A DNA stretch of 57,603 nucleotides from a virus (IMGVR_UViG_3300041809_000885:1-57603), one strand, 5' to 3'; shown: positions 1 through 57,603, counted from the first letter of the stretch. Program-made: numbers and translations. The notes: generated from the letters alone by a model not told the origin.

Positions 1-231
1 CGCGCCACGAAGGTCCGCGCCACGAAGGTCCGCGCCACCAAGGTACGCGCCACCAAGGTACGCGCCACGAAGGTCCGCGCCACGAAGGTCCGCGCCACCA
101 AGGTACGCGCCACGAAGGTTCGCGCCACCAAGGTTCGCGCCACGAAGGTCCGCGCCACCAAGGTACGCGCCACGAAGGTTCGCGCCACCAAGGTTCGCGC
201 CACGAAGGTTCGCGCCACCAAGGTTCGCGCC
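1..231. repeat. 15-bp tandem repeat array, 15 full copies plus a partial one
   Basis: The unit CGCGCCACSAAGGTN repeats every 15 bp with variation only at base 9 (G/C) and base 15 (C/A/T), so it encodes pentapeptides on the minus strand. The array is cut by the window start, so the copy number is a minimum. Variation at base 15 changes the codon between Asp, Asn and Tyr; variation at base 9 changes Arg to Gly. Such nearly identical DNA repeats are prone to copy-number change and to assembly collapse. Confidence 0.95.
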
Positions 232-327
232 ACCGTTTACGGCCTCGGTTAACGCGTCTTTGAGGTTAGTTGCGCGATCGGATTTGAACAGGTCGGCGCC
301 GTTGCGGTGTTTCACGAAATAAGTCAT
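1..327 (-). CDS. Pentapeptide-repeat protein, N-terminal part (cut by window edge)
   Basis: The frame opens at ATG 327-325 after a Shine-Dalgarno (AGAGGAAC) and runs through the left edge without a stop, so the C-terminus is missing. About 35 residues of non-repeat N-terminus (MTYFVKHRNGADLF...) are followed by at least 15 perfect five-residue units of the form A-(N/D/Y)-L-(R/G)-G. This is the A(D/N)LXX pentapeptide-repeat class, which is known to fold as a right-handed quadrilateral beta-helix. In phages its role is usually unknown; some family members mimic DNA or bind gyrase, but nothing here shows that. It is the first gene of the leftward block and sits just behind a promoter at 357-385. 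If the window ends are contiguous, it continues in frame into the Cys-rich ORF at 57349-57603. Confidence 0.85.
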   Translation of the reverse strand, partial: MTYFVKHRNGADLFKSDRATNLKDALTEAVNGGANLGGANLRGANLGGANLRGAYLGGADLRGANLGGANLRGAYLGGADLRGADLRGAYLGGAYLGGADLRGADLRGA

Positions 328-356
328 TTGTGTTCCTCTAGGTTTGAGCCGGTTAT

Positions 357-385
357 ATGTTACAATGTATAGGCGAGGGGGTCAA
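357..385 (-). promoter_or_regulatory. Leftward early promoter with dyad operator
   Basis: Read on the minus strand, TTGACC (385-380), a 17-bp spacer and TAACAT (362-357) form a sigma70-like promoter about 30 bp upstream of the pentapeptide-repeat start. The 11-mer ATACATTGTAA (370-360) overlaps the -10 box and is one mismatch from a perfect dyad. The same dyad class occurs at the same relative place in the promoters near 1665, 2017 and 25369. Confidence 0.55.
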
Positions 386-388
386 GCC

Positions 389-475
389 TCAAAGGTTGGT
401 GATTAGCAGATACAGCGCGATCCACGACAGCGCGTTGATGGCGAGGGCTGTTAGCAGGATCAGGTTTGGACGCAT
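389..475 (-). CDS. Very small predicted membrane protein (28 aa)
   Basis: ATG 475-473 opens a 28-codon frame ending at TGA 391-389. Nearly the whole product is one hydrophobic helix (MRPNLILLTALAINALSWIA..., then YLLITN). It overlaps the 3' end of the 188-residue gene by 16 bp, an arrangement common in this genome. A Shine-Dalgarno is only weakly visible (CAGGAAAG, rather far upstream), so expression depends on coupling. No function can be assigned. It might be a small inner-membrane effector, or a chance ORF. Confidence 0.4.
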   Translation of the reverse strand: MRPNLILLTALAINALSWIALYLLITNL

Positions 476-1026
476 GGCACCATGTCCGGCCGGCTTTCCT
501 GAATCTCTTGCGCCATGATGTCGTCAAGGCGCGAGGAAATTTCATCGGCGAGTTCGCGCGCCACTTCGGCGAGATAATCATATTCGTTATCTTCGATCCC
601 CCAAAGGGATTCGGTTTCATCCGATTCGCAATGCGAGACGACAACGCCGCAATAATGCCATTCGCCATTGCACCATGCGCGCATATATTCAAAATCGTTG
701 TCGACGGCGCGCGCAACTATTTCCTTTTTCGTCGGCATGCGGCCCAACGATTGCGCCAGCTTCGCCAATTCGTCGTTGCCCAAACCCCAACCGTCTTTCT
801 TGGCAATCTTGGCGGTTTCGCAAACGTCGTAATAGCGCTTCGAACTCCGATCGGAAGCGAGGACGCGTTCGCCAGGCGCCTTGTCGCGCGTCGTCCAATC
901 GGACACAACGCCGTGCCCATCGCATTCTTCCCACGGCGCGCCGTGCGAATCGTCATGCTCGAAACGAACGCGGTACTTACGGCCCTTGTGCTCGAATATA
1001 TCGCCGTCCCAAAGATGCTTTGACAT
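460..1026 (-). CDS. Hypothetical early protein (188 aa)
   Basis: It starts at ATG 1026, with GAGGGAATCACC just upstream. The acidic protein has several Trp and Cys residues. Its middle (about residues 75-110) is rich in Lys and Asp and ends in a helical stretch with MPTKKEIVARAVDN, and the C-terminal third is strongly acidic. No family is recognised. It lies between the gene at 1112-1636 and the small membrane ORF, all leftward, so it is probably an early host-takeover protein. The opposite-strand frame of similar length is a codon-structure shadow. Confidence 0.7.
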   Translation of the reverse strand: MSKHLWDGDIFEHKGRKYRVRFEHDDSHGAPWEECDGHGVVSDWTTRDKAPGERVLASDRSSKRYYDVCETAKIAKKDGWGLGNDELAKLAQSLGRMPTKKEIVARAVDNDFEYMRAWCNGEWHYCGVVVSHCESDETESLWGIEDNEYDYLAEVARELADEISSRLDDIMAQEIQESRPDMVPCVQT

Positions 1027-1111
1027 GGTGATTCCCTCGTTTGTGTTGCTTCTACCGCCTCAAGCCCGGTATCCTTTCGGAGCCGGGCTTGAAAGCGATT
1101 TTGGTTTTGAG

Positions 1112-1636
1112 TTATTCCACCTCCTCTTTTACTAGCGCCACATCATCCCCGAAGCATTCTTCGAGTGATTCGTAAATCGGTCGCGCGCCGTGCCGCGCGT
1201 CAAAATCGTCGTCTTGTTCCCAAGGGAATACCTCGAAGCATTGCCAGGCGGTATCGCAGCCAAAGCCCTCGATTTCATCTTCGAGCGCCGTGATCTCGTC
1301 TTGCATAGCTTCGAGCTCGCCTTCCGTTGCGCCGGCGGTTTCCGCCTCGTCATATTCGTTGCGGAGCTCGTCACAGCGCTTTTGCATTTCGTCGCGTTCG
1401 TCTTGCGTTTCGGGCGATTCCATGAGTGTCGCATAGATGGTGTATTCCGCCTCGCCGTCCACATCGAGATTTTCTTCGCACCACGCTTGGCCCTTGCCAT
1501 GCTTGAACGTGGTTAGCGCGGCGAGACGCGCCAAAGCATAGGGATGATCCGTCTTGACGATGTAGTCGGGAAAGAGGTGCGAAACGCCATCGTTTCCGTT
1601 GCCGGATGAAACTGCATAGTAGCGGGCTTGTGCCAT
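1112..1636 (-). CDS. Hypothetical acidic coiled-coil early protein (174 aa)
   Basis: ATG 1636-1634 is chosen because AAGGGGAACC precedes it at good spacing and a promoter lies directly upstream; the longer in-frame start at 1759 would run through that promoter. The N-terminal 60 residues look globular (MAQARYYAVSSGNGNDGVSH...). Residues about 80-125 form a long Glu/Asp-rich helix with heptad character (DERDEMQKRCDELRNEYDEA), and the C-terminus is very acidic. No family is recognised. High acidity is common in phage DNA-mimic or host-takeover proteins, but that is only a possibility here. Confidence 0.75.
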   Translation of the reverse strand: MAQARYYAVSSGNGNDGVSHLFPDYIVKTDHPYALARLAALTTFKHGKGQAWCEENLDVDGEAEYTIYATLMESPETQDERDEMQKRCDELRNEYDEAETAGATEGELEAMQDEITALEDEIEGFGCDTAWQCFEVFPWEQDDDFDARHGARPIYESLEECFGDDVALVKEEVE

Positions 1637-1664
1637 TTGGTTCCCCTTCGGTTTCGATCCGCTA

Positions 1665-1692
1665 ACGATACACTGTATAAACAGGAATGCAA
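1665..1692 (-). promoter_or_regulatory. Leftward early promoter with perfect 11-bp dyad
   Basis: On the minus strand, TTGCAT (1692-1687), a 16-bp spacer and TATCGT (1670-1665) precede the 174-residue gene. The spacer and -10 contain ATACAGTGTAT (1678-1668), a perfect inverted repeat apart from the centre base. The preceding bases CTGTTTATAC are identical to those in the rightward promoter at 2017-2045, so the two divergent promoters are clearly related in sequence. Confidence 0.6.
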
Positions 1693-1699
1693 GGGGTTT

Positions 1700-2000
1700 A
1701 TTATCACAAAAACGTGATGTGACCGTTCTTTTGCCTGATCCAGGCGGTTGGGCACACATCGGTCACGCAAAAAACCCTTGGTACCATTGACTTGTGACCA
1801 GTGTGACCAGTGTGACTATTATCTTATATATGGAGTATTATTATATAGTGCCGTACAGCTATAGGCACAGCGCTGCAGATAGGCACGCTGGGGCGTATAG
1901 GCCCTATGTACGCGATTTTGGGTTGGTCACGGTCACACATTGAAATCATTGGGGAATTTCCAAAAGATTGGTCACAAGTACGGTCACATCGGTCACAAAT
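1700..2000. other. Iteron-like intergenic region, candidate replication origin or control region
   Basis: This AT-rich gap between divergent early genes has no ORF. It holds about ten copies of a GGTCAC(A/G) box. On the left side they read TGTGACC/T (1718, 1793, 1802, 1811) with one GGTCACG (1761). On the right side they read GGTCAC(A/G) (1925, 1931, 1970, 1982, 1991). Several are spaced exactly 9 bp apart. Between the two halves lie an AT-rich core (about 1817-1855), three ATAGGC boxes and an 11-bp palindrome ATAGGCCCTAT (1897-1907). ATCAC-N6-GTGAT lies at 1703-1718. The array suits an initiator-binding origin or a multi-site operator; the sequence alone does not decide. Confidence 0.5.
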
Positions 2001-2016
2001 TAGTACGATTATACCG

Positions 2017-2045
2017 TTGACAAGGCTGTTTATACGTTGTATAGG
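2017..2045 (+). promoter_or_regulatory. Rightward early promoter with dyad operator
   Basis: TTGACA (2017-2022), a 17-bp spacer and TATAGG (2040-2045) make the clearest sigma70-type promoter in the window. ATACGTTGTAT (2032-2042) overlaps the -10 box with arms ATAC/GTAT. The segment CTGTTTATAC (2026-2035) is shared with the leftward promoter at 1665-1692. It serves the gene at 2085. Confidence 0.7.
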
Positions 2046-2084
2046 TGTTTTTGTGAGATTTTAGGACGGTTTTAGGAGGATAAA

Positions 2085-2354
2085 ATGCGGTATCGTTGTG
2101 ACGAATCGACCAAACAAGCGGACGGCGCCGTTACCTGGTACGCTAAATGGATGGGCGGACCATCCCTTGCCAAGATTGAGAATTGCCGCTTGGCGAACCT
2201 TGAAGGCGATATGCGCCGCACTGTGACAATTACCGGCGAGCCCGATGCGTGGTTTAGTCAGCCGGCGGAATGCTCGATTGCTGGCGTCAAGGTTCGCGGC
2301 TATGTGATGGGAGACGACGAAGGTAATTTGGTGTTTCGCCAGGTCTATTACTGA
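2085..2354 (+). CDS. Hypothetical small early protein (89 aa)
   Basis: ATG follows a strong Shine-Dalgarno (TTAGGAGGATAAA) about 40 bp behind the rightward early promoter. The protein has no membrane segment or recognised motif; it is a mixed alpha/beta sequence with two Cys and a C-terminal hydrophobic strand (LVFRQVYY). Being the first rightward early gene, a host-takeover or regulatory role is likely, but that is inference from position only. Confidence 0.75.
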   Translation: MRYRCDESTKQADGAVTWYAKWMGGPSLAKIENCRLANLEGDMRRTVTITGEPDAWFSQPAECSIAGVKVRGYVMGDDEGNLVFRQVYY

Positions 2355-2411
2355 TTCAGGTTTGGAACCGTCCGCAATGGTGCGGCGGGTTAGAAGAGAA
2401 GGGGAAATGAT

Positions 2412-2612
2412 ATGCAGTTCGAATCATACTGCGAAGCGCTGGCGCAAGTTCCAGAAGATGCTAAGTGGTCGAGTTCTTTCGGATATGCGGGCGAAGGCGG
2501 TTTCGTGGAATTCTGGCGAACTCCGGCGGGCTCGCGATACATAATAAAAAACGGTTCCTATCTAGAGTCGGCGCCGTTTACTTGGACCGTCTCGGAACTG
2601 ATAGCGGCTTAG
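2412..2612 (+). CDS. Hypothetical small early protein (66 aa)
   Basis: ATG 2412 follows GAGAAGGGGAAATGAT. The product (MQFESYCEALAQVPEDAKWS...) is aromatic-rich and has no membrane segment; its C-terminus overlaps that of the convergent gene at 2609. Two other frames in the same stretch are longer or similar but lack a good ribosome site. No family is recognised. Confidence 0.6.
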   Translation: MQFESYCEALAQVPEDAKWSSSFGYAGEGGFVEFWRTPAGSRYIIKNGSYLESAPFTWTVSELIAA

Positions 2613-2896
2613 CGCTTCGCGTTATACGCCATGATGTTGCGGGTTCCGGCTTTTCGGCCGGGGCCCGTTTTCATTTGTTCGAGATCATGCGCGATCGCGA
2701 ATCGGTGGTTGGCTTGAGCTCTGACTTTTTGCGCCAATAGCGCCAGCGCCCAAGCGGGCGGGGGATGCCGGCCGGCTTTCCAGTTAAGGGCGCAGTGGCG
2801 GCTAACTTTGTGGTCGAGCAGTGCGGCGATGTCGGATCCGGTTGCGCCAGGCTTTAGCGTTTCGATGGCGCGCACGAACGGGGTAAGCACTGTCAA
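2609..2896 (-). CDS. Hypothetical small protein, possible HTH-like fold (95 aa)
   Basis: The best available start is TTG 2896-2894; the same frame is open upstream only to a stop at about 2935 with no ATG or GTG. Residues about 15-50 (GATGSDIAALLDHKVSRHCA) have the spacing of a short helix-turn-helix, followed by a Pro-rich turn and a second helix pair, so a Cro-like regulator is possible. It points away from the DHH gene and converges on the gene at 2412. The weak start and the lack of a clear Shine-Dalgarno lower confidence. Confidence 0.4.
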   Translation of the reverse strand: MTVLTPFVRAIETLKPGATGSDIAALLDHKVSRHCALNWKAGRHPPPAWALALLAQKVRAQANHRFAIAHDLEQMKTGPGRKAGTRNIMAYNAKR

Positions 2897-3378
2897 ATCG
2901 AAATCTCGCCGGTACTCTTGAGTCGCTTGCTATCATCTCGCACCGCCAGGCGCCGCGCGCCAGCCTCCAACCTCTAACCCGTTCAATCCAGGCCGTCAAA
3001 GCCAGCTCGACCTGCCAACCGCGCACCACGTCCCGTATCCCACTCAAGAGTAAGATACAGACCGCACAACGATCAAACCTTATATGATATATAGATCAAT
3101 AGCTTAGGAGGTACAGCTAACCTAGACGCGTCCGGGGTGCCGAAATGGAACCGGATCATGGTGCGGTGCAGCGACGATTTATTATCACATTATCGTGATC
3201 GTTCGCGCTTAGGTGGATGCCCAAGTGAAAAGCAATCTTTGGGTACGCCCACCCGACCCCCCGCCGGTAAAAAATTTTAAAAAAGTGCATATTGCAATGG
3301 TCCTAGACCCGTGCTACACACCCCCGCCATTGACCGCTAACCAGTCACCCGCTCGTTTAAACCCGAAAGCCCGCAAAA
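2897..3378. other. 482-bp intergenic control region
   Basis: I see no convincing gene here. Visible elements are an AT-rich stretch (3081-3100) and a strong but orphan Shine-Dalgarno, TTAGGAGGT (3104-3112), with no ATG at usable distance. A dyad ATCAC-N6-GTGAT at 3184-3199 sits in a 22-bp segment that matches 1697-1718 at all but three bases (TTTATTATCACA...CGTGAT). A possible weak promoter TTGCAA-17-TACACA (about 3293-3321) lies before the DHH gene. The repeated dyad is probably an operator shared with the early intergenic region. Confidence 0.45.
3178..3199. promoter_or_regulatory. Repeated dyad operator ATCAC-N6-GTGAT
   Basis: Arms ATCAC (3184-3188) and GTGAT (3195-3199) are separated by six bases. 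The 22-bp context starting TTTATTATCACA is repeated at 1697-1718, where the arms lie at 1703-1707 and 1714-1718. Both copies lie in gene-free regions next to early transcription units. A dimeric regulator site is the simplest reading; the identity of the binder is unknown. Confidence 0.4.
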
Positions 3379-4284
3379 ATGGCCCTTGAAAACAAACCCA
3401 CCAGCGCCGCCTACAAGCCCGACGTTTGCGTCTATCATGGCGCCTGCGACGACGGGTTCGCCGCGGCGTGGGCGGTTTGGAAGCGGTGGCCGGATTGCAA
3501 GTTCATCCCGGGCCTGTACGGCAAGGAGCCAGTGCCGGAGCAACTGAGCGACAAGCGCGTGCTGATGGTTGATTTCAGTTACAAGCGTGAAGTTCTCGAT
3601 GCGCTCGACTGTATTGTCAGGGACATGACGATCATCGATCATCACAAAACCGCGCAGGCCGACCTCGAGACGTTCGCCATCTTCAACCCGGTCAGCGCCG
3701 ACGACATCGACGAAGTACTGGCCGCTACGCAGCCGGGCCTCGGCCCCATTCGCGCGTGGTTCGACATGCAACAGTCCGGCGCGATGATGGCCTGGAAGTT
3801 CACGCATCCCGGCGCGTTGATCCCGCACTTTATCGAGCTGATCCAGGACCGCGACCTCTGGAAGTTCGAGTTCGGCGAGAACACCAAACAGTTTTCTGCG
3901 TCTCTGCGCACTTACCCGATGGAGTTCGAGGTTTGGGACCGCCTGATCCACAAGCCGCAATCGCTGATTAATGACGGCGAGGCGATCTTGCGGGCGCACA
4001 ACGCCAACATCGAGAAGTTCATCAAGGAGGTTTACGACGAGCGCATCGGCGATCATGTGGTGCCGGTCGTCAACGTGCCCTATCACTATGCCAGCGACAC
4101 CGCGCACGCGATGCTGCAGGCCTACCCGCACGCGCCGTTCGCCGCCTGTTGGTTTCATCGCGGTGACGGCATGATCCAGTACAGCTTGCGATCGGAGGAC
4201 AGCCGCGTTGACGTCAGCGAAGTGGCGAAGCAGTTCGGGGGCGGCGGTCACCGTAATGCGGCCGGATATCAGGTAAAGGCATGA
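3379..4284 (+). CDS. DHH/DHHA1 family phosphoesterase
   Basis: The 301-residue protein has the DHH-family layout. An N-terminal metal motif YHGACDDGFAAAW (about 19-31) and VDFSY (about 62-66) lead to the signature IIDHHKTA with Asp87-His88-His89. A C-terminal DHHA1 motif GGGGHRNAAG starts at Gly287. This pattern is typical of NrnB/oligoribonuclease-like and related nucleotide phosphodiesterases that hydrolyse short RNA, pAp or cyclic dinucleotide products with Mn2+. In a phage this could recycle nucleotides or degrade defence signals; neither role is shown by sequence. It leads a chain of seven overlapping genes (ATGA junction at 4281). Confidence 0.85.
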   Translation: MALENKPTSAAYKPDVCVYHGACDDGFAAAWAVWKRWPDCKFIPGLYGKEPVPEQLSDKRVLMVDFSYKREVLDALDCIVRDMTIIDHHKTAQADLETFAIFNPVSADDIDEVLAATQPGLGPIRAWFDMQQSGAMMAWKFTHPGALIPHFIELIQDRDLWKFEFGENTKQFSASLRTYPMEFEVWDRLIHKPQSLINDGEAILRAHNANIEKFIKEVYDERIGDHVVPVVNVPYHYASDTAHAMLQAYPHAPFAACWFHRGDGMIQYSLRSEDSRVDVSEVAKQFGGGGHRNAAGYQVKA

Positions 4285-4445
4285 TTCTGGCGATCTGCCT
4301 CATCTTCTATTTTCTCCCGCCGATCGCCAGCCTGTTCGTCGGCCAGCACTTCGAACTTTTCGGCCGCATCTGGTTATTCAATATCTGCTGGGTACTGTTC
4401 TGGCCGGTGCTAATCTGGTTCATTCCGTGGAGAAATTACCCGTGA
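4281..4445 (+). CDS. Small membrane protein (54 aa)
   Basis: ATG 4281 overlaps the TGA of the DHH gene (ATGA), and the frame ends at TGA 4443-4445. The product has two hydrophobic segments (about residues 2-18 and 29-48, rich in Trp, Phe and Ile) and a short basic tail, so it is probably a two-pass inner-membrane protein. The tight overlap with both neighbours supports translation. No function is assigned. Confidence 0.65.
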   Translation: MILAICLIFYFLPPIASLFVGQHFELFGRIWLFNICWVLFWPVLIWFIPWRNYP

Positions 4446-4606
4446 CCGACCCCCGTCTCACCGACACCGCCCGCTCGTCCGCAGCCCATACTCGCAAGAT
4501 CATCCCCAACCGCAACACGATCGCGGTCAAGCCGTATAAGCATGTCGAGATGACGAAGTCGGAGATGTACGAGATGCTGCGCAAAGCGGTGGAGAATACC
4601 AAATGA
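4442..4606 (+). CDS. Hypothetical small protein (54 aa)
   Basis: GTG 4442 overlaps the preceding TGA (GTGA). The product is hydrophilic with a basic middle (RKIIPNRNTIAVKPYKHVEM) and an amphipathic C-terminal helix. There is no known motif. Unbroken ATGA/GTGA coupling on both sides supports it as a real gene in the early operon. Confidence 0.6.
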   Translation: MTDPRLTDTARSSAAHTRKIIPNRNTIAVKPYKHVEMTKSEMYEMLRKAVENTK

Positions 4607-4779
4607 TCTCGCTTCTGGTCTTCCTTGGAACGGCGACGCCGCACGCCTCCGTCCCTTGCTGGCTGGTGCATGCGTATATCGAGGTGCTGGGCGAGAAGGC
4701 GGCGCGCGCCAAGGGCCGTCAGCATGGTTACACCGACGCCGAGATCGACGCGGTGCGCGCGAGGTGCTTTTCCAAATGA
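4603..4779 (+). CDS. Hypothetical small protein with hydrophobic N-terminus (58 aa)
   Basis: ATG 4603 overlaps the preceding TGA. The first 20 residues (MISLLVFLGTATPHASVPCW) could be a signal peptide or membrane anchor, followed by an amphipathic basic helix ending in ARCFSK. The stop overlaps the next ATG at 4776. No family is recognised; an exported or membrane-anchored small protein is the simplest reading. Confidence 0.6.
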   Translation: MISLLVFLGTATPHASVPCWLVHAYIEVLGEKAARAKGRQHGYTDAEIDAVRARCFSK

Positions 4780-4913
4780 CGCTCGCCGATGTCTACGAGA
4801 TGGGCCGGATGCACACCGTCAGCGGTGATGTCAACTGGTGGATACTGGGCCCGGCCTTGATTGCGATCGCGCTGATCATCCTGGAGCACACGTCGAGCGG
4901 GAGGAGCCTGTGA
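4776..4913 (+). CDS. Small single-pass membrane protein (45 aa)
   Basis: ATG 4776 overlaps the TGA of the previous gene. An in-frame start 120 bp earlier lies inside that gene and is less likely. The middle of the product (WWILGPALIAIALIILEH) is one clear transmembrane helix. The 3' end supplies the Shine-Dalgarno (GGGAGGAG) for the next gene. Function unknown. Confidence 0.6.
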   Translation: MTLADVYEMGRMHTVSGDVNWWILGPALIAIALIILEHTSSGRSL

Positions 4914-5221
4914 CACCGTTGCAGCTCATCACCGCCGGCCAGAAACTCTATGGCCGCAAGAAGTGGAAGCACAAGCTGGCCGCAGCGCTGGGCGTCGACC
5001 AGTCGACCATCCACCGTCTCACCCATCGCGACATCGTGCCCGGTCCGTACATCGTCGCCATCGAGGGTTTGCTCGACCAGAAGCGCCGGCAGGACGAGCT
5101 CGACCGCGCCGCCCGCAAGCTGCTGCCGAGAAAATTCCGCACCCGCAAGACCATGCACCGCAAACCAATCCCGCAGAAGATCGGATCGCATCCGACGCAC
5201 AAACCTACGGAGCCCACATGA
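4910..5221 (+). CDS. Helix-turn-helix DNA-binding protein (103 aa)
   Basis: GTG 4910 follows GGGAGGAGCCT and overlaps the previous TGA. An in-frame ATG at 4838 lies inside the previous gene. Residues about 17-45 (KHKLAAALGVDQSTIHRLTH) form a Cro/CI-type helix-turn-helix, and the C-terminal third is very basic (Lys, Arg, His). It is likely a transcriptional regulator of the early operons. It is a candidate binder of one of the dyad operators near 1668, 2032 or 3184, though nothing in the sequence proves the pairing. Confidence 0.75.
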   Translation: MTPLQLITAGQKLYGRKKWKHKLAAALGVDQSTIHRLTHRDIVPGPYIVAIEGLLDQKRRQDELDRAARKLLPRKFRTRKTMHRKPIPQKIGSHPTHKPTEPT

Positions 5222-5664
5222 ACATCCGCTTCGAGAAGATCGCTCGCGTAATCGAACGTGACATCCGCAACCAGGTCGTCATCGACCAGATGAAGACTCT
5301 CAACCGCAAAGGAAAGCTCATGGTGCTTGTCAGACGTCACCGGATACCCCTCTTGTTTGGAGCCGTCGCACTTGCCTGGACCTTCGCGTGGTGCTGGGCC
5401 ATCGTGGCCGCCAACGCCGCCGAGTGCCCCGACCCCGGGGTCAAATGCAAGGTGCTTTTTCTCAATGAGCAGGAGGAGCGCATGCTGATGGGCCAGAACG
5501 GCATCCTCGACACCGCGGCGCAGGCCCGCTCACTGGATCTCGGCCAGTTCGCCGTCTACCTGAAGACCCGGATTGGATCGGCACCGGCCGGCGAGGTGAA
5601 GCCGGTGGAGCAGCCGAAGCCAGCTGAAAATAAACCAGCAGCTCCGGTTGACAATCCCAAATAA
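5218..5664 (+). CDS. Membrane-anchored protein with Pro/Lys-rich tail (148 aa)
   Basis: ATG 5218 overlaps the previous TGA. A basic N-terminus of about 40 residues is followed by one membrane helix (LLFGAVALAWTFAWCWAIVA), then two Cys (ECPDPGVKCK) and a Pro/Lys/Ala-rich C-terminal tail. The topology suggests an inner-membrane protein with a periplasmic tail. It is the last gene before a hairpin and a strong terminator, closing the early operon that began at 3379. Confidence 0.65.
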   Translation: MNIRFEKIARVIERDIRNQVVIDQMKTLNRKGKLMVLVRRHRIPLLFGAVALAWTFAWCWAIVAANAAECPDPGVKCKVLFLNEQEERMLMGQNGILDTAAQARSLDLGQFAVYLKTRIGSAPAGEVKPVEQPKPAENKPAAPVDNPK

Positions 5665-5682
5665 GTAGTCAACACTGACTAC
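5665..5682. other. Stop-adjacent hairpin GTAGTCA-ACAC-TGACTAC
   Basis: Seven-bp arms (5665-5671 and 5676-5682) with a four-base loop begin at the very next base after the stop codon of the preceding gene. The same arms, one bp longer, recur directly after the epimerase stop at 11643-11662. There is no T-run, so this is probably an RNA-processing or stabilising hairpin rather than a terminator. Confidence 0.5.
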
Positions 5683-5715
5683 CGCCCGCCAAGCAATCCA
5701 GCCCGGCAGGCGGGT

Positions 5716-5766
5716 ACGGGGCTCCACGCGCGACCCTCCCCCCTCACGCAGGGAGCCCCGTTTTTA
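5716..5766 (+). terminator. Strong intrinsic terminator
   Basis: ACGGGGCTCC (5716-5725) pairs with GGAGCCCCGT (5752-5761), and the stem leads into a T-run (5761-5765). The loop is about 26 bases. It closes the rightward early operon 3379-5664. The next gene starts 15 bp after the T-run with no room for a separate promoter, so read-through or antitermination must feed the downstream genes. Confidence 0.85.
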
Positions 5767-5780
5767 CTTCGAGGAGACAT

Positions 5781-5951
5781 ATGCCCAAACGCCGACCAAA
5801 GAAGCGAGTTGTTTCTCGATCTTTTAGAATTCCTCCTGACCTCGATAAGATGTTGGATGCGGAATCTAAAAAACGGGAATGGTCGAAGAGTTTCTTAATT
5901 CGCGATATATTGGTTTCGTGGTGTCAATATCAAAGAGCGGGGTCGCGATGA
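5781..5951 (+). CDS. Ribbon-helix-helix DNA-binding protein (56 aa)
   Basis: ATG 5781 follows GAGGAGACAT. After a very basic start (MPKRRPKKR), the sequence SRSFRIPPDLDKMLDAESKK and the following helix match a ribbon-helix-helix (Arc/CopG-type) fold: one strand and two helices, dimeric, with the strand reading the DNA major groove. Its AT-rich codon use resembles that of the HNH gene which overlaps its stop (ATGA at 5948), suggesting that the pair arrived together. It may regulate that unit. Confidence 0.7.
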   Translation: MPKRRPKKRVVSRSFRIPPDLDKMLDAESKKREWSKSFLIRDILVSWCQYQRAGSR

Positions 5952-6646
5952 CCCATACTTTGGTTTTACCAAAGCGTTTCGGAATTTCTGTAGAGGAGAG
6001 ATTTTTTGACTTCTTTATCCCAGAACCAAATTCAGGATGTTGGCTGTGGGTAGGTAGCGTATCTGATAGCGGGTATGGAAAATTTTCAATCGGAAATCAC
6101 GTTCAGGTTCAGGCACATCGGTTTTCGTGGGAGCTGCATAACGGGGATATTCCGGAAGGGTTGTTTGCTTGCCACAAGTGCGATGTCCGCTGCTGTGTAA
6201 ATCCAGAACATTTATTTATCGGGACTCAGTCCGATAACCTAAACGATATGGTGCAGAAGCGACGGGATAATCCAGCGCGCGGTGAGCGCAATGCTCGATC
6301 TCGTTTTACCGAAGAGAAAATACAAGCGATTCGTTCGGATACCAGAAGGCTTCGTATAATAGCCGCAGCCTACGACATTAGCATCAGTTGGGTTACCGAA
6401 ATAAAAGCGGGGCGAGGTTGGAGACATTCCTACGAGTATAACCCCGAAGAAAAGCTACGGTTTAAAAGGAGCTGTTCTTTTAGATCGCGCGGCGAAGATC
6501 ATCTGAGTTCAAAACTAACTGTTGAGCAAGTCATCAGCATCCGCAATGACGCCAGAGGATGTAATAAACTAGCTGCCGAGTACGGCGTTAGTCGGAATTC
6601 GATTAAGCGAATCAGAAATAGGACTGCTTGGAAACACGTCGAATGA
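5948..6646 (+). CDS. HNH homing-type endonuclease with HTH repeats
   Basis: ATG 5948 overlaps the RHH gene stop. The protein has 232 residues. The N-terminal HNH domain starts with IPEPNSGCWLWVG and continues through AHRFSWELHNG, CHKCDVRCCVNPEHLF and a Cys/His zinc-type core. The C-terminal half has two similar units of about 45 residues (FTEEKIQAIRSD...SWVTEIKAGRGW and LTVEQVISIRND...NSIKRIRNRTAW). Each holds a helix-turn-helix, as in NUMOD-type DNA-binding tails of mobile HNH enzymes. It is free-standing, AT-rich compared with its neighbours, and joined by ATGA overlaps on both sides. Paralogs lie at 10084 and 52334. Confidence 0.85.
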   Translation: MTHTLVLPKRFGISVEERFFDFFIPEPNSGCWLWVGSVSDSGYGKFSIGNHVQVQAHRFSWELHNGDIPEGLFACHKCDVRCCVNPEHLFIGTQSDNLNDMVQKRRDNPARGERNARSRFTEEKIQAIRSDTRRLRIIAAAYDISISWVTEIKAGRGWRHSYEYNPEEKLRFKRSCSFRSRGEDHLSSKLTVEQVISIRNDARGCNKLAAEYGVSRNSIKRIRNRTAWKHVE

Positions 6647-6852
6647 CCGACGTTCACGCTCCCGATCTCTGGCCGCAACGCCGTCCCGCGATGTACACGC
6701 CGGAACGCGATGCTTTCCTGCGGGACAACCGCGACGTGCCGGTGGCGATACTGTCCTACAAGATGAATCTGAGCGAGACGTTCATCAAGCGCTACCAGCG
6801 CAAGCTTGGAATTCGCAAATTGACCGGCAACAAGCCGAGAAAGTCCAGATGA
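6643..6852 (+). CDS. Hypothetical HTH-like protein (69 aa)
   Basis: ATG 6643 overlaps the HNH stop. GC-rich codon use returns here. After a short Pro-rich start, residues about 22-60 (TPERDAFLRDN, then ILSYKMNLSETFIKRYQRKL) form a helix-turn-helix-like array resembling the recognition segment of small phage DNA-binding proteins. The basic C-terminus ends NKPRKSR. The stop overlaps the glycosyltransferase ATG at 6849. A regulatory role is plausible but unproven. Confidence 0.6.
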   Translation: MTDVHAPDLWPQRRPAMYTPERDAFLRDNRDVPVAILSYKMNLSETFIKRYQRKLGIRKLTGNKPRKSR

Positions 6853-7841
6853 AGGTCGCGGCAATTACAACCACGATACATATTCCGGCGGTTCTGAAAC
6901 TGCTTCGTCAGTGTTCGGCTGACGTCGGGATGTTCGTGGCAATCGAGCAAGTACCTGACAAGAAGTTATTGGATTGTTGCCATGAGGCCGGCGCGACGGT
7001 TGTGTTAGGCGAGAACTGGAAGTGTTCCGAGGCGATTGGCTGGCACACCTTGAGTCGCAGGAATATCGCTTTCCTTGAAGCCTTGAAGCAAGGAGCGGAA
7101 ATAATATACTCGTTCGATACCGACAACATTCCGATGTCGCTGACGCACTTCGATTCGATTGAGAAAATTCTGACCGAGCGCTTCGACGGAATTCTCGCTT
7201 CCAGCAAGACCGGGTGGTTCGATGCCGGCCAGATGTTGAACCCTTGGGCCCGACACCGCGGCATTCCCTACAGCAACATCCCGGCGCACCACTACGATAT
7301 AGCGACCAACTTCCGCGCCGGTATCGCGGCAGGCCTCGTGATCGGCAATCCGGATATTGACGCCACGCTGCGGATGGAGAAGGCGCCGGAGATTCATACT
7401 ATCTCGAAGCTTGGCGAGATGGGGGTGCTGGTCGACGTCAACACCCACACCGTTTTCAATACGCAAAACGTAGCTATGTTGCGCGAACTGGTGCCTGCGT
7501 GGTTTCTCATGCCGCATGTCGGCAGGTACGACGATCTGTACGCCAGCTTAATCGTGCAGCGTGTGGCGCGCGAGCGCGGCCTGCATGTCCATTTCGGCCA
7601 GCCGCTGGTGTGGCAACAGCGTCATCAGCACGACCTGATCGTTGACCTCAAGGCCGAGATTGACGGCATGTCCCATATCAAGGACATAGCCGAGCTACTG
7701 GATCACATCCCGCTGCCCGGCAAGAGTGTCCTCGAGGATACGCGGATCATCTACACGACGCTGGAACACTGCGCGTGGCTGCCGGACGAGGCGATCTACG
7801 CGGCGCATAAATGGCTGGATGACGTAGAGGAGGTGATATGA
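6849..7841 (+). CDS. GT-A fold glycosyltransferase-like protein (STELLO/DUF288-like)
   Basis: This 330-residue protein has a Rossmann-like start (KVAAITTTIHIPAVLKLL), a WHTLSRRNIAFLEAL segment, and the metal-binding DTDN motif in IIYSFDTDNIP near residues 90-100. These features are typical of the STELLO/reversibly glycosylated protein group of GT-A enzymes, which use a nucleotide sugar. The remainder is rich in His and Trp. It is coupled to its neighbours by ATGA overlaps, in a region with three other sugar enzymes (8849, 10644, 13459). A role in modifying virion proteins, host surface glycans or DNA is inference. The family call is from motif recall. Confidence 0.65.
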   Translation: MKVAAITTTIHIPAVLKLLRQCSADVGMFVAIEQVPDKKLLDCCHEAGATVVLGENWKCSEAIGWHTLSRRNIAFLEALKQGAEIIYSFDTDNIPMSLTHFDSIEKILTERFDGILASSKTGWFDAGQMLNPWARHRGIPYSNIPAHHYDIATNFRAGIAAGLVIGNPDIDATLRMEKAPEIHTISKLGEMGVLVDVNTHTVFNTQNVAMLRELVPAWFLMPHVGRYDDLYASLIVQRVARERGLHVHFGQPLVWQQRHQHDLIVDLKAEIDGMSHIKDIAELLDHIPLPGKSVLEDTRIIYTTLEHCAWLPDEAIYAAHKWLDDVEEVI

Positions 7842-7880
7842 AAGTGATTATCAACAAGCAGGAAGGATACTCACCGTACC

Positions 7881-7888
7881 TTTATATT
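7881..7888. repeat. Target-site duplication of element 1 (left copy)
   Basis: TTTATATT directly abuts the left end of element 1. An identical copy at 8728-8735 directly abuts the right end. Perfect 8-bp direct repeats at both boundaries are the classic mark of staggered-cut transposition. Confidence 0.9.
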
Positions 7889-7937
7889 CATGCTTATCCG
7901 GTTAACGCACACAAACGCTGAGACCTACTAGATATTG

Positions 7938-8129
7938 ATGGGACAATCGATGACGGAATTAGAGGCGCTGACCAATGAAATCGACGCGCACGTTTCTCGC
8001 AATTCCGATCTGGAACTTTCAACACTCCACTTGAGCGCACGAACCGCACAAGCGTGGTGGCGGCTTCTCAAGGCTCTGCGGCCGGACAAATGTCGCGTAA
8101 ATGCGACGGATCAGTCTGAAACAGGCTAA
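7938..8129 (+). CDS. Element 1 cargo: hypothetical helical protein (63 aa)
   Basis: The likely start is ATG 7938 just inside the conserved left end of the element; ATG 7950 (MTELEALTNEID...) is an alternative. No strong Shine-Dalgarno is visible, so coupling to the upstream reading frame that stops at 7921 is likely. The product is mostly helical and hydrophilic with a WW pair (AQAWWRLLKALRPDK). No family is recognised. Position in a mobile cassette with an Acb2-like gene suggests an accessory or counter-defence role, as inference only. Confidence 0.55.
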   Translation: MGQSMTELEALTNEIDAHVSRNSDLELSTLHLSARTAQAWWRLLKALRPDKCRVNATDQSETG

Positions 8130-8144
8130 ATATAGGAGAGACAA

Positions 8145-8486
8145 ATGAAACTCTACATTTCGGAACCGGAACTGAAAGAAGGCTGTCACGTCGGACAAAT
8201 CCTTGTCCACGACGATGAAAACAATGACATTGCCTATTTCTTACACAATGAAGATGCGACTGTCCCACAGAGCTACGAAACCGCGCTTGCGATGGCGCGA
8301 GCACTGGTTAACGCAGAGGAATACCGTACCGCCCTGATACACATTAGAGGCTCATATACCCCAGATCAACCGGCAGATAGCGCGGCTGATGAGGTTTCGT
8401 GGGTGATGCGACACGTCGGAGGCTTACGCAGGGTAGCAGCTAACGCCTTAGATCATCTGGGCATTCTTGGAGAGAAAAATGTCTGA
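8145..8486 (+). CDS. Element 1 cargo: hypothetical protein (113 aa)
   Basis: ATG 8145 follows TAGGAGAGACAA. The product begins with strand-rich sequence (MKLYISEPELKEGCHVGQIL, then VHDDENNDIAYFLH), followed by a helical middle (ETALAMARALVNAEEYRTAL) and a C-terminal helix pair. It is not recognised. Its stop overlaps the start of the next gene, giving a coupled pair with the Acb2-like gene. An accessory phage function is inferred from context. Confidence 0.65.
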   Translation: MKLYISEPELKEGCHVGQILVHDDENNDIAYFLHNEDATVPQSYETALAMARALVNAEEYRTALIHIRGSYTPDQPADSAADEVSWVMRHVGGLRRVAANALDHLGILGEKNV

Positions 8487-8673
8487 AGCAATGCAATTCA
8501 CTAACGGACTCACGCATGCCCAAGACGACGAGATTGACAATGTGATGATCGATCTTGTTCGGATCGTTGACAGGATCGACCGCATTGGCATTCATCGCAA
8601 CTATTCGCTCGCCATTACCAAGATCGAAGAAGCAAAGCATTGGTTGCGCGACCGCAAGCACAAACCCGCGTAA
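8479..8673 (+). CDS. Element 1 cargo: Acb2/Tad1 hairpin-like protein (64 aa)
   Basis: ATG 8479 follows TTGGAGAGAAAA and overlaps the preceding gene by 8 bp. The product is two long helices. The C-terminal segment NYSLAITKIEEAKHWLRDRK fits the R-x-x-SLA-x-TK-(I/L)-EEA-x-x-W pattern I recall for the Acb2/Tad1 hairpin domain. Proteins of that group form small oligomers that sequester cyclic oligonucleotides or gcADPR signals and so block CBASS or Thoeris. Length and helix-hairpin-helix layout also fit. The identification rests on motif recall, without an alignment. If correct, this is a counter-defence gene on a mobile cassette. Confidence 0.6.
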   Translation: MSEAMQFTNGLTHAQDDEIDNVMIDLVRIVDRIDRIGIHRNYSLAITKIEEAKHWLRDRKHKPA

Positions 8674-8712
8674 ATGCGCACCATGACCACAACATCTAGG
8701 GCCGTGTGTCTA

Positions 8713-8735
8713 AACCGGATAAGCATGTTTATATT
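8713..8735. repeat. Right inverted repeat and target-site duplication of element 1
   Basis: AACCGGATAAGCATG (8713-8727) is the exact reverse complement of the left end of the element and is followed by TTTATATT (8728-8735). The 47 bp ending here (8682-8728) match 12310-12356 at 41 positions, so the right ends of the two elements are homologous beyond the terminal repeat. Confidence 0.9.
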
Positions 8736-8848
8736 AAAGCCGATGAGACGGCCTGTGAAACCACGACGATCGACGAATGGATAAGGATGCTACAATTAGG
8801 AAAGCATTGGCTGCGCCAACAGAAAAACAAAGCATCGAAGGCCAAGGC

Positions 8849-10087
8849 ATGAAATTAGCAATTGCGTTTTCGACAAAAGACCAGGTCGCGCTGACCGAGC
8901 AGACTTTGCCGTGGATTATGCACAGCGATATTGACATGTACTGGTGTGACGGTTCGCGCACCAACGAAGGCATTCGATTTTTCGAAGAGCATTCGGAAGG
9001 CGCATGCATGCTGAGCAGCGCCCGGGTCTTCGGCGGCGCTGATGCAGCAATCGCGTGGAAGCTGACCGTGTTGCTGAAGTCCAACGCGACCCACATCGGC
9101 CTTCTAGAAAACGACGTCCTGCTTGACGAGAACTGGTTTTCCCCCACTACGGAACTGTTCAAGCGGGGAGAGCAGGATGGCTTGCACGTTGGAGCAGTGT
9201 CTGCAAGATCTTACGTCGATCGTGTCCTCATCCAGCGAGACGGCTATGCCGTCATGCATAACATCGGAGCAGGATTTATTATTTTCACGCGAGAAGCCGC
9301 AGAGATCGTTCTTCGTTCATTCAGGACTTCATGGTGGCCAACCACTCGCTTGTTGTGGGCTCAGTTGTCCGGGATTGACGTAGCAACATACGCCGCCTTC
9401 CGCGGCAACGAGCAGTGGGTCACCACCGACTGGGGATGGGAAGCCCAGCTCGCCAGCCACGGGTTAGCCAGCCTCGCGCTCACTCCGGCGAAGTGTACCA
9501 TGATCGGGCAGAACCCGCCGCTGGAGCAGCAGGGATTGCAGTTGGTGACGTGGCCAGCTGTTTCCGGGCTAGTGAATGACCAGGCATTCGAGATCTATCG
9601 AGGTAACCTCCTCGCCATCCGCGCCGGCGTGCATCAGATCGAACTCCCTGGCACCATCCACCGCGACGGCGCCGGCATGCTTTTCTTTCCCCACCAACTC
9701 GGCAATCTGGCGGGAGGTGAACCGTGGCAAGGCAATTTGGAATTACAGTGGGCTCAGGGCTGGGGCCCGTTCGCCTACCGCGCTGGTCCGGGCGGCGCAT
9801 CTCTTTCCGTGCGCATCTCTGGTTCCTGCTCCTTCCACGTCACTGGCGGGTCCACCGGCGCGAGGGCGGCTATAACGGACACCCGCTCTGGATTTAACTT
9901 CGCGCCGGACTTGCCCGGCGGCATGCAGCAGTTCGGCTCGATCAACGTGCCGGGCGGCCCGGTGCCGCGGCAAATCACGATGGAGATGAGCGAAGGCGCG
10001 GTGTTCTACGGGCTGCAGACCGCCGACCCGCAGCTGCTTGATACGACGTTCAGGTTCGACTGGTCGCAATTGCCGGAGGCGAAGTGA
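8849..10087 (+). CDS. GT2-like glycosyltransferase with C-terminal beta domain
   Basis: ATG 8849 is preferred over an in-frame ATG at 8777. In the sequence before insertion of element 1, 8849 overlapped the stop of the upstream gene (ATGA), and homologous-looking sequence starts here (MKLAIAFSTKDQVALTEQTL). The N-terminal 230 residues resemble a GT-A glycosyltransferase with the acidic metal motif LLENDVLLDENW and later TTDWGWE. The last 180 residues look like a beta-sandwich, possibly carbohydrate-binding, with many Gly and aromatic residues. The product is 412 residues. With the neighbouring epimerase it probably belongs to a glycan-modification pathway. Confidence 0.6.
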   Translation: MKLAIAFSTKDQVALTEQTLPWIMHSDIDMYWCDGSRTNEGIRFFEEHSEGACMLSSARVFGGADAAIAWKLTVLLKSNATHIGLLENDVLLDENWFSPTTELFKRGEQDGLHVGAVSARSYVDRVLIQRDGYAVMHNIGAGFIIFTREAAEIVLRSFRTSWWPTTRLLWAQLSGIDVATYAAFRGNEQWVTTDWGWEAQLASHGLASLALTPAKCTMIGQNPPLEQQGLQLVTWPAVSGLVNDQAFEIYRGNLLAIRAGVHQIELPGTIHRDGAGMLFFPHQLGNLAGGEPWQGNLELQWAQGWGPFAYRAGPGGASLSVRISGSCSFHVTGGSTGARAAITDTRSGFNFAPDLPGGMQQFGSINVPGGPVPRQITMEMSEGAVFYGLQTADPQLLDTTFRFDWSQLPEAK

Positions 10088-10647
10088 TGCCTGCGCGAAA
10101 TCAAGTTTTGCGTATGTGTCGTTGCCAAGAAGAGTTTTCAGTTATGGCCTATATGGGGGCTAAGCGAAAATTTTGTTCGCCGCAATGCCATATTGATTTT
10201 GTGCGAGCCACAAATAAAACTCCCGAGCAGAAATTTGAGGAGTACCACATTCCCGAACCTAATTCGGGATGCTGGCTTTGGTTAGGTTGCCTTGACGGAA
10301 AGAACTACGGAATTCTTAGTATCAAGCGACGAAATGTTTACGCGCACAGGTTTTCTTATGTTAAAAAATATGGAGCGATCCCGGCCGGCAAGGAATTAGA
10401 TCACACTTGTCGAAATACATTTTGCTGTAATCCCGATCACGTTGAACCGGTTACGCACAGAGAAAACATGTTGCGAAGTCCGGTCACACTGGGAGGACGG
10501 CACGCTAGGAGAACACATTGTCCGCAAGGGCACGCATATGATTTGGAAAACACTTACGTCGGACCGTTGGGGACTCGTTTTTGTAAGGCGTGTCGTAGAG
10601 CTTTTGATAAGAAGCGCGGGCATGCCAGAGGAGTTAGGGCATCATGA
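10084..10647 (+). CDS. HNH homing-type endonuclease
   Basis: The start is GTG 10084 or ATG 10087, overlapping the previous stop. The 187-residue product has an N-terminal zinc-type Cys cluster (MCRCQEEF...FCSPQC). The HNH core follows, with IPEPNSGCWLWLG, AHRFSYVKKYG, LDHTCRNTFCCNPDHVEPVT, then a C-terminal Cys/His region (HCPQGHAYDLENTY...FCKACRRAF). It is clearly related to the HNH proteins at 5948 and 52334. The gene and the first 600 bp of the following epimerase are AT-rich compared with their surroundings, which suggests acquisition by homing with co-conversion of the flank. Confidence 0.85.
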   Translation: MMPARNQVLRMCRCQEEFSVMAYMGAKRKFCSPQCHIDFVRATNKTPEQKFEEYHIPEPNSGCWLWLGCLDGKNYGILSIKRRNVYAHRFSYVKKYGAIPAGKELDHTCRNTFCCNPDHVEPVTHRENMLRSPVTLGGRHARRTHCPQGHAYDLENTYVGPLGTRFCKACRRAFDKKRGHARGVRAS

Positions 10648-11642
10648 AAAAAGCTTTGGTGTTGGGCGCGAGCGGGTTCCTCGGCCAACATATGGAATAC
10701 CGACTCAAACAGGAAGGGTATTATGTCGTTTCTGTTGCGCGGCACGCGGCGCCTTATCGCAAAAGCGTAGCGAATGAAAATAACATACTTGATCTTACCA
10801 ACGAGGCTGGTTTTCACCACCATTTTTATCGGCATCACTTTGATGTGGTGTTTCAACTGGCCGGAAATGTTGGGGGTTTGGGACATATTGCTGTCGGCGA
10901 TAACGACGCAGCAATTTTAACAGATTCGCTGAAGATCAATCTTTATACGCTCGAAGCAATTCGGAAAACGCAGGCCGCTGAAAAAATACTGTTCGCGTCT
11001 TCTCAATGCGTCTACCCGGATACAATCGAAATTGATCCGTTTGCCTCCGAGCGAATCCCGGATCACGTTACGCAGCCGTGGCGCGAAAAAGATGCCAGCT
11101 TCGATACGTTTGCCTTCGGGCAAGAAAAATTATTTGCGGAAAAATTATACGACGCTTACGCTCGTAACTACGGGATCAACCCGAGAGTGGCGAGGTGCGG
11201 AAACACATACGGCCCGTTTTGTACTTACGACGGTGATCGTGCTAAATCTGTTGCCGCGATCTGTCGAAAAGTTGCAACAGCTCCTTATGCAGGAACGGTC
11301 AAGCTCTGGGGGGACGGAACGGCCCGACGATCTTTCACCTACGTCGACGACGTGATCGACGGCATGCTCAAGCTGATGGAATCCGACTATCAGGGTCCGG
11401 TCAATATCGCGCACGGCGAGACGGTGTCGATCGTCGAGCTGTTCGAGGCGGTGTGCCGGGCCGCCAACAAGGTACTGGCATGGGAGAGCGAGCCGGGGCC
11501 GGTCGGCGTGCATTCCCGCGGTTCCGACAACACCCTGGCGAGGAAGGTATTGGGCTGGGAGCCGAAGACGTCGCTGATGATGGGGTTGGCGGTCACGTAT
11601 CCGTGGGTGCGGGATCAGGCCTTGACGAAGGCCCCGGCTTGA
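10644..11642 (+). CDS. NAD-dependent nucleotide-sugar epimerase/dehydratase (extended SDR)
   Basis: The 332-residue protein begins with the Rossmann motif GASGFLG (residues 8-14) and continues with QLAGNVGG, SSQCVYP, ARCGNTYGPF and RSFTYVDDVIDG. This is the extended SDR layout, closest in feel to GDP-mannose epimerase or GDP-fucose synthase. At the catalytic YxxxK position the sequence is FGQEK: Phe158 replaces Tyr, while Lys162 remains. Activity may thus be altered or lost. Codon use shifts from AT-rich to GC-rich near 11290, so the gene looks mosaic. ATGA overlap joins it to the HNH gene; a hairpin starts at the base after its stop. Confidence 0.85.
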   Translation: MKKALVLGASGFLGQHMEYRLKQEGYYVVSVARHAAPYRKSVANENNILDLTNEAGFHHHFYRHHFDVVFQLAGNVGGLGHIAVGDNDAAILTDSLKINLYTLEAIRKTQAAEKILFASSQCVYPDTIEIDPFASERIPDHVTQPWREKDASFDTFAFGQEKLFAEKLYDAYARNYGINPRVARCGNTYGPFCTYDGDRAKSVAAICRKVATAPYAGTVKLWGDGTARRSFTYVDDVIDGMLKLMESDYQGPVNIAHGETVSIVELFEAVCRAANKVLAWESEPGPVGVHSRGSDNTLARKVLGWEPKTSLMMGLAVTYPWVRDQALTKAPA

Positions 11643-11662
11643 GGTAGTCATTGTTGACTACC
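11643..11662. other. Stop-adjacent hairpin GGTAGTCA-TTGT-TGACTACC
   Basis: Eight-bp perfect arms (11643-11650 and 11655-11662) with a four-base loop begin right after the epimerase stop codon. The same arms follow the stop at 5664. It is followed by AAGGGAGGATAAC, which was the ribosome site of the recombinase gene before element 2 inserted. Confidence 0.5.
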
Positions 11663-11671
11663 AAGGGAGGA

Positions 11672-11679
11672 TAACATGA
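11672..11679. repeat. Target-site duplication of element 2 (left copy)
   Basis: TAACATGA abuts the left end of element 2; the same eight bases at 12356-12363 abut the right end and contain the start codon of the recombinase gene. The left copy now gives the old ribosome site a 17-codon frame (ATG 11676 to TGA 11729) that ends over the first cargo start codon. Confidence 0.9.
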
Positions 11680-11722
11680 CATGCTTATCCGCTTCCCACA
11701 CACAAACGCTGAGGGATACTAG

Positions 11723-12058
11723 ATGTTGAGGACGCGCGATAAGTTGGCCGCTGAGCTTCGAAATGTTGCCGCAATAGCCTCGCCAGACAATGCGGCGAAG
11801 TATGAGGCTTTCGCGAAGCGCGCCGAGACTGGCGAGTTTGACGACTATGCCGACACCTATGTGTGTCCGATCACCCAACTCTATTCGGAACTAACCGCCG
11901 CAGGCTTCACCAAGTTTGCCGCCCGCGTCGCCAATGGCGAATTCGACGCCACGAAGGAAGAAAGTGACGAATGGGCACGTAGCCCATCTGGGCAGGACGC
12001 CGCAAAGCGGCTTCCGCCGGAAATGCGTGAGATTTTAGGTCTGAAACTCAACAACTAG
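11723..12058 (+). CDS. Element 2 cargo: hypothetical acidic protein (111 aa)
   Basis: ATG 11723 lies inside the conserved left end of the element, behind GAGGGATACTAG, and a 17-codon frame from the old host ribosome site ends on top of it, so translation is probably coupled. The product is helical and acidic (ETGEFDDYADTY, TKEESDEWARS) with a WARSPSGQDAAKRL segment. No family is recognised. Context suggests an accessory function, possibly counter-defence. Confidence 0.65.
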   Translation: MLRTRDKLAAELRNVAAIASPDNAAKYEAFAKRAETGEFDDYADTYVCPITQLYSELTAAGFTKFAARVANGEFDATKEESDEWARSPSGQDAAKRLPPEMREILGLKLNN

Positions 12059-12068
12059 GAGAACCGCA

Positions 12069-12308
12069 ATGCCGCCAGAGATCAGCAACCAAGAAGCTAT
12101 CGAAATGATGAACCGCTGCAAGCAAGAGATTGTTGGCATGCGGGCAACAATCGATCGCCTCAAGCCCAAAGCCGATGCTTATGACAATCTCGTTGTCGTG
12201 CTGGGCCTGCTGCCACGCCCGAGCATCGGCATGGGCGAGGATTTGGTTTGGATCATCGACAAGCGAATTCGGGAATTGACACCGAAACCGGCTGAGAACG
12301 CGGATTGA
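12069..12308 (+). CDS. Element 2 cargo: hypothetical coiled-coil protein (79 aa)
   Basis: ATG 12069 follows TAGGAGAACCGCA. The first 40 residues form one long amphipathic helix (NQEAIEMMNRCKQEIVGMRA), followed by a short loop and a second helix (DLVWIIDKRIREL). No family is recognised. The stop lies two bases from the conserved right end of the element. Confidence 0.6.
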   Translation: MPPEISNQEAIEMMNRCKQEIVGMRATIDRLKPKADAYDNLVVVLGLLPRPSIGMGEDLVWIIDKRIRELTPKPAENAD

Positions 12309-12340
12309 ACATGACCACAACACTTAGGGCTGTATGTCCT

Positions 12341-12363
12341 AACCGGATAAGCATGTAACATGA
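12341..12363. repeat. Right inverted repeat and target-site duplication of element 2
   Basis: AACCGGATAAGCATG (12341-12355) is followed by TAACATGA (12356-12363). The duplication overlaps the recombinase start ATG at 12360. Sequence 12310-12356 is homologous to 8682-8728. Confidence 0.9.
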
Positions 12364-13058
12364 TTCTTGCCTACATCAGGGTTTCGACAGCGGATCAGGC
12401 CAATGCCGATCGCTCCAGTTTGCAAACCCAAACCGATATCGTGGAAGGTTTCGCTCGAGCCCGAGGCGTTGATCGATTCGGCATTCAGATTTACACCGAT
12501 GCCGGGGTGTCCGGCGGGGTCAAGCTGTCCAAGCGAGAGGCCGGCGCCCAGCTGCTGGCCGACATGGCGCCGGGCGACACCGTGATCGCCAGCAAGCTCG
12601 ATCGCATGTTCCGTTCCGCCGTTGATGCGCTCAACATGCTGGAGTTGTTCAAGGAGAAGGGTGTCCATCTCGTGCTTTACGATATGGGGCACGAACCCGT
12701 GACCGGCGAGGGCACTGCCCGCCTACTGTTCACCATCCTGGCCGCTGTCGCCGACATGGAACGGATCAGGATCCGCGAGCGCACCGCCGAGGGCCGCAAG
12801 GCCAAGAAGGCGAGGGGCGGGCCGGTCGGCAATGTCCCGTTCGGTTTCCGGAAGGTCGGGGAGGGGCGAGCAGCCTGCTTGGTTCCCAATGACAGCGAAG
12901 TACAGGCAGCTGCGAAGATGCGGCAGCTATACCAGAAAGAAGGCCTGATCGGCACGTCGCGTAAGCTGGCCGAGGCCGGAATATTGTCGCGGGCCGGCAA
13001 ACCCTTCACGCCGATGGCGATCCGGCGAGTGGTGTTGGAGGCCGTCAATGCAGTTTAA
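12360..13058 (+). CDS. Serine recombinase, resolvase/invertase type
   Basis: The 232-residue protein has the N-terminal catalytic domain of small serine recombinases: YIRVSTADQ with Ser9 as nucleophile and Arg7, DAGVSGG, and KLDRMFRS with the conserved arginines. A long helix (MERIRIRERTAEGRKAKKAR) and a C-terminal helix-turn-helix (TSRKLAEAGILSRAGKPFT) follow. The size fits resolvases or invertases, not large phage integrases. It might resolve genome multimers or invert a segment; no matching crossover sites are obvious. Its ribosome site was displaced by element 2, so expression may now be reduced. It is unlikely to move the elements, since 8-bp duplications do not fit serine recombination. 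Confidence 0.9.
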   Translation: MILAYIRVSTADQANADRSSLQTQTDIVEGFARARGVDRFGIQIYTDAGVSGGVKLSKREAGAQLLADMAPGDTVIASKLDRMFRSAVDALNMLELFKEKGVHLVLYDMGHEPVTGEGTARLLFTILAAVADMERIRIRERTAEGRKAKKARGGPVGNVPFGFRKVGEGRAACLVPNDSEVQAAAKMRQLYQKEGLIGTSRKLAEAGILSRAGKPFTPMAIRRVVLEAVNAV

Positions 13059-13263
13059 AAATGTTTCGTCCAACGGCTCTGAGTTGTTACTGGAATGGAA
13101 TTTGGAAGGTCCTGCAGTGATTGTTCTTTGGGACGAAGGTAAATCCGGGCATGGGTGCGTGCTTTCCTGTAATGATGCGAGAAAGATGGCGGCGGAATTG
13201 ATACGACTTGCCGAGGATATAGAGACCTACGGCACTTCGATTAATCCGATTAAGGTTGGTTGA
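13048..13263 (+). CDS. Hypothetical small protein (71 aa)
   Basis: ATG 13048 lies inside the 3' end of the recombinase gene in another frame (11-bp overlap). The product starts with beta-rich sequence (QFKNVSSNGSELLLEWNLEG) and ends in an amphipathic helix (NDARKMAAELIRLAEDIE). Nothing recognisable is seen. It is probably a real gene of the accessory operon because the following gene starts three bases after its stop. Confidence 0.6.
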   Translation: MQFKNVSSNGSELLLEWNLEGPAVIVLWDEGKSGHGCVLSCNDARKMAAELIRLAEDIETYGTSINPIKVG

Positions 13264-13265
13264 AT

Positions 13266-13472
13266 ATGACCTCTGAAGAACTCGAAGCCAAGTGCAAGGA
13301 GTTGTGCCCGCACTGCAAGGCAGGCGAGCCGGTGCGCCGGCGCCTTGATACTTTTGAATGGGTACACGACTTTTCGTTCGGCTCGGTTGATCCCAATACC
13401 GGACGGAAAAGCGGGTTCGGCCACAGCATCTGCGGCGCGCATGATTTAAGGAAGCAGAATGGGCAATCGTGA
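13266..13472 (+). CDS. Hypothetical small Cys-containing protein (68 aa)
   Basis: ATG 13266 comes just after the previous stop (TGA at 13261). The product has CPHCKAGEP near residue 14 and HSICGAHD near the C-terminus, so it could bind one zinc ion. The stop region overlaps the start of the TPR protein. Many phages of soil bacteria encode similar unassigned Cys-rich minis. No function is offered. Confidence 0.6.
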   Translation: MTSEELEAKCKELCPHCKAGEPVRRRLDTFEWVHDFSFGSVDPNTGRKSGFGHSICGAHDLRKQNGQS

Positions 13473-14904
13473 GTATGCAACCAAGCTGTTGATCAAGGGC
13501 GAAGAAGCAGCCCGCGACAAATCGGCGCCGACCAACCAGGATCACGCCTATCAGCTCTTGAATTCCGCCATATACGCTGACCCGACCTGGGGCCACGCGC
13601 TGTACGTCAACGGCTGCACGGCTTCCGATCTGATCCGCCCGCACGCCGCCGTTGCTCTGTTCCGTCGCGCGCTTGAATGTGAGCAGACGCCGAATGAGCG
13701 GCACCGGACGCTGACTAACCTTGCTTGGGAACTGATGAAAACAGGCGGCCACAAGGAAGCTCTACCCTTGTTGCACGAGGCGATCAACCTTGAGCCGAAG
13801 TCGTCGCTGCCCTACATGCACATGTCGATGTGCCACCAGATATTCGGCGAGACCGACGTTGCCGTTGGCTATGCCAAGAAATGCTTCGATCTCGCCCGGA
13901 CCGAAGACGGCACTTACAATGCGATCGCTGAATTCCAGCTGGCGTTTGCGTTGCTGTTCGACGGGCAGTACGCCGCTGGTTTGAAGCATTTTGAATCCCG
14001 CTTCGAAGCGCGGCTGCCGAATTTTCTGCTTTACCCGTATCCGAAATGGCGAGGCGAGCGTGGCAAGACGTTATTTCTCGTGGCTGATCAGGGGTTGGGC
14101 GATACTCTTAGTTATAGCCGCTTTGTGGAGTTGGCATCTAAGCGATGCAAATTTATCCACATGTGCGTACAGGCAGAACTTAGGCGTGTTTTCGAACATG
14201 CTTTCCGCCATCTATCGAACATCAATTTTATGCCTTCGCCATCAAACTTCCCCGGTGACGCCGACGCCTGGTCTACCTTCGTGAGCCTGCCATTCGCACT
14301 CGGCCTCACCGACGAGGAAATCGCCAACGCGCCGAATATCGACATGCCGCGCCCGCCGATGTCGAACCAGTGGAAGGTTGCCGATCGCCAATTCCACGTC
14401 GGCATTGCCTGGTCCGGTTCGCCGCTGAACGACATTGACAAGCATCGTAATATTCCGATCCATTACTTCATGGAGCTGTATCGGGTCCCCGGAATTCAGT
14501 TATACTCGCTGCAGGTCGATGCCAAGAAGACCGACCTGAACCTGTGGGGCTTTGCCCCGCTCATTCGTGACCTAAGTGGATATCTACGCGACGTGGCCGA
14601 TAGCTGTTCTGTGTTGTCGGAGTTAGATCTCGTAATTTCTGTCGAGTCAGCTCTTGGCCACATCGCCAGCATGTGCGATAAAGAATGCTGGATACCATAT
14701 TCGCATTTAGGTCGCGATTACAGGCTCGGTTCCGACGGGACGAACCGGCTGTGGACGCCAAAACATCGCGTATTTCAGCAAAAAGATGATATGCGATGGG
14801 AGCCAGTTTTTGACCGAATCGTCGAAGCCCTGAAGGAGAAAGTGCATGGCAACGTGGTCGAAACCGGTCTTCTCCGAGATGATATCCGAAGTCGGGTGGG
14901 ATGA
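13459..14904 (+). CDS. TPR protein with GT9-like glycosyltransferase domain
   Basis: ATG 13459 follows AAGGAAGCAGA. Residues 1-180 are tetratricopeptide-like helical pairs (for example HKEALPLLHEAINLEPKSSL). Residues about 190-480 resemble the GT-B GT9/heptosyltransferase fold, with LFLVADQGLGDTLSYSRFVE, HVGIAWSGSPLNDIDKHRNI and the donor-site motif LDLVISVESALGHIA. Such TPR-GT proteins are common in alphaproteobacteria, often near sugar or flagellin modification genes. Here it closes the four-gene sugar cluster. Codon use changes several times along the gene, suggesting recombination. The 3' end overlaps the KTSC gene by 59 bp. Confidence 0.8.
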   Translation: MGNREYATKLLIKGEEAARDKSAPTNQDHAYQLLNSAIYADPTWGHALYVNGCTASDLIRPHAAVALFRRALECEQTPNERHRTLTNLAWELMKTGGHKEALPLLHEAINLEPKSSLPYMHMSMCHQIFGETDVAVGYAKKCFDLARTEDGTYNAIAEFQLAFALLFDGQYAAGLKHFESRFEARLPNFLLYPYPKWRGERGKTLFLVADQGLGDTLSYSRFVELASKRCKFIHMCVQAELRRVFEHAFRHLSNINFMPSPSNFPGDADAWSTFVSLPFALGLTDEEIANAPNIDMPRPPMSNQWKVADRQFHVGIAWSGSPLNDIDKHRNIPIHYFMELYRVPGIQLYSLQVDAKKTDLNLWGFAPLIRDLSGYLRDVADSCSVLSELDLVISVESALGHIASMCDKECWIPYSHLGRDYRLGSDGTNRLWTPKHRVFQQKDDMRWEPVFDRIVEALKEKVHGNVVETGLLRDDIRSRVG

Positions 14905-15067
14905 AGATACCCAGGAACTGACGGTGACCTTCAAGAAGAAGGGCAAGACCGCGGCCTACAAGGGCTTCGACGAAGGCAAGGCCGAGGAGCTTTCAAAAGC
15001 GCCGTCGGTCGGCTCGATGTTCCTGTCCGAGATCAAGCCGTTTGCCGACAGCTGGCGATATGTCTGA
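14846..15067 (+). CDS. KTSC-domain protein (73 aa)
   Basis: ATG 14846 follows AAGGAGAAAGTGC and overlaps the end of the TPR gene by 59 bp in another frame. The sequence VGWDEDTQELTVTFKKKGKT, then AAYKGF and SKAPSVGSMFLSEIKPF, follows the KTSC domain (a small beta-rich module also seen fused to lysyl-tRNA synthetases). Its biochemical role is unknown, and many phages carry it as a single-domain protein. Confidence 0.75.
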   Translation: MATWSKPVFSEMISEVGWDEDTQELTVTFKKKGKTAAYKGFDEGKAEELSKAPSVGSMFLSEIKPFADSWRYV

Positions 15068-15269
15068 TTCCGCCGAGCCTGTTGACTGGCAGGCAAAATT
15101 CAAGGCTTCTCAGAAGATCAATAACAAGCATGTTGCCGCTGAGCGTGAGGCTAAAAGGGATCGCGAAAAAGCGGAACATGCTATGCGGGAACTTGCTCGC
15201 GATCGCGACCACTGGAAAGAACGGGCGCATATTGCCGAGGCTGCTTTGAAATCGCTGGGAGCAAAATGA
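15060..15269 (+). CDS. Small coiled-coil protein (69 aa)
   Basis: ATG 15060 overlaps the KTSC gene stop. From about residue 15 onward the product is one charged helix rich in Arg, Glu, Lys and Ala (AAEREAKRDREKAEHAMREL), a likely coiled coil. The stop overlaps the next ATG at 15266. No family is recognised. Confidence 0.6.
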   Translation: MSDSAEPVDWQAKFKASQKINNKHVAAEREAKRDREKAEHAMRELARDRDHWKERAHIAEAALKSLGAK

Positions 15270-15532
15270 CTGACGAACAACCCGACGAGTCCGAGAAACG
15301 CGCCCTCCTGTTCGAGGACATGGCCCGCCAGATCCGGCTCAACAAGGATGCCAAGTTCGGCGGCGCCTTCCTGCTGATCCCGCCCGGCACCGACGACGAG
15401 GCGATTTTCCGGTCCCTGATGCTCAACCAGGAAGAGGCCTCGATCTTCTGGGCCTCGGTCCAGACCATCGCCAACGTCGCGGTGGCCGCCCTGGACAATG
15501 CCCCGCGTCAGCAGGGCTTCCGGCGGGGCTAG
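15266..15532 (+). CDS. Hypothetical protein (88 aa)
   Basis: ATG 15266 overlaps the previous stop (ATGA). The product has an acidic N-terminal helix, a central beta segment (KFGGAFLLIPPGTDDEAIF) and a helical C-terminus ending in basic residues. It is not recognised. It is the last gene before the fibre-like protein and lysis genes, and may belong to either the accessory or the late unit. Confidence 0.65.
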   Translation: MTDEQPDESEKRALLFEDMARQIRLNKDAKFGGAFLLIPPGTDDEAIFRSLMLNQEEASIFWASVQTIANVAVAALDNAPRQQGFRRG

Positions 15533-15594
15533 GCCTTGGGGATTGCCCGGGTCCGTGCTAAGCAGGCGCATCCAGCGTTTGTGAGGCAGGTCGC

Positions 15595-17760
15595 ATGTTG
15601 AAGAAACTATTGGTTTCCGTCGCCCTCCTGGCCGCCGTCCCGGCCTTCGCCCAGTCCGTCCAACAGTCCGGCACCGTCACTAGGGGCCACGCGTCTTATT
15701 GGGTCACTAGTGGCGTTATAGGAGACGCGGGGAGTGCTGCGGATAGCCCTGTAACTTCGTTTGGAGTGACCAACAACGGCGGCGCGGGCATCTGCGTCTC
15801 GTCCGATCGCCAAACCGCCGCCGGTCGCAACCAACTTTGCTTTGGGGCCTCGACCGCCGGTCCGGCCACCATCAGCCTGCAGAATTACGGCACCGCTTCC
15901 CCCCAGAATCTCCAGTTCGTCATCAACGGCACGCCGGTCACGGTTCCCACCGGTGGCAGCAGCTTCCTTCAGCTTTCCGGTGCGGTTGTCACCGGACATC
16001 TCCCGTGCTTCAGTGGTACTTTCGGCCTTGTCGTCGATTGCGGCACGTCGATCGGTGCTGGTACCCAGTTCGGCCTGCCCTACTACTCGACGGCCTCGTC
16101 CCTCGGATCGACCGGAGCCGGCGCCAACGGACAATTTTTGATCGGGCAAACCGGAAGCATGCCGCTGTGGATTTCGCTATCGGGTGATGCTACTTCGGTT
16201 TCCGCTGGCGGCGCGTTGACGTTGGACAAGGTCAATGGCATCCCATTTTCTTCATCCTACAGTGCCAATGGTGTTTTGATCGGCGAAGGCACCAATGCAT
16301 TTCATTCTGTTGCTACGCTGAATGTTGGCCAGTGCCTGCTTAGTCAGGGAGCTTCCGATCCGATATGGTCGTCCTGCGCGGCAGGTTCTGGATCAGCTGG
16401 CGGTTCAAATACGCAAGTCCAGTTCAACTCATCCACGTCTCTTGGCGGGTCGGTGAATTTAACATGGATTTCTCCCGCCCTGACCATTGGTCTTGCCGGA
16501 GCAACCACCGGGCAACTTGCATTAGCTCCCGCCGGGTCCGGATCGGGCACGGTTACTGTTCAAAATCCTTCGACAACATCCGCTTACAATTTCAATTTGC
16601 CCACGACCGCTGGATCGCTGGGGCAACCGCTGCTTTCCGGAGGCGGCGGCTCGACCGCCATGTCGTTCGGCACGCTCGGCCTCTCGGGGGGCGGGACAAA
16701 TTGTTCGTCTGCATCTGGCACTTGCCTAGATAATATCACCGGTTTTGCATCGACCGGATTTGTACAGCGGACGGGTGCCGGGTCGTATACATTTTCGCTC
16801 GTTGTTCCGGTTTCGGGCGGAGGTACTGGACTAGCCAATGGAACATCCGGAGGCATTCTCGGATTCACGGGATCCAGCACGATCGCCTCGTCCGGCCTTT
16901 TGGCGGTCAACGGAATTATGATCGGTGGCGGTTCTGGCGTACTCCCCAGCACCATCACGGCTTGCACTAACGGTCAGATTCCAGTCGGCGTGACCTCTGG
17001 GGCACCGGCCTGCCAAACTTTGAGCGCAGATATCGGGGCCATCACCTCTGGCGGGGCTGTTACTATCGCCAATAGCGCGGTAACCGTTGCAAAACAAGCT
17101 AATGCCGCGGCTTATTCACTGGAAGGAAATTTTACCGGGTCGTCAGCTGCTCCTCAGTTTTCTACTATCGGAGCTTTAACCCAGAAGGCCTCGCCGGCAT
17201 CCAGTGATTTGCTTTTGCTGCAAGATCAGGCTGCGTCCGGCGCGCTTAAATACGCGACTGTGTCGTCTATTGCCTCGGCAGGATCGGTCGCGGCGGTTAA
17301 CGGGTTGACGGGCAACGTTACCGTCAACAACAGCGGCATCATTACGGCCACGACGTCGGCTCCCAATATCACGATCGGCATAAATCCGGCGGCGATCACC
17401 AACTCTTTGAGTGGCAACGTAGCTCTTAATAACACGGCCAACTATTTTGATGGTCCCAGCATCGCACAAGGGACTTCGGGTACGTGGTGGGTAAGCGGGA
17501 ATGTTCTCGTTCAGGACAGCAATGCGGCTTCACAATTTTACTGCAAATTATGGGACGGCACGACGGTTATAGATTCAAATAGTTCTCAGACTGTAAGCTC
17601 GAACGCTTCCATAAGTCTGAGTCTTTCGGGGTTTATAACGAGCCCAGCGGCCAACATGAGGATCAGTTGCCGGGATTTTACCGCAACAACAGGCAGCATA
17701 ATAGTAAATCAGAGCGGAAATTCCAAAGACAGCACGATCAGCGCGCACAGAATTCAGTAA
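15595..17760 (+). CDS. Large fibre-like protein with Sec signal peptide (721 aa)
   Basis: ATG 15595 follows GTGAGGCAGGTCGC. The first 20 residues (MLKKLLVSVALLAAVPAFAQ) are a textbook Sec signal with an AFA cleavage site. The remainder is low-complexity, Ser/Thr/Gly-rich beta sequence with repeated SGGGTG-type turns (LSGGGTNCSS, VSGGGTGLANG), as in phage tail fibres and adhesins. A signal peptide is unusual for a virion fibre, because assembly happens in the cytoplasm. It could be a secreted decoy, a surface protein, or a fibre with a hydrophobic N-terminal tail anchor. It overlaps the endolysin start by one base (TAATG). Confidence 0.7.
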   Translation: MLKKLLVSVALLAAVPAFAQSVQQSGTVTRGHASYWVTSGVIGDAGSAADSPVTSFGVTNNGGAGICVSSDRQTAAGRNQLCFGASTAGPATISLQNYGTASPQNLQFVINGTPVTVPTGGSSFLQLSGAVVTGHLPCFSGTFGLVVDCGTSIGAGTQFGLPYYSTASSLGSTGAGANGQFLIGQTGSMPLWISLSGDATSVSAGGALTLDKVNGIPFSSSYSANGVLIGEGTNAFHSVATLNVGQCLLSQGASDPIWSSCAAGSGSAGGSNTQVQFNSSTSLGGSVNLTWISPALTIGLAGATTGQLALAPAGSGSGTVTVQNPSTTSAYNFNLPTTAGSLGQPLLSGGGGSTAMSFGTLGLSGGGTNCSSASGTCLDNITGFASTGFVQRTGAGSYTFSLVVPVSGGGTGLANGTSGGILGFTGSSTIASSGLLAVNGIMIGGGSGVLPSTITACTNGQIPVGVTSGAPACQTLSADIGAITSGGAVTIANSAVTVAKQANAAAYSLEGNFTGSSAAPQFSTIGALTQKASPASSDLLLLQDQAASGALKYATVSSIASAGSVAAVNGLTGNVTVNNSGIITATTSAPNITIGINPAAITNSLSGNVALNNTANYFDGPSIAQGTSGTWWVSGNVLVQDSNAASQFYCKLWDGTTVIDSNSSQTVSSNASISLSLSGFITSPAANMRISCRDFTATTGSIIVNQSGNSKDSTISAHRIQ

Positions 17761-18413
17761 TGGCTTTCATCAACACCCTGTACAATCTGTGGCCGAACGG
17801 CGATCGCCTGATCCCGGGGCTGCGCGACGGCATTGCCAAGTCAGCACCGGTTGTTTTTCCGAAGTATGGGTTCACTTCGAATTTGCTGATCGCGCATCTG
17901 ATGGCGCAGATCAGCCTTGAATGCGGCGCCGGAATGGAAGTCGAAGAGGATCTTAATTATTCCCCGCAGCGTCTTCCTGCGGTATGGCCCTTGCATTTCA
18001 ATAGCGGCAACGCGTGGATATACGCCCACAACCCGCAGAAGCTCGCCAATTATATTTACGAGCCGCCGCTACACAACGACCTGGGTAATTTCCCCAAGTC
18101 TAATGATGGCTGGTGGTTTCGAGGGCGCGGGGCGACGCAGCCGACTGGCCGGGACGGATATACAAAACTGATGGCTTTCCTCGCTAAAAACGGCGTAAGC
18201 CTCGACATCGTCACCAACCCCGATCTCGTCAACGCCCCCGAACACTTCCTGGAATGTGGTGCGGCCGATTTCATCCTTTGCGGCTGCCTGCTGTGGGCGC
18301 AGGCCGACAACGTGGTGCAGGTCACCCGCCACCTGAACGGCGGATATACCGGGCTTTCCGACCGGATGACGTGGCTTCGCCGCTGGAAGGCTGCCCTAGA
18401 CACCGTATCCTAA
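17760..18413 (+). CDS. Endolysin, glycoside hydrolase family 19 type
   Basis: ATG 17760 overlaps the preceding TAA. An upstream in-frame ATG at 17667 lies inside the fibre gene. The 217-residue protein has the chitinase-class I/GH19 endolysin pattern: HLMAQISLECGAGMEVEEDL with the catalytic Glu region, WWFRGRGATQPTGRDGY, and a C-terminal LNGGYTGLSDRMTWLRRW. GH19 endolysins cleave glycan strands of peptidoglycan. No signal peptide is visible, so it should depend on the adjacent holin for release. It opens the lysis cassette. Confidence 0.85.
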   Translation: MAFINTLYNLWPNGDRLIPGLRDGIAKSAPVVFPKYGFTSNLLIAHLMAQISLECGAGMEVEEDLNYSPQRLPAVWPLHFNSGNAWIYAHNPQKLANYIYEPPLHNDLGNFPKSNDGWWFRGRGATQPTGRDGYTKLMAFLAKNGVSLDIVTNPDLVNAPEHFLECGAADFILCGCLLWAQADNVVQVTRHLNGGYTGLSDRMTWLRRWKAALDTVS

Positions 18414-18452
18414 ATGTGACAGGTTGCCGCAACCCGCAGGAGCATCCTAATC

Positions 18453-18797
18453 ATGAACCTCAGTGGCAAGCAGTGGATCGGCATCGTCGGCGTCATCCTC
18501 AACACGCTCATGACTTCCACTGCGGTTTTCACCAAAATCTGGGGCCCCGATACGGCATCGCTTATCGTCATGGTGCTCGGAATGATCAACACCATGTTCA
18601 GCGGCATCGGCGTCATCTTGGCCAGTCAGCTTAATACCGTCAAGGACGTGCTTGCCATGCCTGGGATCGAACATGTTTCCGTCAATTCGCAGGCCACCGA
18701 CGGATTGGCCGCTATGGCGATCGATCCCGCTATCAACAAGATCGCTCCGACTCGTGCCGCCATGGCAGACATTACCGAAACCACCAAAGGATCCTGA
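18453..18797 (+). CDS. Putative holin (114 aa)
   Basis: ATG 18453 follows GCAGGAGCATCCTAATC. Two hydrophobic helices are visible (WIGIVGVILNTLMTSTAVF and TASLIVMVLGMINTMFSGIG), then a soluble tail with small residues. Size, topology and position between endolysin and lipoprotein fit a class II-type holin. The call is by context and topology, not by a recognised family motif. Confidence 0.6.
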   Translation: MNLSGKQWIGIVGVILNTLMTSTAVFTKIWGPDTASLIVMVLGMINTMFSGIGVILASQLNTVKDVLAMPGIEHVSVNSQATDGLAAMAIDPAINKIAPTRAAMADITETTKGS

Positions 18798-18798
18798 C

Positions 18799-19179
18799 AT
18801 GAAAAAACTCCTTCTCGTTATTCCCCTCGCGCTGATGCTGGGGGCTTGTGCCTCCCTGCAGACCGCATGGTCCGTCGTCACCGGCGCTTCGATCTCGCCG
18901 ACCCAGATCATTATCGCCGCCAATGCCTTCGATGCCGGCGAGGCCAGTGCCACGCAGTACCTGCTGTATTGCAAGGCTACAGTTCCGGCGCCGTCCTATT
19001 GCGCGCTGTCCACGCGCCAGCAGGTGGTTGCCGCGGTCCGTGCCGGCCGCGTCACGCGCGCCCAATTGGAACCGTACATTGTTTCCAACACTGCCGGCCC
19101 GGCAGCGCTTTACAATGCGTTGGTGGCGACGGTGACCTCGTTGCAATCGCAGATTCCGACCGCAGGAGTTGCCAAATGA
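18799..19179 (+). CDS. Lysis-cassette lipoprotein (126 aa)
   Basis: ATG 18799 starts directly after the holin stop. The signal peptide MKKLLLVIPLALMLGACASL contains a lipobox (LGAC), so Cys18 should be lipidated by Lgt and cut by signal peptidase II. The mature part is helical with two further Cys. In lysis cassettes such lipoproteins can act as outer-membrane spanins, but this one is longer than typical o-spanins, so the role is uncertain. It is coupled by ATGA to the next gene. Confidence 0.7.
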   Translation: MKKLLLVIPLALMLGACASLQTAWSVVTGASISPTQIIIAANAFDAGEASATQYLLYCKATVPAPSYCALSTRQQVVAAVRAGRVTRAQLEPYIVSNTAGPAALYNALVATVTSLQSQIPTAGVAK

Positions 19180-19466
19180 GCATTCTTATCACCTCAGTCC
19201 TCGCGATGATCGAGGCTTTGTTGCCCGCGATCACCTCGACGGCCAATGCCACGATGATTGACGGTATCGTGACCGCACTGACCAACATGTTGCCGTATAT
19301 TATCCAGGAAGTCGAAGCCCTGGTGACCCCGGTCAAGAACATCATCGCGGCGCTATCGGCCAACCCGGCAACTACAGCAGCACAGTTGACCGCCTTGCAG
19401 ACGCTGGATCAGCAGGTCGATGCGGCGTTCGACGCGGCGGCGTCCGCGACCGATGCCGGAACGTAA
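19176..19466 (+). CDS. Hypothetical lysis-region protein (96 aa)
   Basis: ATG 19176 overlaps the lipoprotein stop. The product is Ala/Thr-rich and largely hydrophobic or amphipathic helical (SILITSVLAMIEALLPAITS), with a C-terminal coiled stretch. It might associate with the membrane. No family is recognised. Position suggests a part in lysis, inferred only from neighbours. Confidence 0.6.
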   Translation: MSILITSVLAMIEALLPAITSTANATMIDGIVTALTNMLPYIIQEVEALVTPVKNIIAALSANPATTAAQLTALQTLDQQVDAAFDAAASATDAGT

Positions 19467-19506
19467 CCGTCTCGACGCTGTTTAATTCCCACCGGGGTAG
19501 GTGAGA

Positions 19507-19815
19507 ATGGCACGCGCATCGAGACGGCAAATGACCGAGTTCAGCGACAACGGAAGTGCAAAGCTGGAGCGGGAATGGCACCTTAACAAGGGTATCCCTG
19601 TCGTATGGTTGGTGGGGAGCCTTGTTATCGGACTGGCACAGTTTGGCGGCCTGGTCTGGTACGCGTCTCAATTCAATACCCGCGTCGACATCGTGGAAAA
19701 GACGGTGGCCTTGATCGCGCCGCAGGGCGAGCGGCTGACAAGGCTTGAGGAAAAACTGGTGGCGGTTCAGGCGACTACCAACCGGATCGAAGCCCTTCTC
19801 ACCATCAAACACTGA
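19507..19815 (+). CDS. Membrane protein with C-terminal coiled coil (102 aa)
   Basis: ATG 19507 follows AGGTGAGA; GTG 19501 is an alternative. One transmembrane helix (VVWLVGSLVIGLAQFGGLVW) is followed by a coiled-coil segment (ERLTRLEEKLVAVQATTNRI). This N-in/C-out layout resembles inner-membrane spanins or XhlA-type lysis accessories. It might pair with the lipoprotein at 18799 as an i-spanin/o-spanin set; that is inference. Confidence 0.6.
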   Translation: MARASRRQMTEFSDNGSAKLEREWHLNKGIPVVWLVGSLVIGLAQFGGLVWYASQFNTRVDIVEKTVALIAPQGERLTRLEEKLVAVQATTNRIEALLTIKH

Positions 19816-19832
19816 CTTCGGGAGTATCATCC

Positions 19833-20510
19833 ATGAAGTACCTGTTTTCCGTATTGATTTTTTTCGCCCTTTTTTCATCGGCCGAGGCTGGACACCGGCA
19901 CTACAAGCATCGCACGCACCACGTTCAGCGACACCATGCTGTGCATCACGCAAGGCATCACGTGCGTCACAGGTACCATCGACGGCATCGACATCATTAC
20001 CGACAGCCCGATCTTCGGGCGCATCACGGAGTCGGCGTGGTGCGGGCGAAATTAGGCGCGACGACGCATGTGGCCGCGCGTGCCGCCGCGGCTTTCCAGT
20101 GCATCATCGACAAACTGGAGCAGCAAGGATATCCGGTTAAGTTCATGGGCGGTTTTGCGCGCGGCGGGCATATTCCCGGCAGTCTGCATTACTCGGGCCT
20201 GGCGCTTGATGTGAACCAGGTAGCTCGGAACGTGACCCGGCCCGCGATGCCTTCGAACGAGATCGCGCTGGCGAATTCCTGCGGGCTGATAAGCGGGGCG
20301 CAGTGGCGCTGGGCCGATAGCGGGCATTTTCAACTGGGCGGATGGGCAGGCAGGATGTCGGTAGACCCAACCCGGCTACAAGGTTATAAAGGCTCCCATG
20401 GCAGGTTGGTCGCATCAAAAACGGGTGGCGTTCGAGGAGGCGTTCTACGCTTTTCTCGCGCAGTGCCGAATCAATTCGAAGAACCTCGGTTTCGTCTCCC
20501 TTGGCGATAA
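19833..20510 (+). CDS. Exported His-rich M15-type peptidase (225 aa)
   Basis: ATG 19833 follows CGGGAGTATCATCC. The signal peptide MKYLFSVLIFFALFSSAEA is followed by about 40 residues that are nearly half His and Arg. The catalytic part contains FARGGHIPGSLHYSGLALDV (the SxHxxGxAxD motif) and a later WADSGHFQ, typical of M15 D,D- or L,D-carboxy/endopeptidases that bind Zn2+ and cut peptidoglycan peptides. The phage thus carries two different muralytic enzymes (see 17760). The last 113 bp overlap the terminase gene, an unusually long overlap; the C-terminal tail there may be dispensable. Confidence 0.75.
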   Translation: MKYLFSVLIFFALFSSAEAGHRHYKHRTHHVQRHHAVHHARHHVRHRYHRRHRHHYRQPDLRAHHGVGVVRAKLGATTHVAARAAAAFQCIIDKLEQQGYPVKFMGGFARGGHIPGSLHYSGLALDVNQVARNVTRPAMPSNEIALANSCGLISGAQWRWADSGHFQLGGWAGRMSVDPTRLQGYKGSHGRLVASKTGGVRGGVLRFSRAVPNQFEEPRFRLPWR

Positions 20511-22311
20511 TCTCTATTATGGCCAGAAGTATTTCATCACCAAAGCGCTCGACGGCCTCGAGGAAGACAAGCACGACATCTACGTCCTGAAGTCCCGCCA
20601 GCTCGGCATCACCACGATCGCCCGCGCGCTGTCCACCTTCTATCTCGGCATTCACCGCGGCCTGTCCGGCGCTTTGGTGTTCGACTCGAACGAGAACAAG
20701 AACCTGGCGCGAGACGAGCTCGTGACCATGATCAGCGATCTTCCCGAGCGCCTGAAATTCCCGACCATCAAGAAGGACAACCGTGATGGCCTCACCCTCG
20801 TCAACAACTCGAAAATCCTGTTCAAGTCTGCGGGAGTTAAAAAAACTAAAACTTCTGGCACGTTGGGACGATCTGCAGGTCTTACACTTTCTCACGGATC
20901 TGAACTCTGCTCGTGGGACAATGACGAAGGACTTGTTTCGTATCGAAGATCGCTATCGGATAGTCATCCCGATCGCCTTTATATCTGGGAGTCCACCGCT
21001 CGCGGACCTAATGCGTGGCAGGATATGTGGTACGAGGCGCGAGCCGACGTAAACCATTGTGTCTGCGTTTTCATCGGCTGGTGGGCGCATGACGGCCAAC
21101 GCATCGAGCGCGACAGCAAGGACTGGGAGTTTTACGGCACCCAGCCGCCGACCGCCGACGAGCAGAAGAAAATCGACAAGGTCAAGGAGCTGTACGATTT
21201 TGCCATATCGCAGGAGCAGCTGGCGTGGTATCGCCGACTGGTTGATCCGGCTTCTCGCGATACTGGCGATACTGACGCTGGTTTCGAAGCGAACCAGTTC
21301 CAGAAGCAGGAAGATCCATGGGATGAGGATGAGGCGTTCCAGATTACGGGCAGCGTATTTTTCTCTGGTGAGAGCCTTAAAGATCAGTCGGACAAGTATG
21401 TTTCCAACAAATACAAATCCTACATGTTTTTGCCCGGCACTGAATTCTGCGATCTTAAGGTTTATCCGGCGGAGACGTCGCGCAATATAGAATTGAAAGT
21501 GTGGGAGCCTCCGCAGCGCGAGGCGGTGTATTCGTTCAGCATCGACCCGGCGTTCGGCGAGAACGAGAACAACGATCGTTCGTCGTTTCAGGTTTTACGT
21601 TGTTACTCCGATGGCGTCGATCAGGTCGCCGAGTACGCCTACCCGCTGATTTCGACTAAACATTTTGCGTGGGTGATTGCGGCGGTCATGGGTTGGTACG
21701 GTGCTGAGCCGTTGACTGAGATATTCTGGATACTTGAACTTAATGGTCCCGGTAGCGCTGTTCTCGATGAGATGAAAGGGCTGAAGTTTCAGATCGAGAA
21801 TTCTTACGGCCCGTTGGCCGAGCAGGGCATTCGTAATATCTTTCAGAACGTCAAACAATACATCCATTCTCGTCCGGATTCGATGACCGGCGGCGCAGCC
21901 TGGCATTGGAAAACTTCGGGACAGAACAAAGTGATGATTCTCGAAAAGTTTCGAGGTATTGTCGCTAATGGCCAGATGCGGATCAGGTCGCAGGAATTGA
22001 TTCGAGAGATGCAGCGGGTGGCACGCGATGGAGACACTATCAAGGCCAGCGGCACCGGCGACGCCGGCAAGGATGACCGTACTTTGGCCGGCGCTCTCGG
22101 GGTTCATAACTGGGACGTAAAGATTCGGCGCAACCTGATCGTCCAGAAGCGGTCGCGCGAGGCCGAGAAGGTGCGCAAGATGCGGAGTGTTGTTGACCAG
22201 ACGCAGATGTTCAACCAAAACATGATGTCGGCGTTCATGGGTCAGAAGCAGCAGAGCCGGATTGCGCAGCAGCGGCTGGCGATGAAGAACACATGGAGAT
22301 ACGGGAGATAG
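20398..22311 (+). CDS. terL: Terminase large subunit
   Basis: The 637-residue protein has an N-terminal ATPase with a terminase-style P-loop LKSRQLGITTIAR (around residue 64-75; Ile stands where Lys is usual after Gly, and the upstream basic residue may serve instead). A Walker B-like region with GSE lies near residue 168. The C-terminal RNase H-like nuclease shows acidic sites in SFSIDPAFGENENNDRSSF, ILELNGPG and KDDRTLAGALG. It pumps DNA into the prohead at the portal and cuts the concatemer. No small subunit is recognisable nearby. Bases about 20820-21060 have distinct, less GC-rich codon use. Confidence 0.9.
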   Translation: MAGWSHQKRVAFEEAFYAFLAQCRINSKNLGFVSLGDNLYYGQKYFITKALDGLEEDKHDIYVLKSRQLGITTIARALSTFYLGIHRGLSGALVFDSNENKNLARDELVTMISDLPERLKFPTIKKDNRDGLTLVNNSKILFKSAGVKKTKTSGTLGRSAGLTLSHGSELCSWDNDEGLVSYRRSLSDSHPDRLYIWESTARGPNAWQDMWYEARADVNHCVCVFIGWWAHDGQRIERDSKDWEFYGTQPPTADEQKKIDKVKELYDFAISQEQLAWYRRLVDPASRDTGDTDAGFEANQFQKQEDPWDEDEAFQITGSVFFSGESLKDQSDKYVSNKYKSYMFLPGTEFCDLKVYPAETSRNIELKVWEPPQREAVYSFSIDPAFGENENNDRSSFQVLRCYSDGVDQVAEYAYPLISTKHFAWVIAAVMGWYGAEPLTEIFWILELNGPGSAVLDEMKGLKFQIENSYGPLAEQGIRNIFQNVKQYIHSRPDSMTGGAAWHWKTSGQNKVMILEKFRGIVANGQMRIRSQELIREMQRVARDGDTIKASGTGDAGKDDRTLAGALGVHNWDVKIRRNLIVQKRSREAEKVRKMRSVVDQTQMFNQNMMSAFMGQKQQSRIAQQRLAMKNTWRYGR

Positions 22312-22312
22312 C

Positions 22313-22852
22313 ATGGCAGTCGTTCTCAAATGCCCGGCTTGCGAGAAAAAGTTCAAGTATGACGTTGCGCAGGGTTGGCCGGATTTTTGCCCGTTGTGCA
22401 GTGCCGACATCAATAACCGGGTGCCCGACGACGTCGTCGTGATGCCTGCCTTTCTGTCGCAGAAGTCGAAGAATAACGACAAGGTGGCGCGCGATATCAT
22501 GGACAGCTCGGAAAAGCGGGCCGAACTCGGCGCTGCCATGGCCGGCGTTCCGGTATCCGAGATGTCGAACCTCAAGATCACCAATCTCAACGACCGCAGG
22601 GATGCCGAGTTCTCGGCGATCGAGGTCAACAACCCGGTGACCCAGCGGATGGCCGAGATGAAGGCCCGCGGCATGCCGACCGGCTTCGGCGTGGCTCAAG
22701 CCAACGAATACGCGGCACAGGCCCACACCGGCGTTGCCCCGCACGCTGGCCTGCGCTCGCGCAATCGGGTACAAGCAGCGTTAGCTCCGATCGGGAGCGC
22801 CCCGCTGCCGCTTGAGATCACCAACAACCCGAATTACAGGTCGCCTGTATGA
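22313..22852 (+). CDS. Zinc-ribbon hypothetical protein (179 aa)
   Basis: ATG 22313 comes right after the terminase stop. The N-terminus has a CPACEKKF...FCPLC zinc ribbon (residues 7-29). The rest is helical then disordered, Pro/Ala/Asn-rich toward the end. It sits between terminase and portal and overlaps the portal ATG, so a role in head assembly or packaging is likely. No known family is recognised. Confidence 0.7.
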   Translation: MAVVLKCPACEKKFKYDVAQGWPDFCPLCSADINNRVPDDVVVMPAFLSQKSKNNDKVARDIMDSSEKRAELGAAMAGVPVSEMSNLKITNLNDRRDAEFSAIEVNNPVTQRMAEMKARGMPTGFGVAQANEYAAQAHTGVAPHAGLRSRNRVQAALAPIGSAPLPLEITNNPNYRSPV

Positions 22853-24579
22853 TCCCTCTCCCGACAGCCGAGAAGGAACTGATCCCGGCGGCAATGGAAT
22901 TGATCGAGACCTGCCGGGTCAGCCAAGGCAATCGGGCGGCGTATTACCGGTTGCTGAATCAGATCGCCGAGACCGGCCGCCCCGACGGCAACAAGGCGCT
23001 CATCAACATGATGAACGCACATCTTGAGCGCACGCAGTCGCATCTGTTCTCGCCGATCGAGTTGAAATTCTCTTGCGACTTCGACAACGACTACAAGCCC
23101 GATGTGATCAAGCGCGGGCAGGTCGCCGCCAAGCACTTGACCCGGCATTGGGAGCGATCCGGCTGCGGCACGCTGTTCGGTCAGGGCGTCAAGGAAGGTT
23201 TGAAATACGGTGCCGCGCTGCTCAAGCAATGGCCGAAGTCCGAAGGGCCTGTCGGCAAGGAGCGGATTTATTACGAGAAGAAGCTGGTGATGCCGTGGAA
23301 TTTCGGCGTCTACCGCGAGAGCGAGAGTGACATCGATAATCAGGAAGCGATGTGTGAGACGTCGTATTTGACCGGTCCCGAGGTATGGCAGCGCATCTGG
23401 CGCTTTCCCAAGGCTAAGGAACTGTACGATCGTATCATGGTTCACGGTCAGGTCGGGCAAAGTACCGGCAGCGGTCCCGATAGTTTTTTTCATCAGGTGC
23501 TGTCGACATCGCAACTCAACACCGGCGTCAACGCGGCGACGCGTCCGCTGTCGGGCGGCATTGTCCAGCTTGGCAACGATCCGAATTACCCGACCATCAG
23601 TCCGACCGACGGCGCCCCGACGGTAAAGTTTCACGAGCTGTGGGTGAAGGGTGAGGAAGATTACGCGACCATTCAGGTTGTCGAGCCCGATATCCTGGTG
23701 ACGCGGTTTAAGATGTCAAACCTGATGGGTATCGATCGCGTGCAGCCGTATCGGTTGATCCAGCCGAACCCGATGGTGAACTGGTTCTGGGGCCGCAGCG
23801 AGCTGATTGACCTGATCGAGCCGCAGGGCTTCCTGTCGGCGTTGTGCGATGATTTGAAGCGGCTGATCGGTTTACAGATCGATAAGATCCTGTCGTTCTC
23901 TGGCGATAACACCATGACGGACGAGGCTTATGCTCAGTTCCGGTTGGCCGGTTACTGGAACGGTGGGCCGAATTCGAAGGTCGAGGATCTGACGCCGAAA
24001 TTCCCGTCCGAATTGCTGCCGATCATCAAATACGTGCAGGAGCAGATCAACACGCTCGGCTCGTTCCCCGATATCATGCAGGGCAAGGGTGAGTCCGGCG
24101 TGCGCGCCGGTGCTCATGCGGAAACACTGATGAAAACGGCTTCGCCGACGCTGCGTGACCGCGCGCTGCTGACCGAGCAGCAACTGGCGGCCTGTGCCGA
24201 TCTCACCATGACGATGATGGAAGCCAAGGAAGACCGCAAATACTGGACCGATGCGGAGAAGATGGAAGATACGTCGTTCATGCTGAGCGATCTGCCGGAA
24301 GACTGGCGCGTCACGGTGGATAGCCACTCGTCGAGCCCGATCTTCGCCGACGAGGCGACGCAATTGCTGTTTGCGCTGCGCAAAGTCGGCGACGTCGACG
24401 GCGAATTCATCATCGACCACACCGCGGTGCCCGATAAGGAGACCGCCAAGGCCTCGCTCAAGCAGCGCAAGGCCGCTGGTCAGCAGATGCAGGAAAAGCT
24501 GATGGCGCAGCTATCGCCGGAAGGCAAGGACAAGGCGATCGAGAAGATGCTTGGGCACACGGGTGGTGGGCACCATTAG
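22849..24579 (+). CDS. Portal protein
   Basis: The 576-residue protein lies directly downstream of terminase. It has the features of podovirus portals: a long helical N-terminal part, a central wing/stem region with LIQPNPMVNWFWGRSELIDL and QGKGESGVRAGAHAETLMKT, and a C-terminal helical barrel-like part with Gln/Lys-rich end. Twelve copies would form the DNA entry ring. The call rests on gene order, size and these segments. ATGA overlap couples it to the upstream Zn-ribbon gene. Confidence 0.85.
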   Translation: MIPLPTAEKELIPAAMELIETCRVSQGNRAAYYRLLNQIAETGRPDGNKALINMMNAHLERTQSHLFSPIELKFSCDFDNDYKPDVIKRGQVAAKHLTRHWERSGCGTLFGQGVKEGLKYGAALLKQWPKSEGPVGKERIYYEKKLVMPWNFGVYRESESDIDNQEAMCETSYLTGPEVWQRIWRFPKAKELYDRIMVHGQVGQSTGSGPDSFFHQVLSTSQLNTGVNAATRPLSGGIVQLGNDPNYPTISPTDGAPTVKFHELWVKGEEDYATIQVVEPDILVTRFKMSNLMGIDRVQPYRLIQPNPMVNWFWGRSELIDLIEPQGFLSALCDDLKRLIGLQIDKILSFSGDNTMTDEAYAQFRLAGYWNGGPNSKVEDLTPKFPSELLPIIKYVQEQINTLGSFPDIMQGKGESGVRAGAHAETLMKTASPTLRDRALLTEQQLAACADLTMTMMEAKEDRKYWTDAEKMEDTSFMLSDLPEDWRVTVDSHSSSPIFADEATQLLFALRKVGDVDGEFIIDHTAVPDKETAKASLKQRKAAGQQMQEKLMAQLSPEGKDKAIEKMLGHTGGGHH

Positions 24580-24590
24580 CGAGATGAAGG

Positions 24591-24767
24591 ATGCCGGTAT
24601 CCGACCGTGACCATTTTGACGCTTTAAGGGCCGCAGATCAAAGGGCGGTGGAATTACTTGCGACCGCTAATGCCGCGAATATCAGCCGCACCCGAGAAGC
24701 GATAGCGATATTGATTTCAGTTATTTCGGTAATCGTAGCTGTTGCGGCAATCACACTTCATCACTGA
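24591..24767 (+). CDS. Small membrane protein (58 aa)
   Basis: ATG 24591 follows GCGAGATGAAGG. A hydrophilic helical N-terminus is followed by one C-terminal membrane helix (IAILISVISVIVAVAAITL). The stop overlaps the stop of the convergent leftward gene at 24761. No function is known; it is too short for most annotation tools. Confidence 0.5.
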   Translation: MPVSDRDHFDALRAADQRAVELLATANAANISRTREAIAILISVISVIVAVAAITLHH

Positions 24768-25111
24768 CGGAAGTTCGGCGTGATCACTCCCGGACTTTGC
24801 TGGGCGCCGCGAAGCACCGGGTCGGACATTGCTCGCGTGCGCGCCTTCACTTCCCCCCGCGCATTGGCGAGGCTGCGGAGAATGCGGGCTTCCTCGACGA
24901 GGTCGAGGTCTTCGAGCATGACGCCGTGTACTGAATCCAATTCGATTGATGCCTGCTGCCCGAAATCGTCCTCAACGATGTACCGGCCCGGCAATTCTCG
25001 ACCCTTGGCGGTTTCATACGCGGAGTAGTGCGCGAGTGCACGTTCTTTGTCTTTGAAAAGAAGCGCCCACACCATCGCATTCGGTCCGAAGTGGATTGAG
25101 AGGCTGTACAT
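24761..25111 (-). CDS. Hypothetical protein in leftward insert (116 aa)
   Basis: ATG 25111 follows GGTGATCG. It runs against the surrounding late genes. The sequence begins MYSLSIHFGPNAMVWALLFKD, with a mixed alpha/beta core and a basic C-terminal end. No family is recognised. It shares the leftward promoter at 25369 with the HTH gene, three bases away. The pair looks like a moron: a small unit with its own control placed in the late operon. Confidence 0.65.
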   Translation of the reverse strand: MYSLSIHFGPNAMVWALLFKDKERALAHYSAYETAKGRELPGRYIVEDDFGQQASIELDSVHGVMLEDLDLVEEARILRSLANARGEVKARTRAMSDPVLRGAQQSPGVITPNFRQ

Positions 25112-25114
25112 CGA

Positions 25115-25333
25115 TCACCCTTGTTTCTGTGAGCCGCCATTGGCCCACGTTATGAATTCCTCGCGCGGGAATCTCCACACGCCTTTGGGCTTGCCCGCCA
25201 GTCGAAACACCGGCGGGCGATTTTTTCTCATCTTGATGTAGAGGTAGAGGGTCGTCGTAGTGACGCCGAGATAATCGGCCGCCTCTTTGGCGGTGAACCA
25301 CGGTCGCTGCGACGGCGTCGGGCTAATTCCCAT
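25115..25333 (-). CDS. HTH_17/excisionase-like DNA-binding protein (72 aa)
   Basis: ATG 25333 is taken as start; GTG 25369 would overlap the promoter. The core WFTAKEAADYLGVTTTTLYL...RKNRPPVFRLAG...WRFPREEFITWA is the winged helix-turn-helix of MerR/excisionase-type proteins (AlpA/Xis-like). Such proteins act as regulators or recombination directionality factors. Being the first gene of the leftward insert, it may control its own promoter; that is inference. Confidence 0.75.
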   Translation of the reverse strand: MGISPTPSQRPWFTAKEAADYLGVTTTTLYLYIKMRKNRPPVFRLAGKPKGVWRFPREEFITWANGGSQKQG

Positions 25334-25368
25334 GAGTATTTCGAAATAATTCCAAGGACGATGAACCA

Positions 25369-25395
25369 CTTATACAACTTATGAACTTTTGTCAA
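25369..25395 (-). promoter_or_regulatory. Leftward promoter of the moron with early-type operator
   Basis: On the minus strand, TTGACA (25395-25390) and TATAAG (25374-25369) are both near-consensus, though the spacer is short at 15 bp. ATAAGTTGTAT (25382-25372) differs at one base from the operator ATACGTTGTAT at 2032-2042. It suggests that this insert is under the same regulator as the early promoters. Confidence 0.5.
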
Positions 25396-25488
25396 TTCCG
25401 CCTCTCGCCTTCTTCCCAGTTCCAAACGAGGTTGTGCGGGCACATGACGTGCGATGACTTCAACCCCTAAATAGGAAAGGGCCGCCAG

Positions 25489-25533
25489 ATGTTCACCGCC
25501 AACAAGCGCAAGCACCGCAAGGGCCGGAAGTAA
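25489..25533 (+). CDS. Very small basic peptide (14 aa)
   Basis: ATG 25489 follows GGAAAGGGCCGCCAG and ends at TAA 25531-25533. The product MFTANKRKHRKGRK is almost wholly basic. It might be a real microprotein, for example a DNA- or RNA-binding peptide, or a leader that passes ribosomes to the next gene, which starts eight bases on. Evidence is only the ribosome site and position. Confidence 0.25.
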   Translation: MFTANKRKHRKGRK

Positions 25534-25540
25534 TTCCGCA

Positions 25541-25912
25541 ATGCCTATCCCAGCTCCTGCAGCACCGGGCGGACAGCCTGCGCAGCCTCCCTTCGGACAA
25601 ACACCGGCCACCGGTGCGACGCCGAACAAGGGCTACGAAGCTGCCGGACTGCAGGAGCTGGGGGTCATCGTGAAGCAGATGGAAAAGATCCTGCCGCAAG
25701 TTGGCGCAAGTTCGGATGTCGGTAAAGCAGTGCTCGATTGCCTGAACAAGCTGGTCAAGTTCGTTCCCGCCGGATCGGTCACCCCCGCCGCCCAGAAGAA
25801 TTCCATCGAAGCCCAGCAGCGCGCCATGGCGCAGAACAATCAGCAGGCGCAGGCCGTGCAGCAGATGCGACAGAAGCAGGCGCAGCCACAGGCTCAAGGA
25901 GCCGCCGCGTGA
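25541..25912 (+). CDS. Pro/Gln-rich head-assembly protein (123 aa)
   Basis: The N-terminal 30 residues are Pro/Ala/Gly-rich and probably disordered. A helical core follows (LQELGVIVKQMEKILPQVGA), then a Gln/Ala-rich tail. Location between portal and scaffold and low complexity suggest a scaffold-related or minor capsid factor. The stop overlaps the next gene (GTGA). Confidence 0.6.
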   Translation: MPIPAPAAPGGQPAQPPFGQTPATGATPNKGYEAAGLQELGVIVKQMEKILPQVGASSDVGKAVLDCLNKLVKFVPAGSVTPAAQKNSIEAQQRAMAQNNQQAQAVQQMRQKQAQPQAQGAAA

Positions 25913-26088
25913 AAAGCACCATTTTCGAGAACAAGACCGAGATGCCGGGTCCGAACGATCCGGGCGTAGTGCGCACCGCGCAGACCCGGGTCCAGATGCA
26001 TCAGAATTACGAACCGGCGATGAACATTCCCGACAAGGATATGAGCGTCACCAATGTCCAGCGTCCCCGCCGCGGACACGGCTACTGA
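25909..26088 (+). CDS. Hypothetical small head-region protein (59 aa)
   Basis: GTG 25909 overlaps the previous stop; upstream in-frame starts lie inside that gene. The product (MKSTIFENKTEMPGPNDPGV...) is hydrophilic with little predicted secondary structure and a basic end (RPRRGHGY). It is not recognised. It is probably a minor virion or assembly protein by position. Confidence 0.6.
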   Translation: MKSTIFENKTEMPGPNDPGVVRTAQTRVQMHQNYEPAMNIPDKDMSVTNVQRPRRGHGY

Positions 26089-26098
26089 GGAGACAGCA

Positions 26099-26287
26099 AT
26101 GTCGAACGTCAACATCTTCCAGAATTCCGCCAAGTCGATCCCCGAGAGCGATGAGCAGATCATCCGGGTCAGCATGAAGCAGATCGACATTGGCGGTCGC
26201 ACCTCGCACCTGCCGGGCCAGGAGAAGTCGCCGGCCATGAACATCAGCCACGTTCCGAACGCCGGCACCATGACGGGAAGCAAGTAA
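26099..26287 (+). CDS. Hypothetical small head-region protein (62 aa)
   Basis: ATG 26099 follows TGAGGAGACAGCA, which decides against the upstream in-frame ATG at 26054. The product (MSNVNIFQNSAKSIPESDEQ...) resembles the preceding small protein in character: polar, Ser/Asn/Pro-rich, with a conserved-looking SHLPGQEKSPAMN segment. It is not recognised. Confidence 0.65.
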   Translation: MSNVNIFQNSAKSIPESDEQIIRVSMKQIDIGGRTSHLPGQEKSPAMNISHVPNAGTMTGSK

Positions 26288-26290
26288 GCC

Positions 26291-26899
26291 ATGGCGAAGA
26301 CAGTCGAGGTCGACGAAGCCGAGTATAACCAGATGGTCGCGCTGCGTGGCGTGGCCTCCCGCATGGTTGCCAAGCCGGAATCCCGTCGCCTGCTGGAGCA
26401 GGCCCAGAAACTGGTCGATCCGAACGCGGCGACCCCATTGCTTGATGCCGAGGCCGCCCAATTGGCGCCCGTCACCGCGCTCGAGAAGAAGTTCAACGAC
26501 GAAGTCGCCGCGCTGAAGAAAGAGCGTGAGGACGAGAAGCGCGAGCAGACCCTGGCCGCGATCGCTGGCAAGCAGGAAGCCGCCTTCGCCCGCCTCAAGT
26601 CTCAGGGCCACTACACCGATGAAGGCGTCGAAGCCGTCCGCAAGCTGATGGAGACCAAGGGCCTCATCGACGTCGATGATGCCGTTGCCATCTTCGAGCG
26701 CGCCAATCCCCCGCAGATGCCCGCGACCCCGTCCGGCATCACCGGCGACAAGTGGAATTTCACCGACACCTCGGCGCCCGGCACTGACAAGGCCATCGCC
26801 GATCTCATCGCCAGCAAGGGTGAGGGTTCGGTCGCCGACTCGGTTGTCGGGCGGATGGCGAACGAAACCCTTATGGAGATACGGGGGGCTCGTAGATAA
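26291..26899 (+). CDS. Putative scaffolding protein (202 aa)
   Basis: ATG 26291 starts three bases after the previous stop. The protein is highly charged and helical, with a central coiled coil (EKKFNDEVAALKKEREDEKR) and a C-terminal helical domain. It lies immediately upstream of the capsid gene except for an inserted HNH gene. Size, charge and position fit an internal scaffold that guides prohead assembly. No sequence family is recognised. Confidence 0.65.
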   Translation: MAKTVEVDEAEYNQMVALRGVASRMVAKPESRRLLEQAQKLVDPNAATPLLDAEAAQLAPVTALEKKFNDEVAALKKEREDEKREQTLAAIAGKQEAAFARLKSQGHYTDEGVEAVRKLMETKGLIDVDDAVAIFERANPPQMPATPSGITGDKWNFTDTSAPGTDKAIADLIASKGEGSVADSVVGRMANETLMEIRGARR

Positions 26900-26968
26900 A
26901 TGTTGAATTCGGCACATAGCCATGAGATACCGGGTAGGGGCATTGTTGCCCTTACAGGAGGTCTCGTT

Positions 26969-27637
26969 ATGCCGAATCCCAACGGTCGTCCTCGACAGTT
27001 TCCCGATGTCCAATTGGTTTGTCGCCAGTGCGAAAATACTTTTTTCATGCGCGGCTCGGAAGCGCGCGGGTACGAGAAAAAGCACGGCAGAATCAAACCG
27101 TTTTGTTCAATGGAATGCTTTTACAAAGCGGCGAACCGTCATGTTATCGATCTGACGGAAGACGCTCCGACTTATATCTGTGCGGGGTGCGGAAAACAGG
27201 CGCGTCGGCGCCGTGATGTACTGCATGGCAAGCCCGGGCAGTGGGATATGCGGCAGAAATACTGTACGCTAGGCTGTTCGCACCAAGCGACGGCGACCAA
27301 GATTGCAGCGCGACGTGCTGAAGGTGATTATGGAAAAGGGCACATCAGTTCCGACGGCTATCACGTCGTAAAGACGTTTGGCGGTCGCCAGATGCGAATG
27401 CATCGAGTTATCATGGAAAAGATCTTGGGGCGGGCGCTGCGCGGGAACGAAAATGTACATCATATCAATGGCGATCGTGCCGATAATCGCCCGGAAAATT
27501 TAGAGTTGTGGGTGAAGACCCAACCCTGCGGCCAACGGGCTGCGGATCGCGTCGCTGCTGCAATTTCTCTTTTGCAGGATTATCCCGAATTGGCCGAGGC
27601 CGTAGGCTTTCGACTAGTTAAATATATAGGAGGCTAG
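26969..27637 (+). CDS. HNH endonuclease with N-terminal zinc ribbons
   Basis: ATG 26969 follows AGGAGGTCTCGTT, better than an in-frame start at 26900. The 222-residue protein has two Cys4-like clusters (CRQCENTF...FCSMEC and CAGCGKQ...YCTLGC). The HNH core comes next (GYHVVKTFGGRQMRMHRVIM, then ENVHHINGDRADNRPENLEL). It belongs to a different HNH branch from those at 5948, 10084 and 52334. It is inserted between scaffold and capsid genes. The first 200 bp of the capsid gene share its AT-rich style, as expected if flanking sequence was co-converted during homing. Confidence 0.85.
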   Translation: MPNPNGRPRQFPDVQLVCRQCENTFFMRGSEARGYEKKHGRIKPFCSMECFYKAANRHVIDLTEDAPTYICAGCGKQARRRRDVLHGKPGQWDMRQKYCTLGCSHQATATKIAARRAEGDYGKGHISSDGYHVVKTFGGRQMRMHRVIMEKILGRALRGNENVHHINGDRADNRPENLELWVKTQPCGQRAADRVAAAISLLQDYPELAEAVGFRLVKYIGG

Positions 27638-27638
27638 T

Positions 27639-28679
27639 TTGCCGCTCCCAGGTCTCGGTGTCGCACCCGCAGCAGGCTCACTTTATACTGAACTAAGTGC
27701 TGTGACAAGGCGCGCTTTTGTGCCAAAATTGTTTGTCCAGCTCTATTTTGGTAGTCCATGTTTATTTTACATGCTGGGCAACTCGCAGCGCGCTGCCGGC
27801 GGCCTGAATCAGGTCACTATACCGTTGCAAGGAAATTCCATGGTCCAAGGTCAATGGACCGGGTACGGTGGAGGATTCAATTCCCCCGTTATCACCCCCG
27901 GCATCCAGAACGGCCAATGGAATTTGGCCTACTGGGTGGTCCCGGTCCCGCTGCCGTTCGGCGAAACGGTGATCCAGGCGACCGACCGCGAGGTCAGTCT
28001 GCTCAAGACCCGCATGAATGACGTCTACGCGGTCACCCGCCAGAATATGGCGCGGCTGATGTTCACCAACAACTCGGCGAACCCGCTGCTGCCCGACTCA
28101 TTCTACAACGCCTTCGATGATGGCACCAACGTGCCGACCTACGGCGGCATCAACCGCAACGCGCAGGGCAACTCGGCCTTCAAGGGCCAGTACATCAACC
28201 TGAACTCCGGCACCTACTCGCAGGGTACCGCGGGCTTCACTCGGGCAGGCATGGCTACCTTGCTGGCCGGCGTCACCGACGCGGCGGGCGGTGAAGCGCC
28301 GACTTACGTGGTGATGAATCCGGGCGATTACGCCACGCTCAACAACACCTTCATCTCGATCGAGCAGATCAACCCACCGCCGGGTTCGACCTACACGATG
28401 GACACCGCGGTGCGATCGTCCTTCCCGAACCTCGTGGTGTCCGGCATCCCGATTTTCTCGGATCACTTTTGTCCGAAGGGAAGCTGCTTCGGCGTCAACG
28501 TCAAGTACACGTCAATGTACATGTCGGAAGACGCGGCGTTCGACTTCTCCGGCTTCTATTCGCTCGTTCCACTGGGCCAGATCGGACAGCAGGGCGTCGT
28601 CGTGGTCGGGTACGACATCCTGACGGCGAAGTCGGTCAGCGGTTTCTATGGCTACAACCTGCAGGGCTCTGCATTCTAA
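27639..28679 (+). CDS. Major capsid protein
   Basis: The best start is TTG 27639, six bases after AGGAGG; no ATG or GTG exists nearby upstream. The 346-residue product has the look of an HK97-fold capsid protein: an N-terminal arm with Arg/aromatic residues, a Gly-rich loop (QWTGYGGGFNSPVI), a long central helix (TRMNDVYAVTRQNMARLMFT) and a C-terminal beta-rich domain. It follows the scaffold and precedes a probable decoration protein. Codon use is AT-rich in the first 200 bp only. Confidence 0.85.
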   Translation: MPLPGLGVAPAAGSLYTELSAVTRRAFVPKLFVQLYFGSPCLFYMLGNSQRAAGGLNQVTIPLQGNSMVQGQWTGYGGGFNSPVITPGIQNGQWNLAYWVVPVPLPFGETVIQATDREVSLLKTRMNDVYAVTRQNMARLMFTNNSANPLLPDSFYNAFDDGTNVPTYGGINRNAQGNSAFKGQYINLNSGTYSQGTAGFTRAGMATLLAGVTDAAGGEAPTYVVMNPGDYATLNNTFISIEQINPPPGSTYTMDTAVRSSFPNLVVSGIPIFSDHFCPKGSCFGVNVKYTSMYMSEDAAFDFSGFYSLVPLGQIGQQGVVVVGYDILTAKSVSGFYGYNLQGSAF

Positions 28680-28693
28680 AAGGAGAGTTTTAA

Positions 28694-29869
28694 ATGCCAG
28701 TTCCGTTGGCAGGTCCAGGGCAGGGATTGCCCTATCCCCAGAACAATTATCCTAGCGAACTGCAAAATGCCCCGCAGGACGCCTCGAGCAATCGCCTCGG
28801 CCTCGCGCCTGGCGATTCGTTCGTGTTGCCGGCCGGCGACTGGATCATCACCCTCGGGATGTATTGCGTGCTGCAATATCTCGACCCCGTCACCAACACC
28901 TGGACGATGTCGGCCGGCGCGGCATGGACCCGCGGGCAGATTTTCGTCACGGCCGACGGATTCACCCAGCGCATCGCCAATCTGACCGGTTGCATCGTTT
29001 CGGCATCGATCATCAACGGCGGCACCAGCTACGTGCAGGCTACCACGACCATCACGGCGATCGGTACTTTCGGCAACGGTGCGGCTCCGACCCTGCTTCC
29101 GATCGTCGGCGGCGCGCTCGGCCTCACCGGCACGTTCACCATCGACGTTCCGACCAAGGGCGCCGGTTATGGTGTGCCCCCGATCATCATGATCCCGCCG
29201 CCGCCCCCGGCGAACGTCAATGCGAACGGCGTTGGCGGTATCCAGGCCACGGCGATCGCAGTGATCGGCTCCGGCGGGTCGATCTCCTCGGTCAGCATCA
29301 CCAATCCCGGCGCCGGCTACCCGACGGTTCCGACCGCCGTGGTGGTGCCGAGCCCGTTTGATCCGAATCTCGCCACCGGCATCACGCAGGCCTCGGTGAC
29401 GTTCTCGCTGGCTTCGGCCGGCGCGATCACCGGCGTGCTGGTGACCAATAATGGCGCTCCGCTCAATAACGGTTCGCTGGGTTCGGTGACGCTGTCGGTC
29501 GGCGGTGCTGGCAGCGGCCCTGCCTCGCTGACGGCGAATGTGCTGCAGACTGTTGTTTCCGGCACCGTGTCGGGTACCGGCACCGGTTTCGGTACGGCGG
29601 TTTCGATCCTCACTTCCGGCGGCGCTCCGCTGCCGGGTTCGATCACCAATGGGCCGGATTCGAACTATCTGACCTTTATGCCTCGACCGGCAAATATCTC
29701 GTCCCCGTCGGTTACCGCAGGCGCGGTGGCGGCGATCTACGACGGCGGCCTGTTCGAGTCGGCTCCGACGTTCACGGCGCTCGGCGCGCTCGCCGGCTCG
29801 GTCGCTCCGACGCTGGCCATGATCATGGGTGGTCGTGCCGATATCGCGATCATCCAGCCGGGACCGTAA
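28694..29869 (+). CDS. Structural protein with Ig-like/decoration repeats (391 aa)
   Basis: ATG 28694 follows AAGGAGAGTTTTAA. After a 100-residue N-terminal part, the protein consists of Gly/Thr/Val-rich beta units containing GGTSYVQATTTITAIG, GAGYGVPPIIMIPPPPP and GAGYPTVPTAVVV. The GxGY-P pattern recurs in the tail adaptor paralog at 30921. Such domains decorate phage particles and bind surfaces. It is probably a head decoration or neck protein, by position after the capsid gene. Confidence 0.65.
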   Translation: MPVPLAGPGQGLPYPQNNYPSELQNAPQDASSNRLGLAPGDSFVLPAGDWIITLGMYCVLQYLDPVTNTWTMSAGAAWTRGQIFVTADGFTQRIANLTGCIVSASIINGGTSYVQATTTITAIGTFGNGAAPTLLPIVGGALGLTGTFTIDVPTKGAGYGVPPIIMIPPPPPANVNANGVGGIQATAIAVIGSGGSISSVSITNPGAGYPTVPTAVVVPSPFDPNLATGITQASVTFSLASAGAITGVLVTNNGAPLNNGSLGSVTLSVGGAGSGPASLTANVLQTVVSGTVSGTGTGFGTAVSILTSGGAPLPGSITNGPDSNYLTFMPRPANISSPSVTAGAVAAIYDGGLFESAPTFTALGALAGSVAPTLAMIMGGRADIAIIQPGP

Positions 29870-30133
29870 ATGGCCGAGACCTTCAGCCAGAGTTTGACGG
29901 GCGTCAGTTCGAACGCCCGTTATAACGCGGCCAAGGTGCTGCAGGTTGGCGATACGGATATGGCCGGCAATGTCGTATCGGCGGGTAACGTCAATTTCGT
30001 CGGGGCCCAGCAGGGAGCAATGCAGCGCAACGGCTACATTCTCTGTCAGGGCCCCGATGGTTCCCAATCGTACCACGTCATCGACGCCGAGCGTTCTATT
30101 CTTCCCAGCTATATCGTTCTGAGGAAGGTGTAA
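29870..30133 (+). CDS. Hypothetical structural protein (87 aa)
   Basis: ATG 29870 begins at the base after the previous stop. The product (MAETFSQSLTGVSSNARYNA...) is polar and beta-rich, with VGDTDMAGNVVSAGNVNFVG near the centre. It is not recognised. It lies between the decoration-like protein and the adaptor genes, so it is likely a small virion protein. Confidence 0.65.
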   Translation: MAETFSQSLTGVSSNARYNAAKVLQVGDTDMAGNVVSAGNVNFVGAQQGAMQRNGYILCQGPDGSQSYHVIDAERSILPSYIVLRKV

Positions 30134-30159
30134 GGTAGTCGGCAAAGGAGTGCCTTGCT

Positions 30160-30924
30160 TTGCTGACGTCTTATCTCACCTCGACCCGGTCATTGCTTCA
30201 GCTCCCCGGCAGCAATTCCACCAGCCTGTATTCCGACGCCGACCTGACGCGGTTCATCAACACGGCGCGCGGGCAGGTCGCCGGCGAGGGCGAGTGCATC
30301 CGCGTTCACGGCACGATCTCGACTGTGGTTGGTCAGGAGTCTTACCCGTTCTCCGGCATCAATGTCGGCGTGCCCGCAACTACCGGCGTGCAAGGCGTGA
30401 TCAACATCCAGAGCATGCATTACGTCGCCGGCAATGGGCAGTTATGGCTGACGCCGCGCCCGTGGCCATGGTTCTCGCTGTACAACCGCAACAATGCCGC
30501 GCCGCAACCTGGTCCGCCGAAGGAGTGGGCGCAATATGGTCAGGGCGCGGCTCCGAGCGGCGTCGCCAACACCACCGTGAACGGCGGGTCGTTCTACGTC
30601 TCGCCGCTGCCGGACGACATCTACCAGCTCAATTGCAACACGGTCTGCTATCCGCAGGCACTGGCGGCCGATAGCGATGTCGAGGCACTGCCGTACTTCT
30701 GGACCGATGCGGTGCCGTTCTTCGCCGCCTATTTCGCCCTGATGTCGGCGCAGACCAACGCTCGCATGGCGGATGCCGCGCAGATGTACAAGGGGCATTA
30801 CAACGAGTTCATGTCGCGGGCACGCAACCAGTCCAACCCGAGCGTCAATAGCTGGATTTACAGCCAGGCCGGGGATCCCGCGCAGGCGCAGAAGATGGGC
30901 ATCAAGGCGGGAGGTGCCCAATGA
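30160..30924 (+). CDS. Head-tail adaptor-like protein (254 aa)
   Basis: The start is TTG 30160 behind AAAGGAGTGCC; no better codon is available. The N-terminal helical part (MLTSYLTSTRSLLQLPGSN, then DADLTRFINTARGQVAGEGE) resembles the adaptor (gp4-like) proteins that dock under podovirus portals. The C-terminal part is mixed, with YFWTDAVPFFAAYFALM. It is a clear paralog of the next gene, and both are likely copies of one adaptor. The stop overlaps the start of the paralog. Confidence 0.65.
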   Translation: MLTSYLTSTRSLLQLPGSNSTSLYSDADLTRFINTARGQVAGEGECIRVHGTISTVVGQESYPFSGINVGVPATTGVQGVINIQSMHYVAGNGQLWLTPRPWPWFSLYNRNNAAPQPGPPKEWAQYGQGAAPSGVANTTVNGGSFYVSPLPDDIYQLNCNTVCYPQALAADSDVEALPYFWTDAVPFFAAYFALMSAQTNARMADAAQMYKGHYNEFMSRARNQSNPSVNSWIYSQAGDPAQAQKMGIKAGGAQ

Positions 30925-31859
30925 TCACCGACGCATTTGAATATCTCAAACAGACGGAGCGCTTCTTACGCGAGCAGAAGCAGCAGTTTGAGAATCCGGC
31001 CGATCTTCTTTCTTATATCAACCGTGCTCGGCGAGAAGTGGCTGGCCGCACGCAATGCATCCGCCGCCTGACGCCGATCTCCGGGCAATGCGTGTCGGTG
31101 CAAGTGCTTACCGGCGGCAGCGGCTATGTTAATCCAGTGGCGACGATCACGACGCCCGATTTCCCCAGTGGAATATTGCCAAGCCCTAACGGGAGGCAGG
31201 CCACCGCTGGCGTCTCGATGAACGGCGGGGTGATCACGGGCATCGACATCAACGATGGTGGCGACGGGTATTTTCAACCCATTATCACGATCACCGATGC
31301 GTCCGGGCCAGGCGCAGGTGCAACGGCTACTGTTGCGATATCGCCGATCAACACTTTAAACATCGGACAAGAGGTCTATCCATTCTCGAGCATTTACCTC
31401 GGCAATTGGCCGGGCGTGGACTCGGTGCATGCGATTAAATCAGCCAGCGTGATCTACGCAAATTACCGCTACATGCTGCCAATGTATGCCTTTAGCACCT
31501 ACCAGAGTCAAATTCGGCAGTACCCGTTCCAGTACCAATATGTACCAACTTTCTGCTCGCAATTCGGTCAGGGTGCGGGCGGATCGTTTTATGCGTACCC
31601 GTTACCTTCACAGACTTACCAGTGGGAGTTCGACTGCTTCTGCTTGCCGACCGACATGACGCTGGATAATTCGGTTCCGGAAGCAATCCCGCAGCCGTGG
31701 ACCGATGCCGTGCCGTATATGGCGGCGCAGCTTGCTTACATGGAACTCCAGAATCTGAACATGGCAAAATATTACCAAACCGAATTCGATCGGATGACCC
31801 TTGGTTATTCGTCACAGGCTAGACCGGGGCGGGCGATAAATCCCTACGGAAGAGTCTGA
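30921..31859 (+). CDS. Head-tail adaptor paralog with inserted Ig-like domain (312 aa)
   Basis: ATG 30921 overlaps the previous stop. The ends match the preceding protein in layout: DLLSYINRARREVAGRTQCI at the N-terminus and PWTDAVPYMAAQLAYMELQN at the C-terminus. Between them is an extra block of about 80 residues (from SVQVLTGGSGYVNPVATITT to GATATVAI) that resembles the Gly-Tyr beta units of the protein at 28694. The simplest reading is tandem duplication followed by gain of an Ig-like module. Confidence 0.65.
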   Translation: MITDAFEYLKQTERFLREQKQQFENPADLLSYINRARREVAGRTQCIRRLTPISGQCVSVQVLTGGSGYVNPVATITTPDFPSGILPSPNGRQATAGVSMNGGVITGIDINDGGDGYFQPIITITDASGPGAGATATVAISPINTLNIGQEVYPFSSIYLGNWPGVDSVHAIKSASVIYANYRYMLPMYAFSTYQSQIRQYPFQYQYVPTFCSQFGQGAGGSFYAYPLPSQTYQWEFDCFCLPTDMTLDNSVPEAIPQPWTDAVPYMAAQLAYMELQNLNMAKYYQTEFDRMTLGYSSQARPGRAINPYGRV

Positions 31860-33463
31860 TGATAGAAGCCTCCCAGCCCCAAGGCGATCAGCCGACGCCT
31901 TACACCCCCGCCGGTCCGCCCGACCCGCTGATCTTCGAGGCTTTCGAGGGTATCAACACCGCGACGCTGCGCCCGGGTGTCGACGACAAGCAGGCCGCGT
32001 GGCTCGACGGCTTGATGCCGCTCGGGCCGGGCCGGAATTTGCGGACGATGTGGGGGGTCGCTCCGGCGCTATTCACGCCGCCCGACAACGACCGCGTGGT
32101 TTTTTTCGACTTCTTCAACATCGGTACCACGCCCTACATGCTGGTGGTGGTCAACACCGGCGAAATTTATGCGGTCAACACCAATACCGGATCTTATTCG
32201 TCGATCGCTCCCGACGGCACGATCCATAACCCGGTCCGGGTAAACATGGGGCTCACCCAGTACGGCGCCAAGTACGTCCTGATCGTTGCCCAGCAGACCA
32301 ATGGCTATTTCATCTGGGATGGCACGACGTTTTACAGCCCGGGAGCCTCGTTCGGCGGCGGTGTTATCCCGCTTGCGATTAGCGGCACCGCGATCGAGAT
32401 TTATGCCGGTCGGGTGTGGATTGCCAACGGTCCGACGATCACCTTCAGCGTGCCGGGCTCGGTGATCGACTTCTCGTCCGGCAACGGCGGCGGCAATTTC
32501 ACCTCGAGCGACAGCTTCCTGCGCGTCGCCTACATCCAGCTGAAACAGACCAATGGATTTTTGTATCTGATCGGCGATTCCAGCGTCAACTATATTTCCG
32601 GCGTCAACACCTCGGGCTCGCCGCCGGTGACGACGTTCACCAACCAGAACGCCGATCCGGAAGTTGGCTCGCCGTGGCCGGCTTCGGTCGATGTGTTCAG
32701 TCGCAATATCCTGTTCGCCAATGCCTTCGGTGCCCACGTTTCCTATGGCGGCGCGGTGACTAAGATCAGCGACATGCTGGATGGCATCTATAATACTGTA
32801 CCGAATTTCGGTAATATCAATCCATCGGCGGGCAAGGCGATCATCTTCGGCAAGAAGTGCTGGATGCTGCTGCTGCCGATCATCGATCCGGTGAAAGGCC
32901 AGCAGGTCAACAAGCTCCTGCTCTGGAATAGCAAGATATGGTGGGCATCCGAGCAGGACGTCCCGCTGATCTATATCCAGCACCAGGAGATCAATTCGGT
33001 TCTGACTTGCTATGGCACTGACGGCGGGTCGGTCTATCAGTTGTTCGCGCAACCTTCGACCGCCTTTAAGAAGACAGCCCAAACCAAGCTATGGGACAAA
33101 CCGGGTGGGTATCAGTTTACGAAATGGGTGACCCGGTTGTGGGGCATCGTTCAGTATTACAGCAATCTGTCTCCCACGCTTAATATTTCGATCGACAACG
33201 AAGTAAGTTCGAATTTGAACGCCATCACTACTGTCCCCGATGCCGTTGAGTGGGTTAACAATCTTGGTGCCGTGGTGACATGGCTGAATAATCTGGGGCA
33301 ACCGGTTCAATGGCTTTCCAGCGGTGTGGGATATTCGGTGCTGGCTCCCGAAGCGGTAAGTCAGTCCGGGGTGCTGACCGGGTTTACAATTTCGACGAAT
33401 GCCGCTGATATGGCGATTGTGTCGATGATGATTCAGGATACGATCGCCGGAAATCGAGGGTAA
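31859..33463 (+). CDS. Tail nozzle/hub protein (beta-propeller-like, 534 aa)
   Basis: ATG 31859 overlaps the adaptor paralog stop. The protein consists of repeated beta strands with WDGT, GRVWIANG and NKLLLWNSKIWWASE segments, as in the P22 gp10-like tail nozzle family of podoviruses. It would extend the tail tube below the adaptor. It follows the adaptors in the expected order. Motif recall and order support the call; an alignment was not possible. Confidence 0.65.
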   Translation: MIEASQPQGDQPTPYTPAGPPDPLIFEAFEGINTATLRPGVDDKQAAWLDGLMPLGPGRNLRTMWGVAPALFTPPDNDRVVFFDFFNIGTTPYMLVVVNTGEIYAVNTNTGSYSSIAPDGTIHNPVRVNMGLTQYGAKYVLIVAQQTNGYFIWDGTTFYSPGASFGGGVIPLAISGTAIEIYAGRVWIANGPTITFSVPGSVIDFSSGNGGGNFTSSDSFLRVAYIQLKQTNGFLYLIGDSSVNYISGVNTSGSPPVTTFTNQNADPEVGSPWPASVDVFSRNILFANAFGAHVSYGGAVTKISDMLDGIYNTVPNFGNINPSAGKAIIFGKKCWMLLLPIIDPVKGQQVNKLLLWNSKIWWASEQDVPLIYIQHQEINSVLTCYGTDGGSVYQLFAQPSTAFKKTAQTKLWDKPGGYQFTKWVTRLWGIVQYYSNLSPTLNISIDNEVSSNLNAITTVPDAVEWVNNLGAVVTWLNNLGQPVQWLSSGVGYSVLAPEAVSQSGVLTGFTISTNAADMAIVSMMIQDTIAGNRG

Positions 33464-33466
33464 AGA

Positions 33467-34252
33467 ATGTCTTATAGCCTTACCCAATTCGCTAATAGCC
33501 CCGGCCCGGATCAGCTGTCGGCGCTGGACAATAATTTCAGTACGCTCAGTGCCGCCGATACCATTGCTTGTGCAATCGCCGGTACCAATACGCTGACGCT
33601 GACTCAGAATGCTGCGGGACTGGTGCCGTCGGCAACATTAGCCGCTTACAGCAATTATATGCTGTTCACCGGCGTGGCTTCGGCGACCAATACCAGCGCC
33701 GTGACGGCAACGGTCGGATCGCTCGGCGCGTTGAATGTCTACAAGGACACACTTGCCGGGCCAGCGCTGCTGACGGGCAATGAAATCATAATCGATAACG
33801 CGATCAGTCTGCGCTACGATTCGACGTTGAATAGCGGGACTGGCGGTTTCCATCTTACCTCGTCCACCGCGAACGTCAGCACGGCGATTTCCCCTTCATC
33901 GGTGCAGGTCAATGGCGGGGCGACGCTGACCAACTGGCTGACGGGTAACTCGCCGACCCTAACGTTCACGGCGACGCCGGGACTGACAACGCAGGATCAG
34001 ACTTTCACCCTGACCGCTCTGGCCGCCGCCGCGGCAGCGTCGCTCCCCGCGCCCGGCGACTTCCTCGCGGTCAGTCCGTCATCGGTGGCTGCCGCAGGCG
34101 TGTCGTACCAGGCGTTCGCCGGCTCGCTCGCCTCGCTGAGTTCGACGACGTCGGTGGTGACCGTCACTATCCGGCTGTCTAACCTTGCTTCTGCCAGCCT
34201 CGCATCCAACAGCGGTATTTATCGCTGGAAAGCCGAGAGGTTCACGCCTTGA
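33467..34252 (+). CDS. Tail-associated structural protein (261 aa)
   Basis: ATG 33467 starts three bases past the previous stop. The product is Ser/Thr/Ala-rich beta sequence with the N-terminal PGPDQLSALDNNFSTLSAAD segment seen in short fibre-like proteins, and an Ala-rich stretch near residue 190. It is probably a fibre, hub or decoration component of the short tail. The stop overlaps a TTG start (TTGA) for the next gene. Confidence 0.6.
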   Translation: MSYSLTQFANSPGPDQLSALDNNFSTLSAADTIACAIAGTNTLTLTQNAAGLVPSATLAAYSNYMLFTGVASATNTSAVTATVGSLGALNVYKDTLAGPALLTGNEIIIDNAISLRYDSTLNSGTGGFHLTSSTANVSTAISPSSVQVNGGATLTNWLTGNSPTLTFTATPGLTTQDQTFTLTALAAAAAASLPAPGDFLAVSPSSVAAAGVSYQAFAGSLASLSSTTSVVTVTIRLSNLASASLASNSGIYRWKAERFTP

Positions 34253-34590
34253 GCGGGCTGGCCAACCTTTTCAACGTCCCGCGCACCGAGGATGAGCGGG
34301 CGGCGTGGTCGTTCTCGCACATGGCGCACCATCGCGACATCAACGCTGCGATTTACAGGCTTCTCGCGGTCGCACTTCCAGAGTATATCCTTGACCCGAT
34401 CGATCCGAACGACAGCGGGCAATGGGAGTACCAGCATCAGCTTATGCATGATAACGAAAATGCGATCCTTGGAATCCAGGGACAGGATCTAACGGGCATC
34501 GACTGGAAGAACCCACAAATACTCGAGGCGTGGGTTTTCCTGAACGCAAACGAACATTATCAGGCGGCAGAAATATTACTCATAGGATGA
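34249..34590 (+). CDS. Hypothetical tail-region protein (113 aa)
   Basis: TTG 34249 overlaps the previous stop (TTGA). The product (MSGLANLFNVPRTEDERAAW...) is helical with many His residues (FSHMAHHRDINAAIYRLL) and a C-terminal EAWVFLNANEHYQAAEILL. A homologous style is common in podovirus tail regions, but no function is known to me. The stop overlaps the next ATG. Confidence 0.65.
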   Translation: MSGLANLFNVPRTEDERAAWSFSHMAHHRDINAAIYRLLAVALPEYILDPIDPNDSGQWEYQHQLMHDNENAILGIQGQDLTGIDWKNPQILEAWVFLNANEHYQAAEILLIG

Positions 34591-35063
34591 ACGTGAACAT
34601 GGCAGAAGCAGCGGTAAAAGAAATCGATCACGTCCCGGCGCCGACCCGCCGCTTCGAGCTGGCCGATCTCAGCCAGCATGGCGCGTGGCTACTGAAGCGG
34701 TTTTCCGCCAAATTTCCCGACATGACCGACAATACGATTGCCGGGTATCTGCGCGGGATACTTTTCAGCAACGAGCATTTGTTTTTGTATCAGGACAATG
34801 CGGTTGGTCTCGCGCAGCTGGTTTACAGTCCCGGCATTCGTCCGGTGAAAGTCGTGCAGGAACGGTTCGTCTGGATCAAGGATCGCAATAACAAGGAATG
34901 GTGCGAGAACGCGGCCGACTTCTACTCGGAGATGCAGGCGTGGGGCAAGCGGCAGGGTGCTGAGCGCCTTATCGCTTGCGAAGACACCGACGTGCCGAAG
35001 GCGATGATCGAGGCGAGGATCGGTCGCCTGTTCGACACCAAGATCAGCCACGCGAGGATATGA
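34587..35063 (+). CDS. GNAT-fold-like protein (158 aa)
   Basis: ATG 34587 overlaps the previous stop; ATG 34599 is an alternative. The sequence has a helix-strand pattern compatible with the acetyltransferase fold (YLRGILFSNEHLFLYQDNAV, then GAERLIACEDTDVPKAMIEA), but no clear acetyl-CoA loop. It is adjacent to a more convincing GNAT gene, and pairs of such genes are frequent in the tail regions of podoviruses. Its role there is unknown. Confidence 0.6.
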   Translation: MNVNMAEAAVKEIDHVPAPTRRFELADLSQHGAWLLKRFSAKFPDMTDNTIAGYLRGILFSNEHLFLYQDNAVGLAQLVYSPGIRPVKVVQERFVWIKDRNNKEWCENAADFYSEMQAWGKRQGAERLIACEDTDVPKAMIEARIGRLFDTKISHARI

Positions 35064-35593
35064 TGGACCTTGACCAGATGGTTGCCGAGCACCCGGAGAT
35101 GTTCACTGGGCTGTATCGTCTCGGCGAGGCGCGAGCAAAACCGGCGATCACCTATCAAGTCGAGACCGTCAAGGCCGTGCAGGACGAGGGCCTGGCGCTG
35201 CTCGATCTCCACTACGACGAGATCGCGCAGTTCAAGGGCGTGCAGAAACTCGACCCGGATTGGGATTTCTATTACCGGATCGAGGCGCAGGGCAAGTTGT
35301 GGGTGCTGACGGCGCGGGCCGGCGGACAGATGATCGGCTACACCGTGATGATGCTGTCGAGCGACCCGCATTACCGCAAGTTGATGCGGGCAACCGAGGA
35401 TATCCATTTCATCCTTCCCGAGTACCGCAAGGGACTGACCGGCTACCGGATGCTGGCCAAGACCAAGCAGGCCATGAAGGAAAAGGGCGCCCGTACCGTC
35501 ACTTTCCGGACCAAGGCCAATGCGGACCACGGCCTGCTGTTCGAGCGGCTGGGTGGAGTTTTGCACGATCTGGTGTATACGATTGTTCTATAG
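35060..35593 (+). CDS. GNAT acetyltransferase-like protein (177 aa)
   Basis: ATG 35060 overlaps the previous stop. The central sequence WVLTARAGGQMIGYTVMMLS and HFILPEYRKGLTGYRMLAKT, followed by RTVTFRTKANADHGLLFERL, gives the GNAT order of strand, acetyl-CoA loop (R-K-G-L-T-G in place of Q/RxxGxG/A) and helix. It may acetylate a virion or host protein; no substrate is visible. Confidence 0.7.
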   Translation: MMDLDQMVAEHPEMFTGLYRLGEARAKPAITYQVETVKAVQDEGLALLDLHYDEIAQFKGVQKLDPDWDFYYRIEAQGKLWVLTARAGGQMIGYTVMMLSSDPHYRKLMRATEDIHFILPEYRKGLTGYRMLAKTKQAMKEKGARTVTFRTKANADHGLLFERLGGVLHDLVYTIVL

Positions 35594-35602
35594 GAGCGTG
35601 CT

Positions 35603-36862
35603 ATGGGCGATACCGTCGGACTGGCAGTGGATGCGCTAAGCAGTATTGCTGCGCCAGCGGCCGAAGCGGCGCCGGCAGCTGCGGGCACCGGTGCGGGAAT
35701 CGCCGATATCGTGGGCACGGGTGCTGGCCTCGCGGGGGGTGCCACGGGGCTCGAAGGCACGCTTCTCGCCGGCGGCTCCGGGCTAGGCCTTGCGGACCTC
35801 GCGGCGGGCACGGCCGGCCTCGGCGCGGCAGGTACTGCGGCTGATTTCCTGGCTGCCCCTGGCGCTACCGGGCTGGCGGCAGGTGCTACAACCCCGATCG
35901 GCGGTGCCGCGGCCGATGCGGCGGCCAGCACGGCTGCTTCCACCGGCCAAGCCAGCGGTATTGCCGACCTTGTTCCGGGAGGCGGTCCGGGAGCACTGGG
36001 GGCTGCGGTGCCGACCCCCCAGCCGACGGCGGTCGGGGGAGTCACGGGGTCCACCAACCTTTCCGGCACGGGCACGAGCCTTCCTGGAGGCAGTACGGGG
36101 GTGGCAGGGACTTCCGGCGTGGGAGCAACCCCCAGCGCGATCCCGAGCGGTTCTGGCGGCGCCGCAGGCATCGCCGGACCTGCCGGAGCAACACCCGTGG
36201 ATGCCACCTCCGCAGCGGCCGGTACCGGCCCTGGCGCAGCAGCACCGACCGCGGCGGCTCCTTCCTCGTCGATCGACCAGTTGCTGCAGAAAGCAGGCAA
36301 TTCCATCACCAGCAACCCGCTCGGCATTGCGCTGGGAGCCGCCGGTCTCGGGTACAACATCTATTCGGGCCAGAAGAACACGGCCAACCAGAAGGCGCTG
36401 ACGGCCGATGCCAACGCGGCAACCGCGAATTCGAACCAGATGGTGCAATCCGGCGAGGCTTTGCAGCAATATCTGACCAGCGGCACCTTGCCGCCGGCCT
36501 ATCAGCAGCAGGTCGATCAGGCGATCGCGGATGCCAAGACTTCGGCAATCTCGAACGCGGCGCAGCAAGGCCAGAATACCGACCCGACCCAGAACACCGC
36601 GCTGGCCGCGACACTGGCCAAGATCGATGCTTCGCGAGCAGGCATGCAGACCCAGGTGGCAACGCAGCTGTTCTCATCGGGCACCAGCCTCGTTCAATCC
36701 GGCGCGACGGCGGCCGGGCTGTCCGGGCAGCTATTCCAGGCGCTGGTGCAGAACGACACCACGCAGGCGGCGAATACCGGCAAGGCGATCGCCACGCTGG
36801 CGGCTGCCCTCAACGGCAAGTCGTCGAACAGCGCCGGCGGCATCACGATCAGCACCGGGTAA
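35603..36862 (+). CDS. Ala/Gly-rich internal virion protein (419 aa)
   Basis: ATG 35603 follows ATAGGAGCGTGCT. The first 240 residues are almost wholly Ala, Gly, Thr and Pro with hydrophobic stretches, and the C-terminal 180 are helical (NQKALTADANAATANSNQMV). Together with the next two genes it occupies the position of the three ejection proteins (internal core) of podoviruses, which form a channel across the host envelope. The family call rests on position and composition. Confidence 0.6.
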   Translation: MGDTVGLAVDALSSIAAPAAEAAPAAAGTGAGIADIVGTGAGLAGGATGLEGTLLAGGSGLGLADLAAGTAGLGAAGTAADFLAAPGATGLAAGATTPIGGAAADAAASTAASTGQASGIADLVPGGGPGALGAAVPTPQPTAVGGVTGSTNLSGTGTSLPGGSTGVAGTSGVGATPSAIPSGSGGAAGIAGPAGATPVDATSAAAGTGPGAAAPTAAAPSSSIDQLLQKAGNSITSNPLGIALGAAGLGYNIYSGQKNTANQKALTADANAATANSNQMVQSGEALQQYLTSGTLPPAYQQQVDQAIADAKTSAISNAAQQGQNTDPTQNTALAATLAKIDASRAGMQTQVATQLFSSGTSLVQSGATAAGLSGQLFQALVQNDTTQAANTGKAIATLAAALNGKSSNSAGGITISTG

Positions 36863-36865
36863 CCA

Positions 36866-38563
36866 ATGCCGGATGTACAGCCCCAGGATGCCGCTGCCGA
36901 CAAGCCTTCGCCCGCGATTGCCGATCTCGCGCCGGCCGCGGATGACAAGTCGGTGTCGGGACTGGTTTCCAGCCTGACCGACTTGCAGCGCAGCAAGGTT
37001 GCGACTGATACCCGGCTTGAAGGCGAATTCAACAGCCAGCAGTCCCGGGACCGGGTGGTGCGCAATCAGGCTTTCCAGCTCGAAGGCGTGGCGGCGTCCG
37101 AGATCCCGAAACCGTGGGACGCCGAGAAGGAGCACAAGAAGCGCGAGAGCAATCCGATCGAGGCATTCGGCTCCGCTGGCGGCCTGTTCGCCATGGTGGC
37201 GTCGGCGTTCACCAAGGCGCCGATGGAAAACGCCATCAACGGCATGGCCGGCGCGGTGACCTCGATCCAGAATGCCAACGAGAAGGATTACGAGCGCGCC
37301 TATGACGCGTTCAAGACCAATGTGAAACTGGCCGAGCAGCGCTTCAAGACCCAGCACGAGCTTTACAGCGACGCGCTCAGTCTGCAGTCGGCGGATGCGG
37401 CGGCATCGGCGGCGAAATTCCACAATGCTGCGACCAAGTTCGGCGACCAGCAGATGCTGATGCTGGCCGAGCACGGCATGATCAAGGAAATCTACGAGTT
37501 GCAGTCGGCCCGCGCCAAGGCCAACGAGGATATGGTCAAGGCAGCCGACTCGATCGACCTGCATACCATCCAGAAAGCGGCGGTCGATGCGGTCAAGAAG
37601 GGGTTCACGCCCACCGATGATCCGGCAATGGACAAGGTGCAGCTCGCAGCCTCGATCTATCGGATTTACAGCGGGCAGGGCAAGGTTCAGTCGGCCGAGC
37701 AGGAAGCAGTCGGCAAGTACGTCAACGCGCATATGAACCAGGAGCCGAACGGGTTTGCGGAAGGGTTGGCGCAGATTCATCAGCAGTTCAGTGCGAAGGC
37801 GCCGAACATCGAGGGTTACCAGAATGCCAAGGAAAATTGGCAAACCAACCATCCCGGCGAGACACTGTCAGCGGACGAGGATGCGAAGCTGCTACAGCAG
37901 TTCGGACTGACCCTCCGCCCCGGCTCAACCGGGGGAGGGAATTCACAAAGTTCGCAGGCGAGAAAAACTCGCGCGATCGAGGAAATTCAGAAAAAGCACG
38001 CCGACGAAGGCAAGCCTGTTACGATTGCGGAGGCTGAGAAAGAATACAACAAAACCGTGCAGGTGCCGACCGCGCACGATACCCATCAGGATGACGTGCA
38101 ATACGCCAAAGCCGAGCGTATGGAGCACACCATGGATCAGATGGATGAACTGCTTCTCAAACACAAGGCGCTCACCGGTATCGGAGGTACACTCACTCGC
38201 CCCGTCGAAGCGATCAGCAACATTCTTGGGTCGAACGAGACCGATCGCAAGCAGTTTCAGCGTTTCGCAACCGAGCTAAAGGAATGGGGGCAGTCTGTTG
38301 TCAACGATCGTACCGGGCGTCCGTTATCTTCAGAAGCCAGGGATGCAGCGGTTATTTTCGCCGGGCTCAATCCAGGCGATACGTCTGCTAATACGATCCG
38401 CGCCATCGTCGAACTTCGCCCGGTTATTCGAAAAATCAAGGAAGACATCAAAGCGCGCGGACAAGGCCGAGGTCCTGTATCGGGCGGAGGCGAATCGCCG
38501 ACACCCCCGAAAGAAGAAAATTTGCAAGATCAGCCTTGGCTTAAAGACCCGGTGAAACCCTGA
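36866..38563 (+). CDS. Internal virion (ejection) protein (565 aa)
   Basis: ATG 36866 starts three bases after the previous stop. The protein is mainly helical and charged, with an amphipathic segment near residue 110 (GSAGGLFAMVASAFTKAPME) and long coiled regions after it. It is the second of three likely ejection proteins. Codon use becomes less GC-rich in the last 650 bp. Its TGA overlaps the ATG of the third protein (TGATG). Confidence 0.6.
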   Translation: MPDVQPQDAAADKPSPAIADLAPAADDKSVSGLVSSLTDLQRSKVATDTRLEGEFNSQQSRDRVVRNQAFQLEGVAASEIPKPWDAEKEHKKRESNPIEAFGSAGGLFAMVASAFTKAPMENAINGMAGAVTSIQNANEKDYERAYDAFKTNVKLAEQRFKTQHELYSDALSLQSADAAASAAKFHNAATKFGDQQMLMLAEHGMIKEIYELQSARAKANEDMVKAADSIDLHTIQKAAVDAVKKGFTPTDDPAMDKVQLAASIYRIYSGQGKVQSAEQEAVGKYVNAHMNQEPNGFAEGLAQIHQQFSAKAPNIEGYQNAKENWQTNHPGETLSADEDAKLLQQFGLTLRPGSTGGGNSQSSQARKTRAIEEIQKKHADEGKPVTIAEAEKEYNKTVQVPTAHDTHQDDVQYAKAERMEHTMDQMDELLLKHKALTGIGGTLTRPVEAISNILGSNETDRKQFQRFATELKEWGQSVVNDRTGRPLSSEARDAAVIFAGLNPGDTSANTIRAIVELRPVIRKIKEDIKARGQGRGPVSGGGESPTPPKEENLQDQPWLKDPVKP

Positions 38564-41500
38564 TGGATGATTTAGGTTTAGACACGCAAGGTATGTTATC
38601 CGGTGACCCCGGCGCTGCGCCCGCGTTCGATCTCGGCGGCGAGACAACCAAGAGCAAGGATTTGCCGCAGATATCTTCGGCACAGGACTACACAGCATTG
38701 CCGGCCGGCAAGTCGTATCTCGACCCGCAAGGACAGAAGCGATTCAAGCCGATTCGCAACAAGCAGGATTATCTGTCGGTGGAAGAAGGTGCCGAGTACG
38801 CTGACCCAACCGGCAACATCCGCACCAAGCCGAAATATGAGAGCATCGACTTCACGCCGCAGACCCTGTTCGACATCGCGCATTCCGACAAGGGCCGGAA
38901 GAAAGTGCTTGAGAAATACTACCCGGGCAAGGTGCGCGATGACCCCGCCGGCGGTTTCATTATCGAGGACGAGGACGGCAAGCTGCGCAAGCCCGGTCGG
39001 GGTGCTACTGCGGCCGGCGGGTTCCTTGCATCTGAGGTAATCCACACGGTGCTTGCTGGCGGCGGGGCTATCATAGGCGGTGCGGTCGGATCGGCGGTCG
39101 GTACCCCCGGAGTCGGCACCGCTGTCGGAGGCGCGGCCGGAGCCGGGTATGGCGGCTATATGGCTTCGCGGTTCAACGACACGATCTCGCAGCTTGCTGG
39201 TGTATACGACGATGAAGGCGCTACTGAGGATGCAGTTATTAGTGGTGTATTTTCCGCTGTCGGCGATGTCGGCGGGCGCGCATTGTCGGCAGCCGTACCC
39301 GGAGCCAAGGAAGCTGCGAAAGCCGCAGGACGCGGCGCATCCAAGACAGTCAACAAATTTCTAGGCAGCAATCCTGAAGGCGTGGAAACTGGGTTGAATA
39401 TTGCTTCGCAGGGCGAGCAGCCTGGTGCTGGTCCGTTCGGGCTGTCCAAACCGGGGACGGCGGTGTCGCCGTCGGCGATGTTTGAATCCTCGCCACATCT
39501 GACCAACGTCGCCGAAATTCTGCAGCAGAAATTTGACAAGTCGGATACCTATCTCGCCAATGCCGAGAAGTTCATGGACAAACGCGCCAAGGACATTCTT
39601 GCGAGCAAGGATATCGGATCGATCATCGAGGACTCGGTGGTACATCCCAAAGCGGCGGTGCCGACCGAGAAAGCAGGCCTTCTGCTCAAGGACTCCTACC
39701 ACGCTAAGATCATGCAGGAGTCGGCTGAAGCCGATGCACGTCTACAAGCGGAACTGGCGAATCGCCGCGCAGCGGTCGAAGCCAAACACGCACCAGCGAT
39801 CGAAGCCGACCGCGCTCGCAACGAGGGCATTGTCAGAACCGCTGAGCAGGCCAAGGCGGCTGCGGACGCGCTGGTGCAGGATGGCTTGCGAACAACCGAG
39901 CGGCAAGCGGCTGATGCAATCCGGGTAGCGCAAGTCGGGCACAACGCCGGAGATCTCTGGCGCACGGTGGCAGAAAGCTTTGTCGCGCTTCGTCGCAGTA
40001 TAGGCCAGCGCGCCACCGGTATGTATGGCGATGCCCATGCGGTATCAGGTGGTCTTGTTCCTCCGGGCGCGGAAGGCCTGGCTCCGCGTGCGCAGGCGCT
40101 TCTCGATCAGTTACCGGAAGGTTTTGCAGCCTCGCATCCGACCATCGTTCGGCGCATCGCCGCCATGGCGGGAGAAGTCGGCGAGAACGGCGAGGTGGTG
40201 CGGGAGCCGGTAAGCGCGGCATGGACCGAGTTGCACGAGTTGCGCACCATGATCCGGCAGGACATCAAGTGGAACGACTTATCATCCGACGTCAAGAACG
40301 GCGCGCTCAAGCACATGCAGAACGGCATCGACGAGGTGCTGCATTCGGTCGAGAACCAACCTGAGTTGCGCGAGGCGTCTCGCCTGTTGCGACTGGCCGA
40401 CGATTTCTACCGTGAGAACATGGGTCCGCTTAACAATGCTCAAATAAAGGCATTGGTGAAAGCACTCGATAGCGGCCTACAGGCTGATCCGAAGGCGCTA
40501 TTGGATATCGCGATCAAGGATGGCAAGACCGAAGTGGCAAACACGATCCGAAACACGGTTGGGCCGACGACATGGGACGCCATGCGTGGGGCTGACGTGA
40601 TCGAGATGTTGTCGCAGTCCCGGCAACTGGACGGCTCGATAGACGCGCTGAAATTCGCCAAACAAGTCGGGGACCGCTTCCAGAATGGTGTGCTGGGCGT
40701 GCTGCACGGCGAGCAGGGTGGCGGACGGCTTCAGAAGCAGGCAATGGAGATCATGCAACTGCGCGGCAAACTGCCTATTGCGCCGCGACCCGGAGACACC
40801 GCCAACGACGTCATTTTGCGCGCTAGAGCGGCTGCTGAGGATGCGAAGAACCTGGCAAAGACGGACCCGCTGAAGGCCATGCAGAACGAGATGAAGCAAG
40901 TCGAGGCAGCGATGAAGAAAGAAGCTGCGGCCGGTAAAAAACCTGATCCCTTGGCATTCCTGGATAACGCGACCGTCGGTGCTAACGCAGCGGTGGATCG
41001 CATTCTCGGTGATCCTGATTTGATTGTGGCGGCGAGCCGGGCGTTCAAAGGCGGGGAGCGATCGCCCGAATTCCAGCTGATGCGGCAGGTATGGGCTGAG
41101 CGCTTCATGCGGGAAGCCGGCCTCGAGCCCGGCGAGAAGCTGGCCAAGACTTCGCCCGAGATACAAGCCTTGATGTTCCCCGGGGTGACCCTAGACGACA
41201 TGCACATGCTGGCCAAAGAGATGAAGCTGTTGATGAGTGGGCACACCATGCAGGGCGGCGACGTAGCCGGCGGCATGATGGCGCAGGCGGCCGTCGAGAA
41301 CCCGTTTGGGAGGGCTTCTGGGCTCGGTAAAGTCGCTGGCCCTATGAAAGTAGTCCCCGGAGCCAATTTTGGCGCCCGTGCCGCTCTGACGGCATATTAC
41401 AACACGATCAGGGGCGTCCTAACATCGCCATCGACTTTGAGATGGCTGCGGAAGGGGCTAGGGTCGCGTGATCCTGCCGAGCGGGAAGCTGCGCGGACCG

Positions 41501-41601
41501 AGTTAAGCGCCGCCCTGCAACGCGGCGGGGCGATGGGTGCTGTTGTCGGTGAGAACATGGGCGAGTTTGAGAAGCAGCCGGATACCGGAGTTTTGAATTG
41601 A
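38563..41601 (+). CDS. Large internal virion (ejection) protein (1012 aa)
   Basis: ATG 38563 overlaps the previous stop. The N-terminal 110 residues are polar. Residues about 150-205 form a Gly/Ala/Val-rich hydrophobic stretch (GGAIIGGAVGSAVGTPGVGT), suited to membrane insertion. The rest is long helices with many Ala, Glu and Lys residues. This is the usual look of the largest DNA-ejection protein of podoviruses. No lytic transglycosylase motif was seen. The next gene starts with TTG overlapping its stop. Confidence 0.65.
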   Translation: MDDLGLDTQGMLSGDPGAAPAFDLGGETTKSKDLPQISSAQDYTALPAGKSYLDPQGQKRFKPIRNKQDYLSVEEGAEYADPTGNIRTKPKYESIDFTPQTLFDIAHSDKGRKKVLEKYYPGKVRDDPAGGFIIEDEDGKLRKPGRGATAAGGFLASEVIHTVLAGGGAIIGGAVGSAVGTPGVGTAVGGAAGAGYGGYMASRFNDTISQLAGVYDDEGATEDAVISGVFSAVGDVGGRALSAAVPGAKEAAKAAGRGASKTVNKFLGSNPEGVETGLNIASQGEQPGAGPFGLSKPGTAVSPSAMFESSPHLTNVAEILQQKFDKSDTYLANAEKFMDKRAKDILASKDIGSIIEDSVVHPKAAVPTEKAGLLLKDSYHAKIMQESAEADARLQAELANRRAAVEAKHAPAIEADRARNEGIVRTAEQAKAAADALVQDGLRTTERQAADAIRVAQVGHNAGDLWRTVAESFVALRRSIGQRATGMYGDAHAVSGGLVPPGAEGLAPRAQALLDQLPEGFAASHPTIVRRIAAMAGEVGENGEVVREPVSAAWTELHELRTMIRQDIKWNDLSSDVKNGALKHMQNGIDEVLHSVENQPELREASRLLRLADDFYRENMGPLNNAQIKALVKALDSGLQADPKALLDIAIKDGKTEVANTIRNTVGPTTWDAMRGADVIEMLSQSRQLDGSIDALKFAKQVGDRFQNGVLGVLHGEQGGGRLQKQAMEIMQLRGKLPIAPRPGDTANDVILRARAAAEDAKNLAKTDPLKAMQNEMKQVEAAMKKEAAAGKKPDPLAFLDNATVGANAAVDRILGDPDLIVAASRAFKGGERSPEFQLMRQVWAERFMREAGLEPGEKLAKTSPEIQALMFPGVTLDDMHMLAKEMKLLMSGHTMQGGDVAGGMMAQAAVENPFGRASGLGKVAGPMKVVPGANFGARAALTAYYNTIRGVLTSPSTLRWLRKGLGSRDPAEREAARTELSAALQRGGAMGAVVGENMGEFEKQPDTGVLN

Positions 41602-41867
41602 CCGACTTTACCGATGAGATGGACAAACTGGCCGCCAGCCTCGCCAAGGACGCCAATATGGCCGAGAAGGCGTTCGGGGACCGCCTTGACGCGTTCAAGG
41701 CGCTAATGCCGTACTATGCCCTGCTCCTGAAGAACAAGGGCGGGGATAAGCCGGACGAGGACGACCTGCCCAATTTCGACAATTTCACGGCCAGTATCCA
41801 CAACACGGAGAACGACGATGGCGAAAGAGAACCCGGGGTTCGAGATCGTCGGCGGAACGGAAACTGA
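41598..41867 (+). CDS. Hypothetical small protein (89 aa)
   Basis: TTG 41598 overlaps the preceding stop (TTGA). The helical, acidic product (MTDFTDEMDKLAASLAKDAN...) ends in a charged tail encoded in the stretch that overlaps the next gene by 50 bp. No family is recognised. Confidence 0.55.
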   Translation: MTDFTDEMDKLAASLAKDANMAEKAFGDRLDAFKALMPYYALLLKNKGGDKPDEDDLPNFDNFTASIHNTENDDGEREPGVRDRRRNGN

Positions 41868-42096
41868 AGCTGCGCCGCAGGCCTCGAGCGTCCAGATTGC
41901 CATGCTGACACTGGCGCTGAAAGCGCTTTCCCAGCGGGCGCTGGTCGCGATCGCCGACCTGTTCACGCTGCTGACGGTGGGCTCGGCATTCTGGCTATGG
42001 AGTTCAATTCCGGCGCCAAACGACCGCCAGATCATCGCGCTGTCGATCTATGCCTGCTTTGTGTTAGCAGCGAACTACATCGTAAGGAGAAAGTGA
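41818..42096 (+). CDS. Two-pass membrane protein (92 aa)
   Basis: ATG 41818 follows CGGAGAACGACG and overlaps the previous gene by 50 bp. Two membrane helices are evident (VAIADLFTLLTVGSAFWLW and IIALSIYACFVLAANYIV), with a basic C-terminus (RRK). It precedes a run of genes for exported proteins. A second holin-like or membrane-tether role is possible; no family is recognised. Confidence 0.65.
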   Translation: MAKENPGFEIVGGTETEAAPQASSVQIAMLTLALKALSQRALVAIADLFTLLTVGSAFWLWSSIPAPNDRQIIALSIYACFVLAANYIVRRK

Positions 42097-43493
42097 TGCG
42101 GAAGCTCCTCGCAGCATGGCTGCTGATTATGTCGGCCATGTTCGGTCCGGCAGACGCGCAGCAAGTCAACATGTACTGGAATACGGGAGGCACTGGCTTC
42201 TCGGCATGGCAACCGGTATCGGCGGCAAATCCGTTGCCGATTTCAGGATCGTTCAGCGCTACGGGCTTTCCGGGTACCACGCAAACCACCGGCACCCCGA
42301 TTTCGGTCACGACCGGCGGCGTTACCGGCACACTTCCTGCGGGCACCGTCGTCGTTGCTTCCAACGTCGGCACTACCAATAATGCTTATTGCAAACTCGG
42401 CGCGTCGGCCACGACGTCCGACCAGTTGATCGCTCCCAACTCGTGGTTCGGATTCACCGTCGGGTCGAACACCCAGTTGACTTGCATCACATCGACATCC
42501 ACCACGACCGTCAACATGGTTGGCGGCGCTGGATTGCCGACGGGAGCAGGGGGCGGGGGCGGATCGGGCGGCGGCGCGGTCACGCTCGCTTCTGGTGCCG
42601 TCGCTTCCGGTGCATATTCATCAGGTTCGATTGCTAGTGGAGCATTTGCGTCTGGCTCGATCGGATCGGGGGCAGTGGCGTCCGGTGCGATTGCCTCGGG
42701 AGCGGTGGCAAGTGGCGCCGTTTCAGCCGGGGCGCTGGCAACAGGCGCCGCTGTCGATGGCTGGGATATAACGCAAGGCACCAAGAGCGACGCGGCCTGC
42801 GCCTCCGGAGCGACCACGCCATGCTCTGTCGAGGCTCGTCTTGCCCATATCGAAACTCTGGCGGCGGCAGCGATTCCGTGTCTCGCCGGGACAGCGTTCA
42901 ATACCAATGCCGCGATTACGACGGGAAATGTGGGCGCAACTAACTGCGACGTGAACGGAGGTCTTTACGTCAACCTCGGGACGCAATTAGGAACCGCCGG
43001 GACGGCCAATGCCAAGGTGTTGAGCGTTCAGGGCATCGCGTCAATGACGCCGATCTCCGCAAATATCGCGCAGGTGAATGGCGTCACGGTCCTGACCGGA
43101 ACTGGCGCAACCGGAACCGGCGCGCAGCGCGTAACCGTTGCAACGGATCAGGCGACTAATGCGGGGGCGGCTCTTAACCTCGGCGGCGTCGGCGTTGTCA
43201 ATGGGGGCAACTATTATGTCACAGTAGCGGCCTCGCAGACCGCGCAAGTGCTGCAATCCTCGACCGGAGCGACGGGAGATTATCTCTCACATTGTGTGAT
43301 TCAGCCTACTACTACATCAGCGGGCACCGTTATCATTTATGATAACGCCACGACGATTTTCACTTTTACAATTGGAACGCTTTCGAACCTCGTTCCATTC
43401 ACAATTCCGGTTGGCGCGGTCAGCAGAAGCGGCGCCTGGAAGGTGACGACTGGAGCGTCGGAAACCGCGACTTGCGTTGGAAAGTTCTCCTGA
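42096..43493 (+). CDS. Exported repeat protein, fibre-like (465 aa)
   Basis: ATG 42096 follows TAAGGAGAAAGTG. The first 23 residues (MRKLLAAWLLIMSAMFGPAD, then AQQ) are a Sec signal. Residues about 165-225 are a five-residue repeat of the type A-S-G-(A/S)-hydrophobic (ASGAVASGAY, ASGAIASGAV), which probably forms a beta-solenoid or trimeric stalk. The remainder is beta-rich Thr/Gly/Asn sequence with Cys pairs, in line with an oxidising compartment. It may be a fibre or secreted receptor-binding protein. Overlap with the next gene is TGATG. Confidence 0.65.
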   Translation: MRKLLAAWLLIMSAMFGPADAQQVNMYWNTGGTGFSAWQPVSAANPLPISGSFSATGFPGTTQTTGTPISVTTGGVTGTLPAGTVVVASNVGTTNNAYCKLGASATTSDQLIAPNSWFGFTVGSNTQLTCITSTSTTTVNMVGGAGLPTGAGGGGGSGGGAVTLASGAVASGAYSSGSIASGAFASGSIGSGAVASGAIASGAVASGAVSAGALATGAAVDGWDITQGTKSDAACASGATTPCSVEARLAHIETLAAAAIPCLAGTAFNTNAAITTGNVGATNCDVNGGLYVNLGTQLGTAGTANAKVLSVQGIASMTPISANIAQVNGVTVLTGTGATGTGAQRVTVATDQATNAGAALNLGGVGVVNGGNYYVTVAASQTAQVLQSSTGATGDYLSHCVIQPTTTSAGTVIIYDNATTIFTFTIGTLSNLVPFTIPVGAVSRSGAWKVTTGASETATCVGKFS

Positions 43494-44482
43494 TGCTGCC
43501 AGATCGTATCATCGCGGGCCTGCTCGCATTCGCGCTTGTCTGGTTCCCGCCGCTTGCCTTTGCGCAGTCGGCTGTCCTGAATGGATTCCCTCCGGGGGTT
43601 TTCCAGAACCGGGCGGCGATGGATGCCCCGGTATCTGCCCCCTATACCGGACCCGGCGATGTCGTCAGTGGGGCGACTTTCTGGGGCAGTTGCGCACGAG
43701 TCTATAACGCAGCTTCGGCGAGCACTTCGACTTCGCTCTGCGATCTGGTTTCGTCATCGGCCCCAACGACTGTGCTTTGCACATTGCGAGGAACTTCCGC
43801 AGGAACCGTCGATCTAACGGCCTATTGCACTGGATTAGTTACGCCTGCTGCACTTTGTGCCCTGCAAACCGGAGGAGTCTGCAATGTCTCCCAGATTTAC
43901 GATCAAAGCGGCAGTGGTCATCCCGTTTCAATAACAACGGCGGCCAATCAGCCGGTACTTTCATTTAGTCTTGTCAACGGATTGCCGGGTCCGGTTGGGT
44001 CCAATGCAAACGGTACTGTGCTTGTTTCGGCTGGAAACGTCTTGCCTGCATCTGCGCCCTACACAGAAACTGCGGTCTATGAAAGGACAGGGAGTTTTAC
44101 GACTAGCCTGGCGGCAGTCGGGTTTACTGGAACGCCCGCCACCATCGGCCCGAATAGTTCAGCTAATTCTGCTAGACTAAACACTCCAAGCGGCACCATC
44201 ACAGCAACAGCAAATGATAGCGCTTTCCATGTTGTTCAAGGCGTATTTGCTACTGGAACATCAAATTCAATTCTTAATGTAGACGGCACATCCACGACCG
44301 GGACCACTACGCCATCCACCATTGCTGTATCGATTAGAATGTTCACCGGGAACGGCTCCAGTTCCATTACCGGTCCTGTGATGGAAGGCGGTTTCTGGCC
44401 CCTAGCATTTACGACCGGAAATCTTCACAGCATGTGCCTTAATATGACCGGAGCCTACGGCCTCTCATCAAGCGGATGTTAA
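43493..44482 (+). CDS. Exported lectin-like protein, arabinofuranosidase-B-like fold (329 aa)
   Basis: ATG 43493 overlaps the previous stop. A signal peptide (LLAFALVWFPPLAFAQS) is followed by a domain with CARVYNAASASTSTSLCDLV and VCNVSQIYDQSGSGHPVSIT. The YDQSG-x-G segment recalls the catalytic domain of fungal-type alpha-L-arabinofuranosidase B and related concanavalin-like lectins. At least eight Cys suggest disulfides. A sugar-binding or depolymerase role at the host surface is likely. The family is from motif recall. Confidence 0.55.
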   Translation: MLPDRIIAGLLAFALVWFPPLAFAQSAVLNGFPPGVFQNRAAMDAPVSAPYTGPGDVVSGATFWGSCARVYNAASASTSTSLCDLVSSSAPTTVLCTLRGTSAGTVDLTAYCTGLVTPAALCALQTGGVCNVSQIYDQSGSGHPVSITTAANQPVLSFSLVNGLPGPVGSNANGTVLVSAGNVLPASAPYTETAVYERTGSFTTSLAAVGFTGTPATIGPNSSANSARLNTPSGTITATANDSAFHVVQGVFATGTSNSILNVDGTSTTGTTTPSTIAVSIRMFTGNGSSSITGPVMEGGFWPLAFTTGNLHSMCLNMTGAYGLSSSGC

Positions 44483-44483
44483 A

Positions 44484-44540
44484 GTGAAGCGTTTCCTTCT
44501 CACGTGTTTGCTCCTGCTTGCTCCGGTTTCAGCAAAGTGA
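44484..44540 (+). CDS. Leader-like 18-residue signal-type peptide
   Basis: GTG 44484 begins one base after the preceding stop, and the frame ends at TGA 44538-44540, overlapping the GTG of the next gene (GTGA). The product MKRFLLTCLLLLAPVSAK has the shape of a bare signal peptide. It may be a translational coupler for the Tat protein, or the remnant of a Sec signal cut off by a frameshift. Confidence 0.35.
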   Translation: MKRFLLTCLLLLAPVSAK

Positions 44541-47500
44541 AGCACCTCTCCCGCCGCGATTTCGTCCACGCCGGCTGCACGGTAGCCGCAGCAACCCTCA
44601 CGCCGTCCATTATCGATAAGGCTGAAGCCTATTTCCCGCATGGCGTTGTTGCTTCAACCGTGAATAATAATCGCGTCACGATCAATCCAGACAACGGCTA
44701 CGCCAATCTCGCCAAGGGGTTCACCTGGAACGTCGATCCGACCAACCAGAGCTCGGACGGCTATCCCGTAACGACGCCATCGGTCGCATGGCTTGCCAAT
44801 ATATCCATGCCCGCTGGATACTATGGTAACTTCGTCTGGAAGTGGTCCGGCCAAGGTTCGCAACAGTTGCAGTGCGGTCCTGCCATCTGCGTATCAACAA
44901 ACACCACTATTCTTCCGAGTACATTCCTGAGCAACGGCGATTTTGCAGGCGGCAGCCTCACCATCATTGGTCAGTCGGCTCCCCGCACCGTCTTGGCCTT
45001 CGGCTGGAATATTCAGTCCATTAGTCAGGGTACAAGCAATGGCTCCGGCGGATTCCTGATCCGCGTCAATGTCAAGTCTGGCTATCTCGCGCTTGGCGGT
45101 GGCAACGGGTCTACAATTCAGATAGCGGGTTGCAACTCAAATACGGGTGCCAACAACACCGGAACATCAACCTGGACGATCACCAATTCAACACCAGCAT
45201 CGGCGTATTTTGAACTCGCGGGATCGCTGTTCACCAACGCTCAAGCCAGTGCCGCTGGGCAGGCTTACTATGCCGCGATCAATCTCGACCTCTATATGTA
45301 TAATTCCGGCACCTTCTCCGGCATGTCGAATCTGGTGTGGTGCGAGAGTGCAAACGAAACACCAATCGCCAACGGTCAAATCGTCGATCCGGTTCTGGTA
45401 ACCCAGCTTCAAACCCTGATGGGCACGCCGGGTGGCGTAGGTCGAGGTAATCCCGGCTGGCTGCGATTCATGAATCAGTCGCAGGTTCTAGGTTCTAGTT
45501 TCGAGGGAGATTTTGCACAGCGCTGTCCCTCGACATACCTCTATTATCCGGCGTCTCAGGGACAATTCCGAAATGGCTACTGGGTTGGTTCAATTACCAA
45601 CGGCGGCAGCGACGCTTATACCTGCTCGAATCCGTCGTTCTCTACCAGTAGCGGCTGGACCGGAGCCTATCAGGATGGTGAGATTGTTCAGGGCCAATGG
45701 GTAACAACCAACACGGGCGTCAATCCAACAATCGCTGTCGGCGGTCGCGCCACCGTTCCGATTTTCAATCAGTACTTTTACCCGCAACTGATCAGTTTCT
45801 CCCAGCCTGCCGGCGGGCAAACGGTTGCCTCGGGAACCTACAATAGTGGGACCGGCGCTGTATCGCTGACGCTGGCGGCGGGTGTCAGTGGGGCTACGAT
45901 AGCGTCAGGCGATTCGATCACGGTGACGTTGACCGGAACAGGATCGGTCGCAACCATCAATGGAGCGTACACGGCAACGGCAGGGACCACCGGGACCACG
46001 GTTAATTTCACGGCGGCTACGGGCCTCACACTGACCATTACGGGCGGAACGTTCAGAGACCACACCGCAGGCAACGGACTTACGATTGCTATCCAGTTCA
46101 GTGCACCATGGACCTCGCCGCAACTACATGGCGGAACGCCATACGTATTCACCTACACTACCTCGACATCCGGCCACTTCGGAGACGACACCGTATTCGC
46201 CTCCACGCTGGCCGCGAATATTGATTTTGCGATCGGCAACGATGCCACGCTCGCCGCTGGCGGTATCGACCACGGCAATGCCGGAGGTGGACAAGTTATC
46301 ATCGTTCCGCAACCGGCACAGGCCGGCGCGTTAACGATCACCTATTCGTCAGGTCCAAACATCTATACGATTATCCGAATAAACCCGTCCGCGTTCACGT
46401 CAGGCCACAATGTCACGCTGATCTACAAATACTTGCTCGGCGGCTTCGTGCTCTCATCAGTACCGGGATTGCTTCAGAGCCTTCCTTACGAGTGGATTGC
46501 GCAGCTTTGCAATCAGGTTAATGCGAACTGCTGGTATAATTTCGGGGATACCAAGGGAGCATTTGTCACCGCCGTTACCAACTTCTTCGCCCCGAACAGC
46601 GGAAATTTCAATTCTGGCCTCAAGTTCGGATTTGAGCCGTGGAATGAAATCTGGGATTCCGCGGGCAATCCGGTCTATGGCTTTCTCAATATCCTTGGTG
46701 AAATTCTTTCGATCGGCAACGTTTCCAGCAACTCTGCGGTCTACAGCTACGCGGCACTTCGAACAGTACAATATTCAGCTCTTGCCAGGGCAGCATGGGC
46801 TTCTGGCGGGGGCGTTGCCAATAATTTTTATGTGTTTCAGCCAAGCCAGGTTGGCGCTGGCGTTTCGGGCGCTTCTTTCGATCAGTATCAACTGCAAGGC
46901 GCCAATCTAAATTATAATACCAAGACTGTTCTCGCGAGTTACGGGGGCCTCAATGGCGTGGCCGGATCGACGGCGCCGGTATCGACCAACTATGCCGCGT
47001 CTCCAAATCGTCCGATAGACATCACCAACGCTACCGGATGCGCGCCCTATTGGGGATGTCCGTTCCTAGGCGGCAACGATCCCACCGCAAGCAACATCAA
47101 CGGGACCGTCGCGCAAAATGCGACGATGCTTGCGCCAGCGCTTAACTATGCCAACGGATCCACGGCGACTGCCTTTGCTGAAATGGTTAGCATGTTCACC
47201 ACTAACGTGTCCGGACCTAGCGGGTCTGGCCTCGCTGGATTTGAACCTGGCGGATACTATGTTGGCACCATCTTCCCGCAGGAAGAGACGTTATGCGCCT
47301 CCTACGATAATAGCGTCTCAACCGGCGTTCGATATAACAGCCTGCCAAATCTGGCTCAGATGCATTATGAGGGTGGTCCACAGTGGGGCTGCGGCGTTAA
47401 CGGCGTAAATGGCATCAATAGCGTCAACGCGGCCGATATTGCTGCTTTAGCCGCGCGCTTCATTGCGCTCGGTTGGGGTACAAGTTCTCCGAACCTGAGT

Positions 47501-48013
47501 TCCTACACCCTGACCGGAAATCCAACGGTTAGTTCCGGGACCTACAATAGTGGCACGGGGCAGGTTGTCCTAACGCTCGCGACCGCAATCGCGGATTCCG
47601 GCGCGACCGACTCCGTTGTCATGTCGCTGACCGGGACCGGATCAATCTCAAGCTTGAACGGAACCTTCACGGCAGCGATAACCAATGGAGGAATAACCGT
47701 TACCTACACGGCGGCGACCGGCCTTACCGTGACAATCACGGGCGGAACGGTCCTCGATATAACCGCAGGCGCGACTGAACTCGCAACAAAGCTTGTTACC
47801 CTATGGCAGGCTTGGAAGTACGATGCGTCCTATGGTAACTTCATCCAGACCTATTATTATGCGGCTCTTACGACAATTAGCGGGGCCAATCGCGAAACGC
47901 GCGGGGCGCAATATCTTATGGGTGGGCAGAACCAATGGTGTCTGTGGCCGGGCGGATATTCTGCTCCAAATCAATATACCAGCTACAATGCGATTGCGAA
48001 CTACAACGCCTAG
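44537..48013 (+). CDS. Large Tat-exported putative glycoside hydrolase (1158 aa)
   Basis: GTG 44537 overlaps the leader peptide stop, placing KHLSRRDFVHAGCTVAAATL at the N-terminus. That is a twin-arginine signal (SRRDF, hydrophobic core, then an AEA site). The beta-rich body carries LKFGFEPWNEIWDSAGN (about residues 697-712), matching the acid/base Asn-Glu pair of clan A glycoside hydrolases. An approximately 85-residue module (SSGTYNSGTG..., ending TAATGL-(T)-TITGGT) occurs twice, near residues 430 and 995. It is probably a depolymerase or polysaccharide-degrading fibre. Tat export from a phage gene is unusual. Confidence 0.6.
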   Translation: MKHLSRRDFVHAGCTVAAATLTPSIIDKAEAYFPHGVVASTVNNNRVTINPDNGYANLAKGFTWNVDPTNQSSDGYPVTTPSVAWLANISMPAGYYGNFVWKWSGQGSQQLQCGPAICVSTNTTILPSTFLSNGDFAGGSLTIIGQSAPRTVLAFGWNIQSISQGTSNGSGGFLIRVNVKSGYLALGGGNGSTIQIAGCNSNTGANNTGTSTWTITNSTPASAYFELAGSLFTNAQASAAGQAYYAAINLDLYMYNSGTFSGMSNLVWCESANETPIANGQIVDPVLVTQLQTLMGTPGGVGRGNPGWLRFMNQSQVLGSSFEGDFAQRCPSTYLYYPASQGQFRNGYWVGSITNGGSDAYTCSNPSFSTSSGWTGAYQDGEIVQGQWVTTNTGVNPTIAVGGRATVPIFNQYFYPQLISFSQPAGGQTVASGTYNSGTGAVSLTLAAGVSGATIASGDSITVTLTGTGSVATINGAYTATAGTTGTTVNFTAATGLTLTITGGTFRDHTAGNGLTIAIQFSAPWTSPQLHGGTPYVFTYTTSTSGHFGDDTVFASTLAANIDFAIGNDATLAAGGIDHGNAGGGQVIIVPQPAQAGALTITYSSGPNIYTIIRINPSAFTSGHNVTLIYKYLLGGFVLSSVPGLLQSLPYEWIAQLCNQVNANCWYNFGDTKGAFVTAVTNFFAPNSGNFNSGLKFGFEPWNEIWDSAGNPVYGFLNILGEILSIGNVSSNSAVYSYAALRTVQYSALARAAWASGGGVANNFYVFQPSQVGAGVSGASFDQYQLQGANLNYNTKTVLASYGGLNGVAGSTAPVSTNYAASPNRPIDITNATGCAPYWGCPFLGGNDPTASNINGTVAQNATMLAPALNYANGSTATAFAEMVSMFTTNVSGPSGSGLAGFEPGGYYVGTIFPQEETLCASYDNSVSTGVRYNSLPNLAQMHYEGGPQWGCGVNGVNGINSVNAADIAALAARFIALGWGTSSPNLSSYTLTGNPTVSSGTYNSGTGQVVLTLATAIADSGATDSVVMSLTGTGSISSLNGTFTAAITNGGITVTYTAATGLTVTITGGTVLDITAGATELATKLVTLWQAWKYDASYGNFIQTYYYAALTTISGANRETRGAQYLMGGQNQWCLWPGGYSAPNQYTSYNAIANYNA

Positions 48014-48046
48014 CCGACGCGCAGGGCCAGCAGCTCCGTCCCCACG

Positions 48047-48124
48047 CTACCCCACGTATCCATCCCCGCCAAGCCCTTTTGGGAGGGGTAGATCGGTTAA
48101 AACCACGACGACTTGGCTACCCCT
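48047..48124. terminator. Possible bidirectional hairpin between convergent operons
   Basis: CTACCCC (48047-48053), AGGGGTAG (48084-48091) and CTACCCCT (48117-48124) can form two alternative stems, and the loop of the first holds CCCTTTTGGG. The site lies between the end of the late rightward operon (48013) and the end of the leftward one (48154), where a two-way terminator is expected. There is no long T-run, so efficiency is uncertain. Confidence 0.4.
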
Positions 48125-48153
48125 GCCGATCGAAATATCAAAGTTCATCATTT

Positions 48154-48294
48154 TCATTTCGCCATGACCGGCGCGGCGTTGTCGTTTGCTTCCGGCTTGT
48201 TCGGATTGCGCGGATCAAACTTATCCTTGAGCGTACCCTTCTGCATGGGAACGCCTCGCAACCGCTCCAGGATCAGATCGTTATCGTTTTTCAT
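48154..48294 (-). CDS. Hypothetical small protein (46 aa)
   Basis: ATG 48294 overlaps the stop of the 23-codon ORF (ATGA). The product (MKNDNDLILERLRGVPMQKG...) is hydrophilic with a central basic stretch and a Pro/Asn-rich end. It is the last gene of the leftward replication operon. No family is recognised. Confidence 0.5.
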   Translation of the reverse strand: MKNDNDLILERLRGVPMQKGTLKDKFDPRNPNKPEANDNAAPVMAK

Positions 48295-48362
48295 GGCTGG
48301 TCCCAAGGGCGCGTGACAAACGTCTTGGTGTCTCTGCTTGCGGCGGTGAGGGTGCGGGTCAT
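48291..48362 (-). CDS. Very small protein (23 aa)
   Basis: ATG 48362 follows GGAGAAACGAGC and overlaps the HTH stop (ATGA). It ends in an ATGA overlap with the next gene. The product MTRTLTAASRDTKTFVTRPW plus three residues has no motif. Tight coupling on both sides is the only support. Confidence 0.4.
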   Translation of the reverse strand: MTRTLTAASRDTKTFVTRPWDQP

Positions 48363-48535
48363 GCTCGTTTCTCCAATCCTTTAAGCACCTTCTCCACCGA
48401 GGCATCGCCCGGATCCCGGCCGTGCAGTACCCATTCGCGCACCGTCGTGTAGGACCGGCCGAAGTGGCGAGCCAGGTCCGCCACCCTCATATTGCGCCGT
48501 CGCATCACCGCTTTCAATCGCTTCTGCAGGGTCAT
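48359..48535 (-). CDS. Cro-like helix-turn-helix protein (58 aa)
   Basis: ATG 48535 starts three bases after the stop of the 390-residue gene. The sequence VADLARHFGRSYTTVREWVL is a clear helix-turn-helix in the right place for a small Cro/C1-like regulator, preceded by a basic N-terminus (LQKRLKAVMRRRN). It lies late in the replication operon, so it may give feedback control. It is another candidate binder for the dyad operators. Confidence 0.65.
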   Translation of the reverse strand: MTLQKRLKAVMRRRNMRVADLARHFGRSYTTVREWVLHGRDPGDASVEKVLKGLEKRA

Positions 48536-48538
48536 GGC

Positions 48539-49711
48539 TCAACCCTGCTTGAAGAAGCTGTCGAGCATGCCGGCGAGCTCGGGATTGGCGGCTGCCGGCT
48601 GCCCTTGGGCGATGCCGAAAGAGCCTGCACCTCCTGAAGCAGCGGTGGCCGACCCGCCTTGAGTATTGCCGGGATGTGGGAAGGGGGCCTGCGGGGCTGC
48701 CGCGGGCTGCTGGGGGGCCTGTCCGTTCGGACCCTGCGGAGCATCGGCCTGCATCTCCGCGGCTGTCCTGCGCCGCCTGCGGGTCGTGGGGGCTGGTTCA
48801 GAAGGGGATGTCGTTGCCGCAGTGGGGGCAGGATTCTGCGCTGGCCAGCCAAGGGCGCCCACAGCCGCCGCAGGGGTAGGAACGAAAGGGGCGGGCTGCT
48901 GCGCCTGCTGGGCAGGGCCGGTCACCAGCGGGCTGGATTGCAGGAACTGCTGACCGGGAGGCGGAAGCTGTGTCGGAGTAGCGGCGATCTGACCCTGAAC
49001 GCCAAGGACTGCCCCCGCCGGCCTTGCGACGTCATTCCGACCGACCAGCGCATCGGTCTTTTTCTCGGCATAGGCCGCCTGTCGCAGCTCGGCGGTCGGC
49101 GCGTCGATATAGCTCACCGGCTGGAATTGCAGGGTGCCCTGCACCCCCGGTACGAACGAGATGCGGGTGATCAGGTTGGCGATATTGACGCCGTTGCCCT
49201 TGCACTTCTCGACATACTCGCGCATCGGCCCATGCGAATTCGGCGGTACCGCCAGCAGGAACAGGGTCTGGAAGCCGGGGATCAGCAGCGCCACTTTCTG
49301 CTTCTGCGAGCACCACGGCACTTTCTTGCCGTTGTTGTTGATCTTGGTCCACTCGGCGCGCGGGCAGATCGCGCAGGTGGGGGCCTGCGGCGAGTTCGCC
49401 GACACCGACGGGCCGATGCCGTTGTCCGAGAAGCAGTCCGGTCGCGAGCCCTCGGCCTGCGGATCGTAGGCACCGGCGAAATAGACCCGGCTCATGACCG
49501 GATTGACGCCGATAATCGCGGCATCCAGGTAGACGCCGATCGCGGGGTCGAAGGTCGGCACCGGGATCTCGTTGTTGCCGGCGTCGATCAGGGTGAACCG
49601 GCCGCCGCCGATCGAGACGTGCGGGGGCATCGCCGAACCGAGATTGGCCGACAGCGTGGAAGCGAGATCGGGGGCCTGAAGGTTTTGAAGATGGGTGGGA
49701 AGATTCTGCAT
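48539..49711 (-). CDS. Hypothetical replication-region protein, Cys-containing, low-complexity tail (390 aa)
   Basis: Residues 1-240 are globular, with four Cys in a zinc-like spacing (PDCFSDN, TCAICPRAEW, PWCSQKQ). The C-terminal 150 are Pro/Ala/Gln/Gly-rich with an RRRRR patch, ending in a short conserved-looking helix (ELAGMLDSFFKQG). An ordered core plus a disordered tail with a terminal interaction motif is the plan of single-stranded DNA-binding proteins, so an SSB-like role is possible. It follows the 154-residue gene with one spacer base. Confidence 0.55.
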   Translation of the reverse strand: MQNLPTHLQNLQAPDLASTLSANLGSAMPPHVSIGGGRFTLIDAGNNEIPVPTFDPAIGVYLDAAIIGVNPVMSRVYFAGAYDPQAEGSRPDCFSDNGIGPSVSANSPQAPTCAICPRAEWTKINNNGKKVPWCSQKQKVALLIPGFQTLFLLAVPPNSHGPMREYVEKCKGNGVNIANLITRISFVPGVQGTLQFQPVSYIDAPTAELRQAAYAEKKTDALVGRNDVARPAGAVLGVQGQIAATPTQLPPPGQQFLQSSPLVTGPAQQAQQPAPFVPTPAAAVGALGWPAQNPAPTAATTSPSEPAPTTRRRRRTAAEMQADAPQGPNGQAPQQPAAAPQAPFPHPGNTQGGSATAASGGAGSFGIAQGQPAAANPELAGMLDSFFKQG

Positions 49712-49712
49712 T

Positions 49713-50177
49713 TTAGCTCCGTTTGATGTTAAGTCTCGAGTAATGCGACACGGACATGCCGGGAGGCACCATGCCGTTGTTGTTCTCCATGTGCTCGCGC
49801 ACCACGGAAATCGGAATGTTGATCTTGACTTCGTCGCCGACGTCGGCCCAGTGCTCGGCCGCCCAGTCGAACAGCGTCTCGGTGCTCTCGACTTTCGAAT
49901 TCATGATGTTCGAGATGTAGGCGGTGCCGGAGTCGGTCTTGGTCGAATCCGCCTTGCGCTCGGCCAGCCGGGCGAACAGGGTGTCCTCGATCTCCTTCAG
50001 TCGCGTCTTGTGCGGCTCGGCCCACTCATTGAACTTGGCCTGCGCCGCCTTGATCAGATCCTCGATCTTGAAGTTCTCGGCGATCAGGGCGTCGTCGGAG
50101 ACGTCGGAGTTGTGGCCGAACGACACATCGCCGAGGATCATAACGGTGGGTTCGACTGGTTTCTTGCGAGGGGGCAT
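49713..50177 (-). CDS. Hypothetical replication-region protein (154 aa)
   Basis: ATG 50177 follows CTTAGGAAGTATAA. The acidic N-terminal half is followed by a helical segment (IEDLIKAAQAKFNEWAEPHK, then TRLKEIEDTLFARLAERK) and a C-terminal part with WAAEHWADVGDEVKINIPIS. No family is recognised. Position between helicase and the SSB-like gene suggests a DNA-metabolism accessory protein. Confidence 0.65.
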   Translation of the reverse strand: MPPRKKPVEPTVMILGDVSFGHNSDVSDDALIAENFKIEDLIKAAQAKFNEWAEPHKTRLKEIEDTLFARLAERKADSTKTDSGTAYISNIMNSKVESTETLFDWAAEHWADVGDEVKINIPISVVREHMENNNGMVPPGMSVSHYSRLNIKRS

Positions 50178-50199
50178 TTATACTTCCTAAGACCATGAT

Positions 50200-50301
50200 G
50201 CCGGGGCTTTCCCCCGGCTGGTTTCATGGACGGCTCCTGAGTGAGAGACTTGTGACTTTGCCTATATGGCTACATCGAGCGAATGTCGTAATTTCTACGA
50301 C
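50200..50301. other. Intercistronic region with two perfect hairpins
   Basis: GCCGGGG (50200-50206) and CCCCGGC (50212-50218) form a strong stem with a five-base loop. GTCGTA (50285-50290) and TACGAC (50296-50301) form a second stem right behind the helicase stop on the leftward strand. Neither has a T-run in the leftward sense. They may attenuate or protect the transcript between helicase and the downstream genes. Confidence 0.45.
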
Positions 50302-50302
50302 T

Positions 50303-51880
50303 CTATTTTATCATTGTCAACAACGATCCTTGCAGCGACAGATTATTTTCAAGCCGCCGGAAAATCTCGATCTCCAGCGGGTTCGATACCAGCTGCACCA
50401 CGTTGACCGGGAATTTCTGGCCGGGTCGGTGCGCGCGTCGGTTGGCTTGCGCGTACAACTCAGCCTTGTCGGTGGTTCCGTACCAGGTAACAGTTCTGGC
50501 CATCCAGAGATCAAGCCCATGCGCCATGGTGCCGGGATCCGCAACGATCCCTTGAAGATCGCCTTCCTGGAACGCGGCGAATATTTTCGAGCGTTCTTTC
50601 TGGCTGACATCCCCGTTGACCACTTCTACTGTGCGGTGCTTCGTTTCCTTCGCCAGTAGATTGACCACCGAGGTGAACGGCGCAAACACCAAGAACTTGC
50701 CGGGGGCTTCCTCGAGGATTTCGTTCAGGGCGTGGATGCGCGGCTTGGCATCGACTGCGTGCGCCTTATGCCCGGAATCGTAGACGGCACCGAGCGAGAT
50801 TTGGATGAACTTCTGGCGCGCGGCGGCCTCGTTGACAGAACTAATCTCGATGCCCGACTTCATCGTGACTTGCAGGTCGCGCTTGAGATCCGCCATCATT
50901 TTTTTCTGCTCAGCGGTAAGTTCGACCGATCTCTGCTGCGTCACGCATTCGGGTCCGTCCCACACGTCCGAAAGCTCATAGCGGATCGACGGTGACAACA
51001 GCTTGGCCGCTTTCTCGTATCCATCGCGTTTGGGCAGCCACTTGAACGAGTTCGGAAACGGCTGGTACATGGTGTCGAGCTTGAAGCCGGTCTTCGATTT
51101 GCCCCACGCATTGTTCACCAGTTTAGCGAGGCCGTAGGCATCAGTCGGAGCGTTGGGAGTGGGGGTGCCGGTCAGGAGCCACAGGTATGAACGACGCCCC
51201 AGCACTTGCATCGCAATCCGGTGTCGCGTGGTTCCGGGGTCTTTGTAAGCGCTGGCTTCGTCGATGATAGCAAGCTGGATATCAGTGCGATCTCGAAGCT
51301 CTTTGCTAAATCCGTCAATTTCAAATTTTCTTCGGGTGTGAGATCCCGTTCCAACACCGTCGAAATTGATGATGTAAAAGTCAACATCACGGGACAAAGC
51401 ATTGGAGCGCTGAGACGGCGTACCGTGACAGATGGCGTAGGTGCGTCGATCCAGGAAGTTCTTGAATATGGCAGCGGCCCAGACCCGATCGAGAGTGGAA
51501 AGCGGCGCGACGACGATGGCACGGAATTCTCCCTTCGGATATTGCTGCATCAGGTAGTCGGCCGCCCATAAAGTGCTGAGCGTCTTCATGGTGCCCATGT
51601 CGGACAGATTGAACATCCGGCGGTGCAGCACCGAGAAGTTGGCCATCACCTTCTGGTGAGGCAAGGGCGTGAAGCCGGGCTGGATCGGGAAGTCGTAATT
51701 CGATTCGTTGATGATCTCCGGCACTTCGAAGTTGTACCAGCGTAGCGTCTGCAGGTTGGTCAACGTCTTGGGTACGGCGAAATAGCTACCATTTACGAGC
51801 TTCAGGTCAGGGATGTATTGCGCGAGCACGCCGGGCTGGCCCGGATAGATCACGTGGGATCCGTGGAGCCAGAAGGTCAT
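50303..51880 (-). CDS. SNF2-type DEAD/DEAH-box helicase (525 aa)
   Basis: ATG 51880 overlaps the preceding stop (ATGA). The motifs are a Q-like LPHQKVMANF, P-loop DMGTMKTL (Met in place of the usual Gly before Lys), DEAS in LAIIDEASAYKD as motif II, LTGTPTPNAP as motif III, and QANRRAHRPGQ as motif VI. The gene is short for SNF2 enzymes but of normal size for phage ones. It probably works as a replication or recombination translocase with the polymerase and nucleases of the same operon. Confidence 0.85.
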   Translation of the reverse strand: MTFWLHGSHVIYPGQPGVLAQYIPDLKLVNGSYFAVPKTLTNLQTLRWYNFEVPEIINESNYDFPIQPGFTPLPHQKVMANFSVLHRRMFNLSDMGTMKTLSTLWAADYLMQQYPKGEFRAIVVAPLSTLDRVWAAAIFKNFLDRRTYAICHGTPSQRSNALSRDVDFYIINFDGVGTGSHTRRKFEIDGFSKELRDRTDIQLAIIDEASAYKDPGTTRHRIAMQVLGRRSYLWLLTGTPTPNAPTDAYGLAKLVNNAWGKSKTGFKLDTMYQPFPNSFKWLPKRDGYEKAAKLLSPSIRYELSDVWDGPECVTQQRSVELTAEQKKMMADLKRDLQVTMKSGIEISSVNEAAARQKFIQISLGAVYDSGHKAHAVDAKPRIHALNEILEEAPGKFLVFAPFTSVVNLLAKETKHRTVEVVNGDVSQKERSKIFAAFQEGDLQGIVADPGTMAHGLDLWMARTVTWYGTTDKAELYAQANRRAHRPGQKFPVNVVQLVSNPLEIEIFRRLENNLSLQGSLLTMIK

Positions 51881-52029
51881 TTTTTACGACGTGCTACTTG
51901 CAAAGCACTGCGACGATTAAGCTCGATAAGCCGTTCTATTTTAATCGCGATGTATGTATGGGAGTGACCCGATTCCAACAGTCCTTTAATTAGAGCAAGA
52001 TTCTTATTTCTGCGCGGGGGACGTTTCAT
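51877..52029 (-). CDS. Small basic protein (50 aa)
   Basis: ATG 52029 overlaps the stop of the nuclease gene, and its own stop overlaps the helicase ATG. The product (MKRPPRRNKNLALIKGLLES, then HTYIAIKIERLIELN) is very basic with two short helices resembling a minimal helix-turn-helix. Possibly DNA-binding. No family is recognised. Confidence 0.6.
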   Translation of the reverse strand: MKRPPRRNKNLALIKGLLESGHSHTYIAIKIERLIELNRRSALQVARRKK

Positions 52030-52337
52030 ACAACAATCCCCCTCACCGCCAACCAGTCGGTCATCGCCTGGATCACCACGTCCGCGGTGCCGGCAACGGC
52101 GTGACCGCCGGCCGCGCGCACCTCGTTCATCCGGCGTTCCTGAAGTTTGGTCGGCTCCTTGCCCGGTCGCTTGATCTCCAGTGACCAATAAGCCCCGTTC
52201 AGGCACAGGCAATAGTCGGCCACGCCGCCCTTGCCGTAGCCGGCCATGTACGGCTTGAAAGCGTAGACGCGCTCGGGGCCGAGCTTCTTGAGGAAGGCGT
52301 CCACGTCACGTTTTTCCCATGATTCGGGGGTTGTCAT
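52026..52337 (-). CDS. VRR-NUC domain nuclease (103 aa)
   Basis: ATG 52337 overlaps the HNH stop, and the stop overlaps the next start. The core GGVADYCLCLNGAYWSLEIK followed by KEPTKLQERRMNEVRAAGG gives the D-(x)n-E-x-K centre and the downstream helix of stand-alone VRR-NUC proteins, which cut DNA junctions or flaps. Such genes lie near helicases in many phages. A junction-resolving role in replication is likely. Confidence 0.85.
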   Translation of the reverse strand: MTTPESWEKRDVDAFLKKLGPERVYAFKPYMAGYGKGGVADYCLCLNGAYWSLEIKRPGKEPTKLQERRMNEVRAAGGHAVAGTADVVIQAMTDWLAVRGIVV

Positions 52338-52801
52338 TTTTGGTACTTTTTGTATTTGAATTTGCCAACACGCTCGTAATAATTTCGTTTGTGCCTATCT
52401 CCGCAAGTACGACAGTTTCGCATCAGACCACGCTTACCCGTCCATAGATACGTGTTTTCGGGCGTGAATTCATGCCCGTGATTACAGTGAGTTTTCAACA
52501 AGTTCTTTGCTGCGATGCCTTCACCGCGATGAATATTTTCTTTCCACGTCCTAGGCGCGAGGTGATCGGGATTACAACAAATACGATTCCGGCAGTTATG
52601 ATCCATAGCCAAATGCGACGGAACTTCTTTGCGAAGTAGCGTGTACACCAACCTATGTGTTCGCCATGACCGCCCTTCATAAGTCGTGCCTCCGTAATGC
52701 TCTTTCTTGTCTCTGATACCGCCGAGCCATAGCCAACATCCGGAGTTGGGTTCAGGAATTATGTTGTCTTCTAAAAAACTTGGAAGCCCTGACCAACTCA
52801 T
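52334..52801 (-). CDS. HNH homing-type endonuclease (155 aa)
   Basis: ATG 52801 overlaps the stop of the Cas4-like gene, and the stop overlaps the VRR-NUC ATG, so the gene sits seamlessly between two replication genes. It has the same family signature as the HNH genes at 5948 and 10084: NIIPEPNSGCWLWLG, THRLVYTLLRKEVP, MDHNCRNRICCNPDHLAPRT, then a Cys/His tail (HCNHGHEFTPENTYLW, CRTCG). It is AT-rich compared with its flanks. Without it the two neighbours would still overlap by ATGA. Confidence 0.85.
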   Translation of the reverse strand: MSWSGLPSFLEDNIIPEPNSGCWLWLGGIRDKKEHYGGTTYEGRSWRTHRLVYTLLRKEVPSHLAMDHNCRNRICCNPDHLAPRTWKENIHRGEGIAAKNLLKTHCNHGHEFTPENTYLWTGKRGLMRNCRTCGDRHKRNYYERVGKFKYKKYQK

Positions 52802-53529
52802 TTCGGCCTCGCAACGTGATGATGCTCGCAATCGGTGCAGGGGCAGTAGCCGCACAATGGATTCTTGCGTTTTTCCCACTCGCCGCTCGCCATGTCGTCC
52901 CTGATCTGCTCGGCGATATTGTTGACCTTGGCCCATGTCGAGTTGAAGTCGCTGAGATCGTGGATAGTGCCCATCCGGTTCTCACCGAGCCACGCGTAGC
53001 AGCCGGCGATTCTGACGACGTGCGAATTGGCGGCTTTCACCATTATAGCCTGGAGCGCGATTTCAAAAACGTTCTCATACTTTGACCCGCCAGATTTCCA
53101 GTCCACGAGGAAAGCATTGTTGCTGCTGATCATCACGACGTCAGCTTTTCCGCGGCACCACACGTCCTTGTCGAAGAAGCCAGTTGGCTTGCCTTCCACC
53201 GTGACCCCCAACTTGACTTCGGCCTTGGCACCGCGCTCGACGATCGGTGCGACAAACGGCTCCCAATGCTGCATCTCATAAGGAAGTGGCTTGCCGCCAA
53301 TGCGATGCTCCATCGCTGTATGGATTTCGTTGCCTTTGCGCATCGCTTCCGTTTCCGTAAACGGTATGTCCTTTTTCACAAAGCGACGAAACATCTGGTA
53401 CGGACAAATACTGTCGTAGCAGTTCAGCATTGTATACGAAAACACGATCGGCTTCGGGGCGAAATCCGGCATTTTGTTCGTCCTTGGGTCTCGGCGGAGG
53501 TAGTCAGGAATGTCGAGGGTGTCGGTCAT
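52798..53529 (-). CDS. Cas4/RecB-like PD-(D/E)XK exonuclease (243 aa)
   Basis: ATG 53529 overlaps the upstream stop. The order is FSYTMLNCYDSICPYQMFRR (N-terminal Cys), GNEIHTAMEH, the catalytic GKADVVMISS and FLVDWKSGG with the D-x-K centre, and a C-terminal Cys cluster CGYCPCTDCEHHH. An iron-sulfur or zinc site formed by one early and three late Cys residues is typical of the Cas4/AddB-like nuclease group. It likely resects DNA ends during recombination or replication. It is not linked to any CRISPR array here. Confidence 0.85.
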   Translation of the reverse strand: MTDTLDIPDYLRRDPRTNKMPDFAPKPIVFSYTMLNCYDSICPYQMFRRFVKKDIPFTETEAMRKGNEIHTAMEHRIGGKPLPYEMQHWEPFVAPIVERGAKAEVKLGVTVEGKPTGFFDKDVWCRGKADVVMISSNNAFLVDWKSGGSKYENVFEIALQAIMVKAANSHVVRIAGCYAWLGENRMGTIHDLSDFNSTWAKVNNIAEQIRDDMASGEWEKRKNPLCGYCPCTDCEHHHVARPK

Positions 53530-53672
53530 CGGTGATGCCTCGGAGCCTTAGCGTGCGGCAAATGCCGGTCGATCACAAGACCGTGCTCCTTGTAGACCGA
53601 CCACGACGCGCCGGCGAGGTTCGGCGCCATGTGCAGGAAGATCATCAGCGCGGCCATCGCTCCGAAGCTCAT
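53526..53672 (-). CDS. Small protein, possible membrane segment (48 aa)
   Basis: ATG 53672 overlaps the upstream stop (ATGA), and its own stop overlaps the nuclease ATG. The first 20 residues (MSFGAMAALMIFLHMAPNLA) are hydrophobic, and the rest is basic and His-rich. Function unknown; support is the two overlaps. Confidence 0.55.
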   Translation of the reverse strand: MSFGAMAALMIFLHMAPNLAGASWSVYKEHGLVIDRHLPHAKAPRHHR

Positions 53673-53953
53673 TTGTGCTTCTCCAGCGCCTGAACCAGTC
53701 GTACCTGCCACGGCTCCAGCTTGAAGCCGTAGATGGTCTCGATGAATTCCACGAACCCCATCTTTTCGCTGGGGGTAACCGGAGTAACAGGCTTGACCGC
53801 GCAACGCTTCCGGCGCTTCACCGGTTTGGGTGCTGCGACCTTCACAGCCTTACGAGCCCGCCGTTTGCGCGTCGGCTTCGGCTTCGGCTTTTTCGGCGGC
53901 GTCGGTGTTTCGGCGGGCGGTTCGTCAAACATCGGCAGCGGGTGTTCGTTCAT
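53669..53953 (-). CDS. Basic Pro/Lys-rich protein with conserved C-terminal helix (94 aa)
   Basis: ATG 53953 follows AAGGAGACAACCG and lies 29 bp inside the upstream gene. Residues 17-60 are Pro/Lys/Arg-rich (PPKKPKPKPTRKRRARKAVK), like a histone-like tail. The final 30 residues (MGFVEFIETIYGFKLEPWQV) form a compact helical motif. Phage helicase or terminase N-termini sometimes start with such LEPWQ segments, so it may bind DNA or partner with a motor protein. Confidence 0.6.
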   Translation of the reverse strand: MNEHPLPMFDEPPAETPTPPKKPKPKPTRKRRARKAVKVAAPKPVKRRKRCAVKPVTPVTPSEKMGFVEFIETIYGFKLEPWQVRLVQALEKHK

Positions 53954-54083
53954 CGGTTGTCTCCTTGGTTAAGCGCTTCTCTAGCGCGGCGATCAGTTTT
54001 CGAAGTTCTTCAAGATCGCGCAGCAGACTAAGCGAAGCGCGAACATGGATGACGTCATTATCGTCGTCTACGATGGTCCACAT
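53925..54083 (-). CDS. Small helical protein (52 aa)
   Basis: ATG 54083 overlaps the upstream TGA (TGATG). The product begins MWTIVDDDNDVIHVRASLSL and continues as one charged helix (LRDLEELRKLIAALEKRLTK), a likely coiled coil. Its 3' end overlaps the next gene by 29 bp. It is too short for routine gene callers. Confidence 0.55.
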   Translation of the reverse strand: MWTIVDDDNDVIHVRASLSLLRDLEELRKLIAALEKRLTKETTDERTPAADV

Positions 54084-54481
54084 CAGCGAAACCTCCGGAG
54101 AATCATTGTTTTTGCGTGCTCAAACGAATCGGCTCGTGCCACCGTTGGATGATGCTGCCACGTACCAAAATCCGGACAGTCGCCAACTAAAATTGTCAGA
54201 ATGCCAGCGCCAATCGCAATACCCGCTTCGACGAGAGCGCCGCGAAGTTTGTCATTGGCGCAGCCGTAGACAATGACGGCATCCGACTGTTTTACGTCTT
54301 CCTCGTCAACCAGCCAAAAGATATGAAAATCTTCAGGCGATAGCTCGTGGCCGGGATGCTCCAGGGCTGCTTGATCGTGCCAGCGGGCGTGAAGATTTAT
54401 GCCTTCCGCCTTCCACGCTTCGCGATAGCCTTGGAATTGCTCGGCGTAGGTAAGTTTGCTGGCAATATAAACTCGAATCAT
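54083..54481 (-). CDS. Nucleoside 2-deoxyribosyltransferase-like protein (132 aa)
   Basis: ATG 54481 overlaps the polymerase stop region, which favours it over an in-frame start at 54538. IRVYIASKLTYAEQFQGYRE at the N-terminus, DVKQSDAVIVYG in the middle and GALVEAGIAIGAGILTILVG with a catalytic-type Glu follow the nucleoside deoxyribosyltransferase/DUF4406 fold. It may exchange or hydrolyse nucleobases in the phage dNTP pool. A role in countering NAD- or nucleotide-based defence is possible but not shown. Confidence 0.7.
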   Translation of the reverse strand: MIRVYIASKLTYAEQFQGYREAWKAEGINLHARWHDQAALEHPGHELSPEDFHIFWLVDEEDVKQSDAVIVYGCANDKLRGALVEAGIAIGAGILTILVGDCPDFGTWQHHPTVARADSFEHAKTMILRRFR

Positions 54482-56355
54482 TTCTCGTACCTTTCGCCTA
54501 ATGCGCCCTCGGCCGCCAACGGGATGCCGGGCAGCCATGACGGTTCAACCGTCATCTCGGCAATGCAAAGCTGCAGCATTTCTTCCTCGCGGCCATTACG
54601 AGGTATCAGCAACAGTAGCTCATCGTAAGGCCAGTTCAAGCTTCTTATCCCGTATTTTTTCTTGATCCGGATCATTGCCTGGCTGACGATCATTCGACTG
54701 ACGCCCTCGCAGATGTTCTGCGTCAGCTTGCTTCCCCATATGAACCGCCAACCGTCGCGCTTCTTGACGCGCCAGCCGGTCTTCGGGTTTTCGTCGTCCG
54801 GTTGCGGGGTGTGATACTCCATGCTGTCGTAGATCATCGGCGCACCCTCGATATAGATGCGGTGATCCTTGATAAACATCGGGCCGAACATCATCGGGTC
54901 GCCGCCGGCCAGTCGCGCGATTACCCGCTCGCATTGCGCCCAGTAGCCGGTGCGAGGCGCGCATATCCAGGGGGTGTCCTGTCGGAACGTATCGACGAAG
55001 GCGTTAGCCGTTTCGATCGACATGTCGACGCGCGGACCATAGGTGCCGGCCGCGGCGGTAGCCTTGAACTGCTTGCCTGACGCGCCATAGATGCACATCA
55101 ACTGCCCCTGCTTGCCCATGCCGCGTTTGGCCTTCAACTCGTCATAACGAGGATCGCCGTATTCCGGATTGTAGATTTCCTCCTGATAAAATTTCGATGC
55201 GGTGGAAGAATACGGATCCTCGTTGTTCCTGAATTTCTGCAGGATCGGGTTGGTCGGGTCGGCCAGATAATGCGCGACGCGGCACTCGATCTGGCTGGCG
55301 TCGACCGGCGCTAGATAAAATCCAGTCGGCGCCTTGACCGCGCGACGGATAGGGGCACCACGTTTGAAGTTGAGCCAATTGCATCCGTCGCCACCGCTTG
55401 GTCGTAGCGTTCCAGCTCCAGCGTAAAAAAGATAAACAGGTGCAGGTCCGCGTGACGCCACCCAGCCCAGCGTTGCCGCGCGGGTCTGCAATTGCGTAGA
55501 CTTTGCATCGATGCGCGCTTCCGCCAGCGCACGAACGCGCGGGTTGTCGTGCTCAAGCAGGTAGTCCCGCATGAAGGGATCGTTCTTGGCGAAGGCATAA
55601 ATCTCGTTTCCTTTCGGCGACGTCTTGGTTTCGATCTCGATGCCCTCGGCGCGCAGCAGCTCGGCGAACGCCTCGGCGGAAGACAGCTGTTCCTTGGTGA
55701 TGCCGAGGGCTTCGACGCCGTTGATCTTCTTGGCGGCTTCTTCCTCCCACAGCTTGGCCAGGATCGCGGTGTCGAGTTCTAAACACGGTTCTGAAAACAT
55801 CTTGACGACAGAATCGATTACATCCAATTCTGCCGCAGGAAATTTGTGATCGCGCAGCAAACGCTCGAAAATTATAACCTTCGATTCAACTTCGTCGCAG
55901 GCTCCCTGTGCCAAGGCCTGCTGTACCTGCGGCGCCATCTCATGCCAGTGCTTGCCTTCGAAGGAACCATAGGGAGTCGTTTTGGGAGGTAGATTAAAAT
56001 ATTTTCGAACCGAGTCCAATGAAACCGACAGATGATTGCCAAACATCAATCGACTCATCGCAAGGGTGCAGCCACTCATCTTTGGATGCACATCATAGCG
56101 CATACTTAGGACGCCGTGATCCCATTGAGCATGATGCGATACCAGAAAAATGTCGGACCAATCCTCTTGTTTTAAGATGTAGCGTAATTCGCGCTCATCG
56201 TACCAAACGGCTGATGTGTTGCGATCCCACTTGATGGCGGCGCCGTGCAATTCAAAGCGTGGATCACGAATGTATGCCTCCGTCGACATCGAACTAAGTG
56301 AATAGCCGATCTTTCGATCCCAAAAAGATTCGCAATCAAAAAATACAAGTCTCAC
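54478..56355 (-). CDS. Family A DNA polymerase
   Basis: The 625-residue protein has a 3'-5' exonuclease start (FFDCESFW, Asp7 and Glu9). The polymerase motifs follow: A as DASQIECRVAHYL (near residue 353; Ala for the usual Tyr after Asp and Cys for Leu), B as RGMGKQGQLMCIYG (near 410), and C as PYDELLLLIP (near 575; Tyr in place of the usual His before Asp-Glu). Catalytic aspartates are kept. It is the phage replicase and sits in the leftward operon with nucleases and helicase. ATGA overlaps join both sides. Confidence 0.9.
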   Translation of the reverse strand: MRLVFFDCESFWDRKIGYSLSSMSTEAYIRDPRFELHGAAIKWDRNTSAVWYDERELRYILKQEDWSDIFLVSHHAQWDHGVLSMRYDVHPKMSGCTLAMSRLMFGNHLSVSLDSVRKYFNLPPKTTPYGSFEGKHWHEMAPQVQQALAQGACDEVESKVIIFERLLRDHKFPAAELDVIDSVVKMFSEPCLELDTAILAKLWEEEAAKKINGVEALGITKEQLSSAEAFAELLRAEGIEIETKTSPKGNEIYAFAKNDPFMRDYLLEHDNPRVRALAEARIDAKSTQLQTRAATLGWVASRGPAPVYLFYAGAGTLRPSGGDGCNWLNFKRGAPIRRAVKAPTGFYLAPVDASQIECRVAHYLADPTNPILQKFRNNEDPYSSTASKFYQEEIYNPEYGDPRYDELKAKRGMGKQGQLMCIYGASGKQFKATAAAGTYGPRVDMSIETANAFVDTFRQDTPWICAPRTGYWAQCERVIARLAGGDPMMFGPMFIKDHRIYIEGAPMIYDSMEYHTPQPDDENPKTGWRVKKRDGWRFIWGSKLTQNICEGVSRMIVSQAMIRIKKKYGIRSLNWPYDELLLLIPRNGREEEMLQLCIAEMTVEPSWLPGIPLAAEGALGERYEK

Positions 56356-56672
56356 TTGCTTGCATCCGTCATGATGTTGTGAATGATCGGGAGCAACGTG
56401 TGATCATCGTCGGCGATCGTCTCGTCCGAGAATGCGAGGAACGGGATCTTGAGAATATGGTTCGGCGCCTGCGGGTGATCGGCGGGGAGCCGGTAGGCGA
56501 TAATCCTTCGGCGAGACTTGTCGTGTGGGCCGAGCGATCGGAATTCAAGCTCGCATTCTGTGAGGTACCGGACGGCACGTTGCTGGTCGCGCTGGATGGT
56601 CGGCCCGCCGGGCATGCGGATGTGGGCGCGGCGGTTGGGATGATCGGCGAAGAATTGGGCGTCAACGCTCAT
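56352..56672 (-). CDS. Hypothetical protein (106 aa)
   Basis: ATG 56672 overlaps the upstream gene by 11 bp, and the stop overlaps the polymerase ATG. The product begins MSVDAQFFADHPNRRAHIRM and is rich in His, Arg and Pro, with an acidic patch (SDETIADDDH) near the C-terminus. Proteins of this character often lie just before phage polymerases; no function is known to me. Confidence 0.65.
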   Translation of the reverse strand: MSVDAQFFADHPNRRAHIRMPGGPTIQRDQQRAVRYLTECELEFRSLGPHDKSRRRIIAYRLPADHPQAPNHILKIPFLAFSDETIADDDHTLLPIIHNIMTDASK

Positions 56673-56925
56673 AAATCCACCGCAATCCGGATTTGCAGCG
56701 CTTGTCGACGTGCAGGGTCTGTCCGGGGTCCGGGTTCTCGCCGGTGATCAGGCATCGCTCGGGGCGAGGCTTGGGAAGCGGGACGGCGAGATCGGCACTG
56801 TGCGCCTTGTGCATCAGAGCAACAATGCCTGCAACGAGGCCCCCGCCGAAATAAACAATAAAAAATACCACGAATGCAGCGCGACCAAGCGGCGCCGCAT
56901 TATCCCACCAAGAACCACTTTTCAT
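56662..56925 (-). CDS. Single-pass membrane protein (87 aa)
   Basis: ATG 56925 overlaps the previous stop. One membrane helix (AAFVVFFIVYFGGGLVAGIV) near residue 16-36 is followed by a Pro/Arg-rich soluble part with two Cys (RCLITGENPD, KRCKSG). Location in the replication operon is odd for a membrane protein; it could anchor the replication complex, which is inference. Confidence 0.6.
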   Translation of the reverse strand: MKSGSWWDNAAPLGRAAFVVFFIVYFGGGLVAGIVALMHKAHSADLAVPLPKPRPERCLITGENPDPGQTLHVDKRCKSGLRWIYER

Positions 56926-57347
56926 TTCCGCATCTCCAGCGCTCGGGTTAAAATGATCTCGGACCAGCGCCGGAGCGCATCGACCTTGGCATCGCCGGTC
57001 ACCTTGCTTGAGGCCTCGGCGAGGTCGACCAGCTGCACCGCGATCTGCTCGGCGTGCTTGCGCGCCTTGCGCTGCTCGTGCTGAATCGACGACGACACCT
57101 CGATCACCTGCCGGTAACTGTCATCCTCGCCCTTCTCGGCTGCGGTCATGCCCTCGGACGTGATGTGCAGGTTGAACATGCCTTCCGGATCCTGCGGCGA
57201 GGTGCGGCCCTTGAGAAAGCCGCGCTTGACCAGCGACTCGGCCGGCGCCTTCCAGCGGCCGATCGGCATCATCGGCTCGCCGGTGGCGGCAATCATCAGG
57301 ATGGTGAGTTCGTCTTGCGTAAGCTGTTTTTGGTCGAGGTCGGTCAT
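56922..57347 (-). CDS. Hypothetical protein (141 aa)
   Basis: ATG 57347 starts one base after the Cys-rich ORF stop, which favours it over an in-frame start at 57443. The product has a winged-helix-like N-terminal half (DQKQLTQDELTILMIAATGE, then SLVKRGFLKG) and a long helical C-terminal half (IQHEQRKARKHAEQIAVQLV). A DNA-binding role is plausible from the helix pattern. No family is recognised. Confidence 0.65.
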   Translation of the reverse strand: MTDLDQKQLTQDELTILMIAATGEPMMPIGRWKAPAESLVKRGFLKGRTSPQDPEGMFNLHITSEGMTAAEKGEDDSYRQVIEVSSSIQHEQRKARKHAEQIAVQLVDLAEASSKVTGDAKVDALRRWSEIILTRALEMRK

Positions 57348-57348
57348 C

Positions 57349-57603
57349 TCAATGCTCCAAAAATGCAATTGGGCGTTTTGACTGCCAGCACAGCGCGCAT
57401 GTAGCGCAGCAGTCGGATCGATAAGTCTGCGCGGGGCAAACAATTGATTTGCCTGCTTCCGCTTCGCTTTTGATCACCGTGGTATAAGGCACGCCGGGCT
57501 TGCCGCGCAGGTAATGCCCAGATGATCGGACGGCAAAACGCCGCCAACGGGTGAAAACCAACTCGCGCAGTTCGCGGCCGATCGGGTCATTCTCGGTGCG
57601 CGC
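57349..57603 (-). CDS. Cys-rich C-terminal part of a protein (cut by window edge)
   Basis: The frame is open from the right edge to TGA 57351-57349 and shows 84 residues with no clear start; TTG 57561 is the first possible one. The end has VIKSEAEAGKSIVCPAQTYR, SDCCATCALCW and a final IAFLEH, a Cys-rich knuckle seen in unassigned phage proteins. If the window ends join, the frame continues upstream exactly into the pentapeptide-repeat frame at position 1. It is the first visible gene of the leftward replication operon on this side. Confidence 0.6.
   Translation of the reverse strand, partial: ARTENDPIGRELRELVFTRWRRFAVRSSGHYLRGKPGVPYTTVIKSEAEAGKSIVCPAQTYRSDCCATCALCWQSKRPIAFLEH

Follow-up and report, generated by a model that had tools for sequence, protein, structure and literature searches.

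Two cargo segments in a phage contig

We analyzed a window of 57,603 nucleotides, the whole of a viral record (IMGVR_UViG_3300041809_000885, one strand, 5' to 3'), and focused on two segments between positions 7,881 and 12,363. Both carry small cargo ORFs between terminal inverted repeats and are flanked by 8-bp target duplications. The features of element 1 are:

7838..8852, plus strand: phage gene split by element 1; 7838-7888 and 8736-8852 join to a 55-codon ORF
7881..7888, no strand: left target duplication, TTTATATT, a perfect repeat identical to 8728-8735 (direct reading)
7889..8727, plus strand: element 1, an 839-bp cargo cassette without transposase (direct reading, repeat search; end type common to 32 other elements)
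7889..7911, plus strand: left terminal inverted repeat (family consensus CATGCTTATCCGGTTNNCRCMCA)
7890..7931, plus strand: mini-ORF of 13 codons, MLIRLTHTNAETY, stop TAG, opened by the repeat's own ATG (layout kept in 31 of 33 window-type elements)
7938..8129, plus strand: cargo ORF a, 63 aa (ORF reading)
8145..8486, plus strand: cargo ORF b, 113 aa (homologue, 74%, in phage contig L302)
8479..8673, plus strand: cargo ORF c, 64 aa, helical (a weak hit, below the cut-off, to the Acb2/Tad1 hairpin domain)
8705..8727, minus strand: right terminal inverted repeat (direct reading, repeat search)
8728..8735, no strand: right target duplication (direct reading)

The features of element 2 are:

11665..11670, plus strand: ribosome-binding site GGGAGG of the resolvase gene, now parted from the gene by element 2 (direct reading)
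11672..11679, no strand: left target duplication, TAACATGA, a perfect repeat identical to 12356-12363, which includes the resolvase ATG (direct reading)
11680..12355, plus strand: element 2, a 676-bp cargo cassette without transposase (direct reading, repeat search; empty site in relatives)
11680..11702, plus strand: left terminal inverted repeat (direct reading, repeat search)
11681..11722, plus strand: mini-ORF of 13 codons, MLIRFPHTNAEGY, with a stop TAG that abuts the cargo ATG at 11723
11723..12058, plus strand: cargo ORF 1, 111 aa (L165 homologue outside such ends)
12051..12058, no strand: site where the homologous L165 operon holds its own 816-bp element; 8-bp duplication ACAACTAG
12069..12308, plus strand: cargo ORF 2, 79 aa (ORF reading)
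12333..12355, minus strand: right terminal inverted repeat (direct reading, repeat search)
12356..12363, no strand: right target duplication, which restores the resolvase ATG (direct reading)
12360..13058, plus strand: phage serine resolvase gene, not part of element 2 (PF00239, E 4.5e-32)

By direct reading, the ends CATGCTTATCCG / CGGATAAGCATG are exact at positions 7889, 8727, 11680 and 12355, and a search of the whole window returned no further exact copy. The left ends of the two elements are 84% identical over 50 nt and the right ends 87% identical over 47 nt, while a repeat search detected no similarity between the interiors. Several positions differ between the inner portions of the ends, and the left end of element 2 is changed at position 13. 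An earlier note on this DNA had described shared inverted ends, differing perfect 8-bp duplications, conserved borders of about 50 bp and unrelated interiors, all of which we confirmed to the base. The note had also placed both elements near a translation start. This holds for both, because element 2 lies between a ribosome-binding site and the resolvase ATG, and element 1 lies at codon 17 of the 55-codon ORF.

The resolvase start codon is the target of element 2, and the arrangement of Shine-Dalgarno (SD) motif and ATG is intact in the relatives L256, L258 and L264. At the same syntenic place as the gene split by element 1, L264 has an uninterrupted ORF with weak similarity to it (32%, E 0.01). 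A nucleotide search of a phage collection returned zero matches for element 1 and, for element 2, only a partial match of about 69% to Rhodobacter phages over part of cargo ORF 1. The L302 contig that encodes the homologue of ORF b lacks such ends.

ORF c of element 1 was considered as a candidate Acb2-like anti-CBASS protein. It scored 19.3 bits against the Acb2/Tad1 hairpin domain in Pfam (cut-off 27), its model was helical with low confidence (pTM 0.37), and searches of the PDB, phages and viral contigs returned no relatives. We did not adopt this assignment and keep it as a lead.

Ends, target site and transposase of the family

Searching IMG/VR with a 14-base segment of the end returned at least 120 stretches, and longer end patterns recovered 79 and 87 stretches from viral contigs. 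In 257 billion bases of bacterial and archaeal genomes the end patterns gave 22 stretches, a contrast that we take as qualitative because the viral collection has no stated size. The number of distinct complete elements extracted was 124 and later 132; these range from 134 to 2563 bp (median 634). All 132 have the same ends of about 23 bp, and nearly all are in uncultured phage contigs. Because the scans used end patterns, conservation at the searched positions of the consensus is partly ascertained, and that of the partner end is not. The evidence is comparative, comes mostly from metagenomic contigs and relies on a simple gene caller.

Perfect 8-bp duplications flanked 116 of the 168 adjacent convergent end pairs in the fetched loci, compared with 0-2 in each of ten shifted controls, and thus the structure in the window is not due to chance. 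The insertion target is a palindrome, approximately ATN-RWWYRWWY-NAT. The earlier note had proposed one mobile-element family with interchangeable cargo, and had suggested searching for the same 15-bp ends and for transposase genes that carry them. Many inverted pairs with 8-bp repeats and differing cargo were found, which supports a single family, and transposase genes bounded by these ends were found as well.

A transposase is present in 26 of the 132 complete elements and absent from the other 106. The 26 are 1.4-2.6 kb long, and their leftover space holds passenger genes. A domain scan found no IS1595 transposase domain in the window record, a linear contig that may be incomplete, so that the same phage may encode a transposase elsewhere. 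The description of the elements as transposase-less is correct for this record and incorrect for the family as a whole.

Judged from its domains, the transposase of the longer members clearly belongs to the IS1595 family. It matched PF12762 (E 8.6e-32, 3.5e-31 and 9.9e-29) and NCBIfam NF033547 (184.7-188.9 bits, cut-off 75), and it has an N-terminal zinc ribbon (PF12760, E 3.6e-9 to 2.7e-13), as do IS1595 subgroups other than IS1016 (PMC8101967). An 8-bp target duplication is also usual for IS1595 (PMC8101967). The terminal GG that is typical of this family was not found, as the ends start with CATG; ends starting with GG occur in a typical member such as ISApl4 (PMC12561309), where they are not stated as defining. 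The ends, which the earlier note had not recognised from any IS family, can be placed in IS1595 as a subgroup with atypical ends.

In a tree, the transposases cluster tightly as a single long-branched clade (support 100/99). Three transposases from bacterial genomes nest among the viral ones and have CATG- or CGTG-type ends, and distant IS1595 relatives from the same searches (L293/L294) have canonical GGGA ends. Both aspartates of the DDE motif are kept; in the alignment, the full-length members have H at the third position and L293-L296 have E. This H is a point against the reading proposed below, although recent movement of the elements argues that the H-bearing clade may be functional. A separate viral-contig scan with the transposase protein identified 21 loci, most with the same ends and 14 with perfect duplications. 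A close relative occurs in 1 of 289 genomes of the class that includes Rhodoplanes, and the two bacterial loci that we inspected (L252 from Rhodoplanes, and L236) adjoin phage-type genes. A tblastn search of cultured phages found no close transposase, and returned only three distant fecal records with at most 29% identity over most of the protein.

Movement, cargo and start-codon layout

We found precise empty sites for element 2 in L256, L264 and L258, each with the resolvase start present. The flanks of the L256 site are 85% identical to the window and L256 has no element, indicating that element 2 inserted after the split from L256. The empty sites of element 2 are what the earlier note had expected of related phages; for element 1, none was found at the nucleotide level in the relatives recovered. 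An element in L029 has an empty site in L159 with flanks 99% identical. In L165, a homologue of the element 2 cargo operon is not enclosed by such ends, and an 816-bp element interrupts it; because the 8-bp duplication of that element corresponds exactly to window positions 12051-12058, the window represents its empty site.

Near-identical elements also occur at differing sites (L005/L076, 98%; L144/L276). A 117-kb viral record, G311, contains about 11 copies of a 241-bp version, which are 93-100% identical except for one diverged copy, and several have their own distinct duplications. Several viral records contain both transposase-bearing and cargo-only elements. From the shared ends and this co-residence, we infer that the window cassettes are most likely mobilised in trans by the cognate transposase.

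The window-type ends are common to 33 elements, and similarity of interior DNA was detected in only 4 of 528 pairs. On average the longest ORF fills 77% of a non-autonomous element, compared with 43% in shuffled copies. We scanned 130 cargo proteins, most of which had no Pfam match. The matches included N6/N4, D12, C5, Dam and MT-A70 DNA methyltransferases, Mom (2), PAPS-reductase-like proteins (5), DHH phosphoesterases (2), NADAR, TnpB, nucleoside deoxyribosyltransferase, MazG-like proteins and others; a protein that matches more than one model is counted under each, so these counts overlap. Homologues of the window cargo are found among normal phage genes that lack the ends, in L302 for element 1 and L165 for element 2, consistent with capture of the cargo from the gene pool of phages.

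The ATG of the terminal CATG opens a 13-codon frame in 31 of the 33 window-type elements, with the consensus MLIRLPHTNAETY. This frame stops at nt 41-43, and in 17 elements a cargo ATG follows at nt 44. The mini-ORF may be conserved because the transposase binds there and not because of the peptide it encodes. With a crude ORF caller, 27 of 103 insertion sites lay between -25 and +10 relative to a predicted start codon (7.1 expected), a strong enrichment that is partly explained by the AT-rich palindromic target of the transposase. Cargo and flanking gene share a strand by 60 to 29. SD-like motifs were more frequent upstream of the cargo than at the other end (25 vs 12, Fisher 0.03), but the difference from an upstream control was not significant (p 0.11). 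The mini-ORF layout, the start-site enrichment, the strand bias and the modest SD preference together suggest that a cassette inserted downstream of a phage ribosome-binding site could be translated by coupling, so that its cargo would be expressed immediately.

Interpretation and relation to known systems

Taken together, we propose that both window segments are non-autonomous mobile insertion cassettes of a phage-enriched IS1595 subgroup that shuffles phage accessory genes, a reading to which we give a probability of roughly 0.87. An IS1595 DDE-type transposase from the longer members would recognise the ends of about 23 bp, excise or copy the cassette, insert it at the AT-rich palindrome and duplicate 8 bp. 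Because the window record has no such transposase, the enzyme would probably be supplied by some other phage or element within the cell, and transfer between phages could take place during co-infection. The cassettes would in this way capture accessory phage genes, notably those for DNA modification, and shuffle them among phages, and the end's own ATG and mini-ORF could couple cargo translation to the phage gene at the landing site. A broader version, in which one transposase lineage serves as a phage-specialised platform that moves a large pool of accessory and anti-restriction cassettes between co-infecting phages, with ends that double as a translation adaptor using the ribosome-binding site of the landing gene, is more tentative, and we consider it possible rather than probable.

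We considered whether homologous recombination between cassette ends, driven by phage recombinases, could account for most cargo exchange, with transposition only seeding the sites. Ends of about 50 bp that are common to 33 elements with unrelated interiors are compatible with such exchange, as are composite or multi-ended structures (e.g. L140:8906-9794 and L227). However, no pair with the same site and different cargo was found, the same element was seen at different sites, and the duplications differ between elements, which makes this explanation unlikely. The two window elements could also be relics that IS1595 once moved and that are now fixed, with cargo that is useful or harmless. The missing transposase in the window record and the altered inner ends described above would be expected of relics, but the duplications of both elements are perfect and their ends near-intact, and the relatives that precisely lack element 2, with the 85% identical flanks in L256, imply insertion after that split. 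We therefore view fixed relics as improbable. Finally, the serine resolvase at 12360-13058 directly adjoins element 2 and might move the cassettes by site-specific recombination. Serine recombinases are not known to leave 8-bp duplications of variable sequence; moreover, the gene is present in relatives without any element and is not adjacent to element 1. The empty sites with an intact resolvase gene largely refute this explanation, leaving it with hardly any likelihood.

The cassette reading can be compared with several established classes. MITEs, mobile insertion cassettes (MICs) and transporter ISs are recognised classes (PMC3129680), and IS1595 reportedly includes transporter IS (tIS) members that carry passenger genes, such as ISNha5 (Siguier et al. 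2009, as cited in PMC11891212 and PMC3129680). Our elements resemble these in the PF12760 and PF12762 transposase domains, the 8-bp duplications and passengers unrelated to transposition. They differ in having CATG rather than GG ends, H at the third catalytic position and cargo rich in phage DNA-modification genes; in addition, nearly all copies are in phages and most lack a transposase.

The window elements have no transposase and carry passengers between ends shared with transposase-bearing elements, and are in this respect MICs, in which cargo between IS ends is presumed to be activated by a cognate transposase. MIC231 of Bacillus cereus is such a cassette (PMC6542083, PMC3129680), whereas the family here is set in phages, has ends of the IS1595 and not the IS231 type, and shows some hundred different cargos and a built-in start-codon layout. 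The multi-copy 241-bp version in G311 is MITE-like. MITEs are short and without substantial coding capacity, in contrast to the window elements of 839 and 676 bp, in which ORFs of 113 and 111 aa are present and coding fills most of the length. Integron gene cassettes have been reported in phages (PMC9892861) and likewise consist of small exchangeable genes, methyltransferases among them, that are shuffled between phages, but the inverted ends and 8-bp duplications here point to transposition rather than attC/integron-integrase recombination.

Phages are regarded as poor in insertion sequences, and a transposase is considered very rare in a virulent phage (PMC8136500, citing Leclercq and Cordaux 2011). 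The literature searched, outside Siguier 2009, a 2014 review and ISfinder, contained no report of IS1595 cassettes in phages. We found no description of a subgroup with CATG ends, of its strong bias towards uncultured phages, of the cargo-only majority or of the start-codon layout, and these appear to be the new parts. The proposed cassettes would provide a concrete mechanism by which methyltransferase, Mom and other accessory genes jump between unrelated phages, and their 23-bp ends with 8-bp repeats offer a sequence handle for finding new accessory or counter-defence genes. For such accessory genes, the drivers of phage mosaicism would become directly testable.

Catalytic residues and HNH sequences of the transposases

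In an alignment of the CATG-ended clade, the IS1595-family transposases of the longer members, the DDE triad aligned to H, not E, at its third position throughout (residues ~270-280 of L026, one such member). Some IS1595 subgroups have asparagine here. In two transposase genes, L008:1267-2190 and L285:3001-3918, HNH endonuclease sequence either takes the place of the C-terminal part or breaks it up; the Pfam comparison covered L008. More distant IS1595-type transposases (loci L295 and L296) were found in the same viral records, G007 and G008 respectively, as the CATG-ended family.

Cargo, and elements within cargo-type genes

The 64-aa cargo protein encoded at window positions 8479-8673 gave a weak match to the Acb2/Tad1 hairpin domain (E = 0.0013), below the cut-off. 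The protein is a possible anti-CBASS lead. The family element at L062:1253-2408 carries a TnpB-type RNA-guided endonuclease as cargo.

A Myxococcales MAG contig (L240) and a viral contig (L089) both contain a cassette that matches element 2 at 90% identity over 606 bp. The match is the same in both contigs and takes in the left end; the right end was not seen. In addition to the nested case in L165, elements at L230:7866-9056 and L206:3177-5739 each interrupt a gene with a homologue carried as cargo by another element (compared with L164 and L144, respectively).

Multi-copy elements in one viral record

The 117-kb viral record IMGVR_UViG_3300050119_000104 (loci L298-L301) contains ~11 near-identical, MITE-like 241-bp copies of the CATG-ended family, a 2250-bp element and at least two TnpB-type ORFs. 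We conclude that the ~11 copies and the 2250-bp element represent a transposition burst within a phage genome.
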